The position numbers were made by a program, and so were the translations under genes. Of a DNA stretch of 64,000 bases, positions 1 to 64,000 are shown one piece after another. The stretch covers positions 1 to 64,000 of the forward strand of contig NZ_GL883805.1 in assembly GCF_000205165.1 (NCBI RefSeq), in the 5' to 3' direction. Within the stretch, counting starts at the first letter, position 1. Every line of letters begins with the position of its first letter. Source of the DNA: Paraprevotella xylaniphila YIT 11841. Its GTDB lineage: Bacteria; Bacteroidota; Bacteroidia; Bacteroidales; Bacteroidaceae. The notes below the pieces were generated by a model. It had not been told where the DNA came from, searched no databases, and saw only the letters and a list, made by a program, of their open reading frames with translations.

Positions 1-1
1 G

Positions 2-259
2 AGCACAGCCAAACTGGAAGGACTGACCGAGGGAAGAGCCGAAGGTAGAGCCGAAGGTAGAGCCGAAGGTAGAGCTGAAGGTAGAGCTGAAGGAAGAGCT
101 GAAGGGATAGCAGAAGGACGTGCCAAAGGATTGGCCGAAGGTAGAGCCGAAGCTATTCTGGCAACTGCACGTAATCTAAAATCCATGGGCTTCCCAACAG
201 AAGACATCTCACGAGCCACCGGACTTACAATAGAGGATATACTGAATATTTTGCGCTAA
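2..259 (+). CDS. C-terminal fragment of an Rpn-type recombination-promoting nuclease / putative transposase
   Basis: Only the last 85 codons are inside the window; the gene begins upstream. The reading frame ends in TAA at 257-259. What is visible is a charged, helical region made of tandem EGRA tetrapeptides (codons at about 29-151), then a compact tail with the sequence GFPTEDISRATGLTIEDI. This layout, low-complexity EG(R/K)(A) repeats followed by a short DISxxTGLxxEEI-type helix pair, is typical of the C-terminus of Bacteroidetes PD-(D/E)XK Rpn-family proteins. The catalytic domain is not in the window, so the family call rests on the tail alone. A strong terminator follows at 295-333. Confidence 0.6.
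   Translation, partial: STAKLEGLTEGRAEGRAEGRAEGRAEGRAEGRAEGIAEGRAKGLAEGRAEAILATARNLKSMGFPTEDISRATGLTIEDILNILR
29..151 (+). repeat. 12-bp in-frame tandem repeat (EGRA units)
   Basis: Approximate tandem copies of the 12-mer GAAGGTAGAGCC encode Glu-Gly-Arg-Ala. The first six or so copies are nearly identical at DNA level and the later ones have drifted (EGIA, EGRAKGLA). Because the unit is a multiple of three, copy-number change would alter protein length without a frameshift. Confidence 0.8.
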
Positions 260-294
260 ACTTTTTGTTCGACTGCAAACGTTTGTCAACCTCA

Positions 295-333
295 AGCGGT
301 TGTCCTATGATTGTGAGGACAACCGCTTTTTCG
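295..333 (+). terminator. Intrinsic terminator of the Rpn-type gene
   Basis: A perfect 12-bp stem (AGCGGTTGTCCT at 295-306 with its complement at 316-327), a 9-nt loop and a T-run directly after the stem. Confidence 0.85.
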
Positions 334-509
334 TCTGCACCCTACTTTATTCAATGAAAACAGGAAAATAGTTCGCATGGGACATTTCAGTCAACCAACT
401 TGTGCTGAAAAATGCCAGACACGGAAAATCTCGATTTATCTCATATTCCCAATAAAAATCTTTTTTCATCTTCTCATATTAATTATTATGCGTATCTTTG
501 CTATTACAA

Positions 510-589
510 AGGGGTGCTTGCCTGGTTGGGCGGCTGAGATTATACCCTGTGAACCTGATGCAGGTAATGCTGCCGAAGGGATTGTGCCT
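510..589 (+). promoter_or_regulatory. TPP (thiamine pyrophosphate) riboswitch
   Basis: The segment contains the hallmark TPP aptamer blocks in order: GGGGTGC at 511-517, the pyrimidine-sensor block GGCTGAGAT at 532-540, ACCCTGTGAACCTGAT at 544-559, the internal GGTAATGC and CGAAGGGA, and a closing GTGCC that can pair with the 5' GGGGTGC. It lies about 75 nt upstream of thiE, which fits ligand control of the thi operon. Ligand binding normally lowers expression of the downstream genes. The run from about 590 to 663 would hold the expression platform; I did not resolve a clear terminator there. Confidence 0.93.
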
Positions 590-663
590 GACAAGAGACA
601 TATATCACAGCATATTCTTCTCTCCCTTTTTGTCGTAACCTTTATTTAAGAGAAAGGGTATAT

Positions 664-1296
664 ATGCAGAACTTACAATTTATCACACATTACACGGAAC
701 AGTACGGTTACGCCGATGCCGCACGCCTGGCACTGGAAGGCGGTTGCCGTTGGATTCAACTCCGGATGAAGGACGCATCGCCCGAGGAATGGATGCGGAC
801 GGGCGCGGAAGTGGAAGCTCTGTGCCGCCGGTATGGTGCCACCTTCATCTTAGACGACCATGTGGAATGGGTGGATGTCTTGCATGCCGACGGCATCCAT
901 CTCGGGAAAAGCGACATGCCCATCGACGAAGCCCGTAGGCTTTTGGGACAAGACCGCATCATCGGCGGAACGGCCAACACATTGGAAGACGTGATGTTGC
1001 ATGCCGCACGGGGAGCGGATTACATCGGTTGCGGCCCGTTCCGTTTTACCACAACGAAAGAAAAGCTCGCCCCGACTCTCGGTTTGGAAGGGTATCGCCG
1101 AATCTTGGACGGCATGAAAAAGAAAAGCATTTCGCTGCCACTGATTGCCATCGGTGGTATCACAAAAGAGGACATCCCGGCATTGATGGAAACGGGCGTG
1201 GACGGCATTGCCCTGAGCGGCACGATTCTGAGAGCCGGAAATCCCACCGAAGAAACCCAGAACATCCTGAGAATATTGAACATACAACAATCATAA
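664..1296 (+). CDS. thiE: Thiamine-phosphate synthase ThiE
   Basis: The 210-residue product matches the single-domain TIM-barrel ThiE family in length and motifs. It joins HMP-pyrophosphate and the thiazole phosphate to make thiamine phosphate in the cytoplasm. Visible family marks are QLRMKD (32-37), the metal-binding DD at 64-65, the pyrophosphate loop GCGPFRFTTTKE (122-133), the phosphate-binding AIGGI (162-166) and the late IALSGTIL. An A/G-rich GAAAGGG sits just upstream of the ATG. It is the first gene after the TPP riboswitch, and thiC starts 12 nt after its stop, so the two are co-transcribed. Confidence 0.95.
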   Translation: MQNLQFITHYTEQYGYADAARLALEGGCRWIQLRMKDASPEEWMRTGAEVEALCRRYGATFILDDHVEWVDVLHADGIHLGKSDMPIDEARRLLGQDRIIGGTANTLEDVMLHAARGADYIGCGPFRFTTTKEKLAPTLGLEGYRRILDGMKKKSISLPLIAIGGITKEDIPALMETGVDGIALSGTILRAGNPTEETQNILRILNIQQS

Positions 1297-3036
<1,740 letters not shown>

Positions 3037-3066
3037 CAAAACCTGAAAGGAGAAGAATAAAAGACG

Positions 3067-3107
3067 GACCGTTTGTCAAGTGAAAACACTGGCAAACGGC
3101 CTTTTTT
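3067..3107 (+). terminator. Intrinsic terminator after thiC
   Basis: GACCGTTTGTC (3067-3077) pairs with GGCAAACGGCC (3091-3101) and is followed by a T-run. It separates thiE-thiC from the TenI-like gene. Confidence 0.75.
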
Positions 3108-3202
3108 CGGACTTATGGATTCGCTTTTGTAAAACGAATGGTTTTTGAATGAAAAATAAAAGAAATAAAGGCCAGGCATACGTATGGCTATTGTTTTTTT
3201 GT

Positions 3203-3210
3203 TAACTTTG
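3203..3210 (+). promoter_or_regulatory. Bacteroidetes -7 promoter box upstream of the TenI-like gene
   Basis: TAACTTTG matches TAnnTTTG and lies 26 nt before the ATG at 3236. I see no convincing -33 TTTG at the usual spacing. Confidence 0.5.
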
Positions 3211-3235
3211 CAATACAAATAGCGACATTGTACCA

Positions 3236-3844
3236 ATGAAATTGATATTATTGACGCCTCCGGACTTTTTTGTGGAGGAAGATAAAATACTCACAGCCCT
3301 GTTTGAAGAAGGTTTGGACCTCCTTCATTTACGGAAACCGGACACGGAGCCGGTTTATTCGGAACGCCTGCTCACATTATTGCCGGAAAGTCATCATAAT
3401 CAAATTGTCGTACACGACCATTTTTATCTGAAAGAAGAATTCAACTTACGAGGCATACACCTGAACGGAAGGAATCCGGAGCCTCCGGTAGGCTACAAAG
3501 GACATATCAGCAAATCTTTCCATCATATAGACGAGTTGAAAGCGGAAAAGAAAAACTTCAATTATGTGTTTCTCAGCCCCATTTTCGACAGTATATCCAA
3601 ATCCAATTACACATCGGCTTTTGACATGGAAGTGCTGAAACAGGCTTCTGCCCACGGTATCATAGACAAGAGAGTAATGGCATTAGGAGGAATCACGACG
3701 GAAAACATGGCAGTGGCAAAGGATTTCGGATTCGGGGGAGTTGTAGTATTAGGCGATTTGTGGAATCGTTTCAATATCCATTCTACACTGGATTACAAAG
3801 AATTAATCAACCATTTCCGTAAGCTGCGCAAAGCAGCCGACTGA
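3236..3844 (+). CDS. ThiE/TenI-family protein (TenI-like)
   Basis: A 202-residue TIM-barrel protein of the thiamine-phosphate synthase superfamily. Shared features are HLRKP (31-35), VVHDH (58-62), the VFLSPIFDS loop (111-119) and ALGGI (149-153). The loop lacks the TTTK-type pyrophosphate-binding sequence of the ThiE at 664, so it more likely works as a TenI-type thiazole tautomerase or has a related role than as a second synthase. It has its own -7 box after the thiC terminator, so it may escape the riboswitch. prs follows 39 nt downstream. Confidence 0.8.
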   Translation: MKLILLTPPDFFVEEDKILTALFEEGLDLLHLRKPDTEPVYSERLLTLLPESHHNQIVVHDHFYLKEEFNLRGIHLNGRNPEPPVGYKGHISKSFHHIDELKAEKKNFNYVFLSPIFDSISKSNYTSAFDMEVLKQASAHGIIDKRVMALGGITTENMAVAKDFGFGGVVVLGDLWNRFNIHSTLDYKELINHFRKLRKAAD

Positions 3845-3883
3845 CAAGACAAGCTACTTCTAAAATTAATACGTTATAGAGAG

Positions 3884-4822
3884 ATGAGTGCAAATAATTC
3901 ATTTATGGTTTTTTCGGGAACCAAATCCAAGTATCTGGCGGAAAAGATCTGTTCCAGTTTAGGATGCCCGCTCGGCAAATTGGTGATTACCCACTTTGCC
4001 GACGGAGAGTTTTCCGTGTCATACGAAGAGTCTATCCGTGGACGCGACGTATTCCTGGTACAGTCTACGTTTCCGAACTCAGACAATTTAATGGAACTCC
4101 TGCTGATGATCGATGCGGCCAAACGTGCTTCGGCTAAAAGCATCATTGCCGTCATCCCCTACTTCGGTTGGGCACGGCAGGACCGTAAGGACAAACCCCG
4201 TGTGTCCATCGGCGCGAAGCTCGTGGCGGACATGCTGAGTGTGGCCGGAATAAACCGGCTGATTACGATGGACTTGCATGCCGATCAGGAACAGGGATTC
4301 TTCGATGTGCCTGTAGACCACCTGTATGCTTCGAGTGTATTGTTGCCTTACATCAAATCCTTAAACCTCAAGAACATCGTCATTGCGGCTCCTGATGTAG
4401 GCGGTTCGAAACGTGCGAGCACCTATTCCAAATACCTTGAATGCCCGTTGGTGCTGTGCAACAAAACAAGAAGCAAACCCAATGAAGTGGCCGACATTCA
4501 AATCATCGGCGAAATAAAGGGTGCTGACGTTATTTTGGTGGACGACATGGTAGACACAGCCGGAACCATTACCAAAGCTGCTAATCTGATGAAAGAAAAG
4601 GGAGCTGCCTCCGTGCGTGCCGTAGCCACCCACTGTATCATGTCGGGACCGGCTTCGGAACGTGTACAAGACTCTGCCCTTGAGGAACTGGTCTTCACCG
4701 ACAGTATCCCTTATTCTAGCCGATGTGCCAAAGTCAAGCAAATCAGCATTGCTGACATTCTGGCTGAAACCATCAGACGGGTGGAGAATAACGAATCCAT
4801 CAGTTCGCAATATCTGATTTAA
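3884..4822 (+). CDS. prs: Ribose-phosphate pyrophosphokinase (PRPP synthetase)
   Basis: Prs makes phosphoribosyl pyrophosphate from ribose 5-phosphate and ATP, feeding nucleotide, histidine and tryptophan synthesis. The 312-residue product is the class I length. Conserved pieces are the ATP-binding YFGWARQDRKD (93-103), the catalytic loop DLHADQEQGFF (130-140) and the PRPP site VDDMVDTAGT (219-228). The ATG at 3884 is preceded by TATAGAGAG. A terminator follows at 4857-4904. The trp genes further along need PRPP at the TrpD step, but no regulatory link is visible. Confidence 0.96.
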   Translation: MSANNSFMVFSGTKSKYLAEKICSSLGCPLGKLVITHFADGEFSVSYEESIRGRDVFLVQSTFPNSDNLMELLLMIDAAKRASAKSIIAVIPYFGWARQDRKDKPRVSIGAKLVADMLSVAGINRLITMDLHADQEQGFFDVPVDHLYASSVLLPYIKSLNLKNIVIAAPDVGGSKRASTYSKYLECPLVLCNKTRSKPNEVADIQIIGEIKGADVILVDDMVDTAGTITKAANLMKEKGAASVRAVATHCIMSGPASERVQDSALEELVFTDSIPYSSRCAKVKQISIADILAETIRRVENNESISSQYLI

Positions 4823-4856
4823 CTCGTATTTGTTAATAAATACAATATTTCACAAG

Positions 4857-4904
4857 AAGGCCGTCACAAATTTCAAAACCAGGAATTCCGTGCGGCCTTT
4901 TTCT
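4857..4904 (+). terminator. Terminator after prs
   Basis: AAGGCCG (4857-4863) pairs with CGGCCTT (4893-4899), followed by a T-run. Its position rules out the longer in-frame start at 4830 for the next gene. Confidence 0.7.
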
Positions 4905-4919
4905 AACACTCCCAAACTT

Positions 4920-6017
4920 ATGAAAACAAAAAATCTGTTCATATCAGGCCTCATAGGTCTTTTCGCCTCTTGCTCGTCGCAGAACTGTAAAATAGAGGGA
5001 ACAGTGGAAAACGCCAAGGACGGCGATACGCTGTATCTGGCACGAATGTCCGACGGCAACTTCGCCCCGACCGATACGATTATATTGCATCAGGGGAAAT
5101 TCACCCTCCAGGAAAAATGCGATTCCACTATCATTGCCAGTTTCTTCTTTTATGACCAAGAAAGCAATGAAGTATACAGCAATATTTTCTTTATGGAAAA
5201 GGGAAATATTCAGTTGAATATCGGTCCGGAAGGCAGAGTATCGGGAACAGAAAACAACGACATCTACCAAGAAATTACAGATTCCATTTATGCCCTTCAC
5301 GAGCGGATGAGCAATATTTATGCACGACAGGCTCCGTCGGATACGGTAGAATACAGTCCGGATGAGAAAACGGAACAGGAACTCGTGGCTTTGGAGCAGC
5401 AATCCAACCGGTTCGTGACTGAAAGCGTGAAGAAATACATAGATAAACCGGTCGGATATTTTCTCTTCCTTTCCTGTTATAATATGTTCACCCCTCAAGA
5501 GGTGCTTGAACTTTCGCAGAAAGTGTCACCACACTATAAAAACAGTAATGCACTGAAATATATTGAAGAAGATGCTGAAAGAAATAATATGACGTCAAAC
5601 GGACAATCCTTTATAGACATCACCATACCGTCCATGGACGGAGGCAAGCTCAAACTCTCAGACATCATCCGGAACAACAAACTGACCTTGGTAGATTGTT
5701 GGGCCAGTTGGTGCGGCCCCTGTCGTGCAGAAATGCCGAACGTAGTGTCGCTGTATGAGAAATACCACAAGAAGGGACTCGAAATCGTAGGTATCTCATT
5801 CGATGAGGATGAAACCGCATGGAAAAATGCTGTAAAGACAATGCACATGACTTGGCCCCAAGCTTCGGAACTCCGTTCCTGGGACAATATCATGACACAA
5901 AAGTATGGCGTAACGTCTATCCCCTACACGATTCTGATAGATAGCAACGGTACTATCATAGGCCAACAACTCAGAGGTGAAGAACTTGAAAACACAGTCA
6001 AACAGTATTTGGAGTAA
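4920..6017 (+). CDS. Thioredoxin-fold lipoprotein (TlpA-like, with N-terminal DUF4369-type domain)
   Basis: From the ATG at 4920 the product is 365 residues. The N-terminus is a lipoprotein signal ending LFASC, with the Cys as the likely lipidation site. An N-terminal beta-rich domain (CKIEGTVENAKDGDTLYLA) resembles DUF4369, common in Bacteroidetes disulfide-exchange proteins. The C-terminal third is a thioredoxin domain with the active site WCGPC (about 264-268) and the cis-Pro segment SIPYTILID. It probably reduces or isomerises disulfides in the periplasm. The in-frame ATG at 4830 was rejected because the prs terminator lies between it and 4920. Substrates cannot be inferred. Confidence 0.88.
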   Translation: MKTKNLFISGLIGLFASCSSQNCKIEGTVENAKDGDTLYLARMSDGNFAPTDTIILHQGKFTLQEKCDSTIIASFFFYDQESNEVYSNIFFMEKGNIQLNIGPEGRVSGTENNDIYQEITDSIYALHERMSNIYARQAPSDTVEYSPDEKTEQELVALEQQSNRFVTESVKKYIDKPVGYFLFLSCYNMFTPQEVLELSQKVSPHYKNSNALKYIEEDAERNNMTSNGQSFIDITIPSMDGGKLKLSDIIRNNKLTLVDCWASWCGPCRAEMPNVVSLYEKYHKKGLEIVGISFDEDETAWKNAVKTMHMTWPQASELRSWDNIMTQKYGVTSIPYTILIDSNGTIIGQQLRGEELENTVKQYLE

Positions 6018-6032
6018 TTAAATTCACATACA

Positions 6033-6090
6033 TCTTTATAAAGAAGAACTCCGAATGCGATGTTGCATTCGGAGTTCTTCTTTATAAAGA
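6033..6090. terminator. Bidirectional terminator, perfect 26-bp inverted repeat
   Basis: The arms at 6033-6058 and 6065-6090 are perfectly complementary over 26 bp with a 6-nt loop (GATGTT). It sits between two convergent genes, the thioredoxin lipoprotein and glgP, and has A/T-rich flanks on both sides. Confidence 0.85.
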
Positions 6091-6113
6091 TTCTCAATTC
6101 TTACAAATACCTA

Positions 6114-8678
6114 TCAATTAAACCATTTCACATAGCAGAAGTCCTGACGGTGAGGCAGGTCCTTATTTTTCGGGAACATACGATAAGCCACCTTAAAGCT
6201 TCCGGCATTGTTAATGGAATGAACAACTTCAAAGGTATATAAGTCTCCTTCTCTTTTCACCACTTCCAATGGTTCTACCGAATAGATATGATCTTTACCT
6301 TCTGCATCCGTATGCAAAGTAACCAGTTCAACTCCAATAGCATCATCCAGTCCTTTTTCGTCTATCACGATACGAATCGTATAATCCTTCCCGCTTTCAA
6401 TCGTTCCGTTTATCAATTCGTCACACTTGTCTGCCGATACGACTTCTATCTGATCCCACTTAGAGGCCACGGTTTCTTTCCATGCAGCAATTTCCTTTGC
6501 CTTGGCATAGTTGTCGGCAGCCAAAGCCTTAAAGCGGGCAGCTTCTTTATTGTAGAACTTCGAATAATAATCGTCCAACTGCCGTTTCATCGTATAATGG
6601 GGAGCAATATGGGCTATCGAGTTCTTGATGGTCTTAACCCATCCTGCAGAATATCCCTTGCTGTTGCGTGCATAGTACAATGGCAGAATCTCGTTTTCCA
6701 ACAAGCTATAGATAGTTGCCGCATCCAACTGGTCCTGATAGGCTTGATTGTCATACGTACGTTTCTCTGTCAAAGCCCATCCGGCACCCTCACGATAGCC
6801 TTCGAGCCACCATCCGTCGAGCACAGACAAATTCAGCACACCGTTCATCAAAGCTTTTTCGCCCGATGTTCCACTGGCCTCCAACGGACGCGTCGGAGTG
6901 TTCATCCAGATATCGACACCACTTACCAAACGACGCGCCAACTGCATGTCATAGTTCTCCAAGAATATGATTTTACCCAAGAATTCAGGCCGCTGCGAGA
7001 TTTCATAAATCTTTTTAATCAATCCCTGTCCCGCCCCATCGGCAGGATGAGCCTTACCGGTATAGAGGAATTGAACAGGATAGTGCGGATTATTCACAAT
7101 CTTAGCCAGACGATCGAGGTCAGTGAAAAGTAAATGCGCTCTCTTGTAAGTGGCAAAACGACGTCCGAAACCTATAAGCAATGCATTCGGATTGATTTTG
7201 TCCATCAAAGAAATCACACGTGAGGGATCTCCCTGATTCTTCAACCAACTGTCACGGAACTTTTCACGGATATAGTGGATAAGTTTCGTCTTCAGTTCCA
7301 TACGGGTTTTCCAAATCTCCTCATCCGAGACATCATAAATGGCTTCCCAAATGCTTTCGTTACTTTGGTCCTTCATGAAGTCTTTGTCGAAATGCTTCCG
7401 GTAAAGTCTTTGCCACGATGTCGAAGCCCACGTGGGGAAGTGCACACCGTTAGTTACGTAACCTACATGGCTTTCTTCCGGGAAATAGCCTTTCCATATA
7501 TTAGCAAACATCTGTTGAGACACTTTTCCATGGAGCCAACTTACGCCGTTCACTTCCTGACAAGTGTTGCATGCAAAAGTAGACATGCAGAAACGTTCCG
7601 AATGGTCATCGGGATTCTGGCGTCCCATTCCAATCAGTTCATCCCACGAAATGCCCAAAACCGGTGCATAACCGCTCATGTACTTGCTGAACAATCCCTC
7701 GTCGAAATAGTCATGACCGGCCGGAACCGGAGTGTGCACCGTATAAAGAGAAGAGGCCCGAACCAATTCCAGTGCCTGATTGAAAGAAAGTCCTTCCTGT
7801 ACATAATCCAATAAACGTTGGATGTTACACAAAGCAGCATGGCCTTCGTTACAATGGTATATATCCTTATGAATACCCAACTTCTTCAACGTAAGCACGC
7901 CACCAATACCCAACAGTATCTCCTGTTTCAGACGATTCTCCCAATCACCACCGTAAAGAGCGTGGGTTATAGGACGGTCAAACTCGGAATTCATGTTGTT
8001 GTCGGTATCCAAAAGATACAATTTGATACGTCCCACATTGACTCTCCATACGGAAGCATATACCTTATAATTCAAATAAGGTACTTCAACAATCATTGGA
8101 TTGCCATCGGCATCCAGTTGACGCTCAATCGGCAGGCTGCCGAAATTCTGTGCCTCGTAATTTGCAATCTGCTGCCCATCCATGGACAAAGTCTGCGTAA
8201 AATAACCATAACGATAAAGGAAACCGACCGCACACATGTCTACGTTGCTATCGGAAGCCTCTTTCAGATAGTCGCCGGCCAATACCCCCAAGCCACCGGA
8301 ATATATCTTCAACACGTGGTTCAGACCGTACTCCATACAGAAATAGGCTACAGACGGACGTGTCTTGTCCGGCTCCACGTCCATGTATTCACGGAAAGCG
8401 GCATATACGTCGTTCATTTTACGTACCACAGAACTGTCTTTCGACAATTCCTCCATCTTCTCATAACTGAGACGTTCCAGTAGCAATACCGGGTTTTGTC
8501 CTACTTCGTCAAACAAGTCTTCATCCAAACTGCGGAACAGCACACGGGCGTCATGATTCCACGCCCACCACATATTACGAGCCAGTTCTTCCAGTTTATC
8601 CAACTCTTTTGGAATCCTCGACTTGACATCTACTTGTTTCCAATTTGCTCCATTAGAACAACTTGCTTTAATTTTCAT
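6114..8678 (-). CDS. glgP: Alpha-glucan (glycogen) phosphorylase, GT35
   Basis: The 854-residue product is an alpha-glucan family phosphorylase, releasing glucose 1-phosphate from glycogen or maltodextrin with a PLP cofactor. It has the shorter bacterial form with an N-terminal DUF3417-like segment ([20 protein letters not shown]) and family landmarks such as [14 protein letters not shown] (about 126-139), CNEGHAAL and the [14 protein letters not shown] region near residue 600. It lies 39 nt downstream of the glycogen synthase gene on the same strand, so synthesis and breakdown of the storage polymer are probably co-transcribed. The ATG at 8678 is the only good start. Confidence 0.95.
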
Positions 8679-8717
8679 AGACTCTCAAATTTAAATTATA
8701 TATTACAACGTTCATGT

Positions 8718-10382
8718 TTATCTTCCCCTACGCTGCTTCGCCTTATGCAAGGCTAAATCATAAGCTTGATAATAATATTGGATAAAATGCTTCCATAAAG
8801 CATGTTCCGATATGTCGGCAGCTTTATGGCGTATATTTTCCACTTCATGAGGCGTAAAAGCGGAGTAAGCTGTTATGGCATCCTTAATGGCATCCGCCAC
8901 TTCCGACGAATTGTAGTCCGTCCGTCGAACCACTTGTACCCCATCAGCCAACTCCCCTTCTTTTCCCAACAACTGGTTCACCCACAAGCCGAAACCGGAC
9001 AAGTTCGTCGTGACACAAGGGACATGGAAAGCCACGCTTTCCAACGGAGTATATCCCCATGGTTCATAATAAGAGGCATAGACTGTAAGATCCATTCCAA
9101 TCAACAGGTCATAATAATGCATATTGAAGATGCCATCGGCCCCATCCAAATAACAAGGAACGAATATCACCTTCACCTTGTCCTCCGGCTGATTCCACAT
9201 GTTGTATCGTTTCATATAATCAATGACCTGATCATGAGACATCTCATGTAGCCAATGAGTCAGTAAAGGCCATTGCAACGGCGTGTCACAGGCTTTTCCG
9301 GAATCAAGCCTTTCCTTCAAATCCTCACGAGGGCAACACACCCACCCGGGAACCTGTACAAAAGCCAGTATTTTACGGGTTAAATCCTTATTCCGCAAAG
9401 AACGATTCATGGCCTCCATATACAGGTCTATGCCTTTATTACGGAACTCATACCGACCGCTAGTAGAAATAATCATCACATCATCGTCAAATTCCGTACC
9501 TAACAGTGCGCCTGCCACTTCACGTAACTTGCGACGAGCCTCCCTGCGCTTACGGGCAAACAGAGCTTTCGACGGGACAAAATCCTTTTCAAAACCATTC
9601 ATCAAGACCACATCGGCCGGTTTGTCCAATAATTCCGCACACTCCCGATTCGTCACCTCGCTCACAGTGGTAAAACAGTCCACATGGTGAGCTGTTTCAC
9701 GCTCAATGGAATGTTTAGACTGCACATTCAGTTCCTGTGCCATCTGATTTCCATTGTACGCGAACAAATATTCATAAAGCGGTTTATGGTTTCCTGCTAT
9801 GGAACGTCCGATAGTCGTAGCGTGCGTCGTAAATATCGTAGCAACCTCTGGAACATGCTTCTGAATATACAAAGCACCCAAGCCTGTCATCCACTCGTGA
9901 GCCTGATAAACGACATGTTCGCATTGTCCCTTTAAAACATGGTTATAATAGCTTTCGACCACCAGTCCGGCTGCATAGGAAAACATCGAAGCTTCATCAT
10001 AATCACCATAAGCATGAAGCGAATCTACTCCGTAGTCTTCCCATAAGCGGGTATATATATCGTTTTTCATAGCAAAATAAGGTTGGAAATCCACCAAAAC
10101 CGCAACAGGGCGCCCCGGAACATTCCATCTTCCAATACGTACATGCAAATTTTCACTTGCAGCCGTATCTTTCCAAGATTTCAACAAACTTGCATCTTCT
10201 TCGAAAAGCGGATTTTCCTTTCCTCTCCACACATCCGGACCGATAAACATGATGTGATCCCTTAATTTATCTTGTAATGTCTTTGCCCGAGTGGATAATA
10301 CCGTATAAATACCGCCTACCTTATTACAAACCTCCCAACTCGACTCAAAAATAAAATTAGGAACATACACTTCTCTACTCAT
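8718..10382 (-). CDS. Glycogen synthase of the eukaryote-like GT3 type
   Basis: From the ATG at 10382 the product is 554 residues. The N-terminal FESSWEVCNKVGGIYTVL, the FTTHATTIGRSIAG segment, HSIERETAHHVDCFTTVSEV and the late YYEPWGYTPLES are the signature of GT3 glycogen synthases (animal and fungal GYS), not of bacterial GT5 GlgA. It would extend alpha-1,4-glucan chains, probably from UDP-glucose. The longer in-frame start at 10460 was rejected because a full promoter (-7 box at 10407-10414) lies inside it. glgP follows 39 nt downstream; no branching enzyme or debrancher is adjacent. Confidence 0.92.
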   Translation of the reverse strand: MSREVYVPNFIFESSWEVCNKVGGIYTVLSTRAKTLQDKLRDHIMFIGPDVWRGKENPLFEEDASLLKSWKDTAASENLHVRIGRWNVPGRPVAVLVDFQPYFAMKNDIYTRLWEDYGVDSLHAYGDYDEASMFSYAAGLVVESYYNHVLKGQCEHVVYQAHEWMTGLGALYIQKHVPEVATIFTTHATTIGRSIAGNHKPLYEYLFAYNGNQMAQELNVQSKHSIERETAHHVDCFTTVSEVTNRECAELLDKPADVVLMNGFEKDFVPSKALFARKRREARRKLREVAGALLGTEFDDDVMIISTSGRYEFRNKGIDLYMEAMNRSLRNKDLTRKILAFVQVPGWVCCPREDLKERLDSGKACDTPLQWPLLTHWLHEMSHDQVIDYMKRYNMWNQPEDKVKVIFVPCYLDGADGIFNMHYYDLLIGMDLTVYASYYEPWGYTPLESVAFHVPCVTTNLSGFGLWVNQLLGKEGELADGVQVVRRTDYNSSEVADAIKDAITAYSAFTPHEVENIRHKAADISEHALWKHFIQYYYQAYDLALHKAKQRRGR

Positions 10383-10406
10383 TTCTAACCTTTTATAAAA
10401 CAAAGG

Positions 10407-10436
10407 CAAAGGTACGAAATTTACAGTAATCCCAAA
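10407..10436 (-). promoter_or_regulatory. Promoter of the glycogen synthase-glgP pair
   Basis: Reading the minus strand, TTTG (10436-10433) is followed after 18 nt by TACCTTTG (10414-10407), a good match to the Bacteroidetes -33/-7 promoter, 24 nt before the ATG at 10382. Confidence 0.7.
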
Positions 10437-10595
10437 AGGAAATGACCTGTTATTAAACACATTTCATTAAAAATATTTTATAATCATAGAGAGTTGTTTG
10501 CAAACACAAGGGAAAGAAAGAGTATATTCAAAAAAAACATTAAACCGTTTGGCATACTGACGAACATGGCTTACCTTTAAATAAAAGTTACACGT

Positions 10596-11012
10596 ATGAT
10601 GAAGAAATATATCGTTACTTGTCTCGTTGGTTTGTGTGTGGGTCACACTACAGCCCGTTCACCATTTAAATGCACGCTTTACGACCGTGAAAACAAAATT
10701 TATCTTCATTTAGACTTGTATGAAGAAAGTGTCAATGTACCTGGAATGGAAATGTTCGGTCCCATGAACGGATATATGAACGGAAACGTGTACGGTATAT
10801 GGATGATTATTTCTTCCAAGATTGAAAATGAGAAAACCGCCACATTCAGACTGTCCAATGATTTGGGTTCGGAAACACAAGAAGTCAAACTGACGGTAGA
10901 AAACGATTCCACATACTTGTTGGAACAGCAAGGGGGGACGGTTATCAAAAAGGTCGTAAACAAGAAACTGGTCAAAATACCACGCAACTTGACATTCAAC
11001 CTCCAACGATAG
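10596..11012 (+). CDS. Unrecognised small secreted protein
   Basis: A 138-residue product with a lysine start (MMKKYIVT), a hydrophobic stretch and a plausible signal-peptidase site near residue 20, followed by a mostly beta-strand sequence with no cysteines after the second position of the mature part. I do not recognise a family. A glycine/methionine-rich segment around GPMNGYMNGNVYG is unusual. It is divergent from the glycogen synthase gene and convergent with the DUF4923 gene, with a shared terminator at 11022-11062. The near-consensus TACCTTTA 20-odd nt upstream could be its -7 box. Confidence 0.65.
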   Translation: MMKKYIVTCLVGLCVGHTTARSPFKCTLYDRENKIYLHLDLYEESVNVPGMEMFGPMNGYMNGNVYGIWMIISSKIENEKTATFRLSNDLGSETQEVKLTVENDSTYLLEQQGGTVIKKVVNKKLVKIPRNLTFNLQR

Positions 11013-11021
11013 AATCTACAA

Positions 11022-11062
11022 AAAAACAGGAAAAGCCTTATTTAAAGTCTCTTCCTGTTTTT
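11022..11062. terminator. Bidirectional terminator
   Basis: AAAACAGGAA (11023-11032) and TTCCTGTTTT (11052-11061) form a stem with A-tract and T-tract flanks, between two convergent genes. Confidence 0.75.
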
Positions 11063-11077
11063 CTGTAATAAACCAGA

Positions 11078-11740
11078 TTACTTCTTCTTGAATTGGAATC
11101 CTAATTGCATGCCATCGTATCCGCTGGCAATATTACCGATCATGTTCAGTGTACTATTACCGGTCATTGTCGTTATATTCGTCAAGAAGTCGAGCAATTT
11201 ATCCGCCTTGAAAGTGATTTGCATCTCGTTGCTCTTCAACGCAAGGTTTGCTGTGACCGGACGGCTCAGCAGTCCTTTGCGCTTCAAGGTTATCTCATTG
11301 TCCTGGACAGTATAAGTTCCCGTTGAATTCCGTGAGCCGATCGTCATGGTATATGTACTATCTCCGTCGAACGAAATATCAACTTTGCCTTCCTCGAAAC
11401 CGATTTTAGCGAGATACTTCTGCAACGTTTTCTCCGCAGTATTCGTCATCAGGCTTCCCCCGGCTTTCTTCAAGAGGTTGGAGGATTCGAACACCACAGC
11501 CGGGCTTTCATACGTCCAGTCTCCTTTCAAACTCGAATTTTCCACTTTGGCTGTCCCAATCAGATTCTGGAATATAGATCCCAAGACATTACCCTTCTCT
11601 TCTGTTTCGGTTTGTTGGGTTTCCGTCCCCTTATTACCCCCCAACACATTCTTCAACAAGTTACCCAACTGCGCAGATGCAGTCGTAGTAAACAACAGAC
11701 CGCAACAAACTACAATCCATTTCAAACTCAATTTTTTCAT
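11078..11740 (-). CDS. DUF4923-family secreted or lipid-associated protein
   Basis: The 220-residue product begins with a clear signal peptide (MKKLSLKWIVVCCGLLF, cleavage after ASA). The mature start AQLGNLLKNVLGGNKG and the body SLKGDWTYESPAVVFESSNLLKKAGG match the DUF4923 family known from Bacteroides. The function is unknown; family members are predicted envelope proteins. It begins 21 nt after the end of the M6 protease gene on the same strand, so the two are likely one transcript. It ends at a shared bidirectional terminator. Confidence 0.82.
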   Translation of the reverse strand: MKKLSLKWIVVCCGLLFTTTASAQLGNLLKNVLGGNKGTETQQTETEEKGNVLGSIFQNLIGTAKVENSSLKGDWTYESPAVVFESSNLLKKAGGSLMTNTAEKTLQKYLAKIGFEEGKVDISFDGDSTYTMTIGSRNSTGTYTVQDNEITLKRKGLLSRPVTANLALKSNEMQITFKADKLLDFLTNITTMTGNSTLNMIGNIASGYDGMQLGFQFKKK

Positions 11741-11761
11741 TTTGCTTTATTTTATCGGTTT

Positions 11762-13717
11762 TCATTTAACAACGATCTTGACGGCCTTACCCTCCGTACG
11801 CAGGATGTATATGCCCGGATTAAGGTTAAGCATTTCCTCCCGTGAACGGGCAAGCAACACTCCATGCAGGGAATAGACCTCTACGTTGGCATCTTCTTCC
11901 GTACCCACTTGCCGTACGGCATCTGCAGTCAACCGGACATACCCGTAATCGGAAAACTCCGAATCTTCGTATTCATCGTCCAATGCCGAAACGCCATAGG
12001 CATACGACTGGTGAGAGGTATCATCCAACAGAACCGTGCAACTGGTGCCACTTAGCGAATCGGCAATGAATACCGGATGCTCGGTCCACTGCCCATCACC
12101 GGAAATTCCGTACACTTTCACCGTATAAAACGTAGCGTTCTCCGAAGGACTCCAACTGAATTTAAAGCTATTTGAAGCCACCTCCACAGCCGTTTCCACG
12201 ACCGGAGCCTCCAACCGCCCCTTAGGCATGTATTTCAATACGATATCCCCGTTCTCCAACTCCCGGATTTGGGTAATAGGTTTGTTCATCCGAGTTCCTG
12301 TGAAAACAAGCGATGCCGGCGTAGTCCCATTTGTCAGGGCTGTATTTTCCTCCGTTCCGGGATAAGGTTGTCCTCCCAATGCGTTCAGCAAATCAGCCGA
12401 ACTTTCTGCATTGTACGGACCTACATAGCGGTTATTGGCCGGAATGAAACTCATACGTTGGTGTGTGGCATTCGTATTCAGCATATTGTTCTTCCATGCC
12501 GTCTCATCATAGTCGACATGCACCACCAACATTCCATGTCCCAACTTCATCAATCCATTGTCCCAACCCACGTGCTGACGGTTCTCCAAGACGTAATACT
12601 CATCCGGATTTGCCTCATTGACGACTTTATAGCCTGCCCCACCCGCTTCCAACGGACGTAATCTGACCGTAGTACTACGTTCCAATACCGTCAGCGGACG
12701 CCAACCCAACAAGTCGCGTTCGTACGCAGTCAACCCACAAGGCGTCTTACCATTGTCGCAATAATTGCCAGAATCCATCAACGACCAATATGACATGCCC
12801 AATGCGGTATAGTTCGTATCATATTCGTCCGGCAAGCCTAAAGCATGAGACACTTCATGGCACATCGTACCTATACCCGAAGGCAGATTGCCCGAACTAC
12901 CTTTTGAAAGTTCACTGCAACAAGCTGTCACGGACACCGTAACCCCATTGATTGTCATCGGACGAATCATCTCTTTCGGCCAAATGGCATCTTCCGTCAC
13001 TCCGGGATCCGATTCCGGTAAACCGGCATATATGAAAAAGGCTAAATCCACAGTGCCGTTTCCATCATTATCAAATCGCGTTTTAAAACCAGGAACCAAA
13101 GCCATGGCTTGTTCCAAAGCTTCACTGCAAAACTCCGAAAAACGAATGTCTTTGGCACCCGATGGCGAGTTTTCTCCATAATAAGCCATCGGCTTGTCCA
13201 ATGCCACCGGGCCAATCACTTCAAACTCCGGAAGAAACAAACTGTCGCTTTGTTGGGCAAAATAATCGCGTACTGCCCCTCTGCTGCCAGCCCCCGTGTA
13301 CAAGATGCCGTCTCTCGTCCCGTTGCAATACTTTTCATAATAATCGGCTATTCCTTTTGCCGTTTCCGCCACCGTGAGCTTTTCATCGCTGAAGTTTACC
13401 AGTATAACTGGTATCCGAGGACTTCCCAATGGCTTTATCGCTGCTGCACCGGGAATACCAAGCCCCATGCCCCGTACCGCTTTCACTTCCACCTTATCCT
13501 GTGGCCGCAATGAAGTTACACGGAAACATCCGGTTTCCTCCTTTTCTACCAAAAAGCCCTCCTCATTCACATAATAACTTCGATATTCGTCACCGCAAAA
13601 ACGGATATTCTGAAACGTACCGTCACTCATTTGAGCACGGAATACATGAAAACGGGCGGGGACAGCATAAATCTGTGCAGACAGCGTCAAAAGCCCCAAA
13701 ATATGCAGTAATCTCAT
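11762..13717 (-). CDS. M6-family secreted metalloprotease with T9SS-like C-terminal domain
   Basis: From the ATG at 13717 the product is 651 residues, with a signal peptide (MRLLHILGLLTLSAQIYA). The peptidase M6 (immune inhibitor A-like) domain carries the zinc motif HEVSH with GLPDEYD after it (about residues 287-299). A fibronectin-like or beta-sandwich region follows (about 490-570). The last 70 residues, VEVYSLHGVLLARSREE then NLNPGIYIL and KIVVK, look like a type A T9SS sorting domain. The longer start at 13747 would overlap the -7 box (TACTTTTG, complement at 13737-13744). It is probably secreted and degrades host or dietary proteins; this is inference from the family. Confidence 0.88.
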   Translation of the reverse strand: MRLLHILGLLTLSAQIYAVPARFHVFRAQMSDGTFQNIRFCGDEYRSYYVNEEGFLVEKEETGCFRVTSLRPQDKVEVKAVRGMGLGIPGAAAIKPLGSPRIPVILVNFSDEKLTVAETAKGIADYYEKYCNGTRDGILYTGAGSRGAVRDYFAQQSDSLFLPEFEVIGPVALDKPMAYYGENSPSGAKDIRFSEFCSEALEQAMALVPGFKTRFDNDGNGTVDLAFFIYAGLPESDPGVTEDAIWPKEMIRPMTINGVTVSVTACCSELSKGSSGNLPSGIGTMCHEVSHALGLPDEYDTNYTALGMSYWSLMDSGNYCDNGKTPCGLTAYERDLLGWRPLTVLERSTTVRLRPLEAGGAGYKVVNEANPDEYYVLENRQHVGWDNGLMKLGHGMLVVHVDYDETAWKNNMLNTNATHQRMSFIPANNRYVGPYNAESSADLLNALGGQPYPGTEENTALTNGTTPASLVFTGTRMNKPITQIRELENGDIVLKYMPKGRLEAPVVETAVEVASNSFKFSWSPSENATFYTVKVYGISGDGQWTEHPVFIADSLSGTSCTVLLDDTSHQSYAYGVSALDDEYEDSEFSDYGYVRLTADAVRQVGTEEDANVEVYSLHGVLLARSREEMLNLNPGIYILRTEGKAVKIVVK

Positions 13718-13736
13718 AAAATCTTCATTTGTAGGG

Positions 13737-13744
13737 CAAAAGTA
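13737..13744 (-). promoter_or_regulatory. -7 box for the M6 protease-DUF4923 operon
   Basis: TACTTTTG on the minus strand, 20 nt upstream of the ATG at 13717; no good -33 element was seen. Confidence 0.5.
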
Positions 13745-13818
13745 CAAAACTTTTTTATGATTCTTTCGTCATAGGCGTTTTTTCTTTCACAGAAATTCAC
13801 AAACCCCACAAGAAAACT

Positions 13819-14814
13819 TCATTCATCGGACTCCACCGTTTCTGCATTGAGGAGTCCTTGAGCCTCAGCATCCAGATAAAGACGATTCCGACTCAAACGC
13901 TCTTTCTCGTCCTGCGTGGCCTTAGCATAAAGTTCTCCGATGATACCGTCTGCCAAACCTATGGTAGGTACATACACGTAGTCCGAATGAATGCAATCGG
14001 CAATAATCAGGAATATTTCTGCCGCCGGGACAATCACGTCCGCCCGGTCCGGTTTCAGCCCGAAACGATCCATACGCTCTTCTACCGACAGCGGTTGCAG
14101 GTCGTTATGCAAACTACGTAAGGACGTAATCGGCAATTTAAGTTCTTTCTTGCTCTTTTCATCCGCCAAACGGAACAATTTATTGATGTTGCCCCCGCTA
14201 CCTATAATATTAATAGGTCCGTAATTGGCATACATACCCGCCATATCCGCTTTAAGCCCGTCTACAATCCCATCTTTTACCGCACGGTTCAACAACCGGA
14301 TCGTACCGATGTTATAGCTCATGGAACCCACCAACCGGCCTTGGTGTATCAAAGTGATTTCCGTACTTCCTCCCCCCACATCTACGTACATGAAGGTTCC
14401 TTCCTTATTGGGAAGTTTCTCTATATGGTTGCCATACAGAATGCCGGCTTCTTCTTTTCCTTCGATTAAATCAATGCGTATCCCCGTCTTCTTTTCTATC
14501 TTCTTGATCAAGGTCATGCCGTTCTTAGCGTCGCGCATGGCGCTCGTGGCGCACGCCCGGTAATCCACCACATCGTACATACGCATCATCTGCTTGAACC
14601 CCTTGATCATGCGCATCATCATTTCGGCACGCTCTTTCCCGATCTTACCCTTCGAGAACACATCCATTCCCAGACGCAAGGGATAACGGATGAACAACAC
14701 TTTCCTGAACTTTGTTTCTCCCAAAGGATTATGATCGATATTCTTAATCAATAACCGGGCGGCATTCGTACCGATGTCGATAGCCGCAAAATTCATTCCT
14801 TCCATCATAGTCAT
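13819..14814 (-). CDS. ppx: Exopolyphosphatase / guanosine pentaphosphatase (Ppx/GppA family)
   Basis: A 331-residue protein with the ASKHA-fold motifs of Ppx/GppA phosphatases: DIGTNAARLLI (about 13-23) and the phosphate-binding YVDVGGGSTEI (about 143-153). It is of the short two-domain type without the C-terminal HD-like domain of E. coli Ppx. It would hydrolyse polyphosphate or pppGpp. The start codon overlaps the stop of ppk by 4 nt (ATGA), so the pair is translationally coupled and encodes opposite directions of polyphosphate turnover. Confidence 0.92.
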   Translation of the reverse strand: MTMMEGMNFAAIDIGTNAARLLIKNIDHNPLGETKFRKVLFIRYPLRLGMDVFSKGKIGKERAEMMMRMIKGFKQMMRMYDVVDYRACATSAMRDAKNGMTLIKKIEKKTGIRIDLIEGKEEAGILYGNHIEKLPNKEGTFMYVDVGGGSTEITLIHQGRLVGSMSYNIGTIRLLNRAVKDGIVDGLKADMAGMYANYGPINIIGSGGNINKLFRLADEKSKKELKLPITSLRSLHNDLQPLSVEERMDRFGLKPDRADVIVPAAEIFLIIADCIHSDYVYVPTIGLADGIIGELYAKATQDEKERLSRNRLYLDAEAQGLLNAETVESDE

Positions 14815-16904
14815 TCGTTACTTTTATCGTTTTGCTTTTCCGCCACTTGCTTGGCGTAATAATCATATAACCGTTCCTGTGAGCGGAATGCTTCCGCCCC
14901 CTCTGTTCCCTCGTAAAACATATTATGCCCCGTCCCGTCTACGATACGCCCTTTCCGGTTGTCCATCATGCCCCATTCCACAATCCGTTTCAATTCGGCA
15001 CGAACGACCGGATTGTAAACCGGAGCCATCACTTCTATCCGATGGTCCAGATTACGGGGCATCCAGTCGGCACTCCCTATAAAATACCGTTCGTCCCCTC
15101 CGTTGCAGAAAATGAGAATCCGGCTATGTTCCAGATAACGGTCTATGATTCCGTGAATACGGATATGATCGCTTTTCCCTTGTATTCCTGTCACTAACGC
15201 ACAATTCCCTCTCACGAGCAAATCGACCTCCACTCCGGCTGTAGACGCATCATACAGTTTCCTCACGACATCTTCATCCGTGATATGGTTGATTTTAACC
15301 TTTATATAAGCTTCCTTTCCTTGCTTTTTATTTTTGATTTCCGTCTGTATCATAGCCAGAATATTCTTTTTCATGGTATTCGGCGAAACCAACAGTTCTT
15401 TGAATTTCACAGGAAGGAAAGGCTTTTCTATGAAACGGAACACATTTGCCACATCCTTTACAATGGCAGGAGCGGCCGTCATCAACATGCAATCCGTATA
15501 AATCCGGGCGTTTCCTTCGTGAAAGTTCCCGGTCCCTACACAAGCTATGTCGCGGCCACCGCTCATCTCCACCCATAACAGTTTAGAATGTACCTTCAGC
15601 CCCTCTACACCAAAAACGACGTTGATGCCCGCATCTTTCATACGTTTGCTCCACTTTATATTGCTGGATTCGTCGAAACGCGCCAACAACTCAATTACCA
15701 CCGTCACTTTTTTCCCGTTCTTGGCCGCAGCAATCAGGGCTTCCACCACCTTGCTGTCTTTAGCCAAACGGTAAAGAGTGGTTTTGATAGACTTGACACG
15801 TGGGGAAATTGCGGCCTCGCACAGCAACTGGATATAATGGTCGAAAGAATGATAAGGCACGTGCAGGAAACGGTCTTCTTCACGAATCAAGTCCAACATG
15901 CTTCGTGCACCGGCAAACTCCGGCAGAAGCAACGGTTTCCATGCCGGATATTTCAAATCGCCACGGCCGCAATCCGGAAACTTCATCAGGTCTTTATGGT
16001 TCTGGTAACGTCCGCCGGACAAGGTCGTATCGAATTTGTCGAGCGACAGGTTCAGCATAATCTTGCGGTATAAATCCTTCGGCATGGAAGCATCGAAAAC
16101 AATCCTCAGGGGCTGACCGTTCTTACGGCTCTTCACCGCACGCTGCACCCGCTGCAATGTCCCGGCATCCGACTCATTATCCAATTCCATCTCCGCATCC
16201 TTCGTGAACTTGAAAGAATAAGCCTCGAAGTGGTCATAGTCCACACTGGAGAATATCATGGGCAGGCAATACCGTATCACATCGTCAAGATACATGATAT
16301 AATGCGTATCGTCTTCCACCGGAAGCTCAAGGAAACGCCCGAACTTCTCCACCGGAACCCTGATAAGCGCATATTCTTTCTTAGGCTTTTTAGCTTCGTC
16401 ATACCAACGGGTCAGTTTCACGGCCAAATAAATCGTATCGTCGGATTCATTAGCCAACCGCTCCGCCTGCGACAGCCATATCGGATTGGTAAATCCGGCC
16501 AGACTGTTCCGGAAATACTGGCGGATAAAAGACTGCTGCGCCTCGTTCAACTGTTTTTCATTGACAAGACGAATCTTCTTCTTTTCCAGTTCCTTTGTCA
16601 ACTGCCCGACAACGTATTCAAACTCTTTGTTATACCGGTTATTCAACTTATTGATGACCTTGATAGTGCGACGGGCATCTTCAATCTGGGCCTTCATTTG
16701 TTTCATGTCACTTTCGGCTATGCGCGTCAGCGTAGCCATCCGGACACGGAAAAACTCATCCAGATTGTTGCTATATATCCCCATAAACCCCAAGCGTTCC
16801 AATAAGGGAACCGATGTGTTCCGGGCTTCTTGAAGGATTCTGTAGTTAAAATACATCCAACTCACGTCACGCGGAATGACGTCTATTGACTTTTTGGGTT
16901 CCAT
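14811..16904 (-). CDS. ppk1: Polyphosphate kinase 1
   Basis: From the ATG at 16904 the product is 697 residues, the usual PPK1 length. PPK1 polymerises the gamma-phosphate of ATP into polyphosphate. Motifs seen are the N-terminal RDVSWMYFNYRILQEA, the PLD-like catalytic segment GLKVHSKLLWVE with the autophosphorylated His, VGTGNFHEGNARIY and the second RNLDHRIEVM histidine. The in-frame ATG at 16934 falls inside the -7 box (complement at 16932-16939), so 16904 is preferred. ppx overlaps its end by 4 nt, and the Pit transporter ends 116 nt upstream. Confidence 0.95.
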   Translation of the reverse strand: MEPKKSIDVIPRDVSWMYFNYRILQEARNTSVPLLERLGFMGIYSNNLDEFFRVRMATLTRIAESDMKQMKAQIEDARRTIKVINKLNNRYNKEFEYVVGQLTKELEKKKIRLVNEKQLNEAQQSFIRQYFRNSLAGFTNPIWLSQAERLANESDDTIYLAVKLTRWYDEAKKPKKEYALIRVPVEKFGRFLELPVEDDTHYIMYLDDVIRYCLPMIFSSVDYDHFEAYSFKFTKDAEMELDNESDAGTLQRVQRAVKSRKNGQPLRIVFDASMPKDLYRKIMLNLSLDKFDTTLSGGRYQNHKDLMKFPDCGRGDLKYPAWKPLLLPEFAGARSMLDLIREEDRFLHVPYHSFDHYIQLLCEAAISPRVKSIKTTLYRLAKDSKVVEALIAAAKNGKKVTVVIELLARFDESSNIKWSKRMKDAGINVVFGVEGLKVHSKLLWVEMSGGRDIACVGTGNFHEGNARIYTDCMLMTAAPAIVKDVANVFRFIEKPFLPVKFKELLVSPNTMKKNILAMIQTEIKNKKQGKEAYIKVKINHITDEDVVRKLYDASTAGVEVDLLVRGNCALVTGIQGKSDHIRIHGIIDRYLEHSRILIFCNGGDERYFIGSADWMPRNLDHRIEVMAPVYNPVVRAELKRIVEWGMMDNRKGRIVDGTGHNMFYEGTEGAEAFRSQERLYDYYAKQVAEKQNDKSNE

Positions 16905-16931
16905 ACGCGATTCATTAAAAATGCGATACGA

Positions 16932-16939
16932 CAAATATA
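16932..16939 (-). promoter_or_regulatory. -7 box of the ppk1-ppx operon
   Basis: TATATTTG on the minus strand, 28 nt upstream of the chosen ATG. A TTTTC lies about 19 nt further upstream in place of the -33 TTTG. Confidence 0.6.
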
Positions 16940-16967
16940 GAATAAATATGATAAATAAGAAAAGCTT

Positions 16968-17001
16968 CTGACCGGAATTTTATAAATAAAAATCCGGTCA
17001 G
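16968..17001 (-). terminator. Terminator-like inverted repeat after the Pit gene
   Basis: CTGACCGGAATTTT (16968-16981) pairs with AAAATCCGGTCAG (16989-17001), 19 nt beyond the Pit stop codon; the A/T-rich upper stem gives U-rich RNA on both arms, but no clean T-run follows. Confidence 0.6.
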
Positions 17002-17019
17002 GAAACTTGTAAGAACAGG

Positions 17020-19263
17020 TTATTGTTGGAAACGTTTGAATGCGCGCAAATAATGCCTCAAGTCACTGAGCAATTCCTGCGTCTCCTGCAACAGGTTCAG
17101 GTAAACCAAAGACACTTTCAGGCCTTGCGACAAATCCATCTGTATGCGGTCTTCCTGTGCCCGGCGCATCTCGGAAAGCTTTTGCTTGTAAGCTTCTTCC
17201 TCGGCCAACAATGCGTCGATATGCTCATAGTCCTGGTCTTCCACGATACGTTCGCTCCGCATCAGGTAATCCACTATCTTTTTCTTGACTGGCAGAATCT
17301 CCTCTACACACTCTCTCGAAAGCGGATTGAAATTATTGTCCACATGCTCCTTGCAAGGCTCGGACATACGTTTCAGGCAATAAAGCATTTGCTCTCCGCT
17401 GTTGGAAGCCAGGTGGAACCATGTGTTCTTTTCCAAAGAAATCCGCTTGTCTATACGGCGCATGCCTACCAATTCCCTTTGGCGCAGTTTTTTACGACGT
17501 GATTTCTCCGCGTCTATTCGTTTCACGGCACGGCGCAACGTCTTCAGGTCCTCGTCCACGAACCCGTTGACCACATCTTCATATGTCTTCCAAACGAAAT
17601 CCAACATTTCCTGTTGGGTGGCACAAACGTGCTTTTTCAACAAGCCCCAACATTCCGCCTTATCTTTTGCATTCATGATGCCCTTAAAGAGCTGCTCCTC
17701 GTAATCGGCCTCTTCCTTCCGCTTGGTTGAGAAGTTGCTTTTAATCAGGATAAATACGGCAACGAAGACAAACAGGGCCATCACCACTGCACCTCCATAA
17801 TACATGGCAATCGTGACCAATGCACAGGCTGAGAAAGCGATACCGGCCGTGAGGAACCATCCTCCGATGACGTTCAGCACTCCCGTGATGCGGAACACCG
17901 CGCTTTCGCGCGACCATGCGCGGTCCGCCAAAGAGGACCCCATGGCCACGATGAAAGTCACGTAGGTGGTAGAAAGAGGAAGTTTCAACGATGTTCCCAA
18001 CGCTATCAGCAGGCCGGAAAGCACGAGGTTGATAGAAGCACGTACCAAGTCGAATGCCGCCCCCTGGGCCAAAATCGCCTCATCTTTGTTGAAGCGGGCA
18101 TCAATCCACCGCACCAAAGGCTTTGGGGTATATTTGGAAAAGAAGTCGTTCACATTATTCGCCCCTCTCACGATGCTGCGTGCCACGCGTGAAGAACCGA
18201 ACATCTCTTCACCTTCGTCCTGACGCGACAAATCCACGGAGGTCTTCACCACATTATGTGCCTTCTTCGACGTGGCCAAAGCATAGACCATCACCACACC
18301 GGAAAGGAACAGGAAAATAAACGGTGTTTTGGCACTTTCGTTCAGTGAACCCATCATAAAGGTATCGGCCTGCCCGGCACCGTTTGCGGCAAAATCCTGG
18401 TAAGCCGAATAAGCAGCCAACGGCACACCGACGAAATTCACCAAGTCGTTTCCGGCAAAAGCCAAAGCCAAGGCAAAAGTACCCATGAAAATAACAATCT
18501 TGAACACATTGATTTTGCACCAGTGGAACACCTGCATCAAGATGGTGCTTACCACGAAACACCCGCCCACCAGATACATTGTGTTTTCTTTTATCCATGC
18601 GTTATATTCCGGAGTCATGAACGAACTGTCCTTCAATCCTTTCAGCAACGCAAAATAAAGGATACACGTGGTGGCAATCCCCCCGAAAATCCCTATTTTC
18701 CATTTCAACTTGGAAGTATAGTTAAACGTAAATATCAGACGGGACAACCATTGCACTAACGTTCCGAAGATAAAAGCTACAGCCACGGAAAGGAATATGC
18801 CCAAAATGACAGAAAGCGCCTTGTCCGTATTCAACAAATCGTCAAAGCCCAAAAGCCCGGTCTCGTCCGTGGCGATTTTCAACAACGAAAGGATGAACGT
18901 ACCGCCCAACAACTCAAAGACCATAGAGACGGTAGTAGACGTAGGCATGCCCAACGTGTTGAAAACATCCAACAATACCACATCCGTCACCATGACCGCC
19001 AAGAAAATACAAAGCAAGTCGTTGAAACTGAACATCTGCGGTTGGAAAATCCCATGCCGCGCAATGTCCATCATGCCGTTACTCAACGTGGCACCCACAA
19101 ACACACCGATCGACGCGATAATCAAGATGGTGCGAAAGCGTGCGACCTTCGCCCCGATGGCCGAGTTCAGGAAGTTCACGGCATCATTACTCACTCCGAC
19201 CACCAAGTCGAAAATGGCCAACATGAACAGAAACAGGATAAAACTGAAATAAACAATTTCCAT
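17020..19263 (-). CDS. pit: Inorganic phosphate transporter (PiT family) with fused PhoU-like C-terminal domain
   Basis: The 747-residue product has two parts. Residues 1 to about 515 are a multi-helix PiT-family membrane domain with the duplicated signature (GVSNDAVNFLNSAIGAK near the N-terminus, then GNDLVNFVGVPLAAY) typical of Pit/PNP-type phosphate permeases. Residues about 530-747 are soluble, charged, helical and DUF47/PhoU-like, a fusion seen in Bacteroidetes that may sense or gate uptake. It would import phosphate across the inner membrane. It sits between ppk1-ppx and a divergent porin O/P gene, a consistent phosphate context. A -7 box lies at 19298-19305. Confidence 0.93.
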   Translation of the reverse strand: MEIVYFSFILFLFMLAIFDLVVGVSNDAVNFLNSAIGAKVARFRTILIIASIGVFVGATLSNGMMDIARHGIFQPQMFSFNDLLCIFLAVMVTDVVLLDVFNTLGMPTSTTVSMVFELLGGTFILSLLKIATDETGLLGFDDLLNTDKALSVILGIFLSVAVAFIFGTLVQWLSRLIFTFNYTSKLKWKIGIFGGIATTCILYFALLKGLKDSSFMTPEYNAWIKENTMYLVGGCFVVSTILMQVFHWCKINVFKIVIFMGTFALALAFAGNDLVNFVGVPLAAYSAYQDFAANGAGQADTFMMGSLNESAKTPFIFLFLSGVVMVYALATSKKAHNVVKTSVDLSRQDEGEEMFGSSRVARSIVRGANNVNDFFSKYTPKPLVRWIDARFNKDEAILAQGAAFDLVRASINLVLSGLLIALGTSLKLPLSTTYVTFIVAMGSSLADRAWSRESAVFRITGVLNVIGGWFLTAGIAFSACALVTIAMYYGGAVVMALFVFVAVFILIKSNFSTKRKEEADYEEQLFKGIMNAKDKAECWGLLKKHVCATQQEMLDFVWKTYEDVVNGFVDEDLKTLRRAVKRIDAEKSRRKKLRQRELVGMRRIDKRISLEKNTWFHLASNSGEQMLYCLKRMSEPCKEHVDNNFNPLSRECVEEILPVKKKIVDYLMRSERIVEDQDYEHIDALLAEEEAYKQKLSEMRRAQEDRIQMDLSQGLKVSLVYLNLLQETQELLSDLRHYLRAFKRFQQ

Positions 19264-19297
19264 AAGTTAAAAATATGTGTTGATAATTCTTTGGGTG

Positions 19298-19305
19298 CAA
19301 AATTA
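19298..19305 (-). promoter_or_regulatory. -7 box of the Pit gene
   Basis: TAATTTTG on the minus strand, 35 nt upstream of the ATG at 19263. The -33 position lacks TTTG, as expected for a regulated promoter, though no Pho-box-like direct repeat was recognised. Confidence 0.5.
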
Positions 19306-19430
19306 CGGACGTGAAATGTAAGGAGTGTGTCATTCGTGTTAAGATTGTGTTACAATCTGGCAGGAATCACTTTGCATTTATTTATAGTATTGAAAAAGAG
19401 ATATTTGAATCTCATAAAAAAATCTCAGCA

Positions 19431-19491
19431 CAAACGAAAATCAATCTCAGCCAAACGATTTTTCATTCGGCTGAGATTGATTTTTCGTTTG
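19431..19491. repeat. Palindromic intergenic element R1 (22-nt period family)
   Basis: The left arm 19431-19452 and right arm 19469-19491 are complementary over 22 bp with a single bulged base. The element divides into 22-nt steps: 19431 CAAACGAAAATC, 19453 AAACGATTTTTC and 19475 GATTGATTTTTC each begin a unit. The last unit ends GTTTGGCGCA at 19496. It lies between the Pit and porin O/P promoters and shares its core with elements at 35675 and 52658. It contains no gene. The rest of the 335-nt gap 19264-19598 holds only the two promoters. Confidence 0.75.
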
Positions 19492-19567
19492 GCGCACAAA
19501 ATCCGGCACATTTCAGGAGGGAGACGAAAAAAGCTGTTGTCCCGGAATATTATAAGTATTTTTGAGT

Positions 19568-19575
19568 TAACTTTG
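19568..19575 (+). promoter_or_regulatory. -7 box of the porin O/P gene
   Basis: TAACTTTG, 23 nt upstream of the ATG at 19599. Confidence 0.5.
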
Positions 19576-19598
19576 TAGCCGGAAAATAAAAACGCAAG

Positions 19599-20702
19599 AT
19601 GAAAAAGGCATTTCTCTTTATGGCCGGTGCCTGGATGGCATGGGCATGCCATGCCGAAGGGAACAAAGGCAAATGGTGGCAGGAAATCAAACAAAACACG
19701 ACATTCGGCGGTTACGTCATCGGAAAGGCCGCATTCAACGACCAGGAATTGGACAATAAGAACGAATCGCACTCCACGTTCGACATCCGCCTCATCCGGG
19801 CATACGTCAACGGCAAAGTCTGGGACTTCAAATACGGGCTTCAGATGGAAATGAACGGCGTATCCGGAAGCAGTGCGGAAAAAGGCCCCCGCGTGGTGGA
19901 TGCCTGGGCGGAATGGGAAAAATATTCTTTCATCAAAGTAAAGTTCGGACAGTTCAAGCGTGGCTTCACTTTCGAGAATCCCATGAACCCTTGGGATATA
20001 GGTTTCGGGGCATATTCACAAGCAACCGACAAGTTGGCCGGGATGAACGACCGTGTAGGGGAACATTCCAGTAACGGACGCGACTTGGGGCTTCAAGTGC
20101 AAGGCGATTTGTTCAAATCACAAAAAGACGGACATGCTTGGTTACACTACCAAATAGGCGCATACAACGGCCAAGGTATCAACCACGCCGACCGCAATGA
20201 CAACAAAGACCTCATCGGCGGGCTTTGGCTCTCACCCGTAAAAGACTTGTGCATCGGCGCTTTCGGATGGACTGGGGAATACAGCAAAGACATCAACGGC
20301 AAGAAAATCACCGTGGACCGCAACCGTATGGCTTTCGGCGTGAAATACGAATCGCGTTGGACCGTTCGCGGAGAATACGTAACCAGCCAAGGACACAAGA
20401 TTTCGGATTACCACGTGGCTGACGAAGGGACGACGGGCGTCAGCGGAAAGGACAAGGCGGACGGTTGGTATGCCACAGTGGGCGCCCCCGTCACCTCAAG
20501 GTGCAAAATATACGGCAAATGGGATGTCTATCGTGACCAGAAGGACAATGCAAGCCGGAAAAGCATCTACAACGTGGCCGTGAACTACTATTTCTATAAA
20601 AACCTGAAGATACAGGCTCTGTACGGTTTCGTAGAAGACAAGGCATACGCCGGAGACCGACATTACAACACCGGAGAAATCCAGTTGTACTGGCGTTTCT
20701 AA
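19599..20702 (+). CDS. Polyphosphate-selective porin O/P family outer-membrane protein
   Basis: The 367-residue product has a signal peptide (MKKAFLFMAGAWMAWACHAEG) and then a porin barrel with alternating aromatic strands. The features FDIRLIRAYVNGKVWDFKYG, VKFGQFKRGFTFENP and a terminal Phe (LYWRF) are those of the OprO/OprP family, which favour phosphate or pyrophosphate. It is divergent from the Pit gene, so outer-membrane and inner-membrane phosphate uptake are encoded side by side. Substrate is inferred from family and neighbours. Confidence 0.9.
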   Translation: MKKAFLFMAGAWMAWACHAEGNKGKWWQEIKQNTTFGGYVIGKAAFNDQELDNKNESHSTFDIRLIRAYVNGKVWDFKYGLQMEMNGVSGSSAEKGPRVVDAWAEWEKYSFIKVKFGQFKRGFTFENPMNPWDIGFGAYSQATDKLAGMNDRVGEHSSNGRDLGLQVQGDLFKSQKDGHAWLHYQIGAYNGQGINHADRNDNKDLIGGLWLSPVKDLCIGAFGWTGEYSKDINGKKITVDRNRMAFGVKYESRWTVRGEYVTSQGHKISDYHVADEGTTGVSGKDKADGWYATVGAPVTSRCKIYGKWDVYRDQKDNASRKSIYNVAVNYYFYKNLKIQALYGFVEDKAYAGDRHYNTGEIQLYWRF

Positions 20703-20768
20703 CCGCCACGAACGGAAGCAAAACAGAAATAAAACGGTTTTCCTGATGGTTATATGCCGGGAATCTCC

Positions 20769-20776
20769 TATTTTTG
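20769..20776 (+). promoter_or_regulatory. -7 box of the S41 protease operon
   Basis: TATTTTTG, 20 nt upstream of the ATG at 20797; supports that start over the in-frame ATG at 20746. Confidence 0.55.
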
Positions 20777-20796
20777 CAACCAAATCGACCCATAAT

Positions 20797-22218
20797 ATGA
20801 AAAGGAGTTTTTATTTTATCCCCGTATGGGCTGTCATGGCTTTCGCATTCCTTTCGTGTGGCGAAGACCGTACGTATGAATTTTTGGCCAAGACGGAAGT
20901 GGACAACTGGATTGAAGCGCAAATGCGGGAGATATACCTTTATTATCAGGAAATCCCCCAACTGGAAATGGAAGATTACTTCTCTCCCCCTGAAGAGTTC
21001 TTCCCGAAGCTTTTAGCTTCGCAGGACAAATATTCCTATATCGAAGTGCCTGCGGAGACGGATGCAGCCACGGGGGTAAAACTCCGTAACGCCATTCAAA
21101 CCGTAACTTACGGTTTCGATTTCGTATTGACCGACGACCCGACGGGAACTTCCAGGCAAGTGGCACGTGTGTTGCAAGTGCTGCCCCAATCCCCGGCTGC
21201 CGCAATCGGACTGCAACGGGGCGACTTCATCACAGAAGTCAACGGAAACAATGTCAGCAGTAAAAATACCGGCCTTCTGGAAAACGGGAATGGAACGGTA
21301 CTCACGGTTTCCACCCTTTCGACCGACGAGGAGACCGGTGAATTGGTTTGGGACGAAGAGGCGACAGAACTTACACTCCCGGCTGCCGTCCCCATGGAGA
21401 ACAATCCCCTCTTCCTTTACAAGGTCATCGAACGGGACGGAAGGAAAACCGGTTATCTGGTATATAATGAATTCAAGGCAGGCATAGACGACAGCGATGC
21501 GTCCTATCTGGAACAAATGCTGCAAATATTCCAATGGTTCAAAGAACAAGGAGTGACTGATTTTATCCTGGACTTGCGGTACAACCAAGGCGGACAGGTG
21601 ACTTGTGTACAGCTTTTGGCCTCTTTGTTGGCTCCGGCCGGCTGTTTGGGACAGGAGTTCGCCCGTTTTGAATTCAACGACAAACGGCAAGACTCGAACT
21701 ACAGCCTGAACTTTCTCACAGAATATGCAAGCTGTAATCTGAATCTGGACCGGCTTTTCATCATTTCGGGATTGTACACCGCTTCGGCATCGGAAATGAT
21801 GGTGAACTGCCTGCGCCCTTACATGACAGTCAACCTTTTAGGAACAAAAACCTTGGGTAAAAACGTGGCGATGACGCGTATCGACAGTCCATACGGTTTC
21901 GTCATGTATCCGGTAACGTCCACCGTACTCAACAAAGAAGGCCAGTCGGACTACGCAAGCGGCTTCACTCCTGAGTATATCATATCCGAACTCAATTATT
22001 ACCCATGGTATGAACTGGGTGACCCGAATGAGCTTCTCCTGAAAAATGCACTGCAATGGATGGCAGGCGGCGTACCGCCGGATGCGGAAAACGTCGACCA
22101 GCCCGAAGAACCGGAAACTCCGGAGAGTCCGGCTTCCCTCCGCCTACCCCGCAAACCGGCATCCGGTTATTCTTCCATCCTCAGCAAAAGAAGCCCGGCA
22201 GCCATCTTGCCCGAATAA
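20797..22218 (+). CDS. S41-family C-terminal processing peptidase, lipoprotein
   Basis: From the ATG at 20797 the product is 473 residues. It opens with a lipoprotein signal ending FLSCGEDR. A helical N-terminal domain and a PDZ-like domain (about 95-190, with SPAAAIGLQRGDFITEVNG) precede the S41 peptidase domain. The LDLRYNQGG strand and the nucleophile in TASASEMM (Ser near residue 332) are intact. Members of this family cleave or process envelope proteins. The last 60 residues are Pro/Ser-rich and probably unstructured. The next gene starts 27 nt downstream, likely co-transcribed. Confidence 0.9.
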   Translation: MKRSFYFIPVWAVMAFAFLSCGEDRTYEFLAKTEVDNWIEAQMREIYLYYQEIPQLEMEDYFSPPEEFFPKLLASQDKYSYIEVPAETDAATGVKLRNAIQTVTYGFDFVLTDDPTGTSRQVARVLQVLPQSPAAAIGLQRGDFITEVNGNNVSSKNTGLLENGNGTVLTVSTLSTDEETGELVWDEEATELTLPAAVPMENNPLFLYKVIERDGRKTGYLVYNEFKAGIDDSDASYLEQMLQIFQWFKEQGVTDFILDLRYNQGGQVTCVQLLASLLAPAGCLGQEFARFEFNDKRQDSNYSLNFLTEYASCNLNLDRLFIISGLYTASASEMMVNCLRPYMTVNLLGTKTLGKNVAMTRIDSPYGFVMYPVTSTVLNKEGQSDYASGFTPEYIISELNYYPWYELGDPNELLLKNALQWMAGGVPPDAENVDQPEEPETPESPASLRLPRKPASGYSSILSKRSPAAILPE

Positions 22219-22245
22219 AATCCTGTATATCAAAAAGACAGAAAG

Positions 22246-22914
22246 ATGATGAATATTTTAGTTTCGGAAGACATCCGGACGGTATGTCCGAAGTTTGTAG
22301 GTGTTGCCTTGGAAGCACACATCATCAATACGCCCTACTCCGCTCCGCTATGGGAGGAAATCAAGGCGTTCCAAACCGATTATTGCAGGAAACACACCAC
22401 GGAATCCATCAAGGAAATGCCTCCCATACAAGCCACCCGCTCCGTGTATAAACGCCGTGGAAAAGACCCGAGCCGTTACCGCCCTTCGTCGGAAGCTTTG
22501 GTGCGCCGCATGCTGCGGGGATTGGACTTATACCAAATAGACACGGCTGTGGATTTAATCAATCTGGCTTCCATTGCATACGGTTACTCCATCGGCGGAT
22601 TCGATGCCGGAAAAATAGTCGGCGACACGCTCGTTTTGGGCATCGGGCGCGAAGGGGAAGCTTACGAAGGCATCGGGAAAGGCCCGTTGAACATCGCCGG
22701 ACTGCCGGTTTACCGCGACAGCCAAGGCGGAATCGGTACCCCCACAAGCGACCATGAACGCACCAAACTCACCTTGTCCACCACCCATCTATTGGCATTG
22801 GTCAACGGATACGACGGCAACCGCGAACAAGTGCTAGCCTGTGCGGAGTACATGCAGGGGTTGTTAAAGAAATATGCCGGTTCGGACGGGGGAAAAATAC
22901 GACTTTTCGAGTGA
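22246..22914 (+). CDS. B3/B4 tRNA-binding domain protein
   Basis: A 222-residue cytoplasmic protein matching stand-alone B3/B4 domains, which in phenylalanyl-tRNA synthetase beta form part of the tRNA-binding/editing region. Recognisable parts are the RPSSEALVRRMLRGLDLYQIDTAVDLI segment and the late LSTTHLLALVNGYDG. Free-standing copies are thought to hydrolyse or bind misacylated tRNA or act as a D-Tyr-like editor, but this is unproven here. It follows the S41 protease gene by 27 nt. A double start (ATGATG) is at 22246. Confidence 0.85.
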   Translation: MMNILVSEDIRTVCPKFVGVALEAHIINTPYSAPLWEEIKAFQTDYCRKHTTESIKEMPPIQATRSVYKRRGKDPSRYRPSSEALVRRMLRGLDLYQIDTAVDLINLASIAYGYSIGGFDAGKIVGDTLVLGIGREGEAYEGIGKGPLNIAGLPVYRDSQGGIGTPTSDHERTKLTLSTTHLLALVNGYDGNREQVLACAEYMQGLLKKYAGSDGGKIRLFE

Positions 22915-22923
22915 CCAAAACTC

Positions 22924-22970
22924 CAATGGGGCAAACCGGAAACACAAAAGTATCGCGGTTTGCCCCATTG
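22924..22970. terminator. Bidirectional terminator-like hairpin
   Basis: CAATGGGGCAAACC (22924-22937) and its exact complement (22957-22970) form a 14-bp stem between convergent genes. There is no T-run. Confidence 0.65.
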
Positions 22971-22992
22971 AAGTTACCGGCACCAAAAGGAC

Positions 22993-24279
22993 TTAGTAAT
23001 AAACTATCGTCTGTACCTCCTTAAATATAGGTTGGCCGTCCACATACACCATACGTTCGGTCCAGTTTCCATGCTCATCTGTCTTCACCGCACGGATTTC
23101 ACAACCGTCGTAGTTCCAACTGTCACCCCCATAATCAAACGAGAAATCCATGGATTCCGGCAACGTGGAATTTTCCCCGTAACGGAAAGTCGCCTCGTAG
23201 CCCTCTCCATTCCCGTATGCTACAAACGGCGGCATCGTGCTGCCATACATGACATGGAACGGCACACCATCCATATTTACTGCGTATTGGCAGTCTATAA
23301 GTCCTGCAGATAATTCTCCGGCCCTGAAATTCCCCTCGTAACGGATACCGAATTCGCCTGCCTCACGAGTGTAAGCGGCTTGAAAGGGTTGGCCGTAACG
23401 TTTTCCGTCCACAGATACCTTTTTGCCATTATAAGTATAAGTGAACGAATCCACCTGTTCCAATTTTCCCACAGTGGATTTCTTCCCCTCGTAGTAGGTT
23501 ATCCTCCCGTCCGGCGAAAAGCGCATGACGTTGCTGAAATTGCAAAGCGGATGGTTGCCATTCTCCTCTTCCTGCAGCGACTTCATCATATTCTCGGGAT
23601 AGACCCGGATCAGCCTTGCCTGCTTGACATTCCCTTTCAACATGTAGATGTCGCGTTCCGTCATTTTAGCCCCTTGGCTTCCCGCGCTCTTTTGCAACTC
23701 CAACACCCGGTCGCAAGCACGCAACTTGCCTTCTTCCGTCACCACAAAGTCATAAGGTTGTTCCAAAGCCCCGGCTTCGGCCATTTGTTCCGTCAGGGAT
23801 TTATCCTCGGAATAAGGATAGAGATAATGCGTAAAGCTGATACCATCCTTATTGGGTATGCCTGCATAAACATGGCTCATGTGTCCCCTCTGACCGTTCC
23901 CTCCATCGGGTTCGGTGTAATCGGTAACCTGCAACACCACATACCCTTCCCGTGCGGAAAGCGTACCCATGCTATATGATACAGGCTTTGGCGCTTTCCC
24001 CATATATTCCCCCAACATCGAACGGGAAAAATCACGAAGCGCCACTTTGCGGACAAACTTGTCAGATATGGCACCCGACACGGACGGGATACGGAAATTC
24101 ACCCAACCGTTGCCCGCATCCCACCCCGTAAAGCTGTTTACAGAACTTACCTTGCCCACAACCTTTCCTGTGACCGGCTGGCTGCGTACATTGACATTAT
24201 CACCGGTCACTACATAGTAATCTTGCGCCTGAAGCGCGGCGGCAGAACACAAAGCCGCCATCAAAAACATCTTTTTCAT
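22993..24279 (-). CDS. Secreted protein with N-terminal bacterial SH3 domain
   Basis: A 428-residue product with a signal peptide (MKKMFLMAALCSAAALQAQ). Residues about 20-75 form a bacterial SH3-like domain (VVTGDNVNVRSQP, then GWDAGNGWVNFRI), a fold that often binds cell-wall peptides. The remaining 350 residues contain repeated short YxxGK strands (TYYEGKKSTVGKLEQVDSF, TYNGKKVSVDGKRYG) resembling MORN- or YD-type repeats, with a bipartite arrangement. I do not recognise an enzyme domain. A 48-residue membrane ORF ends 26 nt upstream on the same strand. Confidence 0.75.
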   Translation of the reverse strand: MKKMFLMAALCSAAALQAQDYYVVTGDNVNVRSQPVTGKVVGKVSSVNSFTGWDAGNGWVNFRIPSVSGAISDKFVRKVALRDFSRSMLGEYMGKAPKPVSYSMGTLSAREGYVVLQVTDYTEPDGGNGQRGHMSHVYAGIPNKDGISFTHYLYPYSEDKSLTEQMAEAGALEQPYDFVVTEEGKLRACDRVLELQKSAGSQGAKMTERDIYMLKGNVKQARLIRVYPENMMKSLQEEENGNHPLCNFSNVMRFSPDGRITYYEGKKSTVGKLEQVDSFTYTYNGKKVSVDGKRYGQPFQAAYTREAGEFGIRYEGNFRAGELSAGLIDCQYAVNMDGVPFHVMYGSTMPPFVAYGNGEGYEATFRYGENSTLPESMDFSFDYGGDSWNYDGCEIRAVKTDEHGNWTERMVYVDGQPIFKEVQTIVYY

Positions 24280-24304
24280 TAGATATAAGTATTAAAGTCT
24301 TTAC

Positions 24305-24451
24305 TCATGAATCTACCATGCCAAAAGTTCGTTCGTACCACGACTGCCCTGCCTCCCCTATAAAAACGTATCCGCACGCTGCACAGAGTAGCACAACCAT
24401 ACAGGCCGTTAAGTACGTCCCAAGCCCAATTCTTTGTCTTTTTGTTTTCAT
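24305..24451 (-). CDS. Candidate 48-residue single-span membrane protein
   Basis: A short reading frame from ATG (24451) to TGA (24305), read on the minus strand. The product starts MKTKRQRIGLGTYLTACMVV and continues through a hydrophobic stretch containing CAACGYVFIG, then a soluble tail ending GMVDS. The pattern (basic N-terminus, one membrane span or lipoprotein-like signal, short tail) is protein-like. A GGGGAGG lies about 20 nt upstream of the ATG. It ends 26 nt before the SH3-protein gene, so the pair could be an operon. I know no homologue; conservation is the missing evidence. Confidence 0.4.
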   Translation of the reverse strand: MKTKRQRIGLGTYLTACMVVLLCAACGYVFIGEAGQSWYERTFGMVDS

Positions 24452-24514
24452 ACCACTTAGATTTCCGTCCTCCCCAAATGGATATACTCTTTCTCTTTTA
24501 AAAGGTTGGACATG

Positions 24515-24609
24515 AAAAAGGCGTAGGGAGGTACTTTCGCCTATCCCATGGTCTCAGGCTCTCGCATTGCCTCCATCCCTCAGGATAGGCAACGCAGCCA
24601 GCCCACGCC
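24515..24609 (-). ncRNA. Candidate structured RNA ending in a U-run
   Basis: Read on the minus strand, nested helices are visible: GGCGTGGG (24609-24602) with CCC(T)ACGCC (24528-24520); GCCTATCC (24590-24583) with GGATAGGC (24546-24539); ATGG-AGGC with GCCT-CCAT capped by AATGCGAGA. The outer helix is followed by TTTTT (24519-24515). The loops are purine-rich on this strand (GCGAGAGC, GCGAAAGT), which favours the minus orientation. It could be a free RNA or a leader ending in a terminator before the 48-residue ORF. No known Rfam family was recognised. The rest of the 628-nt gap 24280-24907 holds the small ORF, a further possible hairpin around 24630-24644, and the promoter at 24873. Confidence 0.55.
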
Positions 24610-24872
24610 ATAATATATCATATAGACTCGGAGCAATATCCTCCAAGTAAATACAATACATCCAACGTGGACGTTTCCCGTTGCCTAATCTTTCAGGATG
24701 GATTCAAATTTGCGAGATTTGAGACCTAAAGATTACGTCCGTAAACGCCCTTTTCCCATAAAACGCCCGCCAGTCCCTCATGAACCGGCTGAGTCAAAAA
24801 CAAAATTAATACTTTTTCAAACACATTCAAAGAAAATAAGCGACTTTCTTATATTTTCTTTTATTATATCCC

Positions 24873-24880
24873 TACCTTTG
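24873..24880 (+). promoter_or_regulatory. -7 box of the secreted protein gene at 24908
   Basis: TACCTTTG, 27 nt before the ATG at 24908; it lies inside the longer reading frame from 24698 and so argues against that start. Confidence 0.55.
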
Positions 24881-24907
24881 CACATTCAAACTAATAAGGA
24901 CATAAAA

Positions 24908-25435
24908 ATGAAGAAGAAAGTAATAACCCTTTTCCTGTTATTCGGATTGCTCGTACAAGTACAGGCACAAATGAAACAACCCGACCCTACGGTATTCATT
25001 TTCGTAGGAGACTCTATCTTCCCTATGAACGTCATAACCAGCCAAACTGAACTTAAAAAAGGTTGGGACATACAGGGTATTAACGTGGGACGAAAGATAA
25101 AAAGGTATTTCTCTGGTGCACAAGCCCGCCAAACCACCGGCCGCCAACCCAAATTCGCCATATATCCAAAGACACAAGACCTGAACGATTATGCCTTAAT
25201 CCGCCTGAAAGAAAGACGAGGATTCCGCTATTTGCCTGCATCCGAATTCAAGGATTGCGATTATACCCGTGTGGAATTAGGACTTTTCAACATTGAGAAC
25301 CTTCCGGGATTAGGCTTTGCCGTTACACCGCTCACCCCGCTCTTCCCTGGGGAATATATTTTGGTAGACCTGTCACAGAAGCCAGTCAACCAATACGGGG
25401 ATGTCAAGGCGTACGATTTCACGGTAGAAGAATAA
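24908..25435 (+). CDS. Unrecognised secreted protein
   Basis: From the ATG at 24908 the product is 175 residues, with a strong signal peptide (MKKKVITLFLLFGLLVQVQAQ). The mature part has a strand-rich N-terminal segment, then FAIYPKTQDLNDYALIRLKERRGFRYLP and a compact C-terminal domain (LTPLFPGEYILVDLSQKPVNQYGDV). The last part resembles surface-exposed beta-sandwich proteins of the Bacteroidetes, but I assign no family. It stands alone between the candidate RNA and the trp operon. The upstream extension to 24698 is not supported because the promoter sits inside it. Confidence 0.7.
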   Translation: MKKKVITLFLLFGLLVQVQAQMKQPDPTVFIFVGDSIFPMNVITSQTELKKGWDIQGINVGRKIKRYFSGAQARQTTGRQPKFAIYPKTQDLNDYALIRLKERRGFRYLPASEFKDCDYTRVELGLFNIENLPGLGFAVTPLTPLFPGEYILVDLSQKPVNQYGDVKAYDFTVEE

Positions 25436-25462
25436 CAATTATTTTAAAAAAGCGAGATTTTA

Positions 25463-25493
25463 TTTGCAGTTTCAGGAATTCTATATATATTTG
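25463..25493 (+). promoter_or_regulatory. Promoter of trpL1-trpBEG
   Basis: TTTG (25463-25466), 19-nt spacer, TATATTTG (25486-25493): a full consensus Bacteroidetes promoter. The same arrangement recurs at 32039-32069 before the second trp unit. Confidence 0.85.
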
Positions 25494-25528
25494 CAAACGA
25501 AAACGAAGAAATAAAAGAAGTAAAAACA

Positions 25529-25588
25529 ATGTTCTCAAATAAAAATACATATTGGTGGTGGCGCAACTCAAGACCGGAAAAGTCGTGA
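25529..25588 (+). CDS. trpL: trp operon leader peptide, copy 1
   Basis: A 19-residue reading frame, MFSNKNTYWWWRNSRPEKS, with three consecutive Trp codons. Ribosome stalling at the Trp codons when charged tRNA-Trp is scarce would let the downstream RNA refold and prevent termination at 25637-25671. ATACATAT before the Trp codons can pair with ATATGTAT near 25600-25607, as expected for alternative attenuator stems. It is similar to the Bacteroid-trp RNA class described for Bacteroidetes. Confidence 0.9.
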   Translation: MFSNKNTYWWWRNSRPEKS

Positions 25589-25636
25589 GGAACAAGCCTT
25601 ATATGTATTACCCACATTTACCCTAAAAGAAACATG

Positions 25637-25671
25637 GAGGCCTGTCGTACTTACGGCAGGTCTCTTTTTTT
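25637..25671 (+). terminator. trp attenuator terminator, copy 1
   Basis: AGGCCTGTCG (25638-25647) pairs, with G-U wobbles, with CGGCAGGTCT (25654-25663), followed by a T-run. It sits between trpL1 and trpB. Confidence 0.85.
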
Positions 25672-25713
25672 ATCCCCTTTTTCCCAAGAACAAACAAACG
25701 GACCAAAATACAA

Positions 25714-26910
25714 ATGAAAATGAAAACTTATCATGTAAATGAAGAAGGCTATTACGGTAATTTCGGCGGCGCATACGTCCCCGAGATTCTGCATAAAACC
25801 GTAGAAGATTTGCGTAAGGCATATCTTCCCATCCTTGAGAGCGAAGCATTCCGCAAAGAATACCATGCGCTGCTGAAAGACTATGTTGGTCGTCCCTCAC
25901 CTCTCTACCATGCACGGAGACTGAGCGAAAAATACGGTTGCAGACTCTACTTGAAACGGGAAGACCTCAACCACACCGGCGCTCACAAAATCAATAATGC
26001 CATCGGACAAATCCTTTTGGCACGGAAAATGGGCAAAACGCGTATCATTGCCGAGACCGGTGCCGGCCAACACGGCGTGGCCACCGCTACGGTTTGTGCC
26101 CTGATGAACATGCCTTGCCGCGTTTACATGGGAGCGACGGACGTGGCAAGGCAACACGTCAACGTAGAACGTATGAAGATGTTGGGCGCCGAGGTTTATC
26201 CGGTAGAAAGTGGTAACAAGACATTGAAAGATGCCACGAACGAGGCCATCCGCGACTGGTGCTGCCATCCGCAAGACACCTTCTACATCATCGGTTCCAC
26301 CGTAGGACCACATCCCTATCCCGACATGGTGGCCCGCTTGCAAAGCGTCATCAGCCGTGAAATCAAGGAACAGCTCTTGGAAAAAGAAGGACGCGATTAT
26401 CCGGATTACCTGATGGCTTGCGTCGGTGGGGGGTCGAACGCCGCCGGTACCATCTACCACTACATCGACGACGAACGGGTTAAAATATACCTCGGCGAGG
26501 CCGGAGGCCACGGTATCGACAGCGGAGAGACCGCAGCCACGATACATTGCGGTTCATTAGGCATCATCCATGGAAGCCGCACGTTGGTCATGCAGGATGA
26601 AGACGGGCAAATCATCGAGCCCTATTCCATCTCTGCCGGTTTGGATTATCCGGGTATCGGCCCGTTACATGCCAACTTGGCACAAGAACACCGGGCCACA
26701 GTCATGGCTGTCAACGACGAAGAAGCTTTACGGGCCGCATACGAACTCACCCGCCTGGAGGGTATCATTCCGGCCTTGGAATCAGCACACGCACTCGGCA
26801 TGCTCCCACGAATGAAATTCAGGAAAGAGGATGTGGTCGTGCTGACGGTCAGCGGACGGGGCGACAAAGACTTAGACACCTATCTGGCCCACCGCTGCGA
26901 CGATAACTGA
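25714..26910 (+). CDS. trpB: Tryptophan synthase beta chain
   Basis: TrpB condenses indole with serine to give tryptophan, working with TrpA. The 398-residue product has the PLP lysine in HTGAHKINN (K92), the phosphate loop CVGGGSNA and the ETGAGQHG segment. It is the main TrpB1 type, N-terminus [24 protein letters not shown] trimmed of any long extension. As in other Bacteroides the beta-chain gene leads the operon, directly after the attenuator, and trpE follows 39 nt downstream, while trpA lies at the far end of the second unit. Confidence 0.97.
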
Positions 26911-26949
26911 GAAGAATAAGATGTCCCATACAAATCCATAAGAAACTCT

Positions 26950-28350
26950 ATGAATACATTTCATTACAGCACGGCTTGCCGACAAATCCTCGGCGACCTC
27001 CATACACCGGTCAGCACCTATCTGAAAGTGCGCGACCTTTATCCACAAAGCGCCCTGATGGAGAGTTCCGATTACCATAGCCATGACAACAGCCGTTCGT
27101 TCATCGCCCTGAACCCGATAGCTAGCATCGACATCAGCCATGGCACCGTGACCGCCCAATATCCGGACGGCACGCAGGAAACCCGTGAAATCAACGGGAA
27201 CTATCCGGTCGAACAAGCTTTCAACTACTTTTTATCGCACTTCACCGTGACAGGCGAAAATAAAGAGTTTTGTGGCCTCTATGGTTACACGTCCTTCAAT
27301 GCGGTCCGGTATTTCGAACACATAGAAATAAAAGATTGCATGCAGGAAAAGAACGACGCGCCGGACATCCTTTACATCTTATATAAGTATGTCATTGCTT
27401 TCGACCATTTCAACAACACCATGACGCTAATCGAACTGGTGGAAAACCATGAACCGGATACTCTCGACGAACTGGAACGCGTCATCCGGAACCACAACTT
27501 CGCCACCTACGATTTCCATCCTGTTGGTGAAACCTTCAGCACGCTCACGGACGATGAGCATAAAGCCAACATCCGCCAGGGCATCGCCCACTGCTTGCGG
27601 GGCGACGTGTTCCAAATCGTATTGAGCCGCCGTTTCGTACAACGGTATGAAGGCGACGACTTCAAGCTCTATCGCGCCCTGCGCAGCATCAACCCCAGCC
27701 CCTACCTGTTTTATTTCGACTTCGGGGGATTCCGCATTTTTGGTTCCTCACCTGAAACACATTGCCGCATAGAGGGCCGCCGCGCTTATATCGACCCGAT
27801 TGCAGGCACGACAAAACGCACCGGCAACGCCGATACGGATGCACAAAATGCAAACTACCTGAAAAACGACCCGAAAGAAAACGCCGAACACGTCATGTTG
27901 GTAGACTTGGCACGGAATGACCTGAGCCGGAACTGCCACGATGTGAAAGTGGATTTCTACAAAGACATGCAATATTACAGCCATGTCATCCATCTAGTGA
28001 GCCGTGTAAGCGGTACGTTGGACAACGAAACAAACTCCGTCAAAACGTTCATCGACACCTTCCCGGCCGGTACGCTCTCCGGTGCACCCAAGGTCCGCGC
28101 CATGCAACTTATCAGCGAACTGGAACCGCACAACCGAGGAGCATACGGTGGTTGTATCGGGTTCTTCGGACTGGACGGTTCCCTGAACCAAGCCATCACC
28201 ATTCGTACGTTTGTAAGCCGTAACAACGAGTTATGGTTTCAAGCCGGAGGCGGCATTGTGGCCAAGAGCGACGAAGATTACGAGTTACAGGAAGTCAATA
28301 ACAAACTGGGAGCTTTGCGCCATGCCATCCAAATGGCTGAACGCTTGTAA
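26950..28350 (+). CDS. trpE: Anthranilate synthase component I
   Basis: TrpE converts chorismate to anthranilate with ammonia supplied by TrpG. The 466-residue product carries the tryptophan feedback motif (LMESS at 36-40, matching LLESxx), the catalytic PIAGTTKRT, DLARNDLSRNC and GTLSGAPKVRAM blocks of the chorismate-binding domain, and a C-terminal GGGIVAKSD. Length and motifs are those of a functional TrpE rather than PabB. trpG follows 24 nt later. Confidence 0.95.
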   Translation: MNTFHYSTACRQILGDLHTPVSTYLKVRDLYPQSALMESSDYHSHDNSRSFIALNPIASIDISHGTVTAQYPDGTQETREINGNYPVEQAFNYFLSHFTVTGENKEFCGLYGYTSFNAVRYFEHIEIKDCMQEKNDAPDILYILYKYVIAFDHFNNTMTLIELVENHEPDTLDELERVIRNHNFATYDFHPVGETFSTLTDDEHKANIRQGIAHCLRGDVFQIVLSRRFVQRYEGDDFKLYRALRSINPSPYLFYFDFGGFRIFGSSPETHCRIEGRRAYIDPIAGTTKRTGNADTDAQNANYLKNDPKENAEHVMLVDLARNDLSRNCHDVKVDFYKDMQYYSHVIHLVSRVSGTLDNETNSVKTFIDTFPAGTLSGAPKVRAMQLISELEPHNRGAYGGCIGFFGLDGSLNQAITIRTFVSRNNELWFQAGGGIVAKSDEDYELQEVNNKLGALRHAIQMAERL

Positions 28351-28374
28351 CCCCCTCCTCATACATTCAAAATC

Positions 28375-28950
28375 ATGAAAACAGTCATCATTGATAATTA
28401 CGATTCTTTTACCTACAATTTATATCATCTGATACGTGAAACCGGCACAGAAACCACGGTGTTGCGCAACAACGCATTCGACTTGAAAGATATTGAGGCA
28501 TACGACAAGATTGTTTTAAGTCCGGGCCCCGGCATACCGGAAGAAGCAGGACAGTTATTGGATGTTATCCGTACTTATGCCGGACGAAAGCCGATACTTG
28601 GCGTATGCCTCGGCCATCAAGCCATCGGCCAGGCTTTTGGCGCACGGCTCGTCAACCTGTCCGATGTCTTCCACGGCGTACAGACTCCTTGTTTCCGGAC
28701 GGAAGAAGACTATATTTTCCAAGGCATCCCCGAGCAATTCCCGGTAGGACGATACCACTCTTGGGTGGTGTCGGGCGACAATCTGCCTTCCTGCCTCGAA
28801 GTGACGGCGGTCAGCCCAGAAGGACAAATCATGGCACTGCGCCACCGCGAGCATGACATCCACGGCATACAATTCCATCCGGAATCGGTACTCACACCGG
28901 ATGGGCAAGCCATTGTGGAAAATTTCCTCAATCACACCTTGTGTCCATAA
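28375..28950 (+). CDS. trpG: Anthranilate synthase component II (glutamine amidotransferase)
   Basis: The 191-residue class I amidotransferase supplies ammonia to TrpE. The catalytic triad is visible: Cys78 in GVCLGHQ, His168 and Glu170 in FHPES. SPGPGIPEEAG forms the oxyanion strand region. It could also serve PabB in folate synthesis, as in many bacteria with one amidotransferase. It closes the first trp unit; the next trp gene, trpD, is 3.35 kb away, which is unlike the contiguous arrangement usual in Bacteroides. Confidence 0.94.
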   Translation: MKTVIIDNYDSFTYNLYHLIRETGTETTVLRNNAFDLKDIEAYDKIVLSPGPGIPEEAGQLLDVIRTYAGRKPILGVCLGHQAIGQAFGARLVNLSDVFHGVQTPCFRTEEDYIFQGIPEQFPVGRYHSWVVSGDNLPSCLEVTAVSPEGQIMALRHREHDIHGIQFHPESVLTPDGQAIVENFLNHTLCP

Positions 28951-28983
28951 ATGATGTTTTACAACATGTTTCCATTTATATCA

Positions 28984-29040
28984 TGTGCCAAATATTTGTA
29001 GTTTAGTTATTACTACATATATTTGGCACAAAGATACAAA
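28984..29040. terminator. Long imperfect hairpin after trpG, overlapping a -7 box
   Basis: TGTGCCAAATAT (28984-28995) pairs exactly with 29029-29040, and the inner TTGTAGT/ACTACA extends the stem to roughly 18 bp around a short AT loop. No T-run follows. TATATTTG (29028-29035), a -7 box match, lies in the right arm, so it may be an operator or a terminator/promoter composite. Confidence 0.5.
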
Positions 29041-29045
29041 GCACC

Positions 29046-30098
29046 ATGAACTTAAAGCATTATCTCATAGCAATAACACTTTGCGCCCCATACCTGTTAA
29101 GCTTATTGGGATGCAAGAACCATCAAGACGCGAATGAAAGGGACTTGCTTACCATCCACATCAAGGATTACGAGAATAAAACCATTCCGCGTCCTGCCGT
29201 CATATCAAATATCGATACCATTGAGTTGGACACCCACGGTTATTTCATGAGCGACATCAAAACCGTATGTATTTCGGACACCATGGCTTATGTGGCAGAC
29301 AGAGCCAACACCGTATGGGCCTTCAAATACCCGTCGGGCGACTTCGTCAGACGCATCCGGAACGTGGGGCACGGAAACGGGGAGTATGCCTCGGCTTGGA
29401 CTTTGGCTTTGGGCGACAGCCTCCTGTACGTAATGGACTTTGAATCGAGAAGCATATTGGCCTATGATGCCACACTCAACTACAAGTCGTCATTCCGTTA
29501 TGGATTCCCGGCTCTGGACTTCATAAAAGCCAAAGACGGCTTCCTCTTCCTGAACCTGTCAGCCACCGACAACTTGCACCGCGTCGTGCATACCAACGAC
29601 CGGGGCGAAGTACAGCAAAGCTATCTGCCATCCGAAATGAGTTTGGACATGATTTATAATGAAATCTCCTTCGTCCGGGATAAAAACGGGGAGGTCTACA
29701 TCTTTCCACCGTTCTCCAACGCAATCTACCGTTGGACTTCCGAAGGGCCGAAACCGGTGTTCCGGACAGATTTCGGCAAGAATGCAGCCGAAGAAGACGT
29801 AAAGTCAAGTTATGACATCACGGAATCAGGCAAAGCGTTCAACACCGGCTTCTTCATCGTGGACAACCACCTCGTCAACAGGTTCTTCCATGCGGGAAAA
29901 AACTACTACTCGCTCTATGACATGGAGAAAGGGACACAGCATATAATCACCCCTGACACTTCGGAGTTCATCCCTTTCGCTCCCCAATGGCAGTCTGCCA
30001 AAGGGCTGATTGGCTACATACTCACTACCGACTATGACAAGTGGAAGCCACAAAAGGACTCGTGCGATGCCGCATTGTTCGTTTTCCATTTGAAATAA
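29046..30098 (+). CDS. 6-bladed beta-propeller lipoprotein (cassette gene 1)
   Basis: A 350-residue product with a lipoprotein signal (LLSLLGCKN, Cys near residue 23). Repeated blades of the form IAYVADRANTVWAFKYPSG, then YVMDFESRSILAYD, mark the 6-bladed beta-propeller/NHL-like family, common in Bacteroidetes and often found in multi-gene sets with thioredoxin-like lipoproteins. Function unknown; possibly surface-exposed ligand binding. It is the first of three genes that interrupt the trp operon. Its codon use is more GC-rich than the next two genes. Confidence 0.8.
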   Translation: MNLKHYLIAITLCAPYLLSLLGCKNHQDANERDLLTIHIKDYENKTIPRPAVISNIDTIELDTHGYFMSDIKTVCISDTMAYVADRANTVWAFKYPSGDFVRRIRNVGHGNGEYASAWTLALGDSLLYVMDFESRSILAYDATLNYKSSFRYGFPALDFIKAKDGFLFLNLSATDNLHRVVHTNDRGEVQQSYLPSEMSLDMIYNEISFVRDKNGEVYIFPPFSNAIYRWTSEGPKPVFRTDFGKNAAEEDVKSSYDITESGKAFNTGFFIVDNHLVNRFFHAGKNYYSLYDMEKGTQHIITPDTSEFIPFAPQWQSAKGLIGYILTTDYDKWKPQKDSCDAALFVFHLK

Positions 30099-30259
30099 CA
30101 CGATTGAGACAGAAATGGCTTGCCAAGCTTCTTCCGACAAAATAATAACGAACAAACTATGTTTTACAATATTAATCATAAGACGAGAGAACTGTCTGCA
30201 TGAAATCTGCAAACAGTTCACCTTTATTGTATAATTCACACCTTATTAAATTCGATGCC

Positions 30260-31366
30260 ATGGATATTAGAAAAATATTACTCTTTTGCTCTTTCGCCAA
30301 CATGTTGTTCCTTAATTCTTGCACAAAAGAAAAAGGACAAGGAGAAGCCTCCTTTGTATGGAATTGCACGGAAATAAGCCCCGATTCATTCGATATAGCT
30401 TCATTACATCAAGACTATGCCTTGATTCCATTACAGTTGACCAATTCTTCCACTGTGGGAATGATTGACAAAGTGGCCTTTTCGGATTCAATCGTCTTCG
30501 TTTTGGACTGTCGTACGGCAACAGGCTTGTTCGCATTCAACGCCAAGGACGGAACTTTCATCAAACGAATTGGTGATATAGGCAATGGACATGGCGAATA
30601 TCGGGAGTTACATGACTTCAGTATAGACGAAAAACATAAATGCATCTATGTCTTATGCGAAAGAAACAGGATTCAACAATACTCTTTCTCCGGAGAATAC
30701 CAGAAAGAATTGCCTCTTCCGTTTTTAGTCACCAATATGGAATATTCCCATGACCGTTTTTATTTCGTTAATGATTATCCGAAAGAGAATAATTTATATG
30801 TGACGGACATGGACTTCAACATCATAGCCGAACATTTCCCAAACGAGGATTATGGCGAGAACTATGTCACTTTATTATCCCCTTTTCAAAAAACAGAAAA
30901 CGGTGTGTTGTACCGACGCCATCTTGACAACCATATTTACAATGTCAATACCCAAGGAGAGGTCTCTGTCTTATATGAATTCGACTTTGGACGAAAAGCC
31001 ATAGACTTCAAAGACATCAAAGAATGGTCACCCTCACAATTAAAAAAGATTGAGGCTGAAAGCGTATGTGATGTAAAATACTTCATAGACGGGAAAGATT
31101 ATGCCATGATTTTGTTCTATGATGAAAACCGTCCCCATATTGGAATTTACGACAAGGAAACAAAAGATGTCAAAACATACGATTATGCCAAAATGAAAAA
31201 CAAACGGCTCAATATAAAATTTCCGTTGCCGAAATATAATAATCTAAATGAGAACGTCTTTTCCATTTTATATTATAAGGATATAGAAACACTCGTGGAA
31301 CAAGGAATCTTGGACAAGGAGACTTATTCTAAAGACTCCAACCCTATCTTGTGCGTGTACCCGTAA
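30260..31366 (+). CDS. 6-bladed beta-propeller lipoprotein (cassette gene 2)
   Basis: From the ATG at 30260 the product is 368 residues, with lipoprotein signal MDIRKILLFCSFANMLFLNSC. The propeller blades FVLDCRTATGLFAFNAKDG and YVLCERNRIQQYSFSG match the gene before it in fold, but sequence identity is low. The gene is clearly more AT-rich than trp neighbours. An alternative start at 30200 would add a non-signal extension and was rejected. No function can be assigned. Confidence 0.78.
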   Translation: MDIRKILLFCSFANMLFLNSCTKEKGQGEASFVWNCTEISPDSFDIASLHQDYALIPLQLTNSSTVGMIDKVAFSDSIVFVLDCRTATGLFAFNAKDGTFIKRIGDIGNGHGEYRELHDFSIDEKHKCIYVLCERNRIQQYSFSGEYQKELPLPFLVTNMEYSHDRFYFVNDYPKENNLYVTDMDFNIIAEHFPNEDYGENYVTLLSPFQKTENGVLYRRHLDNHIYNVNTQGEVSVLYEFDFGRKAIDFKDIKEWSPSQLKKIEAESVCDVKYFIDGKDYAMILFYDENRPHIGIYDKETKDVKTYDYAKMKNKRLNIKFPLPKYNNLNENVFSILYYKDIETLVEQGILDKETYSKDSNPILCVYP

Positions 31367-31396
31367 ACAAAGATTTTATTCATCATCGAATGCTGT

Positions 31397-31987
31397 ATGA
31401 AAGTATTTATTCCGGTAATAATTCTCTCGCTCTTATACGCATCATGCACCCACCATCCCAAAAAGGATCAAAGCATGCAAGAGGATGTCACACGGTTGAT
31501 GTCTGCTCCCGTTTCTTTTAACACGGATAGTTTGGAGCTTCTATGCACAGGTTTGCATAACCATATGAACGATAGTTTTGCCCCTATTTTAAAATTAGTC
31601 GTATATCATGATTCCACGGTGTGCACTTCGTGTGTCTTCCAGAAATTACACAAATGGGATGATTTTATAGAAAAAGCGAAAGCACACAAAGGTAATTTGG
31701 AATTGTATTTCATCTTTTCCCCTCCATCAAACGAGCAACATTTGCTCAAAGTAATGGTTAAGAACTATAAGCCTAAGATGCCTATTTACATGGACACCGC
31801 AGGCGTCTTCCGCCGGACCAACCCCCAACTGCCCTCCAATCCCATGTTGCACACTTTCCTTTTGGACGAAAACAACGAGGTGTTGGTAGTAAGAAACCCT
31901 TTGGAAAATGAGAAAATAGACCGGATGTTCTGGAGAACCGTGAAGGAAAAGTTAGGAACTGGACAAAAAGAAAAAGCCAATGACTAA
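31397..31987 (+). CDS. Thioredoxin-like lipoprotein (cassette gene 3)
   Basis: A 196-residue product with lipoprotein signal MKVFIPVIILSLLYASC. A thioredoxin-like fold is suggested by VVYHDSTVCTSCVFQKL (CxxC near residues 76-79 followed by a helix) and the later LHTFLLDENNEVL strand pair. It lacks the WCxxC tryptophan, so redox activity is uncertain. It ends the cassette; the second trp promoter starts 51 nt beyond its stop. Confidence 0.72.
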   Translation: MKVFIPVIILSLLYASCTHHPKKDQSMQEDVTRLMSAPVSFNTDSLELLCTGLHNHMNDSFAPILKLVVYHDSTVCTSCVFQKLHKWDDFIEKAKAHKGNLELYFIFSPPSNEQHLLKVMVKNYKPKMPIYMDTAGVFRRTNPQLPSNPMLHTFLLDENNEVLVVRNPLENEKIDRMFWRTVKEKLGTGQKEKAND

Positions 31988-32038
31988 TGCTCCACACGCA
32001 TAAAATTCAGCTTTTCATCCGAAAAAACTGTGATTTTG

Positions 32039-32069
32039 TTTGCATACAAAGAAATTCTCTTTATATTTG
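32039..32069 (+). promoter_or_regulatory. Promoter of trpL2-trpDCFA
   Basis: TTTG (32039-32042), 19-nt spacer, TATATTTG (32062-32069), same geometry as the first trp promoter. Sequence between the boxes is only partly similar. Confidence 0.85.
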
Positions 32070-32103
32070 CAACCATAAAACAAAACAAGAAACCAAACAG
32101 ACA

Positions 32104-32163
32104 ATGTTCTTAAACAAAAATACATATTGGTGGTGGCGCAACTCAAGACCCGAAAAGTCGTGA
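32104..32163 (+). CDS. trpL: trp operon leader peptide, copy 2
   Basis: MFLNKNTYWWWRNSRPEKS, identical to copy 1 except at residue 3. DNA identity through the whole coding part is almost complete, differing mainly in the third codon and in CCG versus CCC. The Trp triplet and the paired ATACATAT/ATATGTAT arms are preserved, so it should still attenuate. It directs trpD-C-F-A. Confidence 0.92.
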   Translation: MFLNKNTYWWWRNSRPEKS

Positions 32164-32211
32164 GGAGATAGCCTTATATGTATCAGCAACCACATACCAA
32201 TGTGAAAACAT

Positions 32212-32247
32212 GGAGGCCTGTCGTACTTACGGCAGGCCTCCTTTTTT
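32212..32247 (+). terminator. trp attenuator terminator, copy 2
   Basis: GGAGGCCTGTCG (32212-32223) pairs over 12 bp with CGGCAGGCCTCC (32230-32241), then six T residues. The stem is better paired than in copy 1. Confidence 0.9.
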
Positions 32248-32300
32248 ATACCCATTCCCCTGCAAACCACATACCAATAAAACTTAAATACATCACAAAC

Positions 32301-33305
32301 ATGAAACAAATACTCACAAAAATTACAAACGGCGAGGTTCTAACCCGGGAACAGACCTGCCAGATTGTCCGTCATATTGCAGACGGAGAATACAACGACG
32401 TGCAAATCAGCGCCTTGCTCACCGGGCTGATTATGCGGGGCATCAAGGTGGACGAAGTGCTCGGCCTGCGCGACGGGCTTATAGAAACCGGCCAACCCGT
32501 GGATTTCTCCCCTTACCGGGTCATTGACATCGTGGGGACAGGCGGTGACAATAAAAACACGTTCAACATCTCCACCTGCGCCTGTTTCGTAGTGGCAGGA
32601 GCCGGTTACAAAGTAGCCAAACACGGCAACTACGCCGCCACCTCGACTTCGGGAGCGAGCAATGTCATGGAGCATCATGGCGTGCAGTTCACAGCCGACA
32701 GCAACCGACTACGTCGCAGCATGGAGGCTTGCAACTTTGCCTACCTGCATGCCCCGCTGTTCGCCCACGGGATGAAAGCCGTGGCTCCCGTACGCAAAAT
32801 GCTTCAGATACCGACCTGTTTCAACCTTCTCGGTCCGTTGGTCAATCCTTGCCGCCCGGCCTATCAATTATTAGGTGTGGCCAACCTGAACCAAATGCGG
32901 CTGTACAGCAGCGTGTATGAGAAGTTGGGTATCGGTTACGGTATCGTGAACAGCATAGACGGATATGACGAAATCTCGCTGACGGGTAATTTCAAAGTCA
33001 AAACCAACACCATGGAGAAAATCTTCCGGCCTGCCGACCTCGGCCTGCCGACCGTCCGCCCGGAAGAACTCTACGGTGGTGCAACCCCGGACGAGGCTGC
33101 GGAAATTTTCAACAGCGTACTCGAAAACCGCTGCACGGAAAACCGGAAAAACGTGGTATTGGCCAATGCGGCCTTTGCCATCAAAGTCATCGAACGGGAC
33201 AAGGACATCAACGAATGCCTCGCCATAGCCCGCGAATCATTGGAAAGCGGGCGCGCCCTGACTTGCCTGAAAACATACGTGGAACTTAACAGTAAAAACT
33301 TATGA
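32301..33305 (+). CDS. trpD: Anthranilate phosphoribosyltransferase
   Basis: TrpD links anthranilate to PRPP. From the ATG at 32301 the product is 334 residues with the PRPP loop IVGTGGDNKNTFNIST and the KHGNYAATSTSGASN segment, both intact. The open frame extends back to 32178 through the attenuator but the ATG at 32301 is the only one after the terminator. trpC overlaps its end by 4 nt. Confidence 0.95.
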   Translation: MKQILTKITNGEVLTREQTCQIVRHIADGEYNDVQISALLTGLIMRGIKVDEVLGLRDGLIETGQPVDFSPYRVIDIVGTGGDNKNTFNISTCACFVVAGAGYKVAKHGNYAATSTSGASNVMEHHGVQFTADSNRLRRSMEACNFAYLHAPLFAHGMKAVAPVRKMLQIPTCFNLLGPLVNPCRPAYQLLGVANLNQMRLYSSVYEKLGIGYGIVNSIDGYDEISLTGNFKVKTNTMEKIFRPADLGLPTVRPEELYGGATPDEAAEIFNSVLENRCTENRKNVVLANAAFAIKVIERDKDINECLAIARESLESGRALTCLKTYVELNSKNL

Positions 33306-34150
33306 AAGACATATTAGAAGAAATATTGGCATACAAACGCAAGGAAGTGGAACGGGAGAAAGCAGAGTTGCCTCCCGAACAGCTCTTCGCCCTCGTAGAA
33401 GACAGATTGGGAAACGCCCGCAACGGAACGGCCTGCCATGGCCAAGCACCGGCCTGCATGACCAACGCACGGAAGCACCGCTCCATGCGCGAAAGCCTGG
33501 CAGCCTCGCGTTCCGGCATCATCGCGGAATTCAAACGAAAATCCCCTTCCAAAGGGTGGATTAAAGAAGAAGGACGGGCGGATGTCATTCCGGCCGCATA
33601 TACCGCAGCCGGAGCCGCAGCCCTCTCCATACTGACCGACGGGAAGTATTTCGGCGGCTGTCTGGACTACATACGGCAAGCACGTCCGATGACGGACACC
33701 CCCATCCTGCGCAAAGAGTTCATCATTGATGAATACCAACTCTACCAGGCCTGCCAAGCCGGAGCGGATGCCGTGCTGCTGATTGCCGCTGCCCTGACGC
33801 GACCCAATTATGAACGCTTGGCCCGGAAAGCCCATGACTTAGGACTGGAAGTGCTGTTGGAGATACATACGGAAAAGGAATTGGACTACCTTGCCGAACG
33901 TCCGGACATGTTGGGCGTGAACAACCGCCATCTCGGGACGTTCCACACAGACGTGGAAAATTCCTTCCGTATCGCCTCTCTCTTGCCGGACGACCTCCTT
34001 TGGGTGTCGGAAAGCGGAATTTCAGAACCGGACACAGTCCGCCGGTTGCGGGATGCCGGTTTTCGCGGTTTCCTGGTGGGCGAAACCTTCATGCGGCAAC
34101 CTGTCCCCGGGGCGGCCTTGAAAACATTCATTCAAAGCGTAGAACGATGA
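33302..34150 (+). CDS. trpC: Indole-3-glycerol phosphate synthase
   Basis: A 282-residue TIM-barrel enzyme that closes the indole ring. The signature IIAEFKRKSPSKGWI, ILRKEFIIDEYQ and LGVNNRHLGTF blocks are in order, and WVSESGISEPD follows. It is a stand-alone TrpC, not the E. coli TrpC-TrpF fusion. It overlaps trpD and trpF by 4 nt each (ATGA), giving tight translational coupling. Confidence 0.95.
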   Translation: MKDILEEILAYKRKEVEREKAELPPEQLFALVEDRLGNARNGTACHGQAPACMTNARKHRSMRESLAASRSGIIAEFKRKSPSKGWIKEEGRADVIPAAYTAAGAAALSILTDGKYFGGCLDYIRQARPMTDTPILRKEFIIDEYQLYQACQAGADAVLLIAAALTRPNYERLARKAHDLGLEVLLEIHTEKELDYLAERPDMLGVNNRHLGTFHTDVENSFRIASLLPDDLLWVSESGISEPDTVRRLRDAGFRGFLVGETFMRQPVPGAALKTFIQSVER

Positions 34151-34800
34151 AACCATTCCTAATTAAAGTATGCGGCATGCGCGACGCGGACAACATCCGC
34201 CAAGTGGAAGCCCTCACGCCGGACATGATGGGGTTCATCTGCTGGGAGGGCTCCCGCCGCCACGTAAGCCGCCTCCCCGATTATCTGCCGGAGACTTGCC
34301 GTCGCGTAGGCGTTTTCGTCAACCCTGAAATCGGGTATATACAGGAACGGATAAAAACCTTCCGCCTCGACCTCGTGCAACTGCACGGGCATGAGACACC
34401 GGAGTTCTGCCGAAGCATAAAAGAAGAGGGGCTGAAATCCGGCCATTCCCTGCAAATCATCAAAGCCTTCGGCGTGGCTCCCGACGAACCGTTCCCGCGT
34501 ACCGAAGATTACGAAGCGGATTGCGACTTTTTCCTTTTCGACACGCGTTGCCCCACGGCCGGCGGCAGCGGCCGGACGTTCGACTGGAATGTCCTGCAAA
34601 ACTACCACGGACATACGCCCTTCTTCCTGAGCGGGGGCATCGGCCCGGACAGTACGGACCGTCTTCGCAGCTTTTCACACCCCGCATGGGCGGGCGTGGA
34701 CTTAAACTCACGTTTTGAAACGGCCACGGCCCAGAAAGACGTAGGCCGCCTTTCCGATTTCATCAAAGATTTACGTGGACAAAATATATCAGAGAACTAA
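34147..34800 (+). CDS. trpF: Phosphoribosylanthranilate isomerase
   Basis: From the ATG at 34147 the product is 217 residues. Landmarks are the catalytic Cys in IKVCGMRDADNI, VGVFVNPE, VQLHGHE and SGGIGPDS, followed by GVDLNSRFE. It isomerises PRA to CdRP between the TrpD and TrpC steps. The start overlaps the trpC stop; an in-frame extension to 34000 lies inside trpC and was rejected. Confidence 0.94.
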   Translation: MKPFLIKVCGMRDADNIRQVEALTPDMMGFICWEGSRRHVSRLPDYLPETCRRVGVFVNPEIGYIQERIKTFRLDLVQLHGHETPEFCRSIKEEGLKSGHSLQIIKAFGVAPDEPFPRTEDYEADCDFFLFDTRCPTAGGSGRTFDWNVLQNYHGHTPFFLSGGIGPDSTDRLRSFSHPAWAGVDLNSRFETATAQKDVGRLSDFIKDLRGQNISEN

Positions 34801-34813
34801 AATACAATATATC

Positions 34814-35587
34814 ATGAACAGAATCAACAAACTATTCAACGAGAAGAAACAGAACATCCTTTCCCTGTATTTCTGTGCCGGACACCCGACGGCAGGAACT
34901 ACGGCAAACATCATCCGCACATTGGCCGCACGAGGCATAGACATGCTGGAAATCGGCATCCCTTTCAGCGACCCGATGGCCGACGGCCCCGTCATCCAAG
35001 ACGCTGCCACGAAAGCCTTGCGAAACGGCATGAGCCTGCACCGCCTCTTCGAAGAGCTGAAAGACATCCGGCAAGACGTGGAAATCCCCTTGATACTGAT
35101 GGGATACCTCAACCCCATCTTCCATTATGGTTTCGAAGCCTTTTGCCAAAGCTGTGCAGACTGCGGGATAGACGGGGTCATCATCCCCGACCTCCCCTTC
35201 CGGGACTATATGGAAACATTCAAACCCATAGCCGACCGCCACGGGCTGAAAATCATCATGCTCATCACGCCGGAAACCAGCGAAGAGCGTATCCGTCTCA
35301 TCGACCGGCACACGGACGGTTTTATCTACATGGTATCGTCGGCTGCCACTACCGGTGCACAAAAAGAGTTCGACCGCACCAAACAGGCCTACTTCGACCG
35401 TGTAAACCAAATGGGACTGACCCATCCGCGCATGATCGGCTTCGGCATCAGCAACCGGCAAACTTTGGAATCTGCCCAAAAGCATGCCGCCGGTGCCATC
35501 ATCGGCAGCCGGTTCGTCACCCTGCTCGACCAATACGGCTCGGCCACGGAAGCCCTGGACCGTCTACGTGAAGAACTAAAAAAATAA
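34814..35587 (+). CDS. trpA: Tryptophan synthase alpha chain
   Basis: TrpA releases indole from indoleglycerol phosphate for TrpB. From the ATG at 34814 the product is 257 residues, with LEIGIPFSDPMADGPVIQ (catalytic Glu), GVIIPDLPF (catalytic Asp), YMVSSAATTG and IIGSRFV. It is the last gene of the second trp unit; trpB is at the head of the first, so the two subunits are now under separate transcripts. An intrinsic terminator follows at 35742-35764. Confidence 0.95.
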   Translation: MNRINKLFNEKKQNILSLYFCAGHPTAGTTANIIRTLAARGIDMLEIGIPFSDPMADGPVIQDAATKALRNGMSLHRLFEELKDIRQDVEIPLILMGYLNPIFHYGFEAFCQSCADCGIDGVIIPDLPFRDYMETFKPIADRHGLKIIMLITPETSEERIRLIDRHTDGFIYMVSSAATTGAQKEFDRTKQAYFDRVNQMGLTHPRMIGFGISNRQTLESAQKHAAGAIIGSRFVTLLDQYGSATEALDRLREELKK

Positions 35588-35674
35588 AGACAATATGGTT
35601 TGGTCTCCATTTTGCCGGTTATATTTTCATAACTTACTGTTAAACAATATTATACACCATTCATCAATGTAACC

Positions 35675-35740
35675 AATCAATCTGCGCCAAACGGAAAATC
35701 AGTTGCCTGAGATTGATTTTCCGTTTGGCGCAGATTGATT
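35675..35740. repeat. Palindromic intergenic element R2 (22-nt period family)
   Basis: Left arm 35675-35701 and right arm 35714-35740 are perfectly complementary over 27 bp with a 12-nt loop. Direct 22-nt steps are visible: GATTGATTTT at 35711 and again at 35733; the preceding step begins AAACGGAAAATC at 35689. The core is shared with R1 and R3. It sits between trpA and its terminator. Confidence 0.8.
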
Positions 35741-35741
35741 T

Positions 35742-35764
35742 TGCCGGTTTCTCCGGCACTTTTT
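35742..35764 (+). terminator. Intrinsic terminator of the trpDCFA unit
   Basis: TGCCGG (35742-35747) pairs with CCGGCA (35753-35758), 5-nt loop, followed by CTTTTT. Confidence 0.8.
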
Positions 35765-35820
35765 CATGGTAAATAATCCTGATTTTCCATCTACTTACAC
35801 TTTATATGGCCAAAAAGTGA

Positions 35821-35828
35821 TACCTTTG
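35821..35828 (+). promoter_or_regulatory. -7 box almost abutting the transporter start codon
   Basis: TACCTTTG ends only 4 nt before the ATG at 35833. If it is the real promoter, the mRNA would start at or next to the start codon. Confidence 0.4.
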
Positions 35829-35832
35829 CAGC

Positions 35833-37494
35833 ATGGAATGGATTGACAGTTTGTTTTTCGAGCATAGCGCCATACAGGCCATTGTGGTGTTGTCATTGGT
35901 TACGGCCGCCGGGTTGTGGTTGGGCAAGATGCACGTGTGGGGAATATCCTTGGGAGTCACTTTTGTATTCTTCGTTGGCATTCTGGCCGGGCACCTCGGC
36001 ATTTCACTGGATGCCGACATGCTCAACTATGCCGAAAGTTTCGGGCTCGTGCTTTTCGTCTATGCCTTAGGATTGCAGGTAGGTCCCGGTTTCTTCAGTT
36101 CCTTGTTGCACGGAGGAATCAAACTGAACCTATTGAGCCTCGGAGTAATCTTCATCGGAACGGCCATGACCGTACTTCTAAGCTATGGCCTGTCTATTCC
36201 CTTGCCGGACATGGTGGGCGTCCTGTGCGGAGCCACCACGAATACACCGGCACTCGGGGCGGCCCAACAGACCTTGAAGCAGATGGGAGAGCCATCCAGC
36301 AGCGCAGCCTTAGGGGCGGCCGTGGCTTATCCGCTCGGTGTCGTGGGAGTCATCCTTGCCATTCTGGTCATCCGGAAAATACTTGCCCGTCCGGCGGACA
36401 TGGAAGAAAAAGAGACGGAAGACCACAACCATCCGTACATTGCCGCGTTCCAGTTGCATAATCCGGGCATTTACCATAAGACCATCAAGGATTTGGCCCT
36501 ACACAGCCATACGAAATTCGTCATCTCCCGCCTGTGGAGAGACGGAAAAGTAACTATCCCGACCGGCAGCACGGAGCTTTTGGAGAACGACCGTATTCTG
36601 GTCGTAACGACGGAAAAAGACATGCCGACCCTAACCCTGTTGTTCGGCGAACAGGAAAACCGGGATTGGAATCAGGAAGATATAGACTGGAACAGCATAG
36701 ACCGTAACTTAGTGTCGGAACACATCGTAGTGACCCAAGCTGAAATCAACGGCAAGCGTTTGGGTTCATTGCACCTGCGCAACACTTACGACATCAACAT
36801 CAGCCGCGTGTTGCGTAGCGGCGTACAAATTCTGGCCACTCCCGACCTCATCCTGCAATTAGGCGACCGGCTGACGGTGGTGGGCGAAAAAACGGCCATC
36901 AAGCGCGTGGCCGGCATATTGGGCAACTCCGTCACCACACTGCGCGAACCCAATCTGGCCGCCATTTTCATCGGCATCGTGCTGGGATTGATGTTGGGTT
37001 CCGTGCCGCTCAGCATGCCGGGCATCAGCAGTCCGGTAAAGATGGGGTTGGCAGGCGGCCCTATTATCGTGGGAATATTGGTAGGCTGTTTCGGCCCGCG
37101 CCTGCACATGCGCATTTATACGACCCGCAGTGCCAACCTGATGTTGCGCGGCATAGGGCTGTCCCTCTATCTGGCCGGTATTGGCATTGATGCGGGTGCC
37201 CATTTCTTCGAGACCGTCGTCCGTCCGGAAGGAGCGATATGGATTGGTTCCGGATTTCTTATCACCGTGGTACCGGTGCTGCTGATGGCAGTGGTAGCCA
37301 TGCGGATGTGCGGGATGAATTTCGGTTCCACTTGCGGCATGTTGTGCGGCAGCATGGCCAACCCCATGGCTTTGAATTACGTGAACGACAGTTTTCCCGG
37401 CAACGACGCTTCCGTCAGTTACGCCACGGTTTATCCGTTGGGTATGTTCATGCGTGTGGTAATCAGTCAGGTGGTACTGATGTTGTTCTTATAA
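35833..37494 (+). CDS. AspT/YidE/YbjL-type antiporter with RCK_C domains
   Basis: A 553-residue inner-membrane protein. N-terminal (1-185) and C-terminal (375-553) membrane halves carry the YidE/YbjL duplication motif (VVGVLCGATTNTPALGAAQ, mirrored by FGSTCGMLCGSMANPMALNY). Between them are two RCK_C/TrkA_C ligand-binding domains (about 190-275 and 285-370). The family includes the aspartate:alanine antiporter AspT; bacterial YidE-type members have unknown substrates. It follows the trp operon terminator and has no obvious partner gene. Confidence 0.88.
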   Translation: MEWIDSLFFEHSAIQAIVVLSLVTAAGLWLGKMHVWGISLGVTFVFFVGILAGHLGISLDADMLNYAESFGLVLFVYALGLQVGPGFFSSLLHGGIKLNLLSLGVIFIGTAMTVLLSYGLSIPLPDMVGVLCGATTNTPALGAAQQTLKQMGEPSSSAALGAAVAYPLGVVGVILAILVIRKILARPADMEEKETEDHNHPYIAAFQLHNPGIYHKTIKDLALHSHTKFVISRLWRDGKVTIPTGSTELLENDRILVVTTEKDMPTLTLLFGEQENRDWNQEDIDWNSIDRNLVSEHIVVTQAEINGKRLGSLHLRNTYDINISRVLRSGVQILATPDLILQLGDRLTVVGEKTAIKRVAGILGNSVTTLREPNLAAIFIGIVLGLMLGSVPLSMPGISSPVKMGLAGGPIIVGILVGCFGPRLHMRIYTTRSANLMLRGIGLSLYLAGIGIDAGAHFFETVVRPEGAIWIGSGFLITVVPVLLMAVVAMRMCGMNFGSTCGMLCGSMANPMALNYVNDSFPGNDASVSYATVYPLGMFMRVVISQVVLMLFL

Positions 37495-37518
37495 AAAAAC
37501 GGCTTACAAGCCGTTTTT
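37494..37518. terminator. Bidirectional terminator overlapping the toxin 3' end
   Basis: AAAAACGGCTT (37495-37505) pairs with AAGCCGTTTTT (37508-37518). The toxin stop codon (complement at 37504-37506) is inside the hairpin. It also terminates the transporter gene. Confidence 0.8.
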
Positions 37519-37842
37519 GCGAAGCAGTGCCTCGATTTCATGGGCCGGTACTGATTCGCGTTCCGCCTTGTCGTAAATATAAAGCAAGTTGATTTCCGTT
37601 TCTTCGACGGCCACTACCACCGTGAAAGTGATGACCCTTGCCCCACCGCTCTTCCCCTTTCCTTTAGAAGCGATACGCATACGGATTTTACGCAAACCTC
37701 CTCCCAAGTCGGTACCGGTGGTAGGATTTCGTTCCAACTCATCAAGCAAAGCAGCATAATCTTTCTTAAACGAAGCATAATGTTTCGCCAACCATTTGGC
37801 TTCCCGCTCAAATGATGGCTTTACTATAATCTTATAATTCAT
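37504..37842 (-). CDS. RelE/ParE-superfamily toxin
   Basis: A 112-residue basic protein of the type II RelE/ParE toxin fold: N-terminal strand KIIVKPSFEREAKWL, the LLDELERNPTTGTDLGGGLRKIRM hairpin region and the RVITFTVVV strand pair followed by YIYDKAERESV. RelE members cleave mRNA on the ribosome; ParE members poison gyrase; the sequence alone does not settle which. The antitoxin gene overlaps its start by 11 nt and precedes it, standard TA order. Codon use resembles neighbours. Confidence 0.82.
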   Translation of the reverse strand: MNYKIIVKPSFEREAKWLAKHYASFKKDYAALLDELERNPTTGTDLGGGLRKIRMRIASKGKGKSGGARVITFTVVVAVEETEINLLYIYDKAERESVPAHEIEALLRKNGL

Positions 37843-38080
37843 TGAGAAAATCTCTTGCCAATTTCGGAGCCAACTTACCTTCTCGAGTCAATTTCACTTC
37901 TTTCAGTCCCGCATCAATCCCTTTCAGGATTTCCTCTTTGCCGATATACTCTGTTTCTTCCGTCTCTTTCTGTTTGGCGAGGCGCGTAACGGCTTTCACG
38001 GCCTTCCGCATCAACGATTCGTCCTCCGCTATAATACTGAGTTGGCGGAAAAGTTCCGCATTCAATTCCATTGTAGTCAT
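37832..38080 (-). CDS. Cognate antitoxin of the RelE/ParE toxin
   Basis: An 82-residue, charged, largely helical protein directly upstream of, and overlapping, the toxin gene. The N-terminal MELNAELFRQLSIIAEDESLMRKAVKAV and a C-terminal acidic/amphipathic tail ending LARDFLNEL fit antitoxins of this Bacteroidetes group, in which DNA-binding may be absent or unconventional. A strong ribosome site (AAGGAGG) lies 8 nt upstream of the ATG at 38080, stronger than for most genes in this window. Confidence 0.75.
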   Translation of the reverse strand: MTTMELNAELFRQLSIIAEDESLMRKAVKAVTRLAKQKETEETEYIGKEEILKGIDAGLKEVKLTREGKLAPKLARDFLNEL

Positions 38081-38108
38081 AAACTGTCCCTCCTTGTTTT
38101 GTATATTG

Positions 38109-38116
38109 CAAACTTA
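38109..38116 (-). promoter_or_regulatory. -7 box of the toxin-antitoxin pair
   Basis: TAAGTTTG on the minus strand, 28 nt before the antitoxin ATG. Confidence 0.6.
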
Positions 38117-38180
38117 CAAAAAAAGCCTGATTCTTATGTCTTTCGGACAAAAAAATCATTTTGTCTTTATAAATAAAAAA

Positions 38181-38232
38181 CATCCTTCCTTCAAAAAGCT
38201 GCAAAATCATACGGCTTTTTGAAAGAAGGATG
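38181..38232 (-). terminator. Terminator after the histidine kinase gene
   Basis: The arms CATCCTTCCTTC at 38181 onward and GAAAGAAGGATG ending at 38232 form a near-perfect 19-bp stem. On the minus strand it is followed by a T-run (complement of 38173-38180). Confidence 0.8.
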
Positions 38233-38252
38233 CGACTCCTATTATTCTTTCC

Positions 38253-39728
38253 TCAGCAAGGCAAAACCATAGTAAAGACACTGCCCTTTCCCAATTCGCT
38301 GTCTACCGTAAGTGTTCCTCCGTGGGCTTCCACAAAGTCCCGGGAAATGGACAAACCCAATCCGGTTCCCTGCACTTTCGTTCCCGGCACACGGAAATAA
38401 TGCTCGAAAATACTTTCGTGGTAACGCGGGTCTATGCCCTTTCCGAAATCTTGTACAAACATGGCAATATGGTTGTCGTCCTGTTGGCGTGCCCCGATGA
38501 CCACGCGACCGGCCTCGGACGAATAACGGACGGCATTGCTCAACAGGTTGGTCAACACCCAAGCTATTTTCTCGCTGTCGACAAAGAGCTTCCCGATTTT
38601 CTCCGGATAGTCCACCTCCACTTGTATTCCGAATTTCTCAGCCTGCACGCGATTGGCCTTGATAGCATAGTCAATCAATTCGATAGGCTTGGTAATCTTC
38701 GGTTTCAGTTGCAGTTTTCCACTCTCCACCTGCGTCATGTTGAGCAACTCGCCCGTGATGCTGAGCAACCGTTCACTATTCTCTTTAATGCTTCTCGAAA
38801 GTTCCTCCTGTTCGGGGTTCAGTCCTCCCACACGCTTGTCTTCCAGAAGTTGCAGGCTCATCATAATGGCTGAAATCGGGGTTTTCAGCTCATGCGATAC
38901 GGTGGATATGAAAGTCGTCTTGGCCGTGTCCAGCTCTTGAAATTCCGTCACGTTTTTCAACATGATTACATCTCCCCTCTTCTCCATCGTCACTCCGTCG
39001 TTGCCGCGCATCGTAATCTCCATATATTTCACCTGGAAATAGCTCTCCTTGTTGTCGGCGTAAATCTTCAACGACTCGCGTTTGGACTTCGGTGCCTCCT
39101 GTTCCTTCTTCTTATCTTCCCACATTCCGCAAATCAGACGACGCAACAGGTCGTTGCGCATGGCTATTTCCTGAGCCGACTTCCGGATGACGTCCTCACG
39201 TTTCAAATTCAGTATGTTCAACGCTTCATTGTTGATAAAGAGTATGATTTGCTCATTGTCCAGACCGACGATGGGTTCATTGATGGAATTGATGATGGTT
39301 TCCAGATAACGTTTGGAAGCCATGAGGTCCGAAATCGTACTGTTGTGATAATCTTTCAGCCGTTTGGCCATCCTATTGAAATTCTTCGACACCTCTTCCA
39401 GTTCCTTGTCGCCTCTCAGGTCCAACTTGGCATCATAATTATGATTGGCTATCTCAAGGATACCTTTCACTAAACTTTTAAAGGGAGAATTGATGGAGTT
39501 GGGAATTTTAAACAGAATCCACAAACCGATGCAAATGCAAATGCCACCGATAATCATAATCCATGTCAATGCACGGTTCATTCCCGGCTCGGCTGCTGGG
39601 CTGTCCGGTTCGGTTGCTGTCAGTATTTGCAGATTCGTCACCGACAAAGACACCAACAAAACAATCATGGCCACCAAGACACCGATCGACACGGTGAGTT
39701 TGGTCTTAATGTTCATATCGAATTTCAT
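38253..39728 (-). CDS. Membrane histidine kinase, KdpD C-terminal-like partner
   Basis: A 491-residue sensor kinase. Two transmembrane helices (about 9-32 and 52-72) flank a short periplasmic loop. A HAMP domain (KSLVKGILEIANHNYDA) and a PAS domain follow (about 125-240), then HisKA with the phospho-acceptor in STVSHELKTP (His279) and a full HATPase domain ending GTGLGLSIS. In Bacteroides the KdpD sensor is split into a cytoplasmic KdpD-N protein and a separate HAMP-PAS kinase, as here, 18 nt apart. Likely signal is K+ or turgor. No OmpR-type KdpE follows. Confidence 0.88.
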   Translation of the reverse strand: MKFDMNIKTKLTVSIGVLVAMIVLLVSLSVTNLQILTATEPDSPAAEPGMNRALTWIMIIGGICICIGLWILFKIPNSINSPFKSLVKGILEIANHNYDAKLDLRGDKELEEVSKNFNRMAKRLKDYHNSTISDLMASKRYLETIINSINEPIVGLDNEQIILFINNEALNILNLKREDVIRKSAQEIAMRNDLLRRLICGMWEDKKKEQEAPKSKRESLKIYADNKESYFQVKYMEITMRGNDGVTMEKRGDVIMLKNVTEFQELDTAKTTFISTVSHELKTPISAIMMSLQLLEDKRVGGLNPEQEELSRSIKENSERLLSITGELLNMTQVESGKLQLKPKITKPIELIDYAIKANRVQAEKFGIQVEVDYPEKIGKLFVDSEKIAWVLTNLLSNAVRYSSEAGRVVIGARQQDDNHIAMFVQDFGKGIDPRYHESIFEHYFRVPGTKVQGTGLGLSISRDFVEAHGGTLTVDSELGKGSVFTMVLPC

Positions 39729-39746
39729 ATCTTTAAATGAGATTTA

Positions 39747-40880
39747 TTATGCTACAATAATTAAGTCAATCCGCATCTCGGACAACTGTTGCAAGAAACG
39801 CTTGTACCGTCCGATTTTAAAAAACATTTCCGGCATCTCAAACGCAGGACGCCCCATACATACGGTCGTCACCTGATTCTCTTTGCAAAACTGCACGATA
39901 GCGTCGGTCACATTCGGTGAGGACATCTGTTCTACCTTTCCGCCCAACTCGGTCACCAACTGGAAATAATTCAGCAAATAACGTTGGGAAGAAAGCTTGA
40001 TACGGTCCGGGCTTTCCTTGGGAGTCTGCACGTGCAAAGCGATAAAGGAAGTGCTGTAACGCGTGGACAGCCGGTATGCTTTCCGTATGATATGCCTCGG
40101 CGTATGCTCATTGCTGCTCACGCAAGCTAAGATTTTCTCACGCCGCGTCTGGGCCGGTGCCAAAGGTGTCACCTCGCTTTCGACCTTGCGTTCCACCCTG
40201 AAAGCCACTTCTTTCAAAGCCAACTCACGCAACTGAAGGATATTCTCTGTCTTAAAGAAATTATTGAGGGCGGTCTGTATTTTCTCCTTTTTATAAATAT
40301 TCCCGGCTTTCAGGCGCGTTATCAAGTCTTCGGCCGTCAGGTCGATGTTCACCACCTCATCGGCCTCCTGCAATACTTTGTCGGGCACCCTCTCCGCCAC
40401 ATTGATTCCCGTAATGCTCTTCACGTCCTCGCTCAAACTTTCGATATGCTGGATGTTCAGAGCCGAAACCACATTGATGCCGGCATCCAACAGTTCCATC
40501 ACGTCTTCCCAACGCTTCGTGTTACGGGAACCCTCCACATTCGTATGCGCCAACTCATCAACGATGACCAATTCGGGATGGGCTTGCAGGATGGTCTCCA
40601 AATCCATCTCCTCGATTTCCTTTCCTTTATAAAAGACTTTCTTGCGGGGAATCACGGGCAAACCTTCGAGCATGGCCACCGTTCCGGGACGACCATGGGT
40701 CTCCACGTAACCGATTTGCACATCTATTCCGTTCTTCAACAAGTCATGCGCCTCCGACAACATCCTGTAAGTCTTGCCCACACCGGCTATCATTCCGATG
40801 TAAATCTTGAACTTACCCCGCCGGGAACGACGAATCAATTCCAGAAAGCGCTGTGCGTTACCGTTTTCGTTTTCTTCCAT
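39747..40880 (-). CDS. kdpD: KdpD N-terminal sensor protein (KdpD-N plus Usp domain)
   Basis: A 377-residue cytoplasmic protein: KdpD-N domain with the nucleotide loop GMIAGVGKTYRML (about 28-40), RPGTVAMLEGL and HTNVEGSRNTKRW, then a universal stress protein domain (about 245-377, with ILACVSSNEHTPRHIIRKAY). In E. coli these two parts precede the membrane kinase core within one KdpD; here the kinase core is the next gene. The pair lies downstream of otsAB and GH15 in one operon, so the K+ sensor is transcribed with trehalose genes. Confidence 0.9.
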   Translation of the reverse strand: MEENENGNAQRFLELIRRSRRGKFKIYIGMIAGVGKTYRMLSEAHDLLKNGIDVQIGYVETHGRPGTVAMLEGLPVIPRKKVFYKGKEIEEMDLETILQAHPELVIVDELAHTNVEGSRNTKRWEDVMELLDAGINVVSALNIQHIESLSEDVKSITGINVAERVPDKVLQEADEVVNIDLTAEDLITRLKAGNIYKKEKIQTALNNFFKTENILQLRELALKEVAFRVERKVESEVTPLAPAQTRREKILACVSSNEHTPRHIIRKAYRLSTRYSTSFIALHVQTPKESPDRIKLSSQRYLLNYFQLVTELGGKVEQMSSPNVTDAIVQFCKENQVTTVCMGRPAFEMPEMFFKIGRYKRFLQQLSEMRIDLIIVA

Positions 40881-40889
40881 ATACTTTTA

Positions 40890-42674
40890 TTATTTAAGCT
40901 TCAACTGTTTACTCTCTCGTGAAAGTAAAATGGCCGTATTCACCAAAGCCAAATGGGAATATGCCTGCGGGAAGTTTCCTAACAGTTCTTTCGTGTCAAA
41001 GTTAATATCTTCACTGAACAATCCCAAATGATTACCATAGGTTAACACTTCTTCGAACAAACACCGGGCTTCCTCACGCTGCCCGATGACATACAAAGCC
41101 CGAATCAACCAGAAAGTGCAAATCGTAAAGGCAGAAGACGGCAAACCGAAATCGTCTTTACTGTTATAACGATACATTAATCCCTTGTGCATCAATGCTT
41201 CTTTCACGGCCCGTACCGTCTTATGGTAACGTACATCGTCCGCACTGATGAAACCGTATGGTTCCATCAACAACAAGGAAGAATCCAATGCCTGGTTTTC
41301 ATAACATTGGGAGAAGCTTTGCAGTTCCTCTTTCCACCCGTATGTGAAGACTTCCTCCTTGACCAACGCAGCTTCGGCATCCCACTGCTCTCCATAACCA
41401 TGTTTGTTCAGCAACACGGCAATCTTGGCTGCACGGTCCAATGCCACCCAACACATGACTTTGGAAGACACGAACTGCTGCGCTTCGCCCCGGATTTCCC
41501 AAATACCTTTATCCGGCTTGCGCCAATTCTCACAAACCGTCAAGGCGATACACTTCACCATCTCCCACATGTCTTCCACTTCATCCAAGGTCCCGGGCAT
41601 CAGACAATAGTACTGGTAAATCAAGTCCATCAGATAACCGAAAGAGTCATTCTGCCGCTGATGATAAGCATCGTTGCCTATGCGCACTGGTTTCGAATCT
41701 TTGTAACCGGCCAAATGGTCGAGTGTCAGTTCCGTCAGTTCCCTTTCGCCACGAATGCCATACATGATTTGGTAGTTATGCGTCGTGATAAAAGTAGACT
41801 GGATGAACTTCATGAAACGACGGGCTGAATTGACATGGCCGATATTGAACAAGGTCTCGATGGCCATGGAAGCATCACGCAGCCAACAGAAACGGTAATC
41901 CCAATTTCTCACCTCCCCTACAGTCTCCGGCAGGCTGGTGGTCACGGCAGCCATCACCGCCCCATTGCGGTAGGTCATGAGCTTCAATACAAGCATGCTT
42001 CGTTCGATTACCTCGTTATACCTTGTGTAACGTTTGGCATGGTCTGTCCAATCCAGCCAATACACCAAAGTGCGGCAATATTCCAGTTTCTCCCGTTCTA
42101 TATCCACCGGAATGACCTTCTCATTGAAAGAAAACAGAAAAAACTCATCCTTTTCCAAGGTGATTTCATCATGGTTCACGACTTTCTTCAAGTCCAACGA
42201 CGAATATAAATATTGCCGATCCTTATTCTCCAACGACGAATAAGTTTCGACGTATTGAGAGGTCACGTTATAAATGGTCTTTCCCCTCGCATAGTTGGGA
42301 GCCGGACGATAATCCACCTTCATACGGGGACGGCCTTTCGCCCAACGGATGTACCTGTAAATCTCTGCCGGACGGTAGAAATCCTTTCCATCGGAGGTAG
42401 GATAGCAAGGCATGAAATCCACCACGTCGAAGGCTCCTTCTTCCGACTCAAAATGTGTAGACAGGATGTTGGTATGAGGCACGTACGATTGTGTAACCTT
42501 ATAATCCGAAGTCACCTTAAAACCAAAATGCCCCCCTTTTTGCCTGTCCAATATGGCCGCAAATACGGAAGGAGAATCAAATTCCGGAAAACACAGCCAT
42601 TCAATAGCCCCTTTTTCCGATATGAGGGCGGCGGTCGAGCAATTCCCGATTACGCCGTAGTTCAAATTTTGCAT
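40890..42674 (-). CDS. Glycoside hydrolase family 15 enzyme
   Basis: A 594-residue protein of the GH15 glucoamylase/trehalase group. The N-terminal GVIGNCSTAALISEKGAIEWLCFPEFDSPSVFA segment and the barrel with NWDYRFCWLRDASM (about 270), then GIWEIRG and WVALDRAAKIA are typical. Genes next to otsAB in this family have been shown in other bacteria to act as trehalase; glucoamylase is the alternative. It begins 7 nt after otsAB. Its expected role is to recycle trehalose. Confidence 0.88.
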   Translation of the reverse strand: MQNLNYGVIGNCSTAALISEKGAIEWLCFPEFDSPSVFAAILDRQKGGHFGFKVTSDYKVTQSYVPHTNILSTHFESEEGAFDVVDFMPCYPTSDGKDFYRPAEIYRYIRWAKGRPRMKVDYRPAPNYARGKTIYNVTSQYVETYSSLENKDRQYLYSSLDLKKVVNHDEITLEKDEFFLFSFNEKVIPVDIEREKLEYCRTLVYWLDWTDHAKRYTRYNEVIERSMLVLKLMTYRNGAVMAAVTTSLPETVGEVRNWDYRFCWLRDASMAIETLFNIGHVNSARRFMKFIQSTFITTHNYQIMYGIRGERELTELTLDHLAGYKDSKPVRIGNDAYHQRQNDSFGYLMDLIYQYYCLMPGTLDEVEDMWEMVKCIALTVCENWRKPDKGIWEIRGEAQQFVSSKVMCWVALDRAAKIAVLLNKHGYGEQWDAEAALVKEEVFTYGWKEELQSFSQCYENQALDSSLLLMEPYGFISADDVRYHKTVRAVKEALMHKGLMYRYNSKDDFGLPSSAFTICTFWLIRALYVIGQREEARCLFEEVLTYGNHLGLFSEDINFDTKELLGNFPQAYSHLALVNTAILLSRESKQLKLK

Positions 42675-42681
42675 GATATGT

Positions 42682-44946
42682 CTATTTTCGTTTAATCAGT
42701 TTTTTCATCCAATGTAAAACCACACCTAAATCCCGACGGCCTTGTTTCCCATTCGAGGAGATACGAAGAGGTGCCCCCGTGGCCAAAGCCTGCAACATCG
42801 GCAAAGCATCCGTTTGGGATTTCAGGTTATAACGGGCATCTTCCGACACCGTTCCGATTTTCACCGTAACGGCACTATCCGGCAAGGCACGAAACATGTC
42901 ATTGTCCGTCGTGTCATCTCCCATAGCCAATATGAAATCATAATGCGCCTTACGCAACAATCGTTTTACTTCGGAACCCTTCGTACAGTTAGACTGCTTG
43001 ATTTCTACCACCTTGTTCCCCTGCAAGATTTGCAGGCGATGTTGCAAACAAATGGATACCAATGCCCGAACCAACTGGCGTGCCCTCAGTTCACCCAACC
43101 AGGAATCTACCGCCCGGTAATGCCAAGCCAAAGCCGTCTCCTTTATTTCCAAACGCGATTTCGGGGTCTTATGCACAAACATGTTCAGAATAGACAGGAT
43201 ACTTTGGCTCCATTCCGGTTTGTAACTGGTCTGATGCCATTCTCCGTTCTCTTTATAATAGGCCCCGTGTTCCGCAGCAAAAGAAACCGGCAGAACGCCT
43301 AACCACTTCTCTAATGTCTGGTGGTCGCGACCGCTGTTGATAACCACATGATTGGCCGGATCGGAGGTCAAGTCCTTAAGTACTCGTATTACCTCAGGTG
43401 TCGGTACGGCATCTTCCGGACGCTTTTGGAACCCCACCAACGTCCCGTCATAATCCAACAAAATGAGACGGCTCCGAGCCTGAGTATACAAAGCCTTTAT
43501 CTGTTTCAACAAATTCGTGGAAAGTAACTTCCCCGACAAGTATTGGTTTTTGTCCACCACGTTTTTCCATTCTTCCAGAAAGTCAGCCGCCCATTTGTTG
43601 ACGGTCTGGACGGAAAGGATGGCCTGCATCTTACTGATACGTTTTGCCTGCTCCTCATAAGGCATCTGCAATGCCGTAAAAATAGCATCCGCTATCTGGT
43701 CCGTATCGTTAGGGTTTATCTGAATGGCATCGGCCAACTCCACGGCAGCACCCGCCATCTCGCTCAATACCAATACCCCCGGATTGTTGACTTTTGTAGC
43801 GACATATTCCTTAGCCACAAGGTTCATTCCGTCCCGCAACGGGGTTACCAAGGCCACGTCTGCCACGAAATACATGGCCGTAAGTTCTTCAAAAGAAAAA
43901 CCATGATAGAAATAACAGACTGGCGTCCAGTTCATGTCTGAATAACGCCCGTTAATCCGCCCTATGGTCTCGTCTATCTTTGTTTTCAGCCCAGCATAGC
44001 TTTCCACATGGTCACGCGAAGGCACAATGACCATGGCCAACGTCACCTTTCCTTGGTACTCCGGATGACGTTCAAGAAAAGCCTCAAACCCTTGCAAACG
44101 ATGCAGGATGCCTTTGCTATAATCCAAACGGTCTACGGACAGCAACAACTTGTGGTTGCGGAAAAGAATACGTTTTTTCTCTATCTCGCTCCACACTTTC
44201 GGCGTGGCAGACGAATGATTGTACAATTCATAGTTTATGCCCATCGGTAGTGCGTTTACACGCACGATGCGGCTGTCCGTCTGGGCTTCGTCCAAATCGA
44301 ACTTAATATGTAATACACGCTCTACAGCATTGATGAAATAGCGCATATAGTCGTGTGTATGAAAACCTATAAAATCCGCTCCCATCAGACCGTTCAACAA
44401 TTCCGCCCGTTCGGGCAATATACGGAATAATTCGTATGAGGGAAACGGAATGTGATGGAAATATCCGATGTGAAGATTGGGCATCCGCTTCCGTAACATG
44501 CCTGGAAGAAGCATAAGCTGATAATCCTGTATCCAAACCCAATCGCCGGAACCCACTTGCTTGCAAATCTCTTCGCAAAACAGAGCATTCACTCTCTGGT
44601 AAGACTCCCAATACTCTTTCCGTACCGTAGTATGGGAAAAGAAATAATGGCACAAAGGCCAAATGGTACTATTGCTGTATCCTTCGTAGTAATCATGATA
44701 CTGTTCTTCCGACAAAAATATCGGATGAAAATCCATCGTCTCCAGATGCTGTCGGATTTCTATCTGCTGACGGACATTATCGACACAAACTCCCGGCCAG
44801 CCGATCCAATGTTTCTCCATGGAAATCTGCAAGGAGTCGAGCCCCGTTGCCAAACCTCCTTCACTACGTACGAAAGTATAGCTGTCTTGCCGAGGCACAG
44901 CCTTTACGGGCAATCTGTTTGCAACGATATATAATTTCATCTTCAA
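42682..44946 (-). CDS. otsAB: Bifunctional trehalose-6-phosphate synthase/phosphatase
   Basis: The 754-residue product fuses a GT20 OtsA domain (about 1-480; DNRLP-type N-terminus, [19 protein letters not shown]) with a HAD phosphatase OtsB domain (about 500-740; DYDGTLVG near 503, [11 protein letters not shown]). It converts UDP-glucose and glucose 6-phosphate to trehalose. The fusion is known in Bacteroidetes and plants. It is the first gene of the operon otsAB-GH15-kdpD-kinase, which couples a compatible solute to the K+ response. Start [11 protein letters not shown]; the second Met is equally possible. Confidence 0.94.
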
Positions 44947-45054
44947 ATAAATTCCTAAATACGACTATTCACCATAAAACCTGGCAATAACGCGTCAGGT
45001 AATATCCAAACAAAGAAAAAGGTCAATGTCCATACTTGCCTTTATATATAAGAG

Positions 45055-45090
45055 AGAAAACTCAGGGCTCCGTGAGGAACCCTGAGAAAA
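45055..45090 (-). terminator. Terminator after the Kdp-linked outer-membrane protein
   Basis: CTCAGGG..TCC pairs with GGA..CCCTGAG at 45061-45086; on the minus strand it is followed by TTTTC. It separates the kdp operon from otsAB. Confidence 0.75.
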
Positions 45091-45102
45091 CTACGAATAG
45101 AA

Positions 45103-45852
45103 TCAGAAGCCCAAGCTAAAACCAGCCAAAAGGTAGGTTCTGTCATGGACCGGGGCAACAAGAGCCTGTACGAAGACAGGTATTGCAAATTTATCCGTTA
45201 CTTGGATATCTTTACTTGCTTTGATGGAAACATCCGTCACACCGGCTTTGTCGTTGTACATACCCTTCCAAGGAGTGAATCCTAAGGCCGGGGTTAATGT
45301 TATGTCGGCCGGTAATGAAACTGGATAAGAAAGGTTGACATAAGTAGAGAACTTATTGTTGTCCGTAGGATCTTCACCCAACACGAACTTATCTCCACCG
45401 GCAAACATCGTACTCCATGAAATGTTCAATGCAAATTTATCGAAAGCCTCACCGAAGTTATAAGCCAAGGTTCCTTCAAAATAATGGGCATCCTCATAGT
45501 AACCATAAGGCATGTCGGTTCCGCTCCACCAGTAATCCGATACGGTTACGGAAAAACCTTTGATGGCGTATGACAAGTTGATATCAAATTCTTTTGCACC
45601 GCCACCATTGTCATTCACGCCCCATTTAGAAAGCGTCTGGCTTCCCCATGCGTTAAGGCTCAAGCCTTTGTAGCTTAACGTCAAAGAGGGTTGGATAGAG
45701 AATCCTGAGTTTTGATCCAAACCACGCCAGATATAATCGCTTACGAAATCAGCCTTTCCGCTGACAACAAAATCACCTGCGTTTGCCATGCCGGGTACTA
45801 ACAGTGCTGCACCTAAAACCAATCCTACTTTTTTAAAACTTTTCATATTCAT
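45103..45852 (-). CDS. TorF-like outer-membrane beta-barrel protein
   Basis: A 249-residue barrel protein with signal peptide (MNMKSFKKVGLVLGAALLVPGMANA) and the start FVVSGKADFVSDYIWRGLDQNSGFS, typical of the TorF/Gcw_chp putative porin family; a terminal Phe ends the last strand (AGFSLGF). It regularly follows kdpC in Bacteroides, suggesting it admits K+ or solutes through the outer membrane, but this is inferred from position. A -7 box (TACCTTTG; complement 45968-45975) gives it a possible promoter of its own. Confidence 0.8.
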   Translation of the reverse strand: MNMKSFKKVGLVLGAALLVPGMANAGDFVVSGKADFVSDYIWRGLDQNSGFSIQPSLTLSYKGLSLNAWGSQTLSKWGVNDNGGGAKEFDINLSYAIKGFSVTVSDYWWSGTDMPYGYYEDAHYFEGTLAYNFGEAFDKFALNISWSTMFAGGDKFVLGEDPTDNNKFSTYVNLSYPVSLPADITLTPALGFTPWKGMYNDKAGVTDVSIKASKDIQVTDKFAIPVFVQALVAPVHDRTYLLAGFSLGF

Positions 45853-46075
45853 AAATTAATTAAAGTGTTGTGTTGTGTCGTTTTACTTTTCACTTGTTTT
45901 TTTAAAGAATGCCATCATCCATGAAGCACGGGAATATCTCCAAAACCTCCAGACTCTGTCGCCATGGCAAAGGTAGTACGAGAGAAGCAGTTTATTCCTT
46001 CCGCCGACAAAGCTACCCGAATGTATTTTTCCATATCCGAACTTCATCAATGACGGCATTTCTTGTCTACTGTTA

Positions 46076-46651
46076 TTATTTATTTGCTTCGTCTAAAGCC
46101 ACATTCAGTTTCAGTACATTTACCTTTGCTGTTCCGAACATACCTAACAGAGGCTTCTCCACAGCTTGGTCTACTATGGCTTTCACTTCGTCTTCACTCA
46201 TGCCACGAGCTTCGGCTACACGTTTCACCTGTACGTATGCACAAGCCGGAGTGATATTGGGATCCAGACCGGAACCGCTGGCCGTTACCATTTCAGCCGG
46301 CACTTCGTCACGGCTCAAATAAGGATGGTGTACAAGGAAGGAATCCACACGGGCCTCCACCTCTGCCAAATATTCCTCATTGGTAGGACCTTTGTTGGAA
46401 CCGGCAGAACTTGTAGCATCGTAACCGTCACCAGCACTTGAAGGACGTCCCCAGAAGTAAACGTCTGACGTAAACATCTGTCCTACATTCGCAGCACCTA
46501 CGACTTTACCGTTCAAGGTCACAGTCTCTGCATTGCCATTCTCGCCGCGGCCTGCAAACTGTGCGAATATCCACAATACCAGTATGTAAAATACCGAAAA
46601 GAAGATGCAGAACGCTATCGTTATACGAAATGATTTTATAAAGTTCTTCAT
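46076..46651 (-). CDS. kdpC: K+-transporting ATPase subunit C
   Basis: A 191-residue KdpC with one N-terminal membrane helix and the conserved MFTSDVYFWGRPSSAGDGYDATSSAGSNKGPTN-type region followed by PAEMVTASGSGLDPNIT. It stabilises KdpB and aids ATP binding. It is the last core kdp gene, 19 nt after kdpB, followed after 223 nt by the outer-membrane protein gene. Confidence 0.95.
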   Translation of the reverse strand: MKNFIKSFRITIAFCIFFSVFYILVLWIFAQFAGRGENGNAETVTLNGKVVGAANVGQMFTSDVYFWGRPSSAGDGYDATSSAGSNKGPTNEEYLAEVEARVDSFLVHHPYLSRDEVPAEMVTASGSGLDPNITPACAYVQVKRVAEARGMSEDEVKAIVDQAVEKPLLGMFGTAKVNVLKLNVALDEANK

Positions 46652-46670
46652 TGTTTTGTCTGTTTATTGA

Positions 46671-48704
46671 TTAAAAGAATAATCCTACGAATAAATCTAT
46701 CAACTTAATGCCGACAAACGGAGCGATAAGACCGCCTACACCGTAAATCAACAAGTTGCGACGCAACAGCGCACTGGCACCTATAGGTTTGTAAGCCACA
46801 CCACGCAAAGCCAACGGAATCAGGATAGGAATGATGATGGCGTTGAAGATGATAGCCGAAAGGATTGCACTTTCAGGACTGTGCAAGCCCATGATGTTCA
46901 ACGGAGCCAATTGAGGAATCGTCAACATGAACAATGCCGGGATGATGGCAAAGTACTTGGCCACGTCGTTGGCAATAGAGAATGTCGTCAACGTACCACG
47001 AGTCATCAACAGCTGCTTACCGATTTCCACGATTTCAATCAATTTGGTCGGATCGTTGTCCAAGTCGACCATGTTACCGGCTTCCTTGGCAGCCTGAGTA
47101 CCGCTGTTCATGGCCACACCCACGTTGGCTTGTGCCAATGCCGGAGCATCGTTCGTACCGTCACCCATCATAGCCACCAACTTACCGGCTGCCTGTTCTT
47201 TCTTGATGTAATTCATCTTGTCTTCCGGTTTGGCTTCAGCAATGAAGTCGTCCACACCGGCTTTCTCAGCTATATATTTAGCGGTCAACGGGTTGTCACC
47301 AGTTACCATTACCGTCTTCACACCCATCTTGCGCAAACGCTCGAAACGTTCTTCGATACCCGGTTTGATGACGTCTTGCAATTCGATGACACCGGCAACC
47401 TTCTTGTCGATGCAAACCACCAACGGAGTACCACCGTTTGCAGAAATTGCCTGGATAACATCTTCCGTATCCTTCGGGAACTTGTTACCGGCTTCCATGG
47501 CGATACGACGGATAGCGTCGAAAGCACCTTTGCGGATTTCTGTACCGTCTTTCAAGTTGATACCGGAGCACTTCGTCTCGGCCGTAAACTTAATCATGTG
47601 TGCGCCTTCGGTGTTCAGGGTACGCATACGTACGCCCATTTCACGTCCCAATTCAATGATTGACTTACCTTCCGGCGTATCATCCGATACGGAAGACATC
47701 AAACAAGCTTCGATAAACGCATGCTTATCCATGCCGGCAACCGGATAGAATTCCGTAGCCTTACGGTTACCGATTGTAATCGTACCGGTCTTGTCCAACA
47801 GCAAAGTGTCGATGTCACCGGCCGTTTCCACAGCCTTACCGGATTTGGTAATCACATTGGCACGCAAAGCACGGTCCATTCCGGCAATACCGATAGCAGA
47901 AAGCAGACCGCCGATGGTCGTAGGAATCAGGCAAACGAACAAAGAACAGAAAGCTGCAATGGTAATCACCGTATTGGAATAGTCGGCAAAGGGTTTCAAG
48001 GTAATGCAGACAATCAAGAATACCAGAGTGAACACGGCCAATAATATCGTCAGGGCGATTTCATTCGGAGTCTTCTGGCGGCTTGCACCTTCCACCAAAG
48101 CAATCATCTTGTCCAAGAAGCTCTCGCCCGGCTGACTGGTCACAACGACTTTGATATGGTCGGAAAGTACTTTCGTACCACCGGTAACGGAACTCTTGTC
48201 GCCACCTGCCTCACGGATTACCGGAGCAGATTCACCGGTGATGGCACTCTCGTCGATAGAAGCCAAACCTTCGATGATTTCACCGTCGGCCGGAATCACG
48301 TCGCCTGCCTCGCATTCAAACACGTCGCCTTTCTTCAACTGTGAACTGCTCACGGTCTTGATCTGTCCGTTCACGTTCAACTTGGCCGGAGTCTCTTCGC
48401 GGGTCTTGCGCAAGCTGTCGGCCTGAGCCTTACCGCGGGCTTCAGCAATTGCCTCTGCGAAATTGGCGAACAGCAAAGTCACCAACAGGATGATGAAGAC
48501 CAAAAGGTTGTATGCAAAGGAACCCTGTGAATCGTTCGTAGCCGAGAAGATGGTCACGATGAACATGATCAGAGTAGAAATCTCTACGGTGAACATGACC
48601 GGGTTCTTCACCATTATCTTGGGATTCAGCTTGACAAAAGACTGTTTCAAGCTTTCCATTACCTGATCCCTTTGGAAGAGGGAAGTATTATTGTTAGTTT
48701 TCAT
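46671..48704 (-). CDS. kdpB: K+-transporting P-type ATPase subunit B
   Basis: A 677-residue P-type ATPase. The phosphorylated aspartate lies in DKTGTITIG (about residue 303), the A-domain motif TGESAPV near 155 and the hinge [16 protein letters not shown] in the P domain. It powers K+ uptake through KdpA. Several long minus-opposed reading frames overlap it on the other strand but have no start or domain support. kdpA ends 26 nt upstream. Confidence 0.97.
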
Positions 48705-48730
48705 ACTTTATCTTATCCTTAAATAATCTT

Positions 48731-50437
48731 TTATAAACTGAAATGTTCTGCAATCGTACTCAATGCGTGAACCGGGAAGAATGACAAGGCTGCCACGATG
48801 AAGATTACAGCGAAAGTCATCACGCTGAATGTAACGGTATCAGTCTTCAACGTACCTGCGCTTTCAGGAATGTATTTCTTGCTTGCCAACAGACCGGCAA
48901 TGGCCACCTGTCCTACAATAGGAATGAAACGGCTCAGAATCAAAACGATACCGCAAGAATAGTTCCAAAACCAAGTGTTATCACCCAATCCTTCAAAACC
49001 GGAACCGTTGTTTGCAGCCACTGAGGTGAACTCATACAACATCTCACTCAAGCCGTGGAAGCCCGGGTTGTTCAACCATCCTCCTTCATTCTCCACGAAA
49101 GCCGGAGCATGTACATACAAGTAAGCTGCTAACGCCGTACCCACAAGGATAACGAAAGGATGAAGCAATGCCACGATGGAAGCCACCTTCATTTCACGTG
49201 CCTCGACCTTATGGCAAAGGAATTCCGGTGTACGGCCGACCATCAGACCGCTGATGAACACTGCGATAATGATAAAGGTGAAGTAGTTCATCCATCCTAC
49301 ACCGACACCGCCGAACCATGTATTAATCTGCATGTTCAACATCTCCATCAAACCGGAAATAGGCATGGTTGAGTCATGCATACCGTTTACAGACCCGTTA
49401 GAAGTTACCGTGGTAACGATGCTCCACAAAGCCGTGGCACCTGCACCCAGACGCACTTCCTTACCTTCCATGGCACCATTGTCCTGAGCGATACCCATGG
49501 CATCGATACGCGGGTTACCGTTCATCTCCTGATATACGTTGATACATACGCCTACCAAGAAAGCGAACAACATTACGCCATAAATGGAATAACCCAGTTT
49601 TTTACGCTTGATATAGAAACCGAACGCAAAAGCCATAGCCATCGGAAGAATCAGGATGGACCAACATTCCGTCATGTTGGACAAATAAGTCGGGTTTTCC
49701 AATGGATGAGAAGAGTTACAACCGAAGTAACCACCACCGTTCGTACCCAATTGTTTGATAGGCACGATAGCTGCCGTAGGACCTTGTGAAACATTCTGTG
49801 TATTACCTTCCATTGTGGTAATTTCCATCTTTCCGTCGAAGCCCATCGGGGTACCTTGGGTAATCAGAATAAAACCTACGATCAAGGAAAGAGGGAACAA
49901 GATACGAGTACAGCTCAATACCAAGTATTTCCAGAAGTTACCGATAGTCTTCGTGGTCTTTTCTCCCAATGCCTTCATGATACCGGCCATGGCAGCCATA
50001 CCCGTACCTGCGGTCACGAACTGGAACAACATGATGACGAACAACTGAGTCAAATAAGTCAAACCAGTCTCACCGCTATAATGCTGCTCGTTACAGTTCA
50101 CCATGAACGAAATACAAGTATTGAATGCCTGATGGGCTGTCTGCCCGGCATTTCCATCCGGGTTTAACGGGAGATACCCCTGAAGTACCAATAAAAGCAT
50201 ACCCCAAATAAACCAGAACAGGTTCACGATTAACAATGCACGCAAGAATTGTTTCCAATTCATTTCCTCTTCGGGATTGATACCGGAGAAACGATAAATA
50301 GCCGTTTCAATCGGCTTCATGAAATCCAAGCACGTCTTTTTACCTTTATATACGTTAGCGATATACTTTCCGAGCGGATAGCTCAATACCACCAACAATA
50401 CAATCTGTGCAACTACACCTAAAATTTCTGTATTCAT
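48731..50437 (-). CDS. kdpA: K+-transporting ATPase subunit A
   Basis: A 568-residue channel-like subunit with four K+-selectivity repeats (MVNCNEQHYSGETGLTYL, LGTNGGGYFGCNSSHPLENP, and TSVAANNGSGFEGL among them). It conducts K+ through the SKT fold. It is followed in the kdp operon by kdpB and preceded by kdpF, whose stop is 28 nt upstream. Confidence 0.97.
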   Translation of the reverse strand: MNTEILGVVAQIVLLVVLSYPLGKYIANVYKGKKTCLDFMKPIETAIYRFSGINPEEEMNWKQFLRALLIVNLFWFIWGMLLLVLQGYLPLNPDGNAGQTAHQAFNTCISFMVNCNEQHYSGETGLTYLTQLFVIMLFQFVTAGTGMAAMAGIMKALGEKTTKTIGNFWKYLVLSCTRILFPLSLIVGFILITQGTPMGFDGKMEITTMEGNTQNVSQGPTAAIVPIKQLGTNGGGYFGCNSSHPLENPTYLSNMTECWSILILPMAMAFAFGFYIKRKKLGYSIYGVMLFAFLVGVCINVYQEMNGNPRIDAMGIAQDNGAMEGKEVRLGAGATALWSIVTTVTSNGSVNGMHDSTMPISGLMEMLNMQINTWFGGVGVGWMNYFTFIIIAVFISGLMVGRTPEFLCHKVEAREMKVASIVALLHPFVILVGTALAAYLYVHAPAFVENEGGWLNNPGFHGLSEMLYEFTSVAANNGSGFEGLGDNTWFWNYSCGIVLILSRFIPIVGQVAIAGLLASKKYIPESAGTLKTDTVTFSVMTFAVIFIVAALSFFPVHALSTIAEHFSL

Positions 50438-50465
50438 AATACTGCTAAATCAAAAAAAATGTTTT

Positions 50466-50546
50466 TTAGAACTTTTCCGGCTTGACGAGCACATACATCA
50501 AATAGCCGAACATCACTACACTGACAATAAATAACGCTGTGTACAT
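50466..50546 (-). CDS. kdpF: K+-transporting ATPase subunit F
   Basis: A 26-residue single-span peptide starting MYTALFIVSVVMFGYLMY and ending KPEKF, the typical KdpF shape (xALFxLxxxLFxYLxYALxxPExF). It is a lipid-like stabiliser of the KdpABC complex. ATG at 50546, TAA at 50468-50466. AGTAGG lies 5 nt upstream of the ATG. Confidence 0.88.
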   Translation of the reverse strand: MYTALFIVSVVMFGYLMYVLVKPEKF

Positions 50547-50565
50547 AATACCTACTTTTTAAAAA

Positions 50566-50664
50566 TTAAATCTTCTCAAACCAATCCACACATTTCCAGA
50601 ACAACCAGAAACAGAGGAAGCCGCTTACCAAGCAGGCCAGAAACCCAAATGAAAATAATTCCAT
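50566..50664 (-). CDS. Candidate 32-residue membrane peptide upstream of kdpF
   Basis: A reading frame from ATG (50664) to TAA (50568-50566) encodes a 32-residue peptide, starting MELFSFGFLACLVSGFLC and continuing FWLFWKCVDWF then EKI. One aromatic-rich membrane span with three cysteines is predicted. It is the first frame after the sigma-54-like promoter, 19 nt ahead of kdpF, with AAGGA just before the ATG. The placement between promoter and kdpF, the TAA stop and the clean span suggest a real small gene of the kdp transcript. I know no named family. Confidence 0.6.
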   Translation of the reverse strand: MELFSFGFLACLVSGFLCFWLFWKCVDWFEKI

Positions 50665-50713
50665 AATCCTTTTGTTTTTTAATTAATACTTTAACTTATC
50701 GCATTCCTATTAG

Positions 50714-50728
50714 ACCAAAACCATGCCA
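50714..50728 (-). promoter_or_regulatory. Possible sigma-54 (-24/-12) promoter of the kdp operon
   Basis: On the minus strand the sequence TGGCATGGTTTTGGT compares with TGGCAC-N5-TTGC: the -24 block is 5 of 6 and the -12 block is TGGT instead of TTGC. The spacing fits. No TAnnTTTG box was found between here and the small ORF at 50664. The match is partial at -12. The transcript would start about 40 nt before the 32-residue ORF. Confidence 0.45.
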
Positions 50729-50808
50729 AAAAACATGTTTTATGCTTTACCCTACTGTTTTACAACCATATAGCATCCCGCCAAGGCTTTCCGCAAGAGG
50801 TAAAACGA

Positions 50809-51134
50809 CTTCCATTTTGAAAAAGAGCACCCCCGATTTGAAAAAAACACGTGAAAGCCTTATTTTCCTATACCTTATTATATATATGGAGTTGCCCCCA
50901 AACAGCATGCTTTCCCCTCCCCTACCGCTCCCCCCCCGATACCATCGTCCGCCCCCACTTGCCACCTCACTCCGTTCCGGCACGGTGGTATCATATATGT
51001 ATATGAAATAAAGGTTATCAAACGAAAGAGCATGAAAAAATAAAAAAGAACTGATTTACAAAAGGTTGAATACATTCCGCGAATGCGCCCACCCTTTCAT
51101 TTTGGAAAAACCACTTCCAATTTGAGAAAGAAAA
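50809..51134. promoter_or_regulatory. Two pairs of a CATTTTG-RAAAA motif, possible enhancer sites
   Basis: CTTCCATTTTGAAAAAG at 50809-50825, CGATTTGAAAAAA near 50834, TTTCATTTTGGAAAAA near 51095 and CTTCCAATTTGAGAAAG at 51114-51130. Within each pair the copies are 20-21 nt apart, two helical turns. Both pairs are in the 512-nt region between the kdp small ORF and the gene at 51177. Nothing else was recognised in that region apart from a C/CC-rich low-complexity stretch near 50910-50955. Confidence 0.45.
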
Positions 51135-51176
51135 AGAAGAATAAAGACTAAAGAGGAATTTAATAAACAGAAAAAT

Positions 51177-52547
51177 ATGAAAATTTATAGTTTTGAAACT
51201 ATCACATCCATTGAAGATGTCCGGCAAATACCGTCGTACGTCCCTTTAGGGGAGCAAGTGGTTCTCATCCCTCCGTCTTTCCCATGGATTAAAGACCAGA
51301 TGCAAGACATCGCCATTTCCCTGTATAATTTCGACTTGGGAAAAATCCCGTCCCTGATTGACGGGCTGAAAACAAAAACAGCCGAGTTTATTTCGCGGCT
51401 TGCAGATGCCCCCGAAGGCTGCCCTGCCACAAGCTCAGTCATAGAAAACCTTTTCCAAACCCTCCATTCGTTCGTCAACCGTCCGTTAAACCAAATTAAG
51501 GACAAAGAGCTTCTCTCTTTCACCGAACGTCTTTCAGGTCTCATCATCTATTCTTACTTTAAACACCTGAAAGTGAATGTGTCCCTCTTAGACCCTTCAC
51601 TTTTCGTTTGTATCGGTAGCAATTCAAAGATAGACACCGAAAAAAGTGCCGAATGCCTCCGGACACTCATACAGGACCAAGACGCAACCGTCAGCATTCT
51701 CCCGGCTCGTATCTGCAAGAACGGCCTCGAAGAGACGATATTGATGCCCGCAAAGCTCCGTACGCTTTATGCGACCCACATCGCGACCTTGTTCCATGCC
51801 GAGGAACTTACATTTTATACCACGAAACAAATGTCTTCGGCTTCACCCGACGAAGACGTATGCAGTCAGTTCAAAGACTATACCATCACATATAACGAAG
51901 CCAAAAGCATCATCAATGCCGGTTTCAACCTCGTTCCGAAAGCTTGTCTGGATTTAGCCGGACAACACGGAATCAACCTACGTATATCCAATTATTATAA
52001 TCCCAATAAACAAACAATCACTATTACAAAAACATCAACCATGAACCAGATTAAAGCAGTTGTTACACGGAAAAATGCAGATTATTTACAGATCCATTCA
52101 TCAGGAAACCTCATGCCGTTCCAATTCCTGACCAAAGTGATGGCCGTCTGTGGGGACTTCAAGACTCCTATACACCTCATTTCCTCTTCCAGTGTCAATA
52201 TCTCCATGGCCGTGGAACTGAGTTCCGAGACTTTCCACCAAATGGAAAACCAACTGTCCCAATTCGCTTCCGTCAGTGTGGAAAAAGACATTTCCGTCAT
52301 CCATATCATCGGCCAGTTCGACCAGGAAAAGGAAAACGTGGAAGTCAAAGTCATCGACCTGCTTAAAGACATCCCCATCCTGATGATTTCATACGGAAGC
52401 GACAACAACAGCGTGTCTGTTGTCGTGAGCAAAGACATGGGCGAAAAAGCACAGGCCATCTTGATGGACAATTTCGCCGGACAAGATTTCATGAAAAGAA
52501 ACGTCGCTCCGCGCTTCCGCGAAGCTTATAGTGCCATGAGCATCTGA
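51177..52547 (+). CDS. Aspartokinase-like protein with ACT domains, apparently non-catalytic
   Basis: The 456-residue product resembles bacterial aspartokinases in its middle (YNEAKSIINAGFNLVPKACLDLAGQHGINLRISN, compare the LxxxGxxVLHPRAL segment) and in a C-terminal region with tandem ACT-like domains (about 285-355 and 370-440, with SSSSVNISMAVE where aspartokinase has ISTSxxSIS). It lacks the KFGGTS motif at the N-terminus and most of the kinase catalytic residues, so catalysis looks lost. It could be a ligand-sensing regulator. It is divergent from kdp and convergent with the sigma-54 regulator. Confidence 0.7.
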   Translation: MKIYSFETITSIEDVRQIPSYVPLGEQVVLIPPSFPWIKDQMQDIAISLYNFDLGKIPSLIDGLKTKTAEFISRLADAPEGCPATSSVIENLFQTLHSFVNRPLNQIKDKELLSFTERLSGLIIYSYFKHLKVNVSLLDPSLFVCIGSNSKIDTEKSAECLRTLIQDQDATVSILPARICKNGLEETILMPAKLRTLYATHIATLFHAEELTFYTTKQMSSASPDEDVCSQFKDYTITYNEAKSIINAGFNLVPKACLDLAGQHGINLRISNYYNPNKQTITITKTSTMNQIKAVVTRKNADYLQIHSSGNLMPFQFLTKVMAVCGDFKTPIHLISSSSVNISMAVELSSETFHQMENQLSQFASVSVEKDISVIHIIGQFDQEKENVEVKVIDLLKDIPILMISYGSDNNSVSVVVSKDMGEKAQAILMDNFAGQDFMKRNVAPRFREAYSAMSI

Positions 52548-52578
52548 CTCATCTCAATATAATCTGTAGAACTAAGCC

Positions 52579-52640
52579 CAAAGACGGCTGCCAGACCCAA
52601 GGAATGATAAAAAGTTCTTATAGTTTGGCACCGTCTTTTG
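52579..52640 (+). terminator. Terminator-like hairpin after the aspartokinase-like gene
   Basis: CAAAGACGG(C)TGCCA (52579-52593) pairs with TGGCACCGTCTTTTG (52626-52640), 32-nt loop. Confidence 0.65.
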
Positions 52641-52657
52641 ATTCGTAAATCACCTTG

Positions 52658-52725
52658 CGCAGAACTGAAAATCATTCTCAAGAGATTGATTTTTCGTTCT
52701 CCTGAGAATGATTTTCAGTTCTGCG
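52658..52725. repeat. Palindromic intergenic element R3 (22-nt period family)
   Basis: The arms at 52658-52680 and 52703-52725 are perfectly complementary over 23 bp with a 22-nt loop. Three direct steps 22 nt apart begin with GATTGATTTTTC at 52684, GAATGATTTTC at 52706 and AATTGATT at 52728. Core sequence and period match R1 and R2. The rest of the 358-nt gap 52548-52905 holds the hairpin above and no gene. Confidence 0.75.
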
Positions 52726-52905
52726 GTAATTGATTCCACAAGATTTCCATCCGAAATCTTACGTTCGCAGAGAAGAATTTAACAAACTGATATAAAACAC
52801 CTTACGTTCTATGCCGCATGTCATGAAAACGAATATTCCGACAGGTACGAAGTGCCGTTACATCAACAATAAAGAAATAAGACAAAAAAAGAGGCGTGAA
52901 GCCTC

Positions 52906-54255
52906 TTAGATATTAATACCGTACTCTTCTATCTTCCGATAGAGAGTGGTCAATCCTATTTTCAGGAGACGGGCCGCCTCAGCCTTATTTCCTTTCGTGT
53001 ACTGCAATACACGTTGGATATGGCGATGCTCCGCCTCTGCCAGTTCAAAATCGTCACCGTCGGCAGCCGATCCGGATAAAGTGGACGACCGGAAATCAAG
53101 AGGCATGTCATCCAACGTGATATAGTCGTCGCAGATAATCAACGCACGCTCTATCACGTTACGCAACTCACGCACGTTTCCCGGCCAGGCATACGACTGC
53201 ATCCAATCCTGACAGGCTGCATCAAAGCCCTTGACTTGTTTCCCCATCTTGGCAGAAAATAGTTTTAGGAAAGCTGTGGCCAACTCCGGTATATCCTCCC
53301 TACGCTCGCGCAAGGGCGGCAAATGGAGATGGAAAACGGACAAACGGAAATACAAATCTTCCCGGAAATTGCTATTTTCTATTTCTTCTTTCAGGTTGCG
53401 GTTGGTGGCCGACACGATACGCACGTCTATTTTCGTGGGTTTCGTATCCCCCACCTTTATATATTCCCCTGTTTCGAGCACGCGCAAGAGTTTGGCTTGC
53501 AAACCGTACGCCATCTCCCCAATCTCGTCCAGAAATATCGTGCCGTGGTTGGCCTCTTCAAACAGTCCTTTCTTGTCCTTCAAAGCCCCGGTGAAAGCCC
53601 CGGCCTTGTGACCGAATATCTCGCTTTCCAACAATTCTTTGCTGAAAGCGGAACAGTTGATGGCCACGAACGGCTGCTTGGCACGCGCGCTCCCGTGATG
53701 AATGGCCTGCGCGAACACCTCTTTACCCGTCCCCGTTTCGCCCGTAAGCAACACCGGCACATCCGTCACGGCCACTTTACGAGCCAACCGTATCACTTGC
53801 TGTAAACCTCGCGAATGTCCCAAGACGGTATCGAAGGCCGATTCACGGACCGGCACGACAGCACTTCCCGAAGGCTGCACCGGCCGTCTGTTGATTTTCT
53901 CCATGGCACGGCTGATTATCGGTATGATCTTATTGTTGTCATCCCCTTTGGTAATGTAGTCGAATGCACCGTTTTTGATAGCCTGCACCCCGTCCGGGAT
54001 ATTCCCGTGCGCCGTCAGGAGGATGACCTCGGCCTCGGGTTGCAGTTCTTTTATCTCCTTTACCATCTCCACCCCGTTGCCATCGGGCAGAAACACATCG
54101 CACAATACCAGTTGCGGCATTTTGGCCGTGAGTTGCTTCATGCCCGAGGCCCGGTCGGCCGCCTGAAACACCTCATAACCTTCCAATTCCATCATACGTG
54201 CCAACAATTTCCGTATGATGGGTTCGTCATCTATAATCAGTATCGTATTCATCAT
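52906..54255 (-). CDS. NtrC-family sigma-54-dependent response regulator
   Basis: A 449-residue protein: receiver domain with phospho-acceptor Asp53 (LVLCDVFLPDGNG), AAA+ domain with Walker A GETGTGKE (about 174-181) and the sigma-54 contact loop GAFTGA (about 226-231), then a Fis-type helix-turn-helix (GNKAEAARLLKIGLTTLYRKI). It activates sigma-54 promoters after phosphorylation. With no OmpR-type KdpE in the window, and kinase and kdp genes close by, it is a candidate partner of the KdpD/kinase pair. A -7 box lies at 54312-54319 (complement). Confidence 0.92.
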   Translation of the reverse strand: MMNTILIIDDEPIIRKLLARMMELEGYEVFQAADRASGMKQLTAKMPQLVLCDVFLPDGNGVEMVKEIKELQPEAEVILLTAHGNIPDGVQAIKNGAFDYITKGDDNNKIIPIISRAMEKINRRPVQPSGSAVVPVRESAFDTVLGHSRGLQQVIRLARKVAVTDVPVLLTGETGTGKEVFAQAIHHGSARAKQPFVAINCSAFSKELLESEIFGHKAGAFTGALKDKKGLFEEANHGTIFLDEIGEMAYGLQAKLLRVLETGEYIKVGDTKPTKIDVRIVSATNRNLKEEIENSNFREDLYFRLSVFHLHLPPLRERREDIPELATAFLKLFSAKMGKQVKGFDAACQDWMQSYAWPGNVRELRNVIERALIICDDYITLDDMPLDFRSSTLSGSAADGDDFELAEAEHRHIQRVLQYTKGNKAEAARLLKIGLTTLYRKIEEYGINI

Positions 54256-54311
54256 TTCGCAAGGACATAAATAAAATTAAACAGGGGGCTTTCAACTTCG
54301 CTTTGCGGAAA

Positions 54312-54319
54312 CAAAAGTA
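54312..54319 (-). promoter_or_regulatory. -7 box of the sigma-54 regulator gene
   Basis: TACTTTTG on the minus strand, 57 nt upstream of the ATG at 54255. Confidence 0.5.
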
Positions 54320-54435
54320 CAAAAAAATATCGGTTAAATCACCATTCGATAGGAAATTAGCGTCGTTCACGGCCTATCCGGACACGGCAATCGTCTTTAT
54401 ATCACAAACGGCAAGCAACTACTGCTTTCCTCACT

Positions 54436-55080
54436 TTACAGTTCCCGAAACGCATAAGTCAGGACGAAATCGGCCGTAGTTTCATAATGCACCGGAAAGG
54501 TTCCCGTCTTCCCGTCCGACAAATGATAATATAAAGAAAAATCTCCTTTCGCTTCCGTATGGTCGGGCATCGCGGGACAACTTAAATTTTGTACCGTCAG
54601 ATTCTCCCTGAAGTCAATACCCTCTTCATCCAATATCTTAAAAACAGCCTCTTTGGCAGACCAATGCAAAAGAATCTCGTATGTTGTTTCTGCAGCTTCT
54701 TCCGGACCGATCAAACGTTCTTTCAACTTTACAATTCTTTCAGAAAATACTTCTATGTCAAGTCCGGCTTCATATTCTTCCGAAAACAACACGGCTGCAT
54801 ATCCGAATGTATGGGAAATGGAAAGCTGAAGCTTTCTGCCACGGAAAAAAGGACGGCCGGACGGCAAATATTCCACCTGTAGCTCTTCTCCTGTCAGAGT
54901 GAAAATAAGCAAACGCACTGCCACATATTCCAAGCGCCTCCGCTCAGCCGCAAAACGGGAAGCATGCTCCCGATAATACGCGCTGTGAGGCAACATGTCA
55001 CACAACTCGTCGAAGGTCTCGGTAATTTTCCATATACCTCCCCAACCTTGCCCACAATTTATTTCCCGAAACAGCGGCAT
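54436..55080 (-). CDS. 4'-phosphopantetheinyl transferase family protein
   Basis: A 214-residue Sfp-like transferase that loads the 4'-phosphopantetheine arm on carrier proteins. The motifs LQLSISHTFGYAAVLFS, GLDIEVFSERI and LLHWSAKEAVFKIL (metal-binding Asp/Glu and the WxxKE helix) are present. It is the last gene of the ssb-gldE-PPTase row, with only 17 nt after gldE. Substrate may be AcpP or a secondary-metabolite carrier; the operon gives no clue. Confidence 0.87.
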   Translation of the reverse strand: MPLFREINCGQGWGGIWKITETFDELCDMLPHSAYYREHASRFAAERRRLEYVAVRLLIFTLTGEELQVEYLPSGRPFFRGRKLQLSISHTFGYAAVLFSEEYEAGLDIEVFSERIVKLKERLIGPEEAAETTYEILLHWSAKEAVFKILDEEGIDFRENLTVQNLSCPAMPDHTEAKGDFSLYYHLSDGKTGTFPVHYETTADFVLTYAFREL

Positions 55081-55097
55081 TCGTTCCTCTATATGAT

Positions 55098-56444
55098 TTA
55101 CACCCCATCGGATGTTTCCGGATTTTCCACCGTCACTTTTATCTTCAAAATCCTCCGGTCATCCATTTCCAACACTTCAAAACAATAGTTTTTATATTTG
55201 ATTATCTCATGAAGTTCCGGAAACTCACCTTTAATTTCCAACAGAAGCCCGGCCAAAGTATCGGCCTCTCCTTCTACCTCCTCGAAAAAATCATCGTCCA
55301 GTTTCATGATTCTAAAGAAATCCGTAAGCAGGACTTTTGCCTCGAAAACATACGTATTCGCGTTCAACCGCACGTACTGGCGTTCATCTTCATCGTATTC
55401 ATCGTTTATTTCACCTACAATTTCTTCGATAATATCCTCCATCGTCACGATACCCGACGTACCTCCGAACTCATCCACCACAATGGCGATATGCACTTTG
55501 TTCTTCTGAAAATCTCCCAACAAATCATCAATCATCTTTGTTTCCGGAACGAAATAAGGCGGCCTGATTAAAGACTGCCAACGGAAATTTGCAGGTTTGT
55601 TCAGATGGGGCAACAAGTCCTTAATGTAAAGCACACCTTTTATGTTGTCACGCGAATCCGCATATACCGGAATACGGGAATAGTTACTCTCTACGATACA
55701 TCGAAGCACATCCGGATAAGGAGCTTTCATGTCCAAGTCCACAATATCCATACGAGGAGTCATTATTTCTTTGGCCATCTCTCCTCCAAAACGGATAATC
55801 CCCTCCAACATATTCTGCTCTTCTGCAATATACTTTTTATCCGTCAGTTCCAAGGCTTGTTCCAACTCGTCGACCGATATGGCCCGTTTTTCCTTATGCA
55901 CTACTTTCGTAGCCAATTTCCTCGACCGCACGAGCAATGACGAAAGGGGCCAAAACAACTTTTCCATCCAAACAAAAGAAGGAGCCACCATGCGGCAAAA
56001 GCTCAACGTATGTTGGGACGAGTAAATTTTCGGCATAATCTCACCAAACAACAAAAGCAAGAAGGTGAGCAAGACGGTCATAAAAAGGAATTCCAACAAA
56101 CGGCTATCTCCGAAAATCAAAGTTTTACTGAAAAAGAAATTCAGCAACATGATGATAGCCACATTCACGAAATTGTTGGATATCAAAATCGTAGCAAGCA
56201 AACGCTCCGAATCTTCCTTTAACTCGAGAATCTTACTGTCTGCCGCGTGCCTATTCTCTTCTATCTTACCCACATCCGTAGGGGACAAGGAAAAAAAAGC
56301 AATCTCTGAAGCTGAAACAAAACCAGAACAACCTAACAACAACACAGACAAGACAAGAGCAATCGTAGCTCCCAAATCCGGAGGATAAACCTCTATATGG
56401 TCAAATAACGCTATAAACTGGGATAAATATGTATCAGGGTCCAA
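55098..56444 (-). CDS. gldE: GldE-type CNNM/CBS transmembrane protein
   Basis: A 448-residue protein with an N-terminal DUF21 (CNNM) membrane domain (about 22-205), a CBS pair (about 222-345, EIMTPRMDIVDLD and VVDEFGGTSGIVTMEDI) and a C-terminal CorC/HlyC domain. It matches GldE, named from gliding flavobacteria, where it supports the T9SS/gliding machinery; in non-gliding Bacteroidales its role is unclear, possibly ion homeostasis. It follows ssb by 22 nt. Confidence 0.88.
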   Translation of the reverse strand: MDPDTYLSQFIALFDHIEVYPPDLGATIALVLSVLLLGCSGFVSASEIAFFSLSPTDVGKIEENRHAADSKILELKEDSERLLATILISNNFVNVAIIMLLNFFFSKTLIFGDSRLLEFLFMTVLLTFLLLLFGEIMPKIYSSQHTLSFCRMVAPSFVWMEKLFWPLSSLLVRSRKLATKVVHKEKRAISVDELEQALELTDKKYIAEEQNMLEGIIRFGGEMAKEIMTPRMDIVDLDMKAPYPDVLRCIVESNYSRIPVYADSRDNIKGVLYIKDLLPHLNKPANFRWQSLIRPPYFVPETKMIDDLLGDFQKNKVHIAIVVDEFGGTSGIVTMEDIIEEIVGEINDEYDEDERQYVRLNANTYVFEAKVLLTDFFRIMKLDDDFFEEVEGEADTLAGLLLEIKGEFPELHEIIKYKNYCFEVLEMDDRRILKIKVTVENPETSDGV

Positions 56445-56466
56445 AATTCACAAATTTAGTTACACA

Positions 56467-56892
56467 TCAAAAGGGTAAGTCTTCTTTTCCGCCCTGTACC
56501 TGTGCGGAAGCAGAAGGAGAAGAAGAAGCAGAAAGAGAAGAAGCTTGGTTAGCCTGACTCCGGGAAGACAGCATCTCCATATTGTCTGCAAATATTTCCG
56601 TAATGTATCGTTTCACTCCATTCTGGTCGTCATACGAGCGAGAACGAATTTTTCCTTCGACAAACAGCTTGTCACCTTTGTGAACGTATTTCTCTACTGT
56701 CTCAGCCAGGCCTCTCCACAATACTATATTATGCCATTCCGTACGTTCCGGCACGTCCGTACCATTCTGCAGACGATACCCCCTTTCCGTTGTGGCTAAA
56801 GTCAACGAAGCCACAGCCACTCCGTTATCCAAATAACGAACATCGGGTTCTTTCCCGACATTTCCAATCAACATCACTTTATTTAAAGACAT
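56467..56892 (-). CDS. ssb: Single-stranded DNA-binding protein
   Basis: A 141-residue SSB with the OB-fold start MSLNKVMLIGNVGKEPDVRY and RTEWHNIVLWRGLAETVEKYVHKGDKLFVEGKI. The C-terminus is a Ser/Gln-rich linker ending EDLPF, the acidic tip that recruits repair and replication proteins. It lies between mutY and gldE on the same strand, 91 nt after mutY. Confidence 0.95.
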   Translation of the reverse strand: MSLNKVMLIGNVGKEPDVRYLDNGVAVASLTLATTERGYRLQNGTDVPERTEWHNIVLWRGLAETVEKYVHKGDKLFVEGKIRSRSYDDQNGVKRYITEIFADNMEMLSSRSQANQASSLSASSSPSASAQVQGGKEDLPF

Positions 56893-56983
56893 ACGCCTTT
56901 CATTTTAAAATTTCTCCAAAATTAATAAATAAACCATATCCCACCAACTATAACGTCACTTTTTCTGCAACTCTTTCATTTTC

Positions 56984-58042
56984 TTACCACAAACCAAACT
57001 TCTCAAACAGCATTACAACTAAGCGGGGAAACGCATAGTTTGGCAGTTCCCCCTTTTTTACCCAACAAGCACTACGTCCGAAATCATCGGGTTTATCTTC
57101 CAGTTCCACCTTATAAAAATCACAAATCAACGTACGGTGGGTCAGCTGATGGCGAACACCCCCGCACAAATAAGTCTTCACGGCCTTATCAGACCGGATG
57201 AACGATGGAACTTTTTTATCCACAAGCAAGTCTTCCGGAGCACATACCGTAGGGGTTTCTACCAAAAAAGGTTCATACAAACCCTTCCAAATATCATTAG
57301 CCTCTCGCCGAAACACTGCAATTTCTTCCCCCACCTCTATGTACATATAATGCAAATAGCGTTCCGTCACGGTCAAAGCCCGTGACTTCACCGGAAAGCC
57401 CTGCACCCTCTTGTCCCGAAAAGCAATGCAACCGCCAACCAAAGGGCACTCTCCACATTTAGGATTCTTAGGCACACATTGCAGGGCACCGAAATCCATC
57501 ACGGCCTGGTTGTAATCAGCCGCCTTGCCCTCGGGCAACAACTCCTGCGCCAAAGCTGCAAAACACTTTTTCCCATGCCCCGTATCTATCGGTTCTTCAA
57601 TCCCATAATAACGGGAAAGCACACGATATACATTCCCATCCACCACAGCATGGGGCAACCCGAATGCAAAAGAAGCTATGGCAGCTGCCGTATAATCTCC
57701 CACCCCCTTTAATTGACGGATATTTTCATAACGTTCAGGGAATCCCCCCCACTCCACAATCTGGCGAGCCGCCGCATGCAAATTCCTCGCACGAGAATAG
57801 TATCCTAGCCCCTGCCAACATTTCAACACCTCATCTTCTGAAGCTGCCGCCAAAGCATCCACATCAGGAAAGCGAGCCATGAAACGCAGGAAATAATCAT
57901 ATCCTTGAACGACCCGCGTCTGCTGAAGGATAATCTCCGAAATCCAAATCATATATGGATCATGAGTGTCCCTCCACGGTAAAACCCTTCTGTTTTCCTG
58001 ATACCATGCCAACAACTTATAAGCAAAATTATAATCTTTCAT
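56984..58042 (-). CDS. mutY: A/G-specific adenine glycosylase MutY
   Basis: From the ATG at 58042 the product is 352 residues. MutY removes adenine mispaired with 8-oxoguanine. The HhH-GPD domain (WISEIILQQTRV, LKGVGDYTAAAI with the catalytic Asp after it) and the [4Fe-4S] set C-X6-C-X2-C-X5-C (CVPKNPKCGECPLVGGC) are complete, and a C-terminal NUDIX-like 8-oxoG-recognition domain follows. An extended start at 58099 was rejected as it would add an unmatched tail. Confidence 0.94.
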   Translation of the reverse strand: MKDYNFAYKLLAWYQENRRVLPWRDTHDPYMIWISEIILQQTRVVQGYDYFLRFMARFPDVDALAAASEDEVLKCWQGLGYYSRARNLHAAARQIVEWGGFPERYENIRQLKGVGDYTAAAIASFAFGLPHAVVDGNVYRVLSRYYGIEEPIDTGHGKKCFAALAQELLPEGKAADYNQAVMDFGALQCVPKNPKCGECPLVGGCIAFRDKRVQGFPVKSRALTVTERYLHYMYIEVGEEIAVFRREANDIWKGLYEPFLVETPTVCAPEDLLVDKKVPSFIRSDKAVKTYLCGGVRHQLTHRTLICDFYKVELEDKPDDFGRSACWVKKGELPNYAFPRLVVMLFEKFGLW

Positions 58043-58150
58043 TCTTGCAAAAACAGATAAACGGTACAAAATTAGCTCTTTCAGAGTACCCAAAAGCAAA
58101 AAAACGAGTTTTTTTTCAATGATATTCTTTCTTTCCTTGCTAAAAAGCTA

Positions 58151-58158
58151 TATATTTG
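58151..58158 (+). promoter_or_regulatory. -7 box of the HU gene
   Basis: TATATTTG, 53 nt before the ATG at 58212, with a TTTC near the -33 position. Confidence 0.6.
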
Positions 58159-58211
58159 CATTCCAAAAAATTAGGAATTAGGCATTTACAAACAATTATT
58201 TTTACAGAAAG

Positions 58212-58490
58212 ATGACAAAAGCAGAAATTGTAAACGAGATTTCCAAAAAAACGGGTATCGACAAGGCAACCGTGCTGACAGCCGTAGAGGCATTTATGGA
58301 ATCAGTAAAGGAATCTTTGATTCAAAAAGAGGATAACGTATATCTTCGTGGCTTCGGTAGTTTCATTCTTAAAAAAAGAGCTAAAAAAACAGCTCGTAAT
58401 ATATCCAAGAATACGACTATAATCATAGACGAACACAACATTCCAGCCTTTAAACCGGCTAAGGTTTTTGTTGATGCAATCAAGAAGTAA
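58212..58490 (+). CDS. HU-family DNA-binding protein
   Basis: A 92-residue histone-like protein, MTKAEIVNEISKKTGIDKATV at the N-terminus and the beta-arm region LRGFGSFILKKRAKKTARN, with IPAFKPAKVFVDAIKK at the end. It compacts and bends DNA. It is divergent from mutY and followed by the COX24-type gene, then RNase G. Confidence 0.93.
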   Translation: MTKAEIVNEISKKTGIDKATVLTAVEAFMESVKESLIQKEDNVYLRGFGSFILKKRAKKTARNISKNTTIIIDEHNIPAFKPAKVFVDAIKK

Positions 58491-58550
58491 GAATCATTTG
58501 AACAGAAAAAGATAGTAAACAGATTTATTAACTTATAAAACATTAGAGCT

Positions 58551-58640
58551 ATGCCAAGCGGAAAAAAGAAAAAAAGACACAAGATGGCTACACACAAACG
58601 TAAAAAAAGATTAAGAAAGAACAGACATAAGAGCAAGTAG
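58551..58640 (+). CDS. AURKAIP1/COX24-domain small basic protein (likely ribosomal)
   Basis: A 29-residue peptide, starting MPSGKKKKRHKMATHKRK and ending RHKSK, extremely rich in Lys/Arg/His. The KMATHKRKKRLRKNRHK pattern is the AURKAIP1/COX24 domain; in mitochondria the homologue mS38 is a ribosomal subunit, and related short proteins occur in Bacteroidetes. It is preceded by HU and followed by a terminator at 58669-58717. It is too short for most gene finders, but start, stop and motif are all in frame. Confidence 0.85.
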   Translation: MPSGKKKKRHKMATHKRKKRLRKNRHKSK

Positions 58641-58668
58641 CCAACGCTTGTCTGTAAGTAAAGAATAG

Positions 58669-58717
58669 AGAACAAACTTGGACGGGCTCTTTACAGATTC
58701 CGACAAGTTTGTTCTTT
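58669..58717 (+). terminator. Terminator after the COX24-type gene
   Basis: AGAACAAACTTG (58669-58680) pairs with CAAGTTTGTTCT (58704-58715), followed by TT. Confidence 0.7.
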
Positions 58718-58760
58718 ATGTAAACAAGGCTGTATAGAATCAAATAGTAAAATTAAAAGA

Positions 58761-60338
58761 ATGACAAGCGAAGTTATAGTAGATGTTCAGCCCAAGGAGA
58801 TTTCCATTGCATTGTTAGAGGACAAAAGGTTGGTGGAATTTCAGAAAGAGGGCCGGTCGGCCTCTTTTGTGGTGGGCAACATATATCTGGCAAAAGTGAG
58901 GAAACTTATGCCGGGGTTGAACGCATGCTTTGTGAACGTAGGCTATGAACGCGATGCCTTCTTACATTACCTTGATCTTGGCCCTAAATTCAATTCTTAC
59001 ACCAAATACCTCAAACAAGTAACCAGCGACAAAAAAAAATTGTATCCATTCTCGAAGGCTTCGATTCTGCCCGACCTTGAAAAAGACGGAAGTGTACAAA
59101 CAACGCTCCAGCAAGGACAAGAGATTCTGGTACAAATTGTAAAAGAACCCATTTCGACCAAAGGACCGCGCCTGACTTGTGAACTATCGTTCCCCGGACG
59201 TTTTCTGGTATTGATGCCTTTCCAAGACAAGGTATCCGTATCTTCCAAAATAAAATCAGCCGAGGAGCGTGCACGTTTAAAACAGCTCATCCAAAGCATC
59301 AAGCCCAAAAACTTCGGCGTTATCGTCAGGACGGTAGCCGAAGGGAAACGTGTGGCCGAACTCGACTCGGAACTCAAGGTATTAGTCAAAAGATGTGAGG
59401 ACGCCTTCATTAAAGCGCAAAAAGCAAGCAAGCTTCCAGAACTGGTCTTTGAAGAAACTAGCCGTACGGTAGCCATGCTGCGGGATTTGTTCAATCCTTC
59501 GTATGAAAACATCTATATCAACGATACGGATATTTTCAATGAAGTAAAAGACTATGTGACGCTGATAGCTCCGGAAAGTGCGGGTATCGTGAAACAATAC
59601 ACAGGCAAGCTGCCCATCTTCGACAACTTTGACGTAACCAAGCAAATCAAATCGTCGTTTGGAAAAACCGTATCCTATAAGCATGGAGCTTATCTGATTA
59701 TCGAACATACGGAAGCATTGCATGTCGTGGACGTGAACAGCGGCAACCGCTCCAAATCAAAAGACGGGCAGGAAGCCAATGCGTTGGATGTCAATTTAGG
59801 GGCGGCAGACGAACTGGCACGCCAATTAAGATTACGCGACATGGGAGGTATTATCGTGGTGGACTTCATCGATATGAATCTGGCGGAAGACCGGCAAAAA
59901 TTATACGAACGCATGTGCGAAAATATGAAAAAAGACCGTGCCCGCCATAATATCCTGCCATTAAGCAAATTCGGCTTGATGCAGATTACGCGCCAACGTG
60001 TGCGTCCGGTCATGGATGTAAATGTGGATGAAGTCTGTCCTACTTGTTTCGGTAAGGGTACCGTGAAATCAAGCTTTCTGTTCACAGATGTTTTGGAAAG
60101 CAAAATCAGTACGATGGCCAATAAATTAGGGATTAAGAATTTCACGCTTCATGTCCACCCGTATGTGGCAGCCTACATCAACCAGGGCATCGTTTCCCTG
60201 AAACGTAAGTGGCAAGTCAAATACGGATTCGGACTCAAAGTAATCCCCAGTCAGAAACTGGGTTTCCTGCAATACGAGTTCCACGACAAGAACGGGCAGG
60301 AAATAGATATGAAAGAAGAAATCGAAATCAAACATTAA
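58761..60338 (+). CDS. rng: Ribonuclease G/E family endoribonuclease
   Basis: A 525-residue protein with the RNase E/G layout: an N-terminal S1-type domain (RSASFVVGNIYLAKVRKLMPGLNACFVNVG), the catalytic DNase I-like domain with VVDVNSG and IIVVDFIDMN metal-binding aspartates, and the zinc-link CPTCFGKG near residue 430. It lacks the long C-terminal degradosome scaffold of E. coli RNase E, so RNase G-like function in rRNA maturation and mRNA decay is expected. Confidence 0.92.
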   Translation: MTSEVIVDVQPKEISIALLEDKRLVEFQKEGRSASFVVGNIYLAKVRKLMPGLNACFVNVGYERDAFLHYLDLGPKFNSYTKYLKQVTSDKKKLYPFSKASILPDLEKDGSVQTTLQQGQEILVQIVKEPISTKGPRLTCELSFPGRFLVLMPFQDKVSVSSKIKSAEERARLKQLIQSIKPKNFGVIVRTVAEGKRVAELDSELKVLVKRCEDAFIKAQKASKLPELVFEETSRTVAMLRDLFNPSYENIYINDTDIFNEVKDYVTLIAPESAGIVKQYTGKLPIFDNFDVTKQIKSSFGKTVSYKHGAYLIIEHTEALHVVDVNSGNRSKSKDGQEANALDVNLGAADELARQLRLRDMGGIIVVDFIDMNLAEDRQKLYERMCENMKKDRARHNILPLSKFGLMQITRQRVRPVMDVNVDEVCPTCFGKGTVKSSFLFTDVLESKISTMANKLGIKNFTLHVHPYVAAYINQGIVSLKRKWQVKYGFGLKVIPSQKLGFLQYEFHDKNGQEIDMKEEIEIKH

Positions 60339-60340
60339 CG

Positions 60341-60383
60341 AGAAAAGGTTGCCTGCACGGAATATCCAAAGGCAACCTTTTCT
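60341..60383. terminator. Bidirectional terminator between RNase G and the esterase gene
   Basis: AGAAAAGGTTGCC (60341-60353) pairs exactly with GGCAACCTTTTCT (60371-60383). Confidence 0.8.
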
Positions 60384-60395
60384 GTTTCTATTTAC

Positions 60396-61871
60396 TTATT
60401 TCTTCTCATTTCCCGTATCTTCCCCAATAGCTTTCTTTACTTCTTCAGCTATCACGGCGGCACCTTTGTCATTGGGGTGGATGCCGTCCGAAATCAGCCA
60501 TTCGGGATGGCCGTCAAACAAAGAGTGGAGGTCGATGACCTTCAGCTTGTTCTTCTTAGCCAACTTCCGGAACATCGGGATGACCCCATTGACAATCACA
60601 CTGTCCGAAATGCCAAAAGCCGAAGTCATCGCCTTTACCGGATAAGCCAGATAAATATCCGGACGGGCAGGCAAAGCCTTTAATTCGTCTATCATCTGCT
60701 GCGCATCCGTCATAAACTCATCTTTGTATTTCCAGTTTTGCGGCTTGCTGTCGTTCGTACCCAATTTAATGACCACGACATCCGGATTGAACTCCTTGCA
60801 CCTCCGATACACGTCATTCTTCATATAAGGGCAATCGCCTTTCTGCAACATCGTATGACCGCTTACACCGAAATTCTTGACCAAGTACTTCTTGCCCAAT
60901 TTCTTGCCCAACATCGCAGGATAACCGTATTCCTCGCTCAGGGGCACGCCATAGCCATCGGTAATGCTGTTACCCACGCAAGCCACACGGACGGCGTCCT
61001 TGTCCGGCGCATCCAAACCGTCCAACCATGCTTTCAGGTCGGCCAACATCTGTTCGTGGCATGCAAAAGAAGAGTTACAGCCCCAACCATGTCCACCCGT
61101 GGGATAAATATGCATCGAAGCGGGCACTTCTGCCTGCAACAAAGCCGTATAATACTTAATAGAATTGGAGACAGGCACCACCGTATCGTCCCCACTCAGC
61201 AACAGCAATGCCGGAGGTACCATGTGGCGGCGGATATGCCGTTCATTGGAATATCGCAACTGCTCGCCGTGCGAAGGTTCTTTCCCGATAAAAGAATAAA
61301 CAGAACCATTATGGGTCTGGTTCAGCTCCATCGAAATAACAGGGTAAAACAATATCTGGAAATCGGGACGGCAATCGAAAGGCGCATTAACCGCTACCGT
61401 GGAAGCCAGATGCCCGCCTGCCGAAGACCCCATGATACCCACATCATAAGGATTAACCCGCCATGCCGCCGCATTCTGCCGTATCACGCGTATGGCCTCT
61501 TGCGCGTCGCTGACCGGTACTTCCGGATGGCCGAAAGGCAAACGATACTTCAACACGGCGTATGCGATACCCATCCCATTGAAATAAGGCGCCCAATCGT
61601 AACCTTCATGCCCAAGGGCTATGAACGAATACCCTCCTCCGGGACAAGCCAGAATGATACGCCCCGTAGCCTTCGCCGAATCCGGAAGGAAAACACGAAT
61701 CTCTGGCGTATAAATGCCATCCTCTTGCTGTTCCGGCCCGCCATCCTTACCGTTCGTGTTCGGCAAGCCCCGCTCCCAAAGCTTCACGTCAAACCAGGAC
61801 TGTGCATGCAAAACCGTCCGGCCGCAAGCCACAATCCCCAAGAAACAAAAAATTCCAAACCACTTTTTCAT
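60396..61871 (-). CDS. Secreted two-domain esterase (alpha/beta hydrolase plus SGNH hydrolase)
   Basis: The 491-residue product starts with a signal peptide (MKKWFGIFCFLGIVACGRTVLHAQ). Residues about 30-290 are an alpha/beta hydrolase with the nucleophile in GSSAGG (about 149-154) and the oxyanion LACPGGGYS. Residues about 295-485 are an SGNH/GDSL hydrolase with GNSITDGYG, GTND and DGIHPN blocks. Both domains look catalytic. Fusions of this kind occur among carbohydrate esterases that remove acyl groups from plant polysaccharides, so a plant-glycan role is plausible but unproven. Confidence 0.88.
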   Translation of the reverse strand: MKKWFGIFCFLGIVACGRTVLHAQSWFDVKLWERGLPNTNGKDGGPEQQEDGIYTPEIRVFLPDSAKATGRIILACPGGGYSFIALGHEGYDWAPYFNGMGIAYAVLKYRLPFGHPEVPVSDAQEAIRVIRQNAAAWRVNPYDVGIMGSSAGGHLASTVAVNAPFDCRPDFQILFYPVISMELNQTHNGSVYSFIGKEPSHGEQLRYSNERHIRRHMVPPALLLLSGDDTVVPVSNSIKYYTALLQAEVPASMHIYPTGGHGWGCNSSFACHEQMLADLKAWLDGLDAPDKDAVRVACVGNSITDGYGVPLSEEYGYPAMLGKKLGKKYLVKNFGVSGHTMLQKGDCPYMKNDVYRRCKEFNPDVVVIKLGTNDSKPQNWKYKDEFMTDAQQMIDELKALPARPDIYLAYPVKAMTSAFGISDSVIVNGVIPMFRKLAKKNKLKVIDLHSLFDGHPEWLISDGIHPNDKGAAVIAEEVKKAIGEDTGNEKK

Positions 61872-61966
61872 GTCTACATTCTATAATAAGGAATAAAAAT
61901 CAGGGCAAAAATAATAATAATATTCATACGAAGCGGAAAACGCTTGCATTTCCTCCGCAAAATATG

Positions 61967-61974
61967 TAATTTTG
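61967..61974 (+). promoter_or_regulatory. -7 box of the GH25 gene
   Basis: TAATTTTG, 20 nt upstream of the ATG at 61995, with TTGC about 19 nt further upstream. Confidence 0.5.
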
Positions 61975-61994
61975 CGAAATAACATCCATGCTCC

Positions 61995-62801
61995 ATGAGA
62001 AATTTCATTTCATTTCTTACTATCATATTATGTTGCCTGACAGTAACCCCCATGCACGGTCGTAAAAAGGATAAGCAAACGGACAAGGAGGAAGTGGTCT
62101 TGGCCATGGTGGAACCAGACATGATGGCCACTCCAAGCCATTCGCATCCCATCGTTGCTCCGGTAGAAGAAGCTTACCGCCACCGCATCAATAAGAACGA
62201 ACATCGTTACGGCATAGACGTATCACGCTATCAGGGAGATATAGACTGGCAAACGGTGAAAACTGACAAAAACGTAAGTTACGTATACCTGAAAGCCACA
62301 GAAGGTGCCTCTTTGGTCGACGTAACCTATCGTTACAACCTGACCGAAGCACGCAAGGCCGGCCTGAAAGTCGGTTGCTACCATTTCTTTAGTCCCACAG
62401 TGGATCCGGAAACCCAGTTCAAGAACTTCACAAGCACGGTGAACCTGGACGAACAAGATTTGATTCCTATCATCGACGTTGAAATCATAGGGAAAGGCAG
62501 CGCGCAACGCTTTTGCGAAAGGCTTACCCGTTTTCTCCACATGGTAGAAGAACATTATGGCATCCGTCCCATCATCTACACGTCGAGTAATTTCTACAAT
62601 AAATATTTGGCCGGAAAATACACGGACTACAAATACATGATAGCCCGGTACGCAGAAGATATTCCGGAACTGACGGACGACATCCGGTTCGTCATGTGGC
62701 AGTTCACCGCCAACGGACGCATCGAGGGCATCAACGGTCCCGTAGACCGCAGCCGTTTTATGGACGAATACCATTTGGGGGACATCTTGATTCATAAGTA
62801 A
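61995..62801 (+). CDS. GH25-family muramidase (lysozyme-like)
   Basis: A 268-residue product with a signal-like N-terminus (MRNFISFLTIILCCLTVTPMHG) and a GH25 TIM-barrel (about 72-268). The catalytic DVSRYQGDIDW and the KATEG, CYHFFSP and IPIIDVE blocks are present; the last carries the catalytic Asp-Glu pair. It cleaves N-acetylmuramic acid linkages in peptidoglycan; it may remodel the cell wall or be exported against other bacteria. Confidence 0.92.
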   Translation: MRNFISFLTIILCCLTVTPMHGRKKDKQTDKEEVVLAMVEPDMMATPSHSHPIVAPVEEAYRHRINKNEHRYGIDVSRYQGDIDWQTVKTDKNVSYVYLKATEGASLVDVTYRYNLTEARKAGLKVGCYHFFSPTVDPETQFKNFTSTVNLDEQDLIPIIDVEIIGKGSAQRFCERLTRFLHMVEEHYGIRPIIYTSSNFYNKYLAGKYTDYKYMIARYAEDIPELTDDIRFVMWQFTANGRIEGINGPVDRSRFMDEYHLGDILIHK

Positions 62802-62906
62802 ATTATCATCCCAAAAAACACAACCTTACGAAACATTATGCCATAAGACAATGATTCAACGGCAGATATGGAGTTTCACAACCAAGAATTGTGCACACTT
62901 CAATAA

Positions 62907-62939
62907 AAAACGGAACTGCAAAAAAAACAGTTCCGTTTT
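62907..62939. terminator. Bidirectional terminator
   Basis: AAAACGGAACTG (62907-62918) pairs with CAGTTCCGTTTT (62928-62939) between convergent genes. Confidence 0.8.
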
Positions 62940-62969
62940 CAATTGGAATAAAAACAGGTATTTCGTCTG

Positions 62970-64000
62970 TCAGAATGTCGTGCGTAAAGTAACATTGATA
63001 TTACGTCCCATGGCATTGATTCCCGAACCGAAAGTGCGATACTTCGTATCCAACAGGTTTTCGATACCAACCTGTACCGTCAGGTTCGGGTTGAACACAT
63101 AAGAAGCTTTGAGATTCAGGGTGAACCATGCCGGAAGCCCTCTGCCCTCTTCTCCCTTCACTGTGGCGTAACCGATATTGTCTTCCCCGTTCAAGTTATA
63201 ACGATCTAGTTTCTTTCGTCCGTTAAACAAGGAATAAAACTCTACAATGGCCTTGTCGTCTTTGCTCTGAAAAGTCATGCCCACCCTTCCGAAAAGCGGA
63301 GATATATGGTCGAGGGGCATACGTTCATCCTCCCCGTCGATAATATCACCGTAAGTATAGGTAAGCGAAGCGTCTGCCATAAATATTTCGAGGAAACGGG
63401 CTTTCAGGCGTGTGGTGGAACCTACAACATAAGCCCTTCTGCTGTTATGGTTGGCATATATCTCGCTGAGTTCGCCATCATATTCTATTTCGGTATTTCC
63501 GTTCAGCGTATGCGGCTTTAGCGTAATGGCATCGAAAAGATAGGTTCCGAACACGGAAGTTTCCCAAAGGAAACGGTCGTTTTTGAACCGAGTCACATTG
63601 AAGTCGGCGTTGATAGTCTTTTCGGGGCGCACATCCGGGTTGGGCACAACCACCATACCCGGCTGCGAGTCGAATACCTTTCCCACATCGTCTATATTGG
63701 GCACACGATAACCGGTGGAAAGTGCCAAAGCTATTTTCCAGTCCTTGGTCGGATTGTAGTTCAGTCCCAAACTGAAACTGTAAGTCATATTGTTCTGTTT
63801 CACTTCTTTCACGTTCTGACTCAGGAATGGGAAAAATTCGGCGGTCTCAAACGAGGAATACAACGTGGAGAATCCCAAGCGGATACCGTCGCTCAGGATC
63901 AGACGCGGAGTGATTTCCCATTGGTGGGACGCGTAGGCCTCTATATTGTGCATATAGTTTTGTCCGTCGGGGTAACGCGTATCCAATGCAGCACGCTCAC
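62970..64000 (-). CDS. TonB-dependent outer-membrane receptor, C-terminal part
   Basis: The frame is open to the end of the window, so only the last 343 residues are visible. Apparent start-like codons near 63986 are internal (a Leu codon). The sequence is a series of alternating beta-strands with aromatic girdles (YASHQWEITPRLILSDGIR, LALSTGYRVPN, FTLNLKASYVFNPNLTVQVGIENLLDTKYRTFGSG) ending in TLRTTF with the terminal Phe typical of outer-membrane barrels. It takes up a siderophore, vitamin or glycan; the ligand cannot be told from the barrel. Confidence 0.9.
   Translation of the reverse strand, partial: ERAALDTRYPDGQNYMHNIEAYASHQWEITPRLILSDGIRLGFSTLYSSFETAEFFPFLSQNVKEVKQNNMTYSFSLGLNYNPTKDWKIALALSTGYRVPNIDDVGKVFDSQPGMVVVPNPDVRPEKTINADFNVTRFKNDRFLWETSVFGTYLFDAITLKPHTLNGNTEIEYDGELSEIYANHNSRRAYVVGSTTRLKARFLEIFMADASLTYTYGDIIDGEDERMPLDHISPLFGRVGMTFQSKDDKAIVEFYSLFNGRKKLDRYNLNGEDNIGYATVKGEEGRGLPAWFTLNLKASYVFNPNLTVQVGIENLLDTKYRTFGSGINAMGRNINVTLRTTF

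Follow-up and report, generated by a model that had tools for sequence, protein, structure and literature searches.

Results

Three phased arrays in the window

The window, a 64,000-nt stretch of the Paraprevotella xylaniphila YIT 11841 genome (NZ_GL883805.1; genome G000, 3.79 Mb in 87 contigs), contains three palindromic arrays, R1, R2, and R3, none of which is assigned a strand. R2 occupies positions 35672-35743 between trpA (34775-35587, plus strand) and a permease-like gene (35833-37494, plus strand) and is comprised of dyads at 35678-35693, 35700-35715, and 35722-35737. R1 (19420-19501) is positioned between a PHO4 transporter gene (17020-19263, minus strand) and a porin-like gene (19599-20702, plus strand), with dyads at 19442-19457, 19464-19479, and 19486-19501, a degenerate outer dyad at 19420-19435, and A/T spacers between them. 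R3 (52645-52738), with dyads at 52651-52666, 52673-52688, 52695-52710, and 52717-52732, lies between two convergent genes (51177-52547, plus strand; 52906-54255, minus strand). The initial annotation had described the three as sharing a core, inverted arms, and a 22-nt step, a combination it considered unlike a plain terminator, and the present data bear this out. The core GAGATTGATTTT(T/C)CGTT is found exactly at 19473 in R1, 35709 in R2, and 52682 in R3. The arms of R2 (35675-35701 and 35714-35740) form the perfect 27-bp inverted repeat that had been reported, the perfect 23-bp repeat of R3 is part of longer 38-nt arms matching at 87% (52648-52685 and 52698-52735), and the 22-bp repeat of R1 was recovered as 22-nt arms at 91%. 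Comparison with 200 shuffles gave DNA folding energy z values of -11.0, -7.4, and -9.2 for R2, R1, and R3, respectively. The 12-mer proposed as a search word is not enriched within the window, where 17 matches with at most two mismatches were found and 22.4 were expected.

R2, the array that was scanned for this property, passes a loose intrinsic-terminator scan (GC stem followed by a T run). A second terminator-like hairpin, distinct from R2, is located directly 3' of it (35742-35758, plus strand; GCCGG...CCGGC and then a T run in the consensus scan), so that trpA does not have to rely on R2 for its termination. At the gathering score no Rfam family matches the arrays, and the window as a whole gives a single Rfam match, a TPP riboswitch (RF00059) at 500-598 on the plus strand. 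At 6032-6091 there is also an inverted repeat with perfect 27-bp arms and a loop of 6 nt, whose letters are unrelated to those of the R family.

The repeating unit and its grammar

Search of the whole P. xylaniphila genome with the 17-mer, allowing three mismatches, resulted in 204 matches compared with 6 for the reversed control, and the whole-unit pattern, allowing two mismatches, gave 325 places compared with none. The initial annotation had staked its family on further copies in the genome, and their absence is clearly refuted. The unit is a quasi-palindromic 16-bp dyad of two 8-nt half-sites (consensus CRWTYKSM.KSMRAWYG) followed by a 6-nt A/T spacer, mostly AAAAAT, ATTTTT, GAAAAT, or ATTTTC, and the phased dyads make up arrays of 60-110 bp. 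Thus the 22-nt period first noticed holds, and the repeat unit described along with it was incomplete. We examined 73 arrays, taken from three long contig stretches and from 60 further loci picked for their array content. At least two units were detected in 66 of the 73, and in all 66 the distance between units is a whole multiple of 22. The number of places and the exact register refute ordinary terminators or chance palindromes, an explanation that accounts for hairpins near gene ends and to which we give virtually no probability. The 175 units draw on a small vocabulary including CAATCTCA, CGTTTGGC, CGTTCTGC, and CAATCTGC. A CRISPR array was ruled out, since half-sites and spacers come mostly from a small common vocabulary and are not identical repeats with unique spacers.

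The two half-sites of a dyad are unlike. When half-sites are classed by their inner three letters as P (GGC, GCC, TCC) or Q (TGC, TCA, TAA, GCA, ACA), 228 of 245 classified dyads are mixed, 16 are QQ, and 1 is PP, a count that is partly by construction as the classes were set post hoc. A comparison that needs no class assignment gives no perfect 16-bp palindrome among 271 dyads, as against about 4% in permutations. Complementarity of adjacent half-sites is below chance, and perfect complementarity is commoner between half-sites three apart (11% and 14% versus 4% and 6%). Perfect arms of at least 19 bp are present in 18 of 72 P. xylaniphila arrays; over 100 draws of random strings built from the units of these arrays, the number averaged 2.1 and never exceeded 6. 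The corresponding excess in genome G008 is not significant (z = 1.3, n = 26).

Ten P. xylaniphila arrays lie in the middle of an element of about 365 bp, which has inverted arms of about 85 bp built of CATCTTTCAG / CTGAAAGATG repeats (L055:3597-4057, L057:13213-13650, L093:137-580, L098:2347-2780, L106:2388-2830, L130:2329-2780, L146:2271-2730, L147:2328-2790, L122:2240-2700, and, on the minus strand, L143:2240-2730). One arm pattern of this element has four matches in Paraprevotella clara and none in P. xylaniphila when the exact pattern is used. Among the best 45 of 3412 flank alignments, only members of this element align well past the array length, and no recent empty site from which a target-site duplication could be read was found.

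Placement relative to genes

Gene neighbors were taken from a crude ORF caller, and a placement bias is claimed for P. xylaniphila only. Nine of its 73 arrays overlap a called ORF, in keeping with the dispersed, mostly intergenic family that had been proposed; by a similar caller, 14 of 26 arrays of G008 lie in gaps. The 60 arrays with two called neighbors and no ORF overlap were compared with a baseline of 122 gaps of at least 100 nt. Convergent gaps hold 21 of the 60 arrays versus 18 of the 122 baseline gaps (p = 0.0035), and divergent gaps hold 7 of the 60 versus 32 of the 122 (p = 0.034). In the co-directional gaps (n = 32) the upstream stop is nearer than the downstream start, with medians of 105 and 202 nt (p = 0.0014).

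This placement is what would be expected of REP/BIME-like hairpins at the 3' ends of genes, with either an RNA role (mRNA stability, two-way termination) or a role as gyrase sites that relieve supercoiling at gene ends. REPs are mostly found between unidirectional and convergent genes, according to PMC3733652, and the extragenic position, the many copies, and the 3'-end placement by which REP/BIME sequences are generally recognized were all found in P. xylaniphila, by crude ORF calls. The excess of long perfect arms and the passage of R2 through the terminator-like scan are consistent with such hairpins as well. Against an RNA role, the sense strand folds only weakly more stably than the antisense strand (mean -1.6 kcal/mol, p = 0.098, n = 32), a trend beyond which the earlier suggestion of small RNAs finds no support, and a separate hairpin stands 3' of R2. 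Hairpins of this kind also predict neither an exclusion over kilobases nor a 22-bp period common to unrelated sequences, both of which are described below, and we regard them as a distinctly unlikely explanation.

Two narrower forms were ruled out. The GTAG/CGTC tags of the REP super-families are rarer in the arrays (3 of 73) than in control windows (28 of 73), and the Y1 transposase (PF01797, RAYT) that would accompany REPs was matched in none of P. xylaniphila, P. clara, and the congener G015; among the 18 genomes of the genus one has a match, as do 5 of 14 control genomes.

Spacing along the chromosome

The arrays keep apart along the chromosome, which is a new observation. On contiguous stretches of P. 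xylaniphila, 31 intervals have a mean of 28.6 kb, a minimum of 11.4 kb, and values of up to 76 kb; in P. clara YIT 11840 (G013), 17 intervals have a mean of 18.6 kb and a minimum of 10.5 kb; and in G008, 24 intervals have a mean of 9.2 kb, a minimum of 3.6 kb, and a coefficient of variation of 0.30 compared with 0.87 under the null. Lone matches with three or more mismatches in the two Paraprevotella species were not counted as arrays, one P. clara array outside the pattern was excluded, and the values for these two species are not independent because sites are common by descent. Under a null that places an equal number of arrays in non-divergent gaps of at least 80 nt, weighted by length (20,000 draws), the probabilities for P. 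xylaniphila, P. clara, and G008 are 0.00005, 0.00005, and 0.0008 for the minimum interval and 0.0035, 0.021, and 0.00005 for the coefficient of variation, with no draw matching the P. xylaniphila minimum and none as regular as G008. A dead zone followed by an exponential, which has one more parameter, fits better than a plain exponential in all three genomes (P. xylaniphila, log likelihood -333.4 versus -349.1).

G041 belongs to another genus and has a 3.7-Mb genome in one contig. Its 40 arrays have a minimum interval of 6.2 kb, compared with a median of 0.5 kb under a uniform null (P = 0.0001). This analysis omits the weak isolated matches at 118929, 393361-393404, 399008, and 786368 and merges 792207 with 792435, and the minimum becomes about 4 kb when the omitted matches are restored. 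In the densest part of the distribution, 617-930 kb, the coefficient of variation is 0.70. Two dyad arrays with other letters also keep their distance, one in G041 at about 1026.9 kb between neighbors at 1013.9 and 1037.3 kb, and a G001-like one in contig C1 of G008 at 58.1 kb between neighbors at 52.5 and 67.2 kb, the latter inside a called ORF. A AATTGACA-type direct repeat with a lag of 22 is situated only 0.44 kb from the G041 dyad array at 1013.9 kb, indicating that some repeats with this lag do not stay apart. The exclusion is therefore observed within one array family, and its extension between families is weakened.

AATTGACAATTG direct repeats are found about 0.4 kb from two G041 dyad arrays (L285:13429 and L280 near 9675) and may represent a second type of repeat accompanying them. 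Some long array-free intervals of P. xylaniphila (C83; L048, L049, L051) coincide with low-GC or variable loci, in which the 20 proteins looked at include SMC-like ATPases, a helicase with a PLD domain, and HipA, as well as a polysaccharide export locus.

A dead zone of this kind could also be produced by a MITE- or REP-like mobile palindrome that multiplies lineage by lineage while staying away from its existing copies, comparable with the target immunity of Mu, Tn7, and Tn3. On this reading a transposase would bind the dyads, and immunity would reach over the dead zone of about 10 kb. According to PMC7350765, the in vivo immunity of Mu peaks around 5 kb and falls off from 5 to 25 kb, a range of kilobases as here. 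The better fit of the dead-zone model, the high copy number and lineage specificity of the families, and the ten arrays inside the element of about 365 bp all agree with such an element, and it is strengthened by the unrelated cluster near the G041 array, which a family-specific exclusion would allow. The two other-letter dyad arrays that keep their distance are less easily accommodated, as are the lack of a Y1 transposase in P. xylaniphila, P. clara, and G015 and the lack of an exact match in viral contigs (two array patterns) or plasmids (R2 region). Together with the comparison of sister species given below, these points lead us to place a self-avoiding mobile element on the unlikely side. 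The Mu-type C-terminal domain (PF09299) was unmatched in all genomes searched, including the controls, which makes that search uninformative.

One period in other letters

The P. xylaniphila unit pattern was searched, with at most one mismatch, in 301 genomes of the family Bacteroidaceae (GTDB). It occurs in more than two places only in P. xylaniphila (239 places), P. clara (281), and G015 (48; control 1). The other 298 genomes include 34 with one or two places, 37 in total, as compared with 10 places in 9 genomes for the reversed control.

The period extends beyond the letters. When repeated 7-mers in gaps were analyzed, a lag of 22 was best or tied for best in P. xylaniphila, P. clara, G006, G002, and G008, and was not best in G010, G001, G017, and G016. 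Clusters in gaps, scored at each lag from 16 to 31 with an identity threshold of 64%, number 19, 16, 13, and 5 at lag 22 in P. xylaniphila, P. clara, G008, and G002, respectively, with at most two at any other lag; G001 has one at 22, G006 one at 21 and one at 22, and G010 one at 22 and two at 23, and no lag-22 cluster was found in 40 kb each of G017 and G016. G055, represented by 1,424 bases, was left out. In other genera, four genomes sampled over 40-60 kb each yielded a total of eight lag clusters, six of them at lag 22 (two in G022, three in G041, one in G046, and none in G019).

The letters are specific to lineages. The G008 pattern GTACTYKSCGSMRAGTAC has 568 places in its own genome, 20 in G001, and at most three in each of the other 16 genomes of the genus; a strict pattern for G002 had no match in 18 genomes, being too strict. 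The G041 dyad GTRCSGACRYGTCSGYAC has 111 places versus 5 in the control; there are 6 (control 6) and 3 (control 2) places in two congeners of G041, 9 in P. xylaniphila, and 4 in G008 (control 2 each). All 100 of the 111 G041 places that were listed (69 exact, 20 with one mismatch, and 11 with two) fall within C1:10072-1260933, one third of the chromosome, and are densest at about 617-930 kb; the eleven further places outside this set have two mismatches. A regional restriction of this kind is consistent with a spreading mobile element. No description of such 22-bp dyad arrays was found in a literature search of partial coverage.

By eye, an inner core (approximately TSC.GSA) is common to several congeners whose outer letters differ. 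Species dialects of this type would also be expected of marks resembling DNA uptake signals, which accumulate through biased uptake and recombination (molecular drive). According to PMC7811141, biased uptake spreads such marks fairly evenly and leaves them scarce in segments that were acquired recently. The organization of the arrays, as phased dyads over 60-110 bp, speaks against an origin of this sort, which we consider very unlikely. Uptake signals are single short motifs.

Sites in related genomes

Orthologous gaps were compared between P. xylaniphila and P. clara. Where both flanking genes are conserved, an array is present in both species in 8 gaps, in one only in none, and in neither in 82; R2 is outside these 90 comparable gaps. 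From the P. clara side, 9 of 9 orthologous sites covered by P. xylaniphila data hold an array, part of those data having been fetched around arrays, and 13 of the 22 P. clara arrays had no corresponding data. The presence/absence differences between close relatives that characterize MITEs and transposons are thus absent from the comparable gaps of these two species, and the empty sites that the initial annotation had proposed to look for in close strains were not seen in this set. Over ten aligned pairs, in which both arrays were found by the pattern, identity is 0.900 for arrays (800 nt) and 0.837 for noncoding flanks (2423 nt). Substitutions affect 3 of 136 fixed unit positions and 77 of 664 degenerate positions, compared with about 16% in noncoding flanks; 49 of the 80 array substitutions remain inside the two-letter alphabet, and in some pairs a whole 22-nt unit has been gained or lost. 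The low change at fixed positions and the matching gaps indicate that the letters are constrained and the sites stable at this distance, neither of which favors a mobile element.

More distant species carry other array families. Among conserved-flank gaps compared with P. xylaniphila, G008 has 1 array present only in P. xylaniphila, 1 only in G008, and 15 gaps with neither; G010 has 1 in both, 1 only in G010, and 13 with neither; and G002 has 2 only in P. xylaniphila and 11 with neither, in a test that used lags 22 and 23 and missed the 21-bp inverted repeat of G002 at the R2 gap. All gaps scored in G006 (8), G001 (16), G016 (9), and G017 (5) have an array in neither. Sixteen loci of G015 were considered, 5 of which match contiguous P. 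xylaniphila data, one (57% identity) being unused; two of the four usable loci have an array in apparently the same gap and two do not.

The gene trpA was found in 15 of the 18 genomes of the genus, and the R2-gap relatives carry different arrays or none. Inspection by eye of the DNA downstream of trpA shows an array of the same family with different letters and 30-bp arms in G015, tandem 22/23-nt units (GTTTCAGAGCCTGAAAC / AGTTTCAGAGCCTGAAACACCC) in G010 (L177) at the site that R2 has in the window, a perfect 21-bp inverted repeat in the letters of its own family in G002, and GCGA..GGTCGC dyads of about 22 nt ahead of an apparently different gene in G006. The gap in G008 is about 80 nt and has no array, and no such array was seen by eye downstream of trpA in G001, G003, G004, G005, G009, G011, G016, and G017. 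In P. clara, the 1.5 kb after trpA are different DNA with none of four family core words, and 3.3 kb beyond there is a match to the family. At the R1 gap, a G008-type array adjoins the orthologous porin gene; the left flank is not syntenic, so this gap was left unscored.

Discussion

The arrays share a 22-bp register, dyads that are never perfect palindromes, a mostly intergenic placement in P. xylaniphila, and a kilobase spacing, and their fixed letters are constrained between sister species and different in related ones. We tentatively explain them as phased, sequence-specific binding sites, read at the DNA level by a putative chromosome-organizing protein, which develops the initial proposal of a target for a nucleoid or recombination protein. 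A phase common to unrelated letters, together with the lack of perfect dyad palindromes, points to a bound complex of fixed geometry that recognizes two unlike half-sites. A two-part protein that requires both half-sites would occupy each dyad of 16-18 bp, and the 22-bp step, about two turns of DNA, would place neighboring complexes on one face of the helix, where they could join up. The array would act as DNA, and its putative reader would work along the chromosome, in nucleoid organization or DNA topology. The spacing suggests an effect that reaches over kilobases. If a single cluster were sufficient for several kilobases of the chromosome or more, a second one nearby would not be kept or not be made. 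Copying or conversion might homogenize the vocabulary of each lineage, and a drift in the specificity of the protein might lead to its replacement.

Several observations stand against binding arrays. The excess of whole-array palindromes (18 of 72 versus 2.1) is not predicted by a plain operator array, no binding protein was identified, and R2 has no counterpart within 1.5 kb of trpA in P. clara. Intervals of up to 76 kb indicate that no maximum spacing is required in P. xylaniphila, and an exclusion that demands no particular density would equally suit a self-avoiding mobile element. The tail of the P. xylaniphila intervals, the regional restriction in G041, and the unrelated repeat close to a G041 array keep such an element in consideration, just as the gene-end placement and the long arms leave room for a REP-like RNA or gyrase role. 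Of the REP/MITE-like repeat first suggested, the gene-end placement has held up, whereas the GTAG/CGTC tags, a RAYT, and one-sided arrays are wanting. With binding arrays as the provisional choice, the arrays may be seen as landmarks in a family of gut bacteria that inherit their geometry and not their letters, being 22-bp-phased intergenic dyads that lie kilobases apart, are stable between sister species, and use a vocabulary specific to a lineage or region.

Extragenic palindromes are an old puzzle whose function is not agreed. The 22-bp phase in unrelated sequences and the exclusion over several to ten kilobases can both be measured, and any explanation has to account for them. Together they suggest that gut bacteria have some means of gauging distance along the chromosome. 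Should the arrays be read by a protein, they would be a bacterial architectural element in which reader and sites co-evolve quickly and would offer a handle on nucleoid organization in Bacteroidota. Should they be the product of a mobile element, its self-avoiding spread would be extreme.

The literature on known relatives, including PMC2817692, allows the arrays to be set beside several systems. Like REP/BIME sequences, including BIME-2 of Escherichia coli, they are short extragenic palindromes in over a hundred places per genome, are mosaics of alternating units, lie near 3' ends, and are scarce at divergent promoters; they differ in the rarity of GTAG/CGTC tags, the absence of RAYT, the exact 22-bp phase in unrelated sequences, and the mutual exclusion over kilobases. 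The uptake sequences of Haemophilus (USS) and Neisseria (DUS) have a similarly even distribution and species dialects, with a single short motif in place of dyad arrays. MuA and TnsB sites are 22 bp, and the target-immune transposons Mu and Tn7 thus resemble the arrays in having repeated sites of similar size, as well as in their exclusion over kilobases, which the arrays display; unlike for these transposons, no transposase was found here, and no site is one-sided in sister-species gaps. The arrays share with matS and other macrodomain sites and with gyrase-bound BIME-2 the many dispersed sites and, in G041, the regional restriction. In contrast to matS sites, which are single and conserved in relatives, the letters of the arrays differ between species while the period stays.
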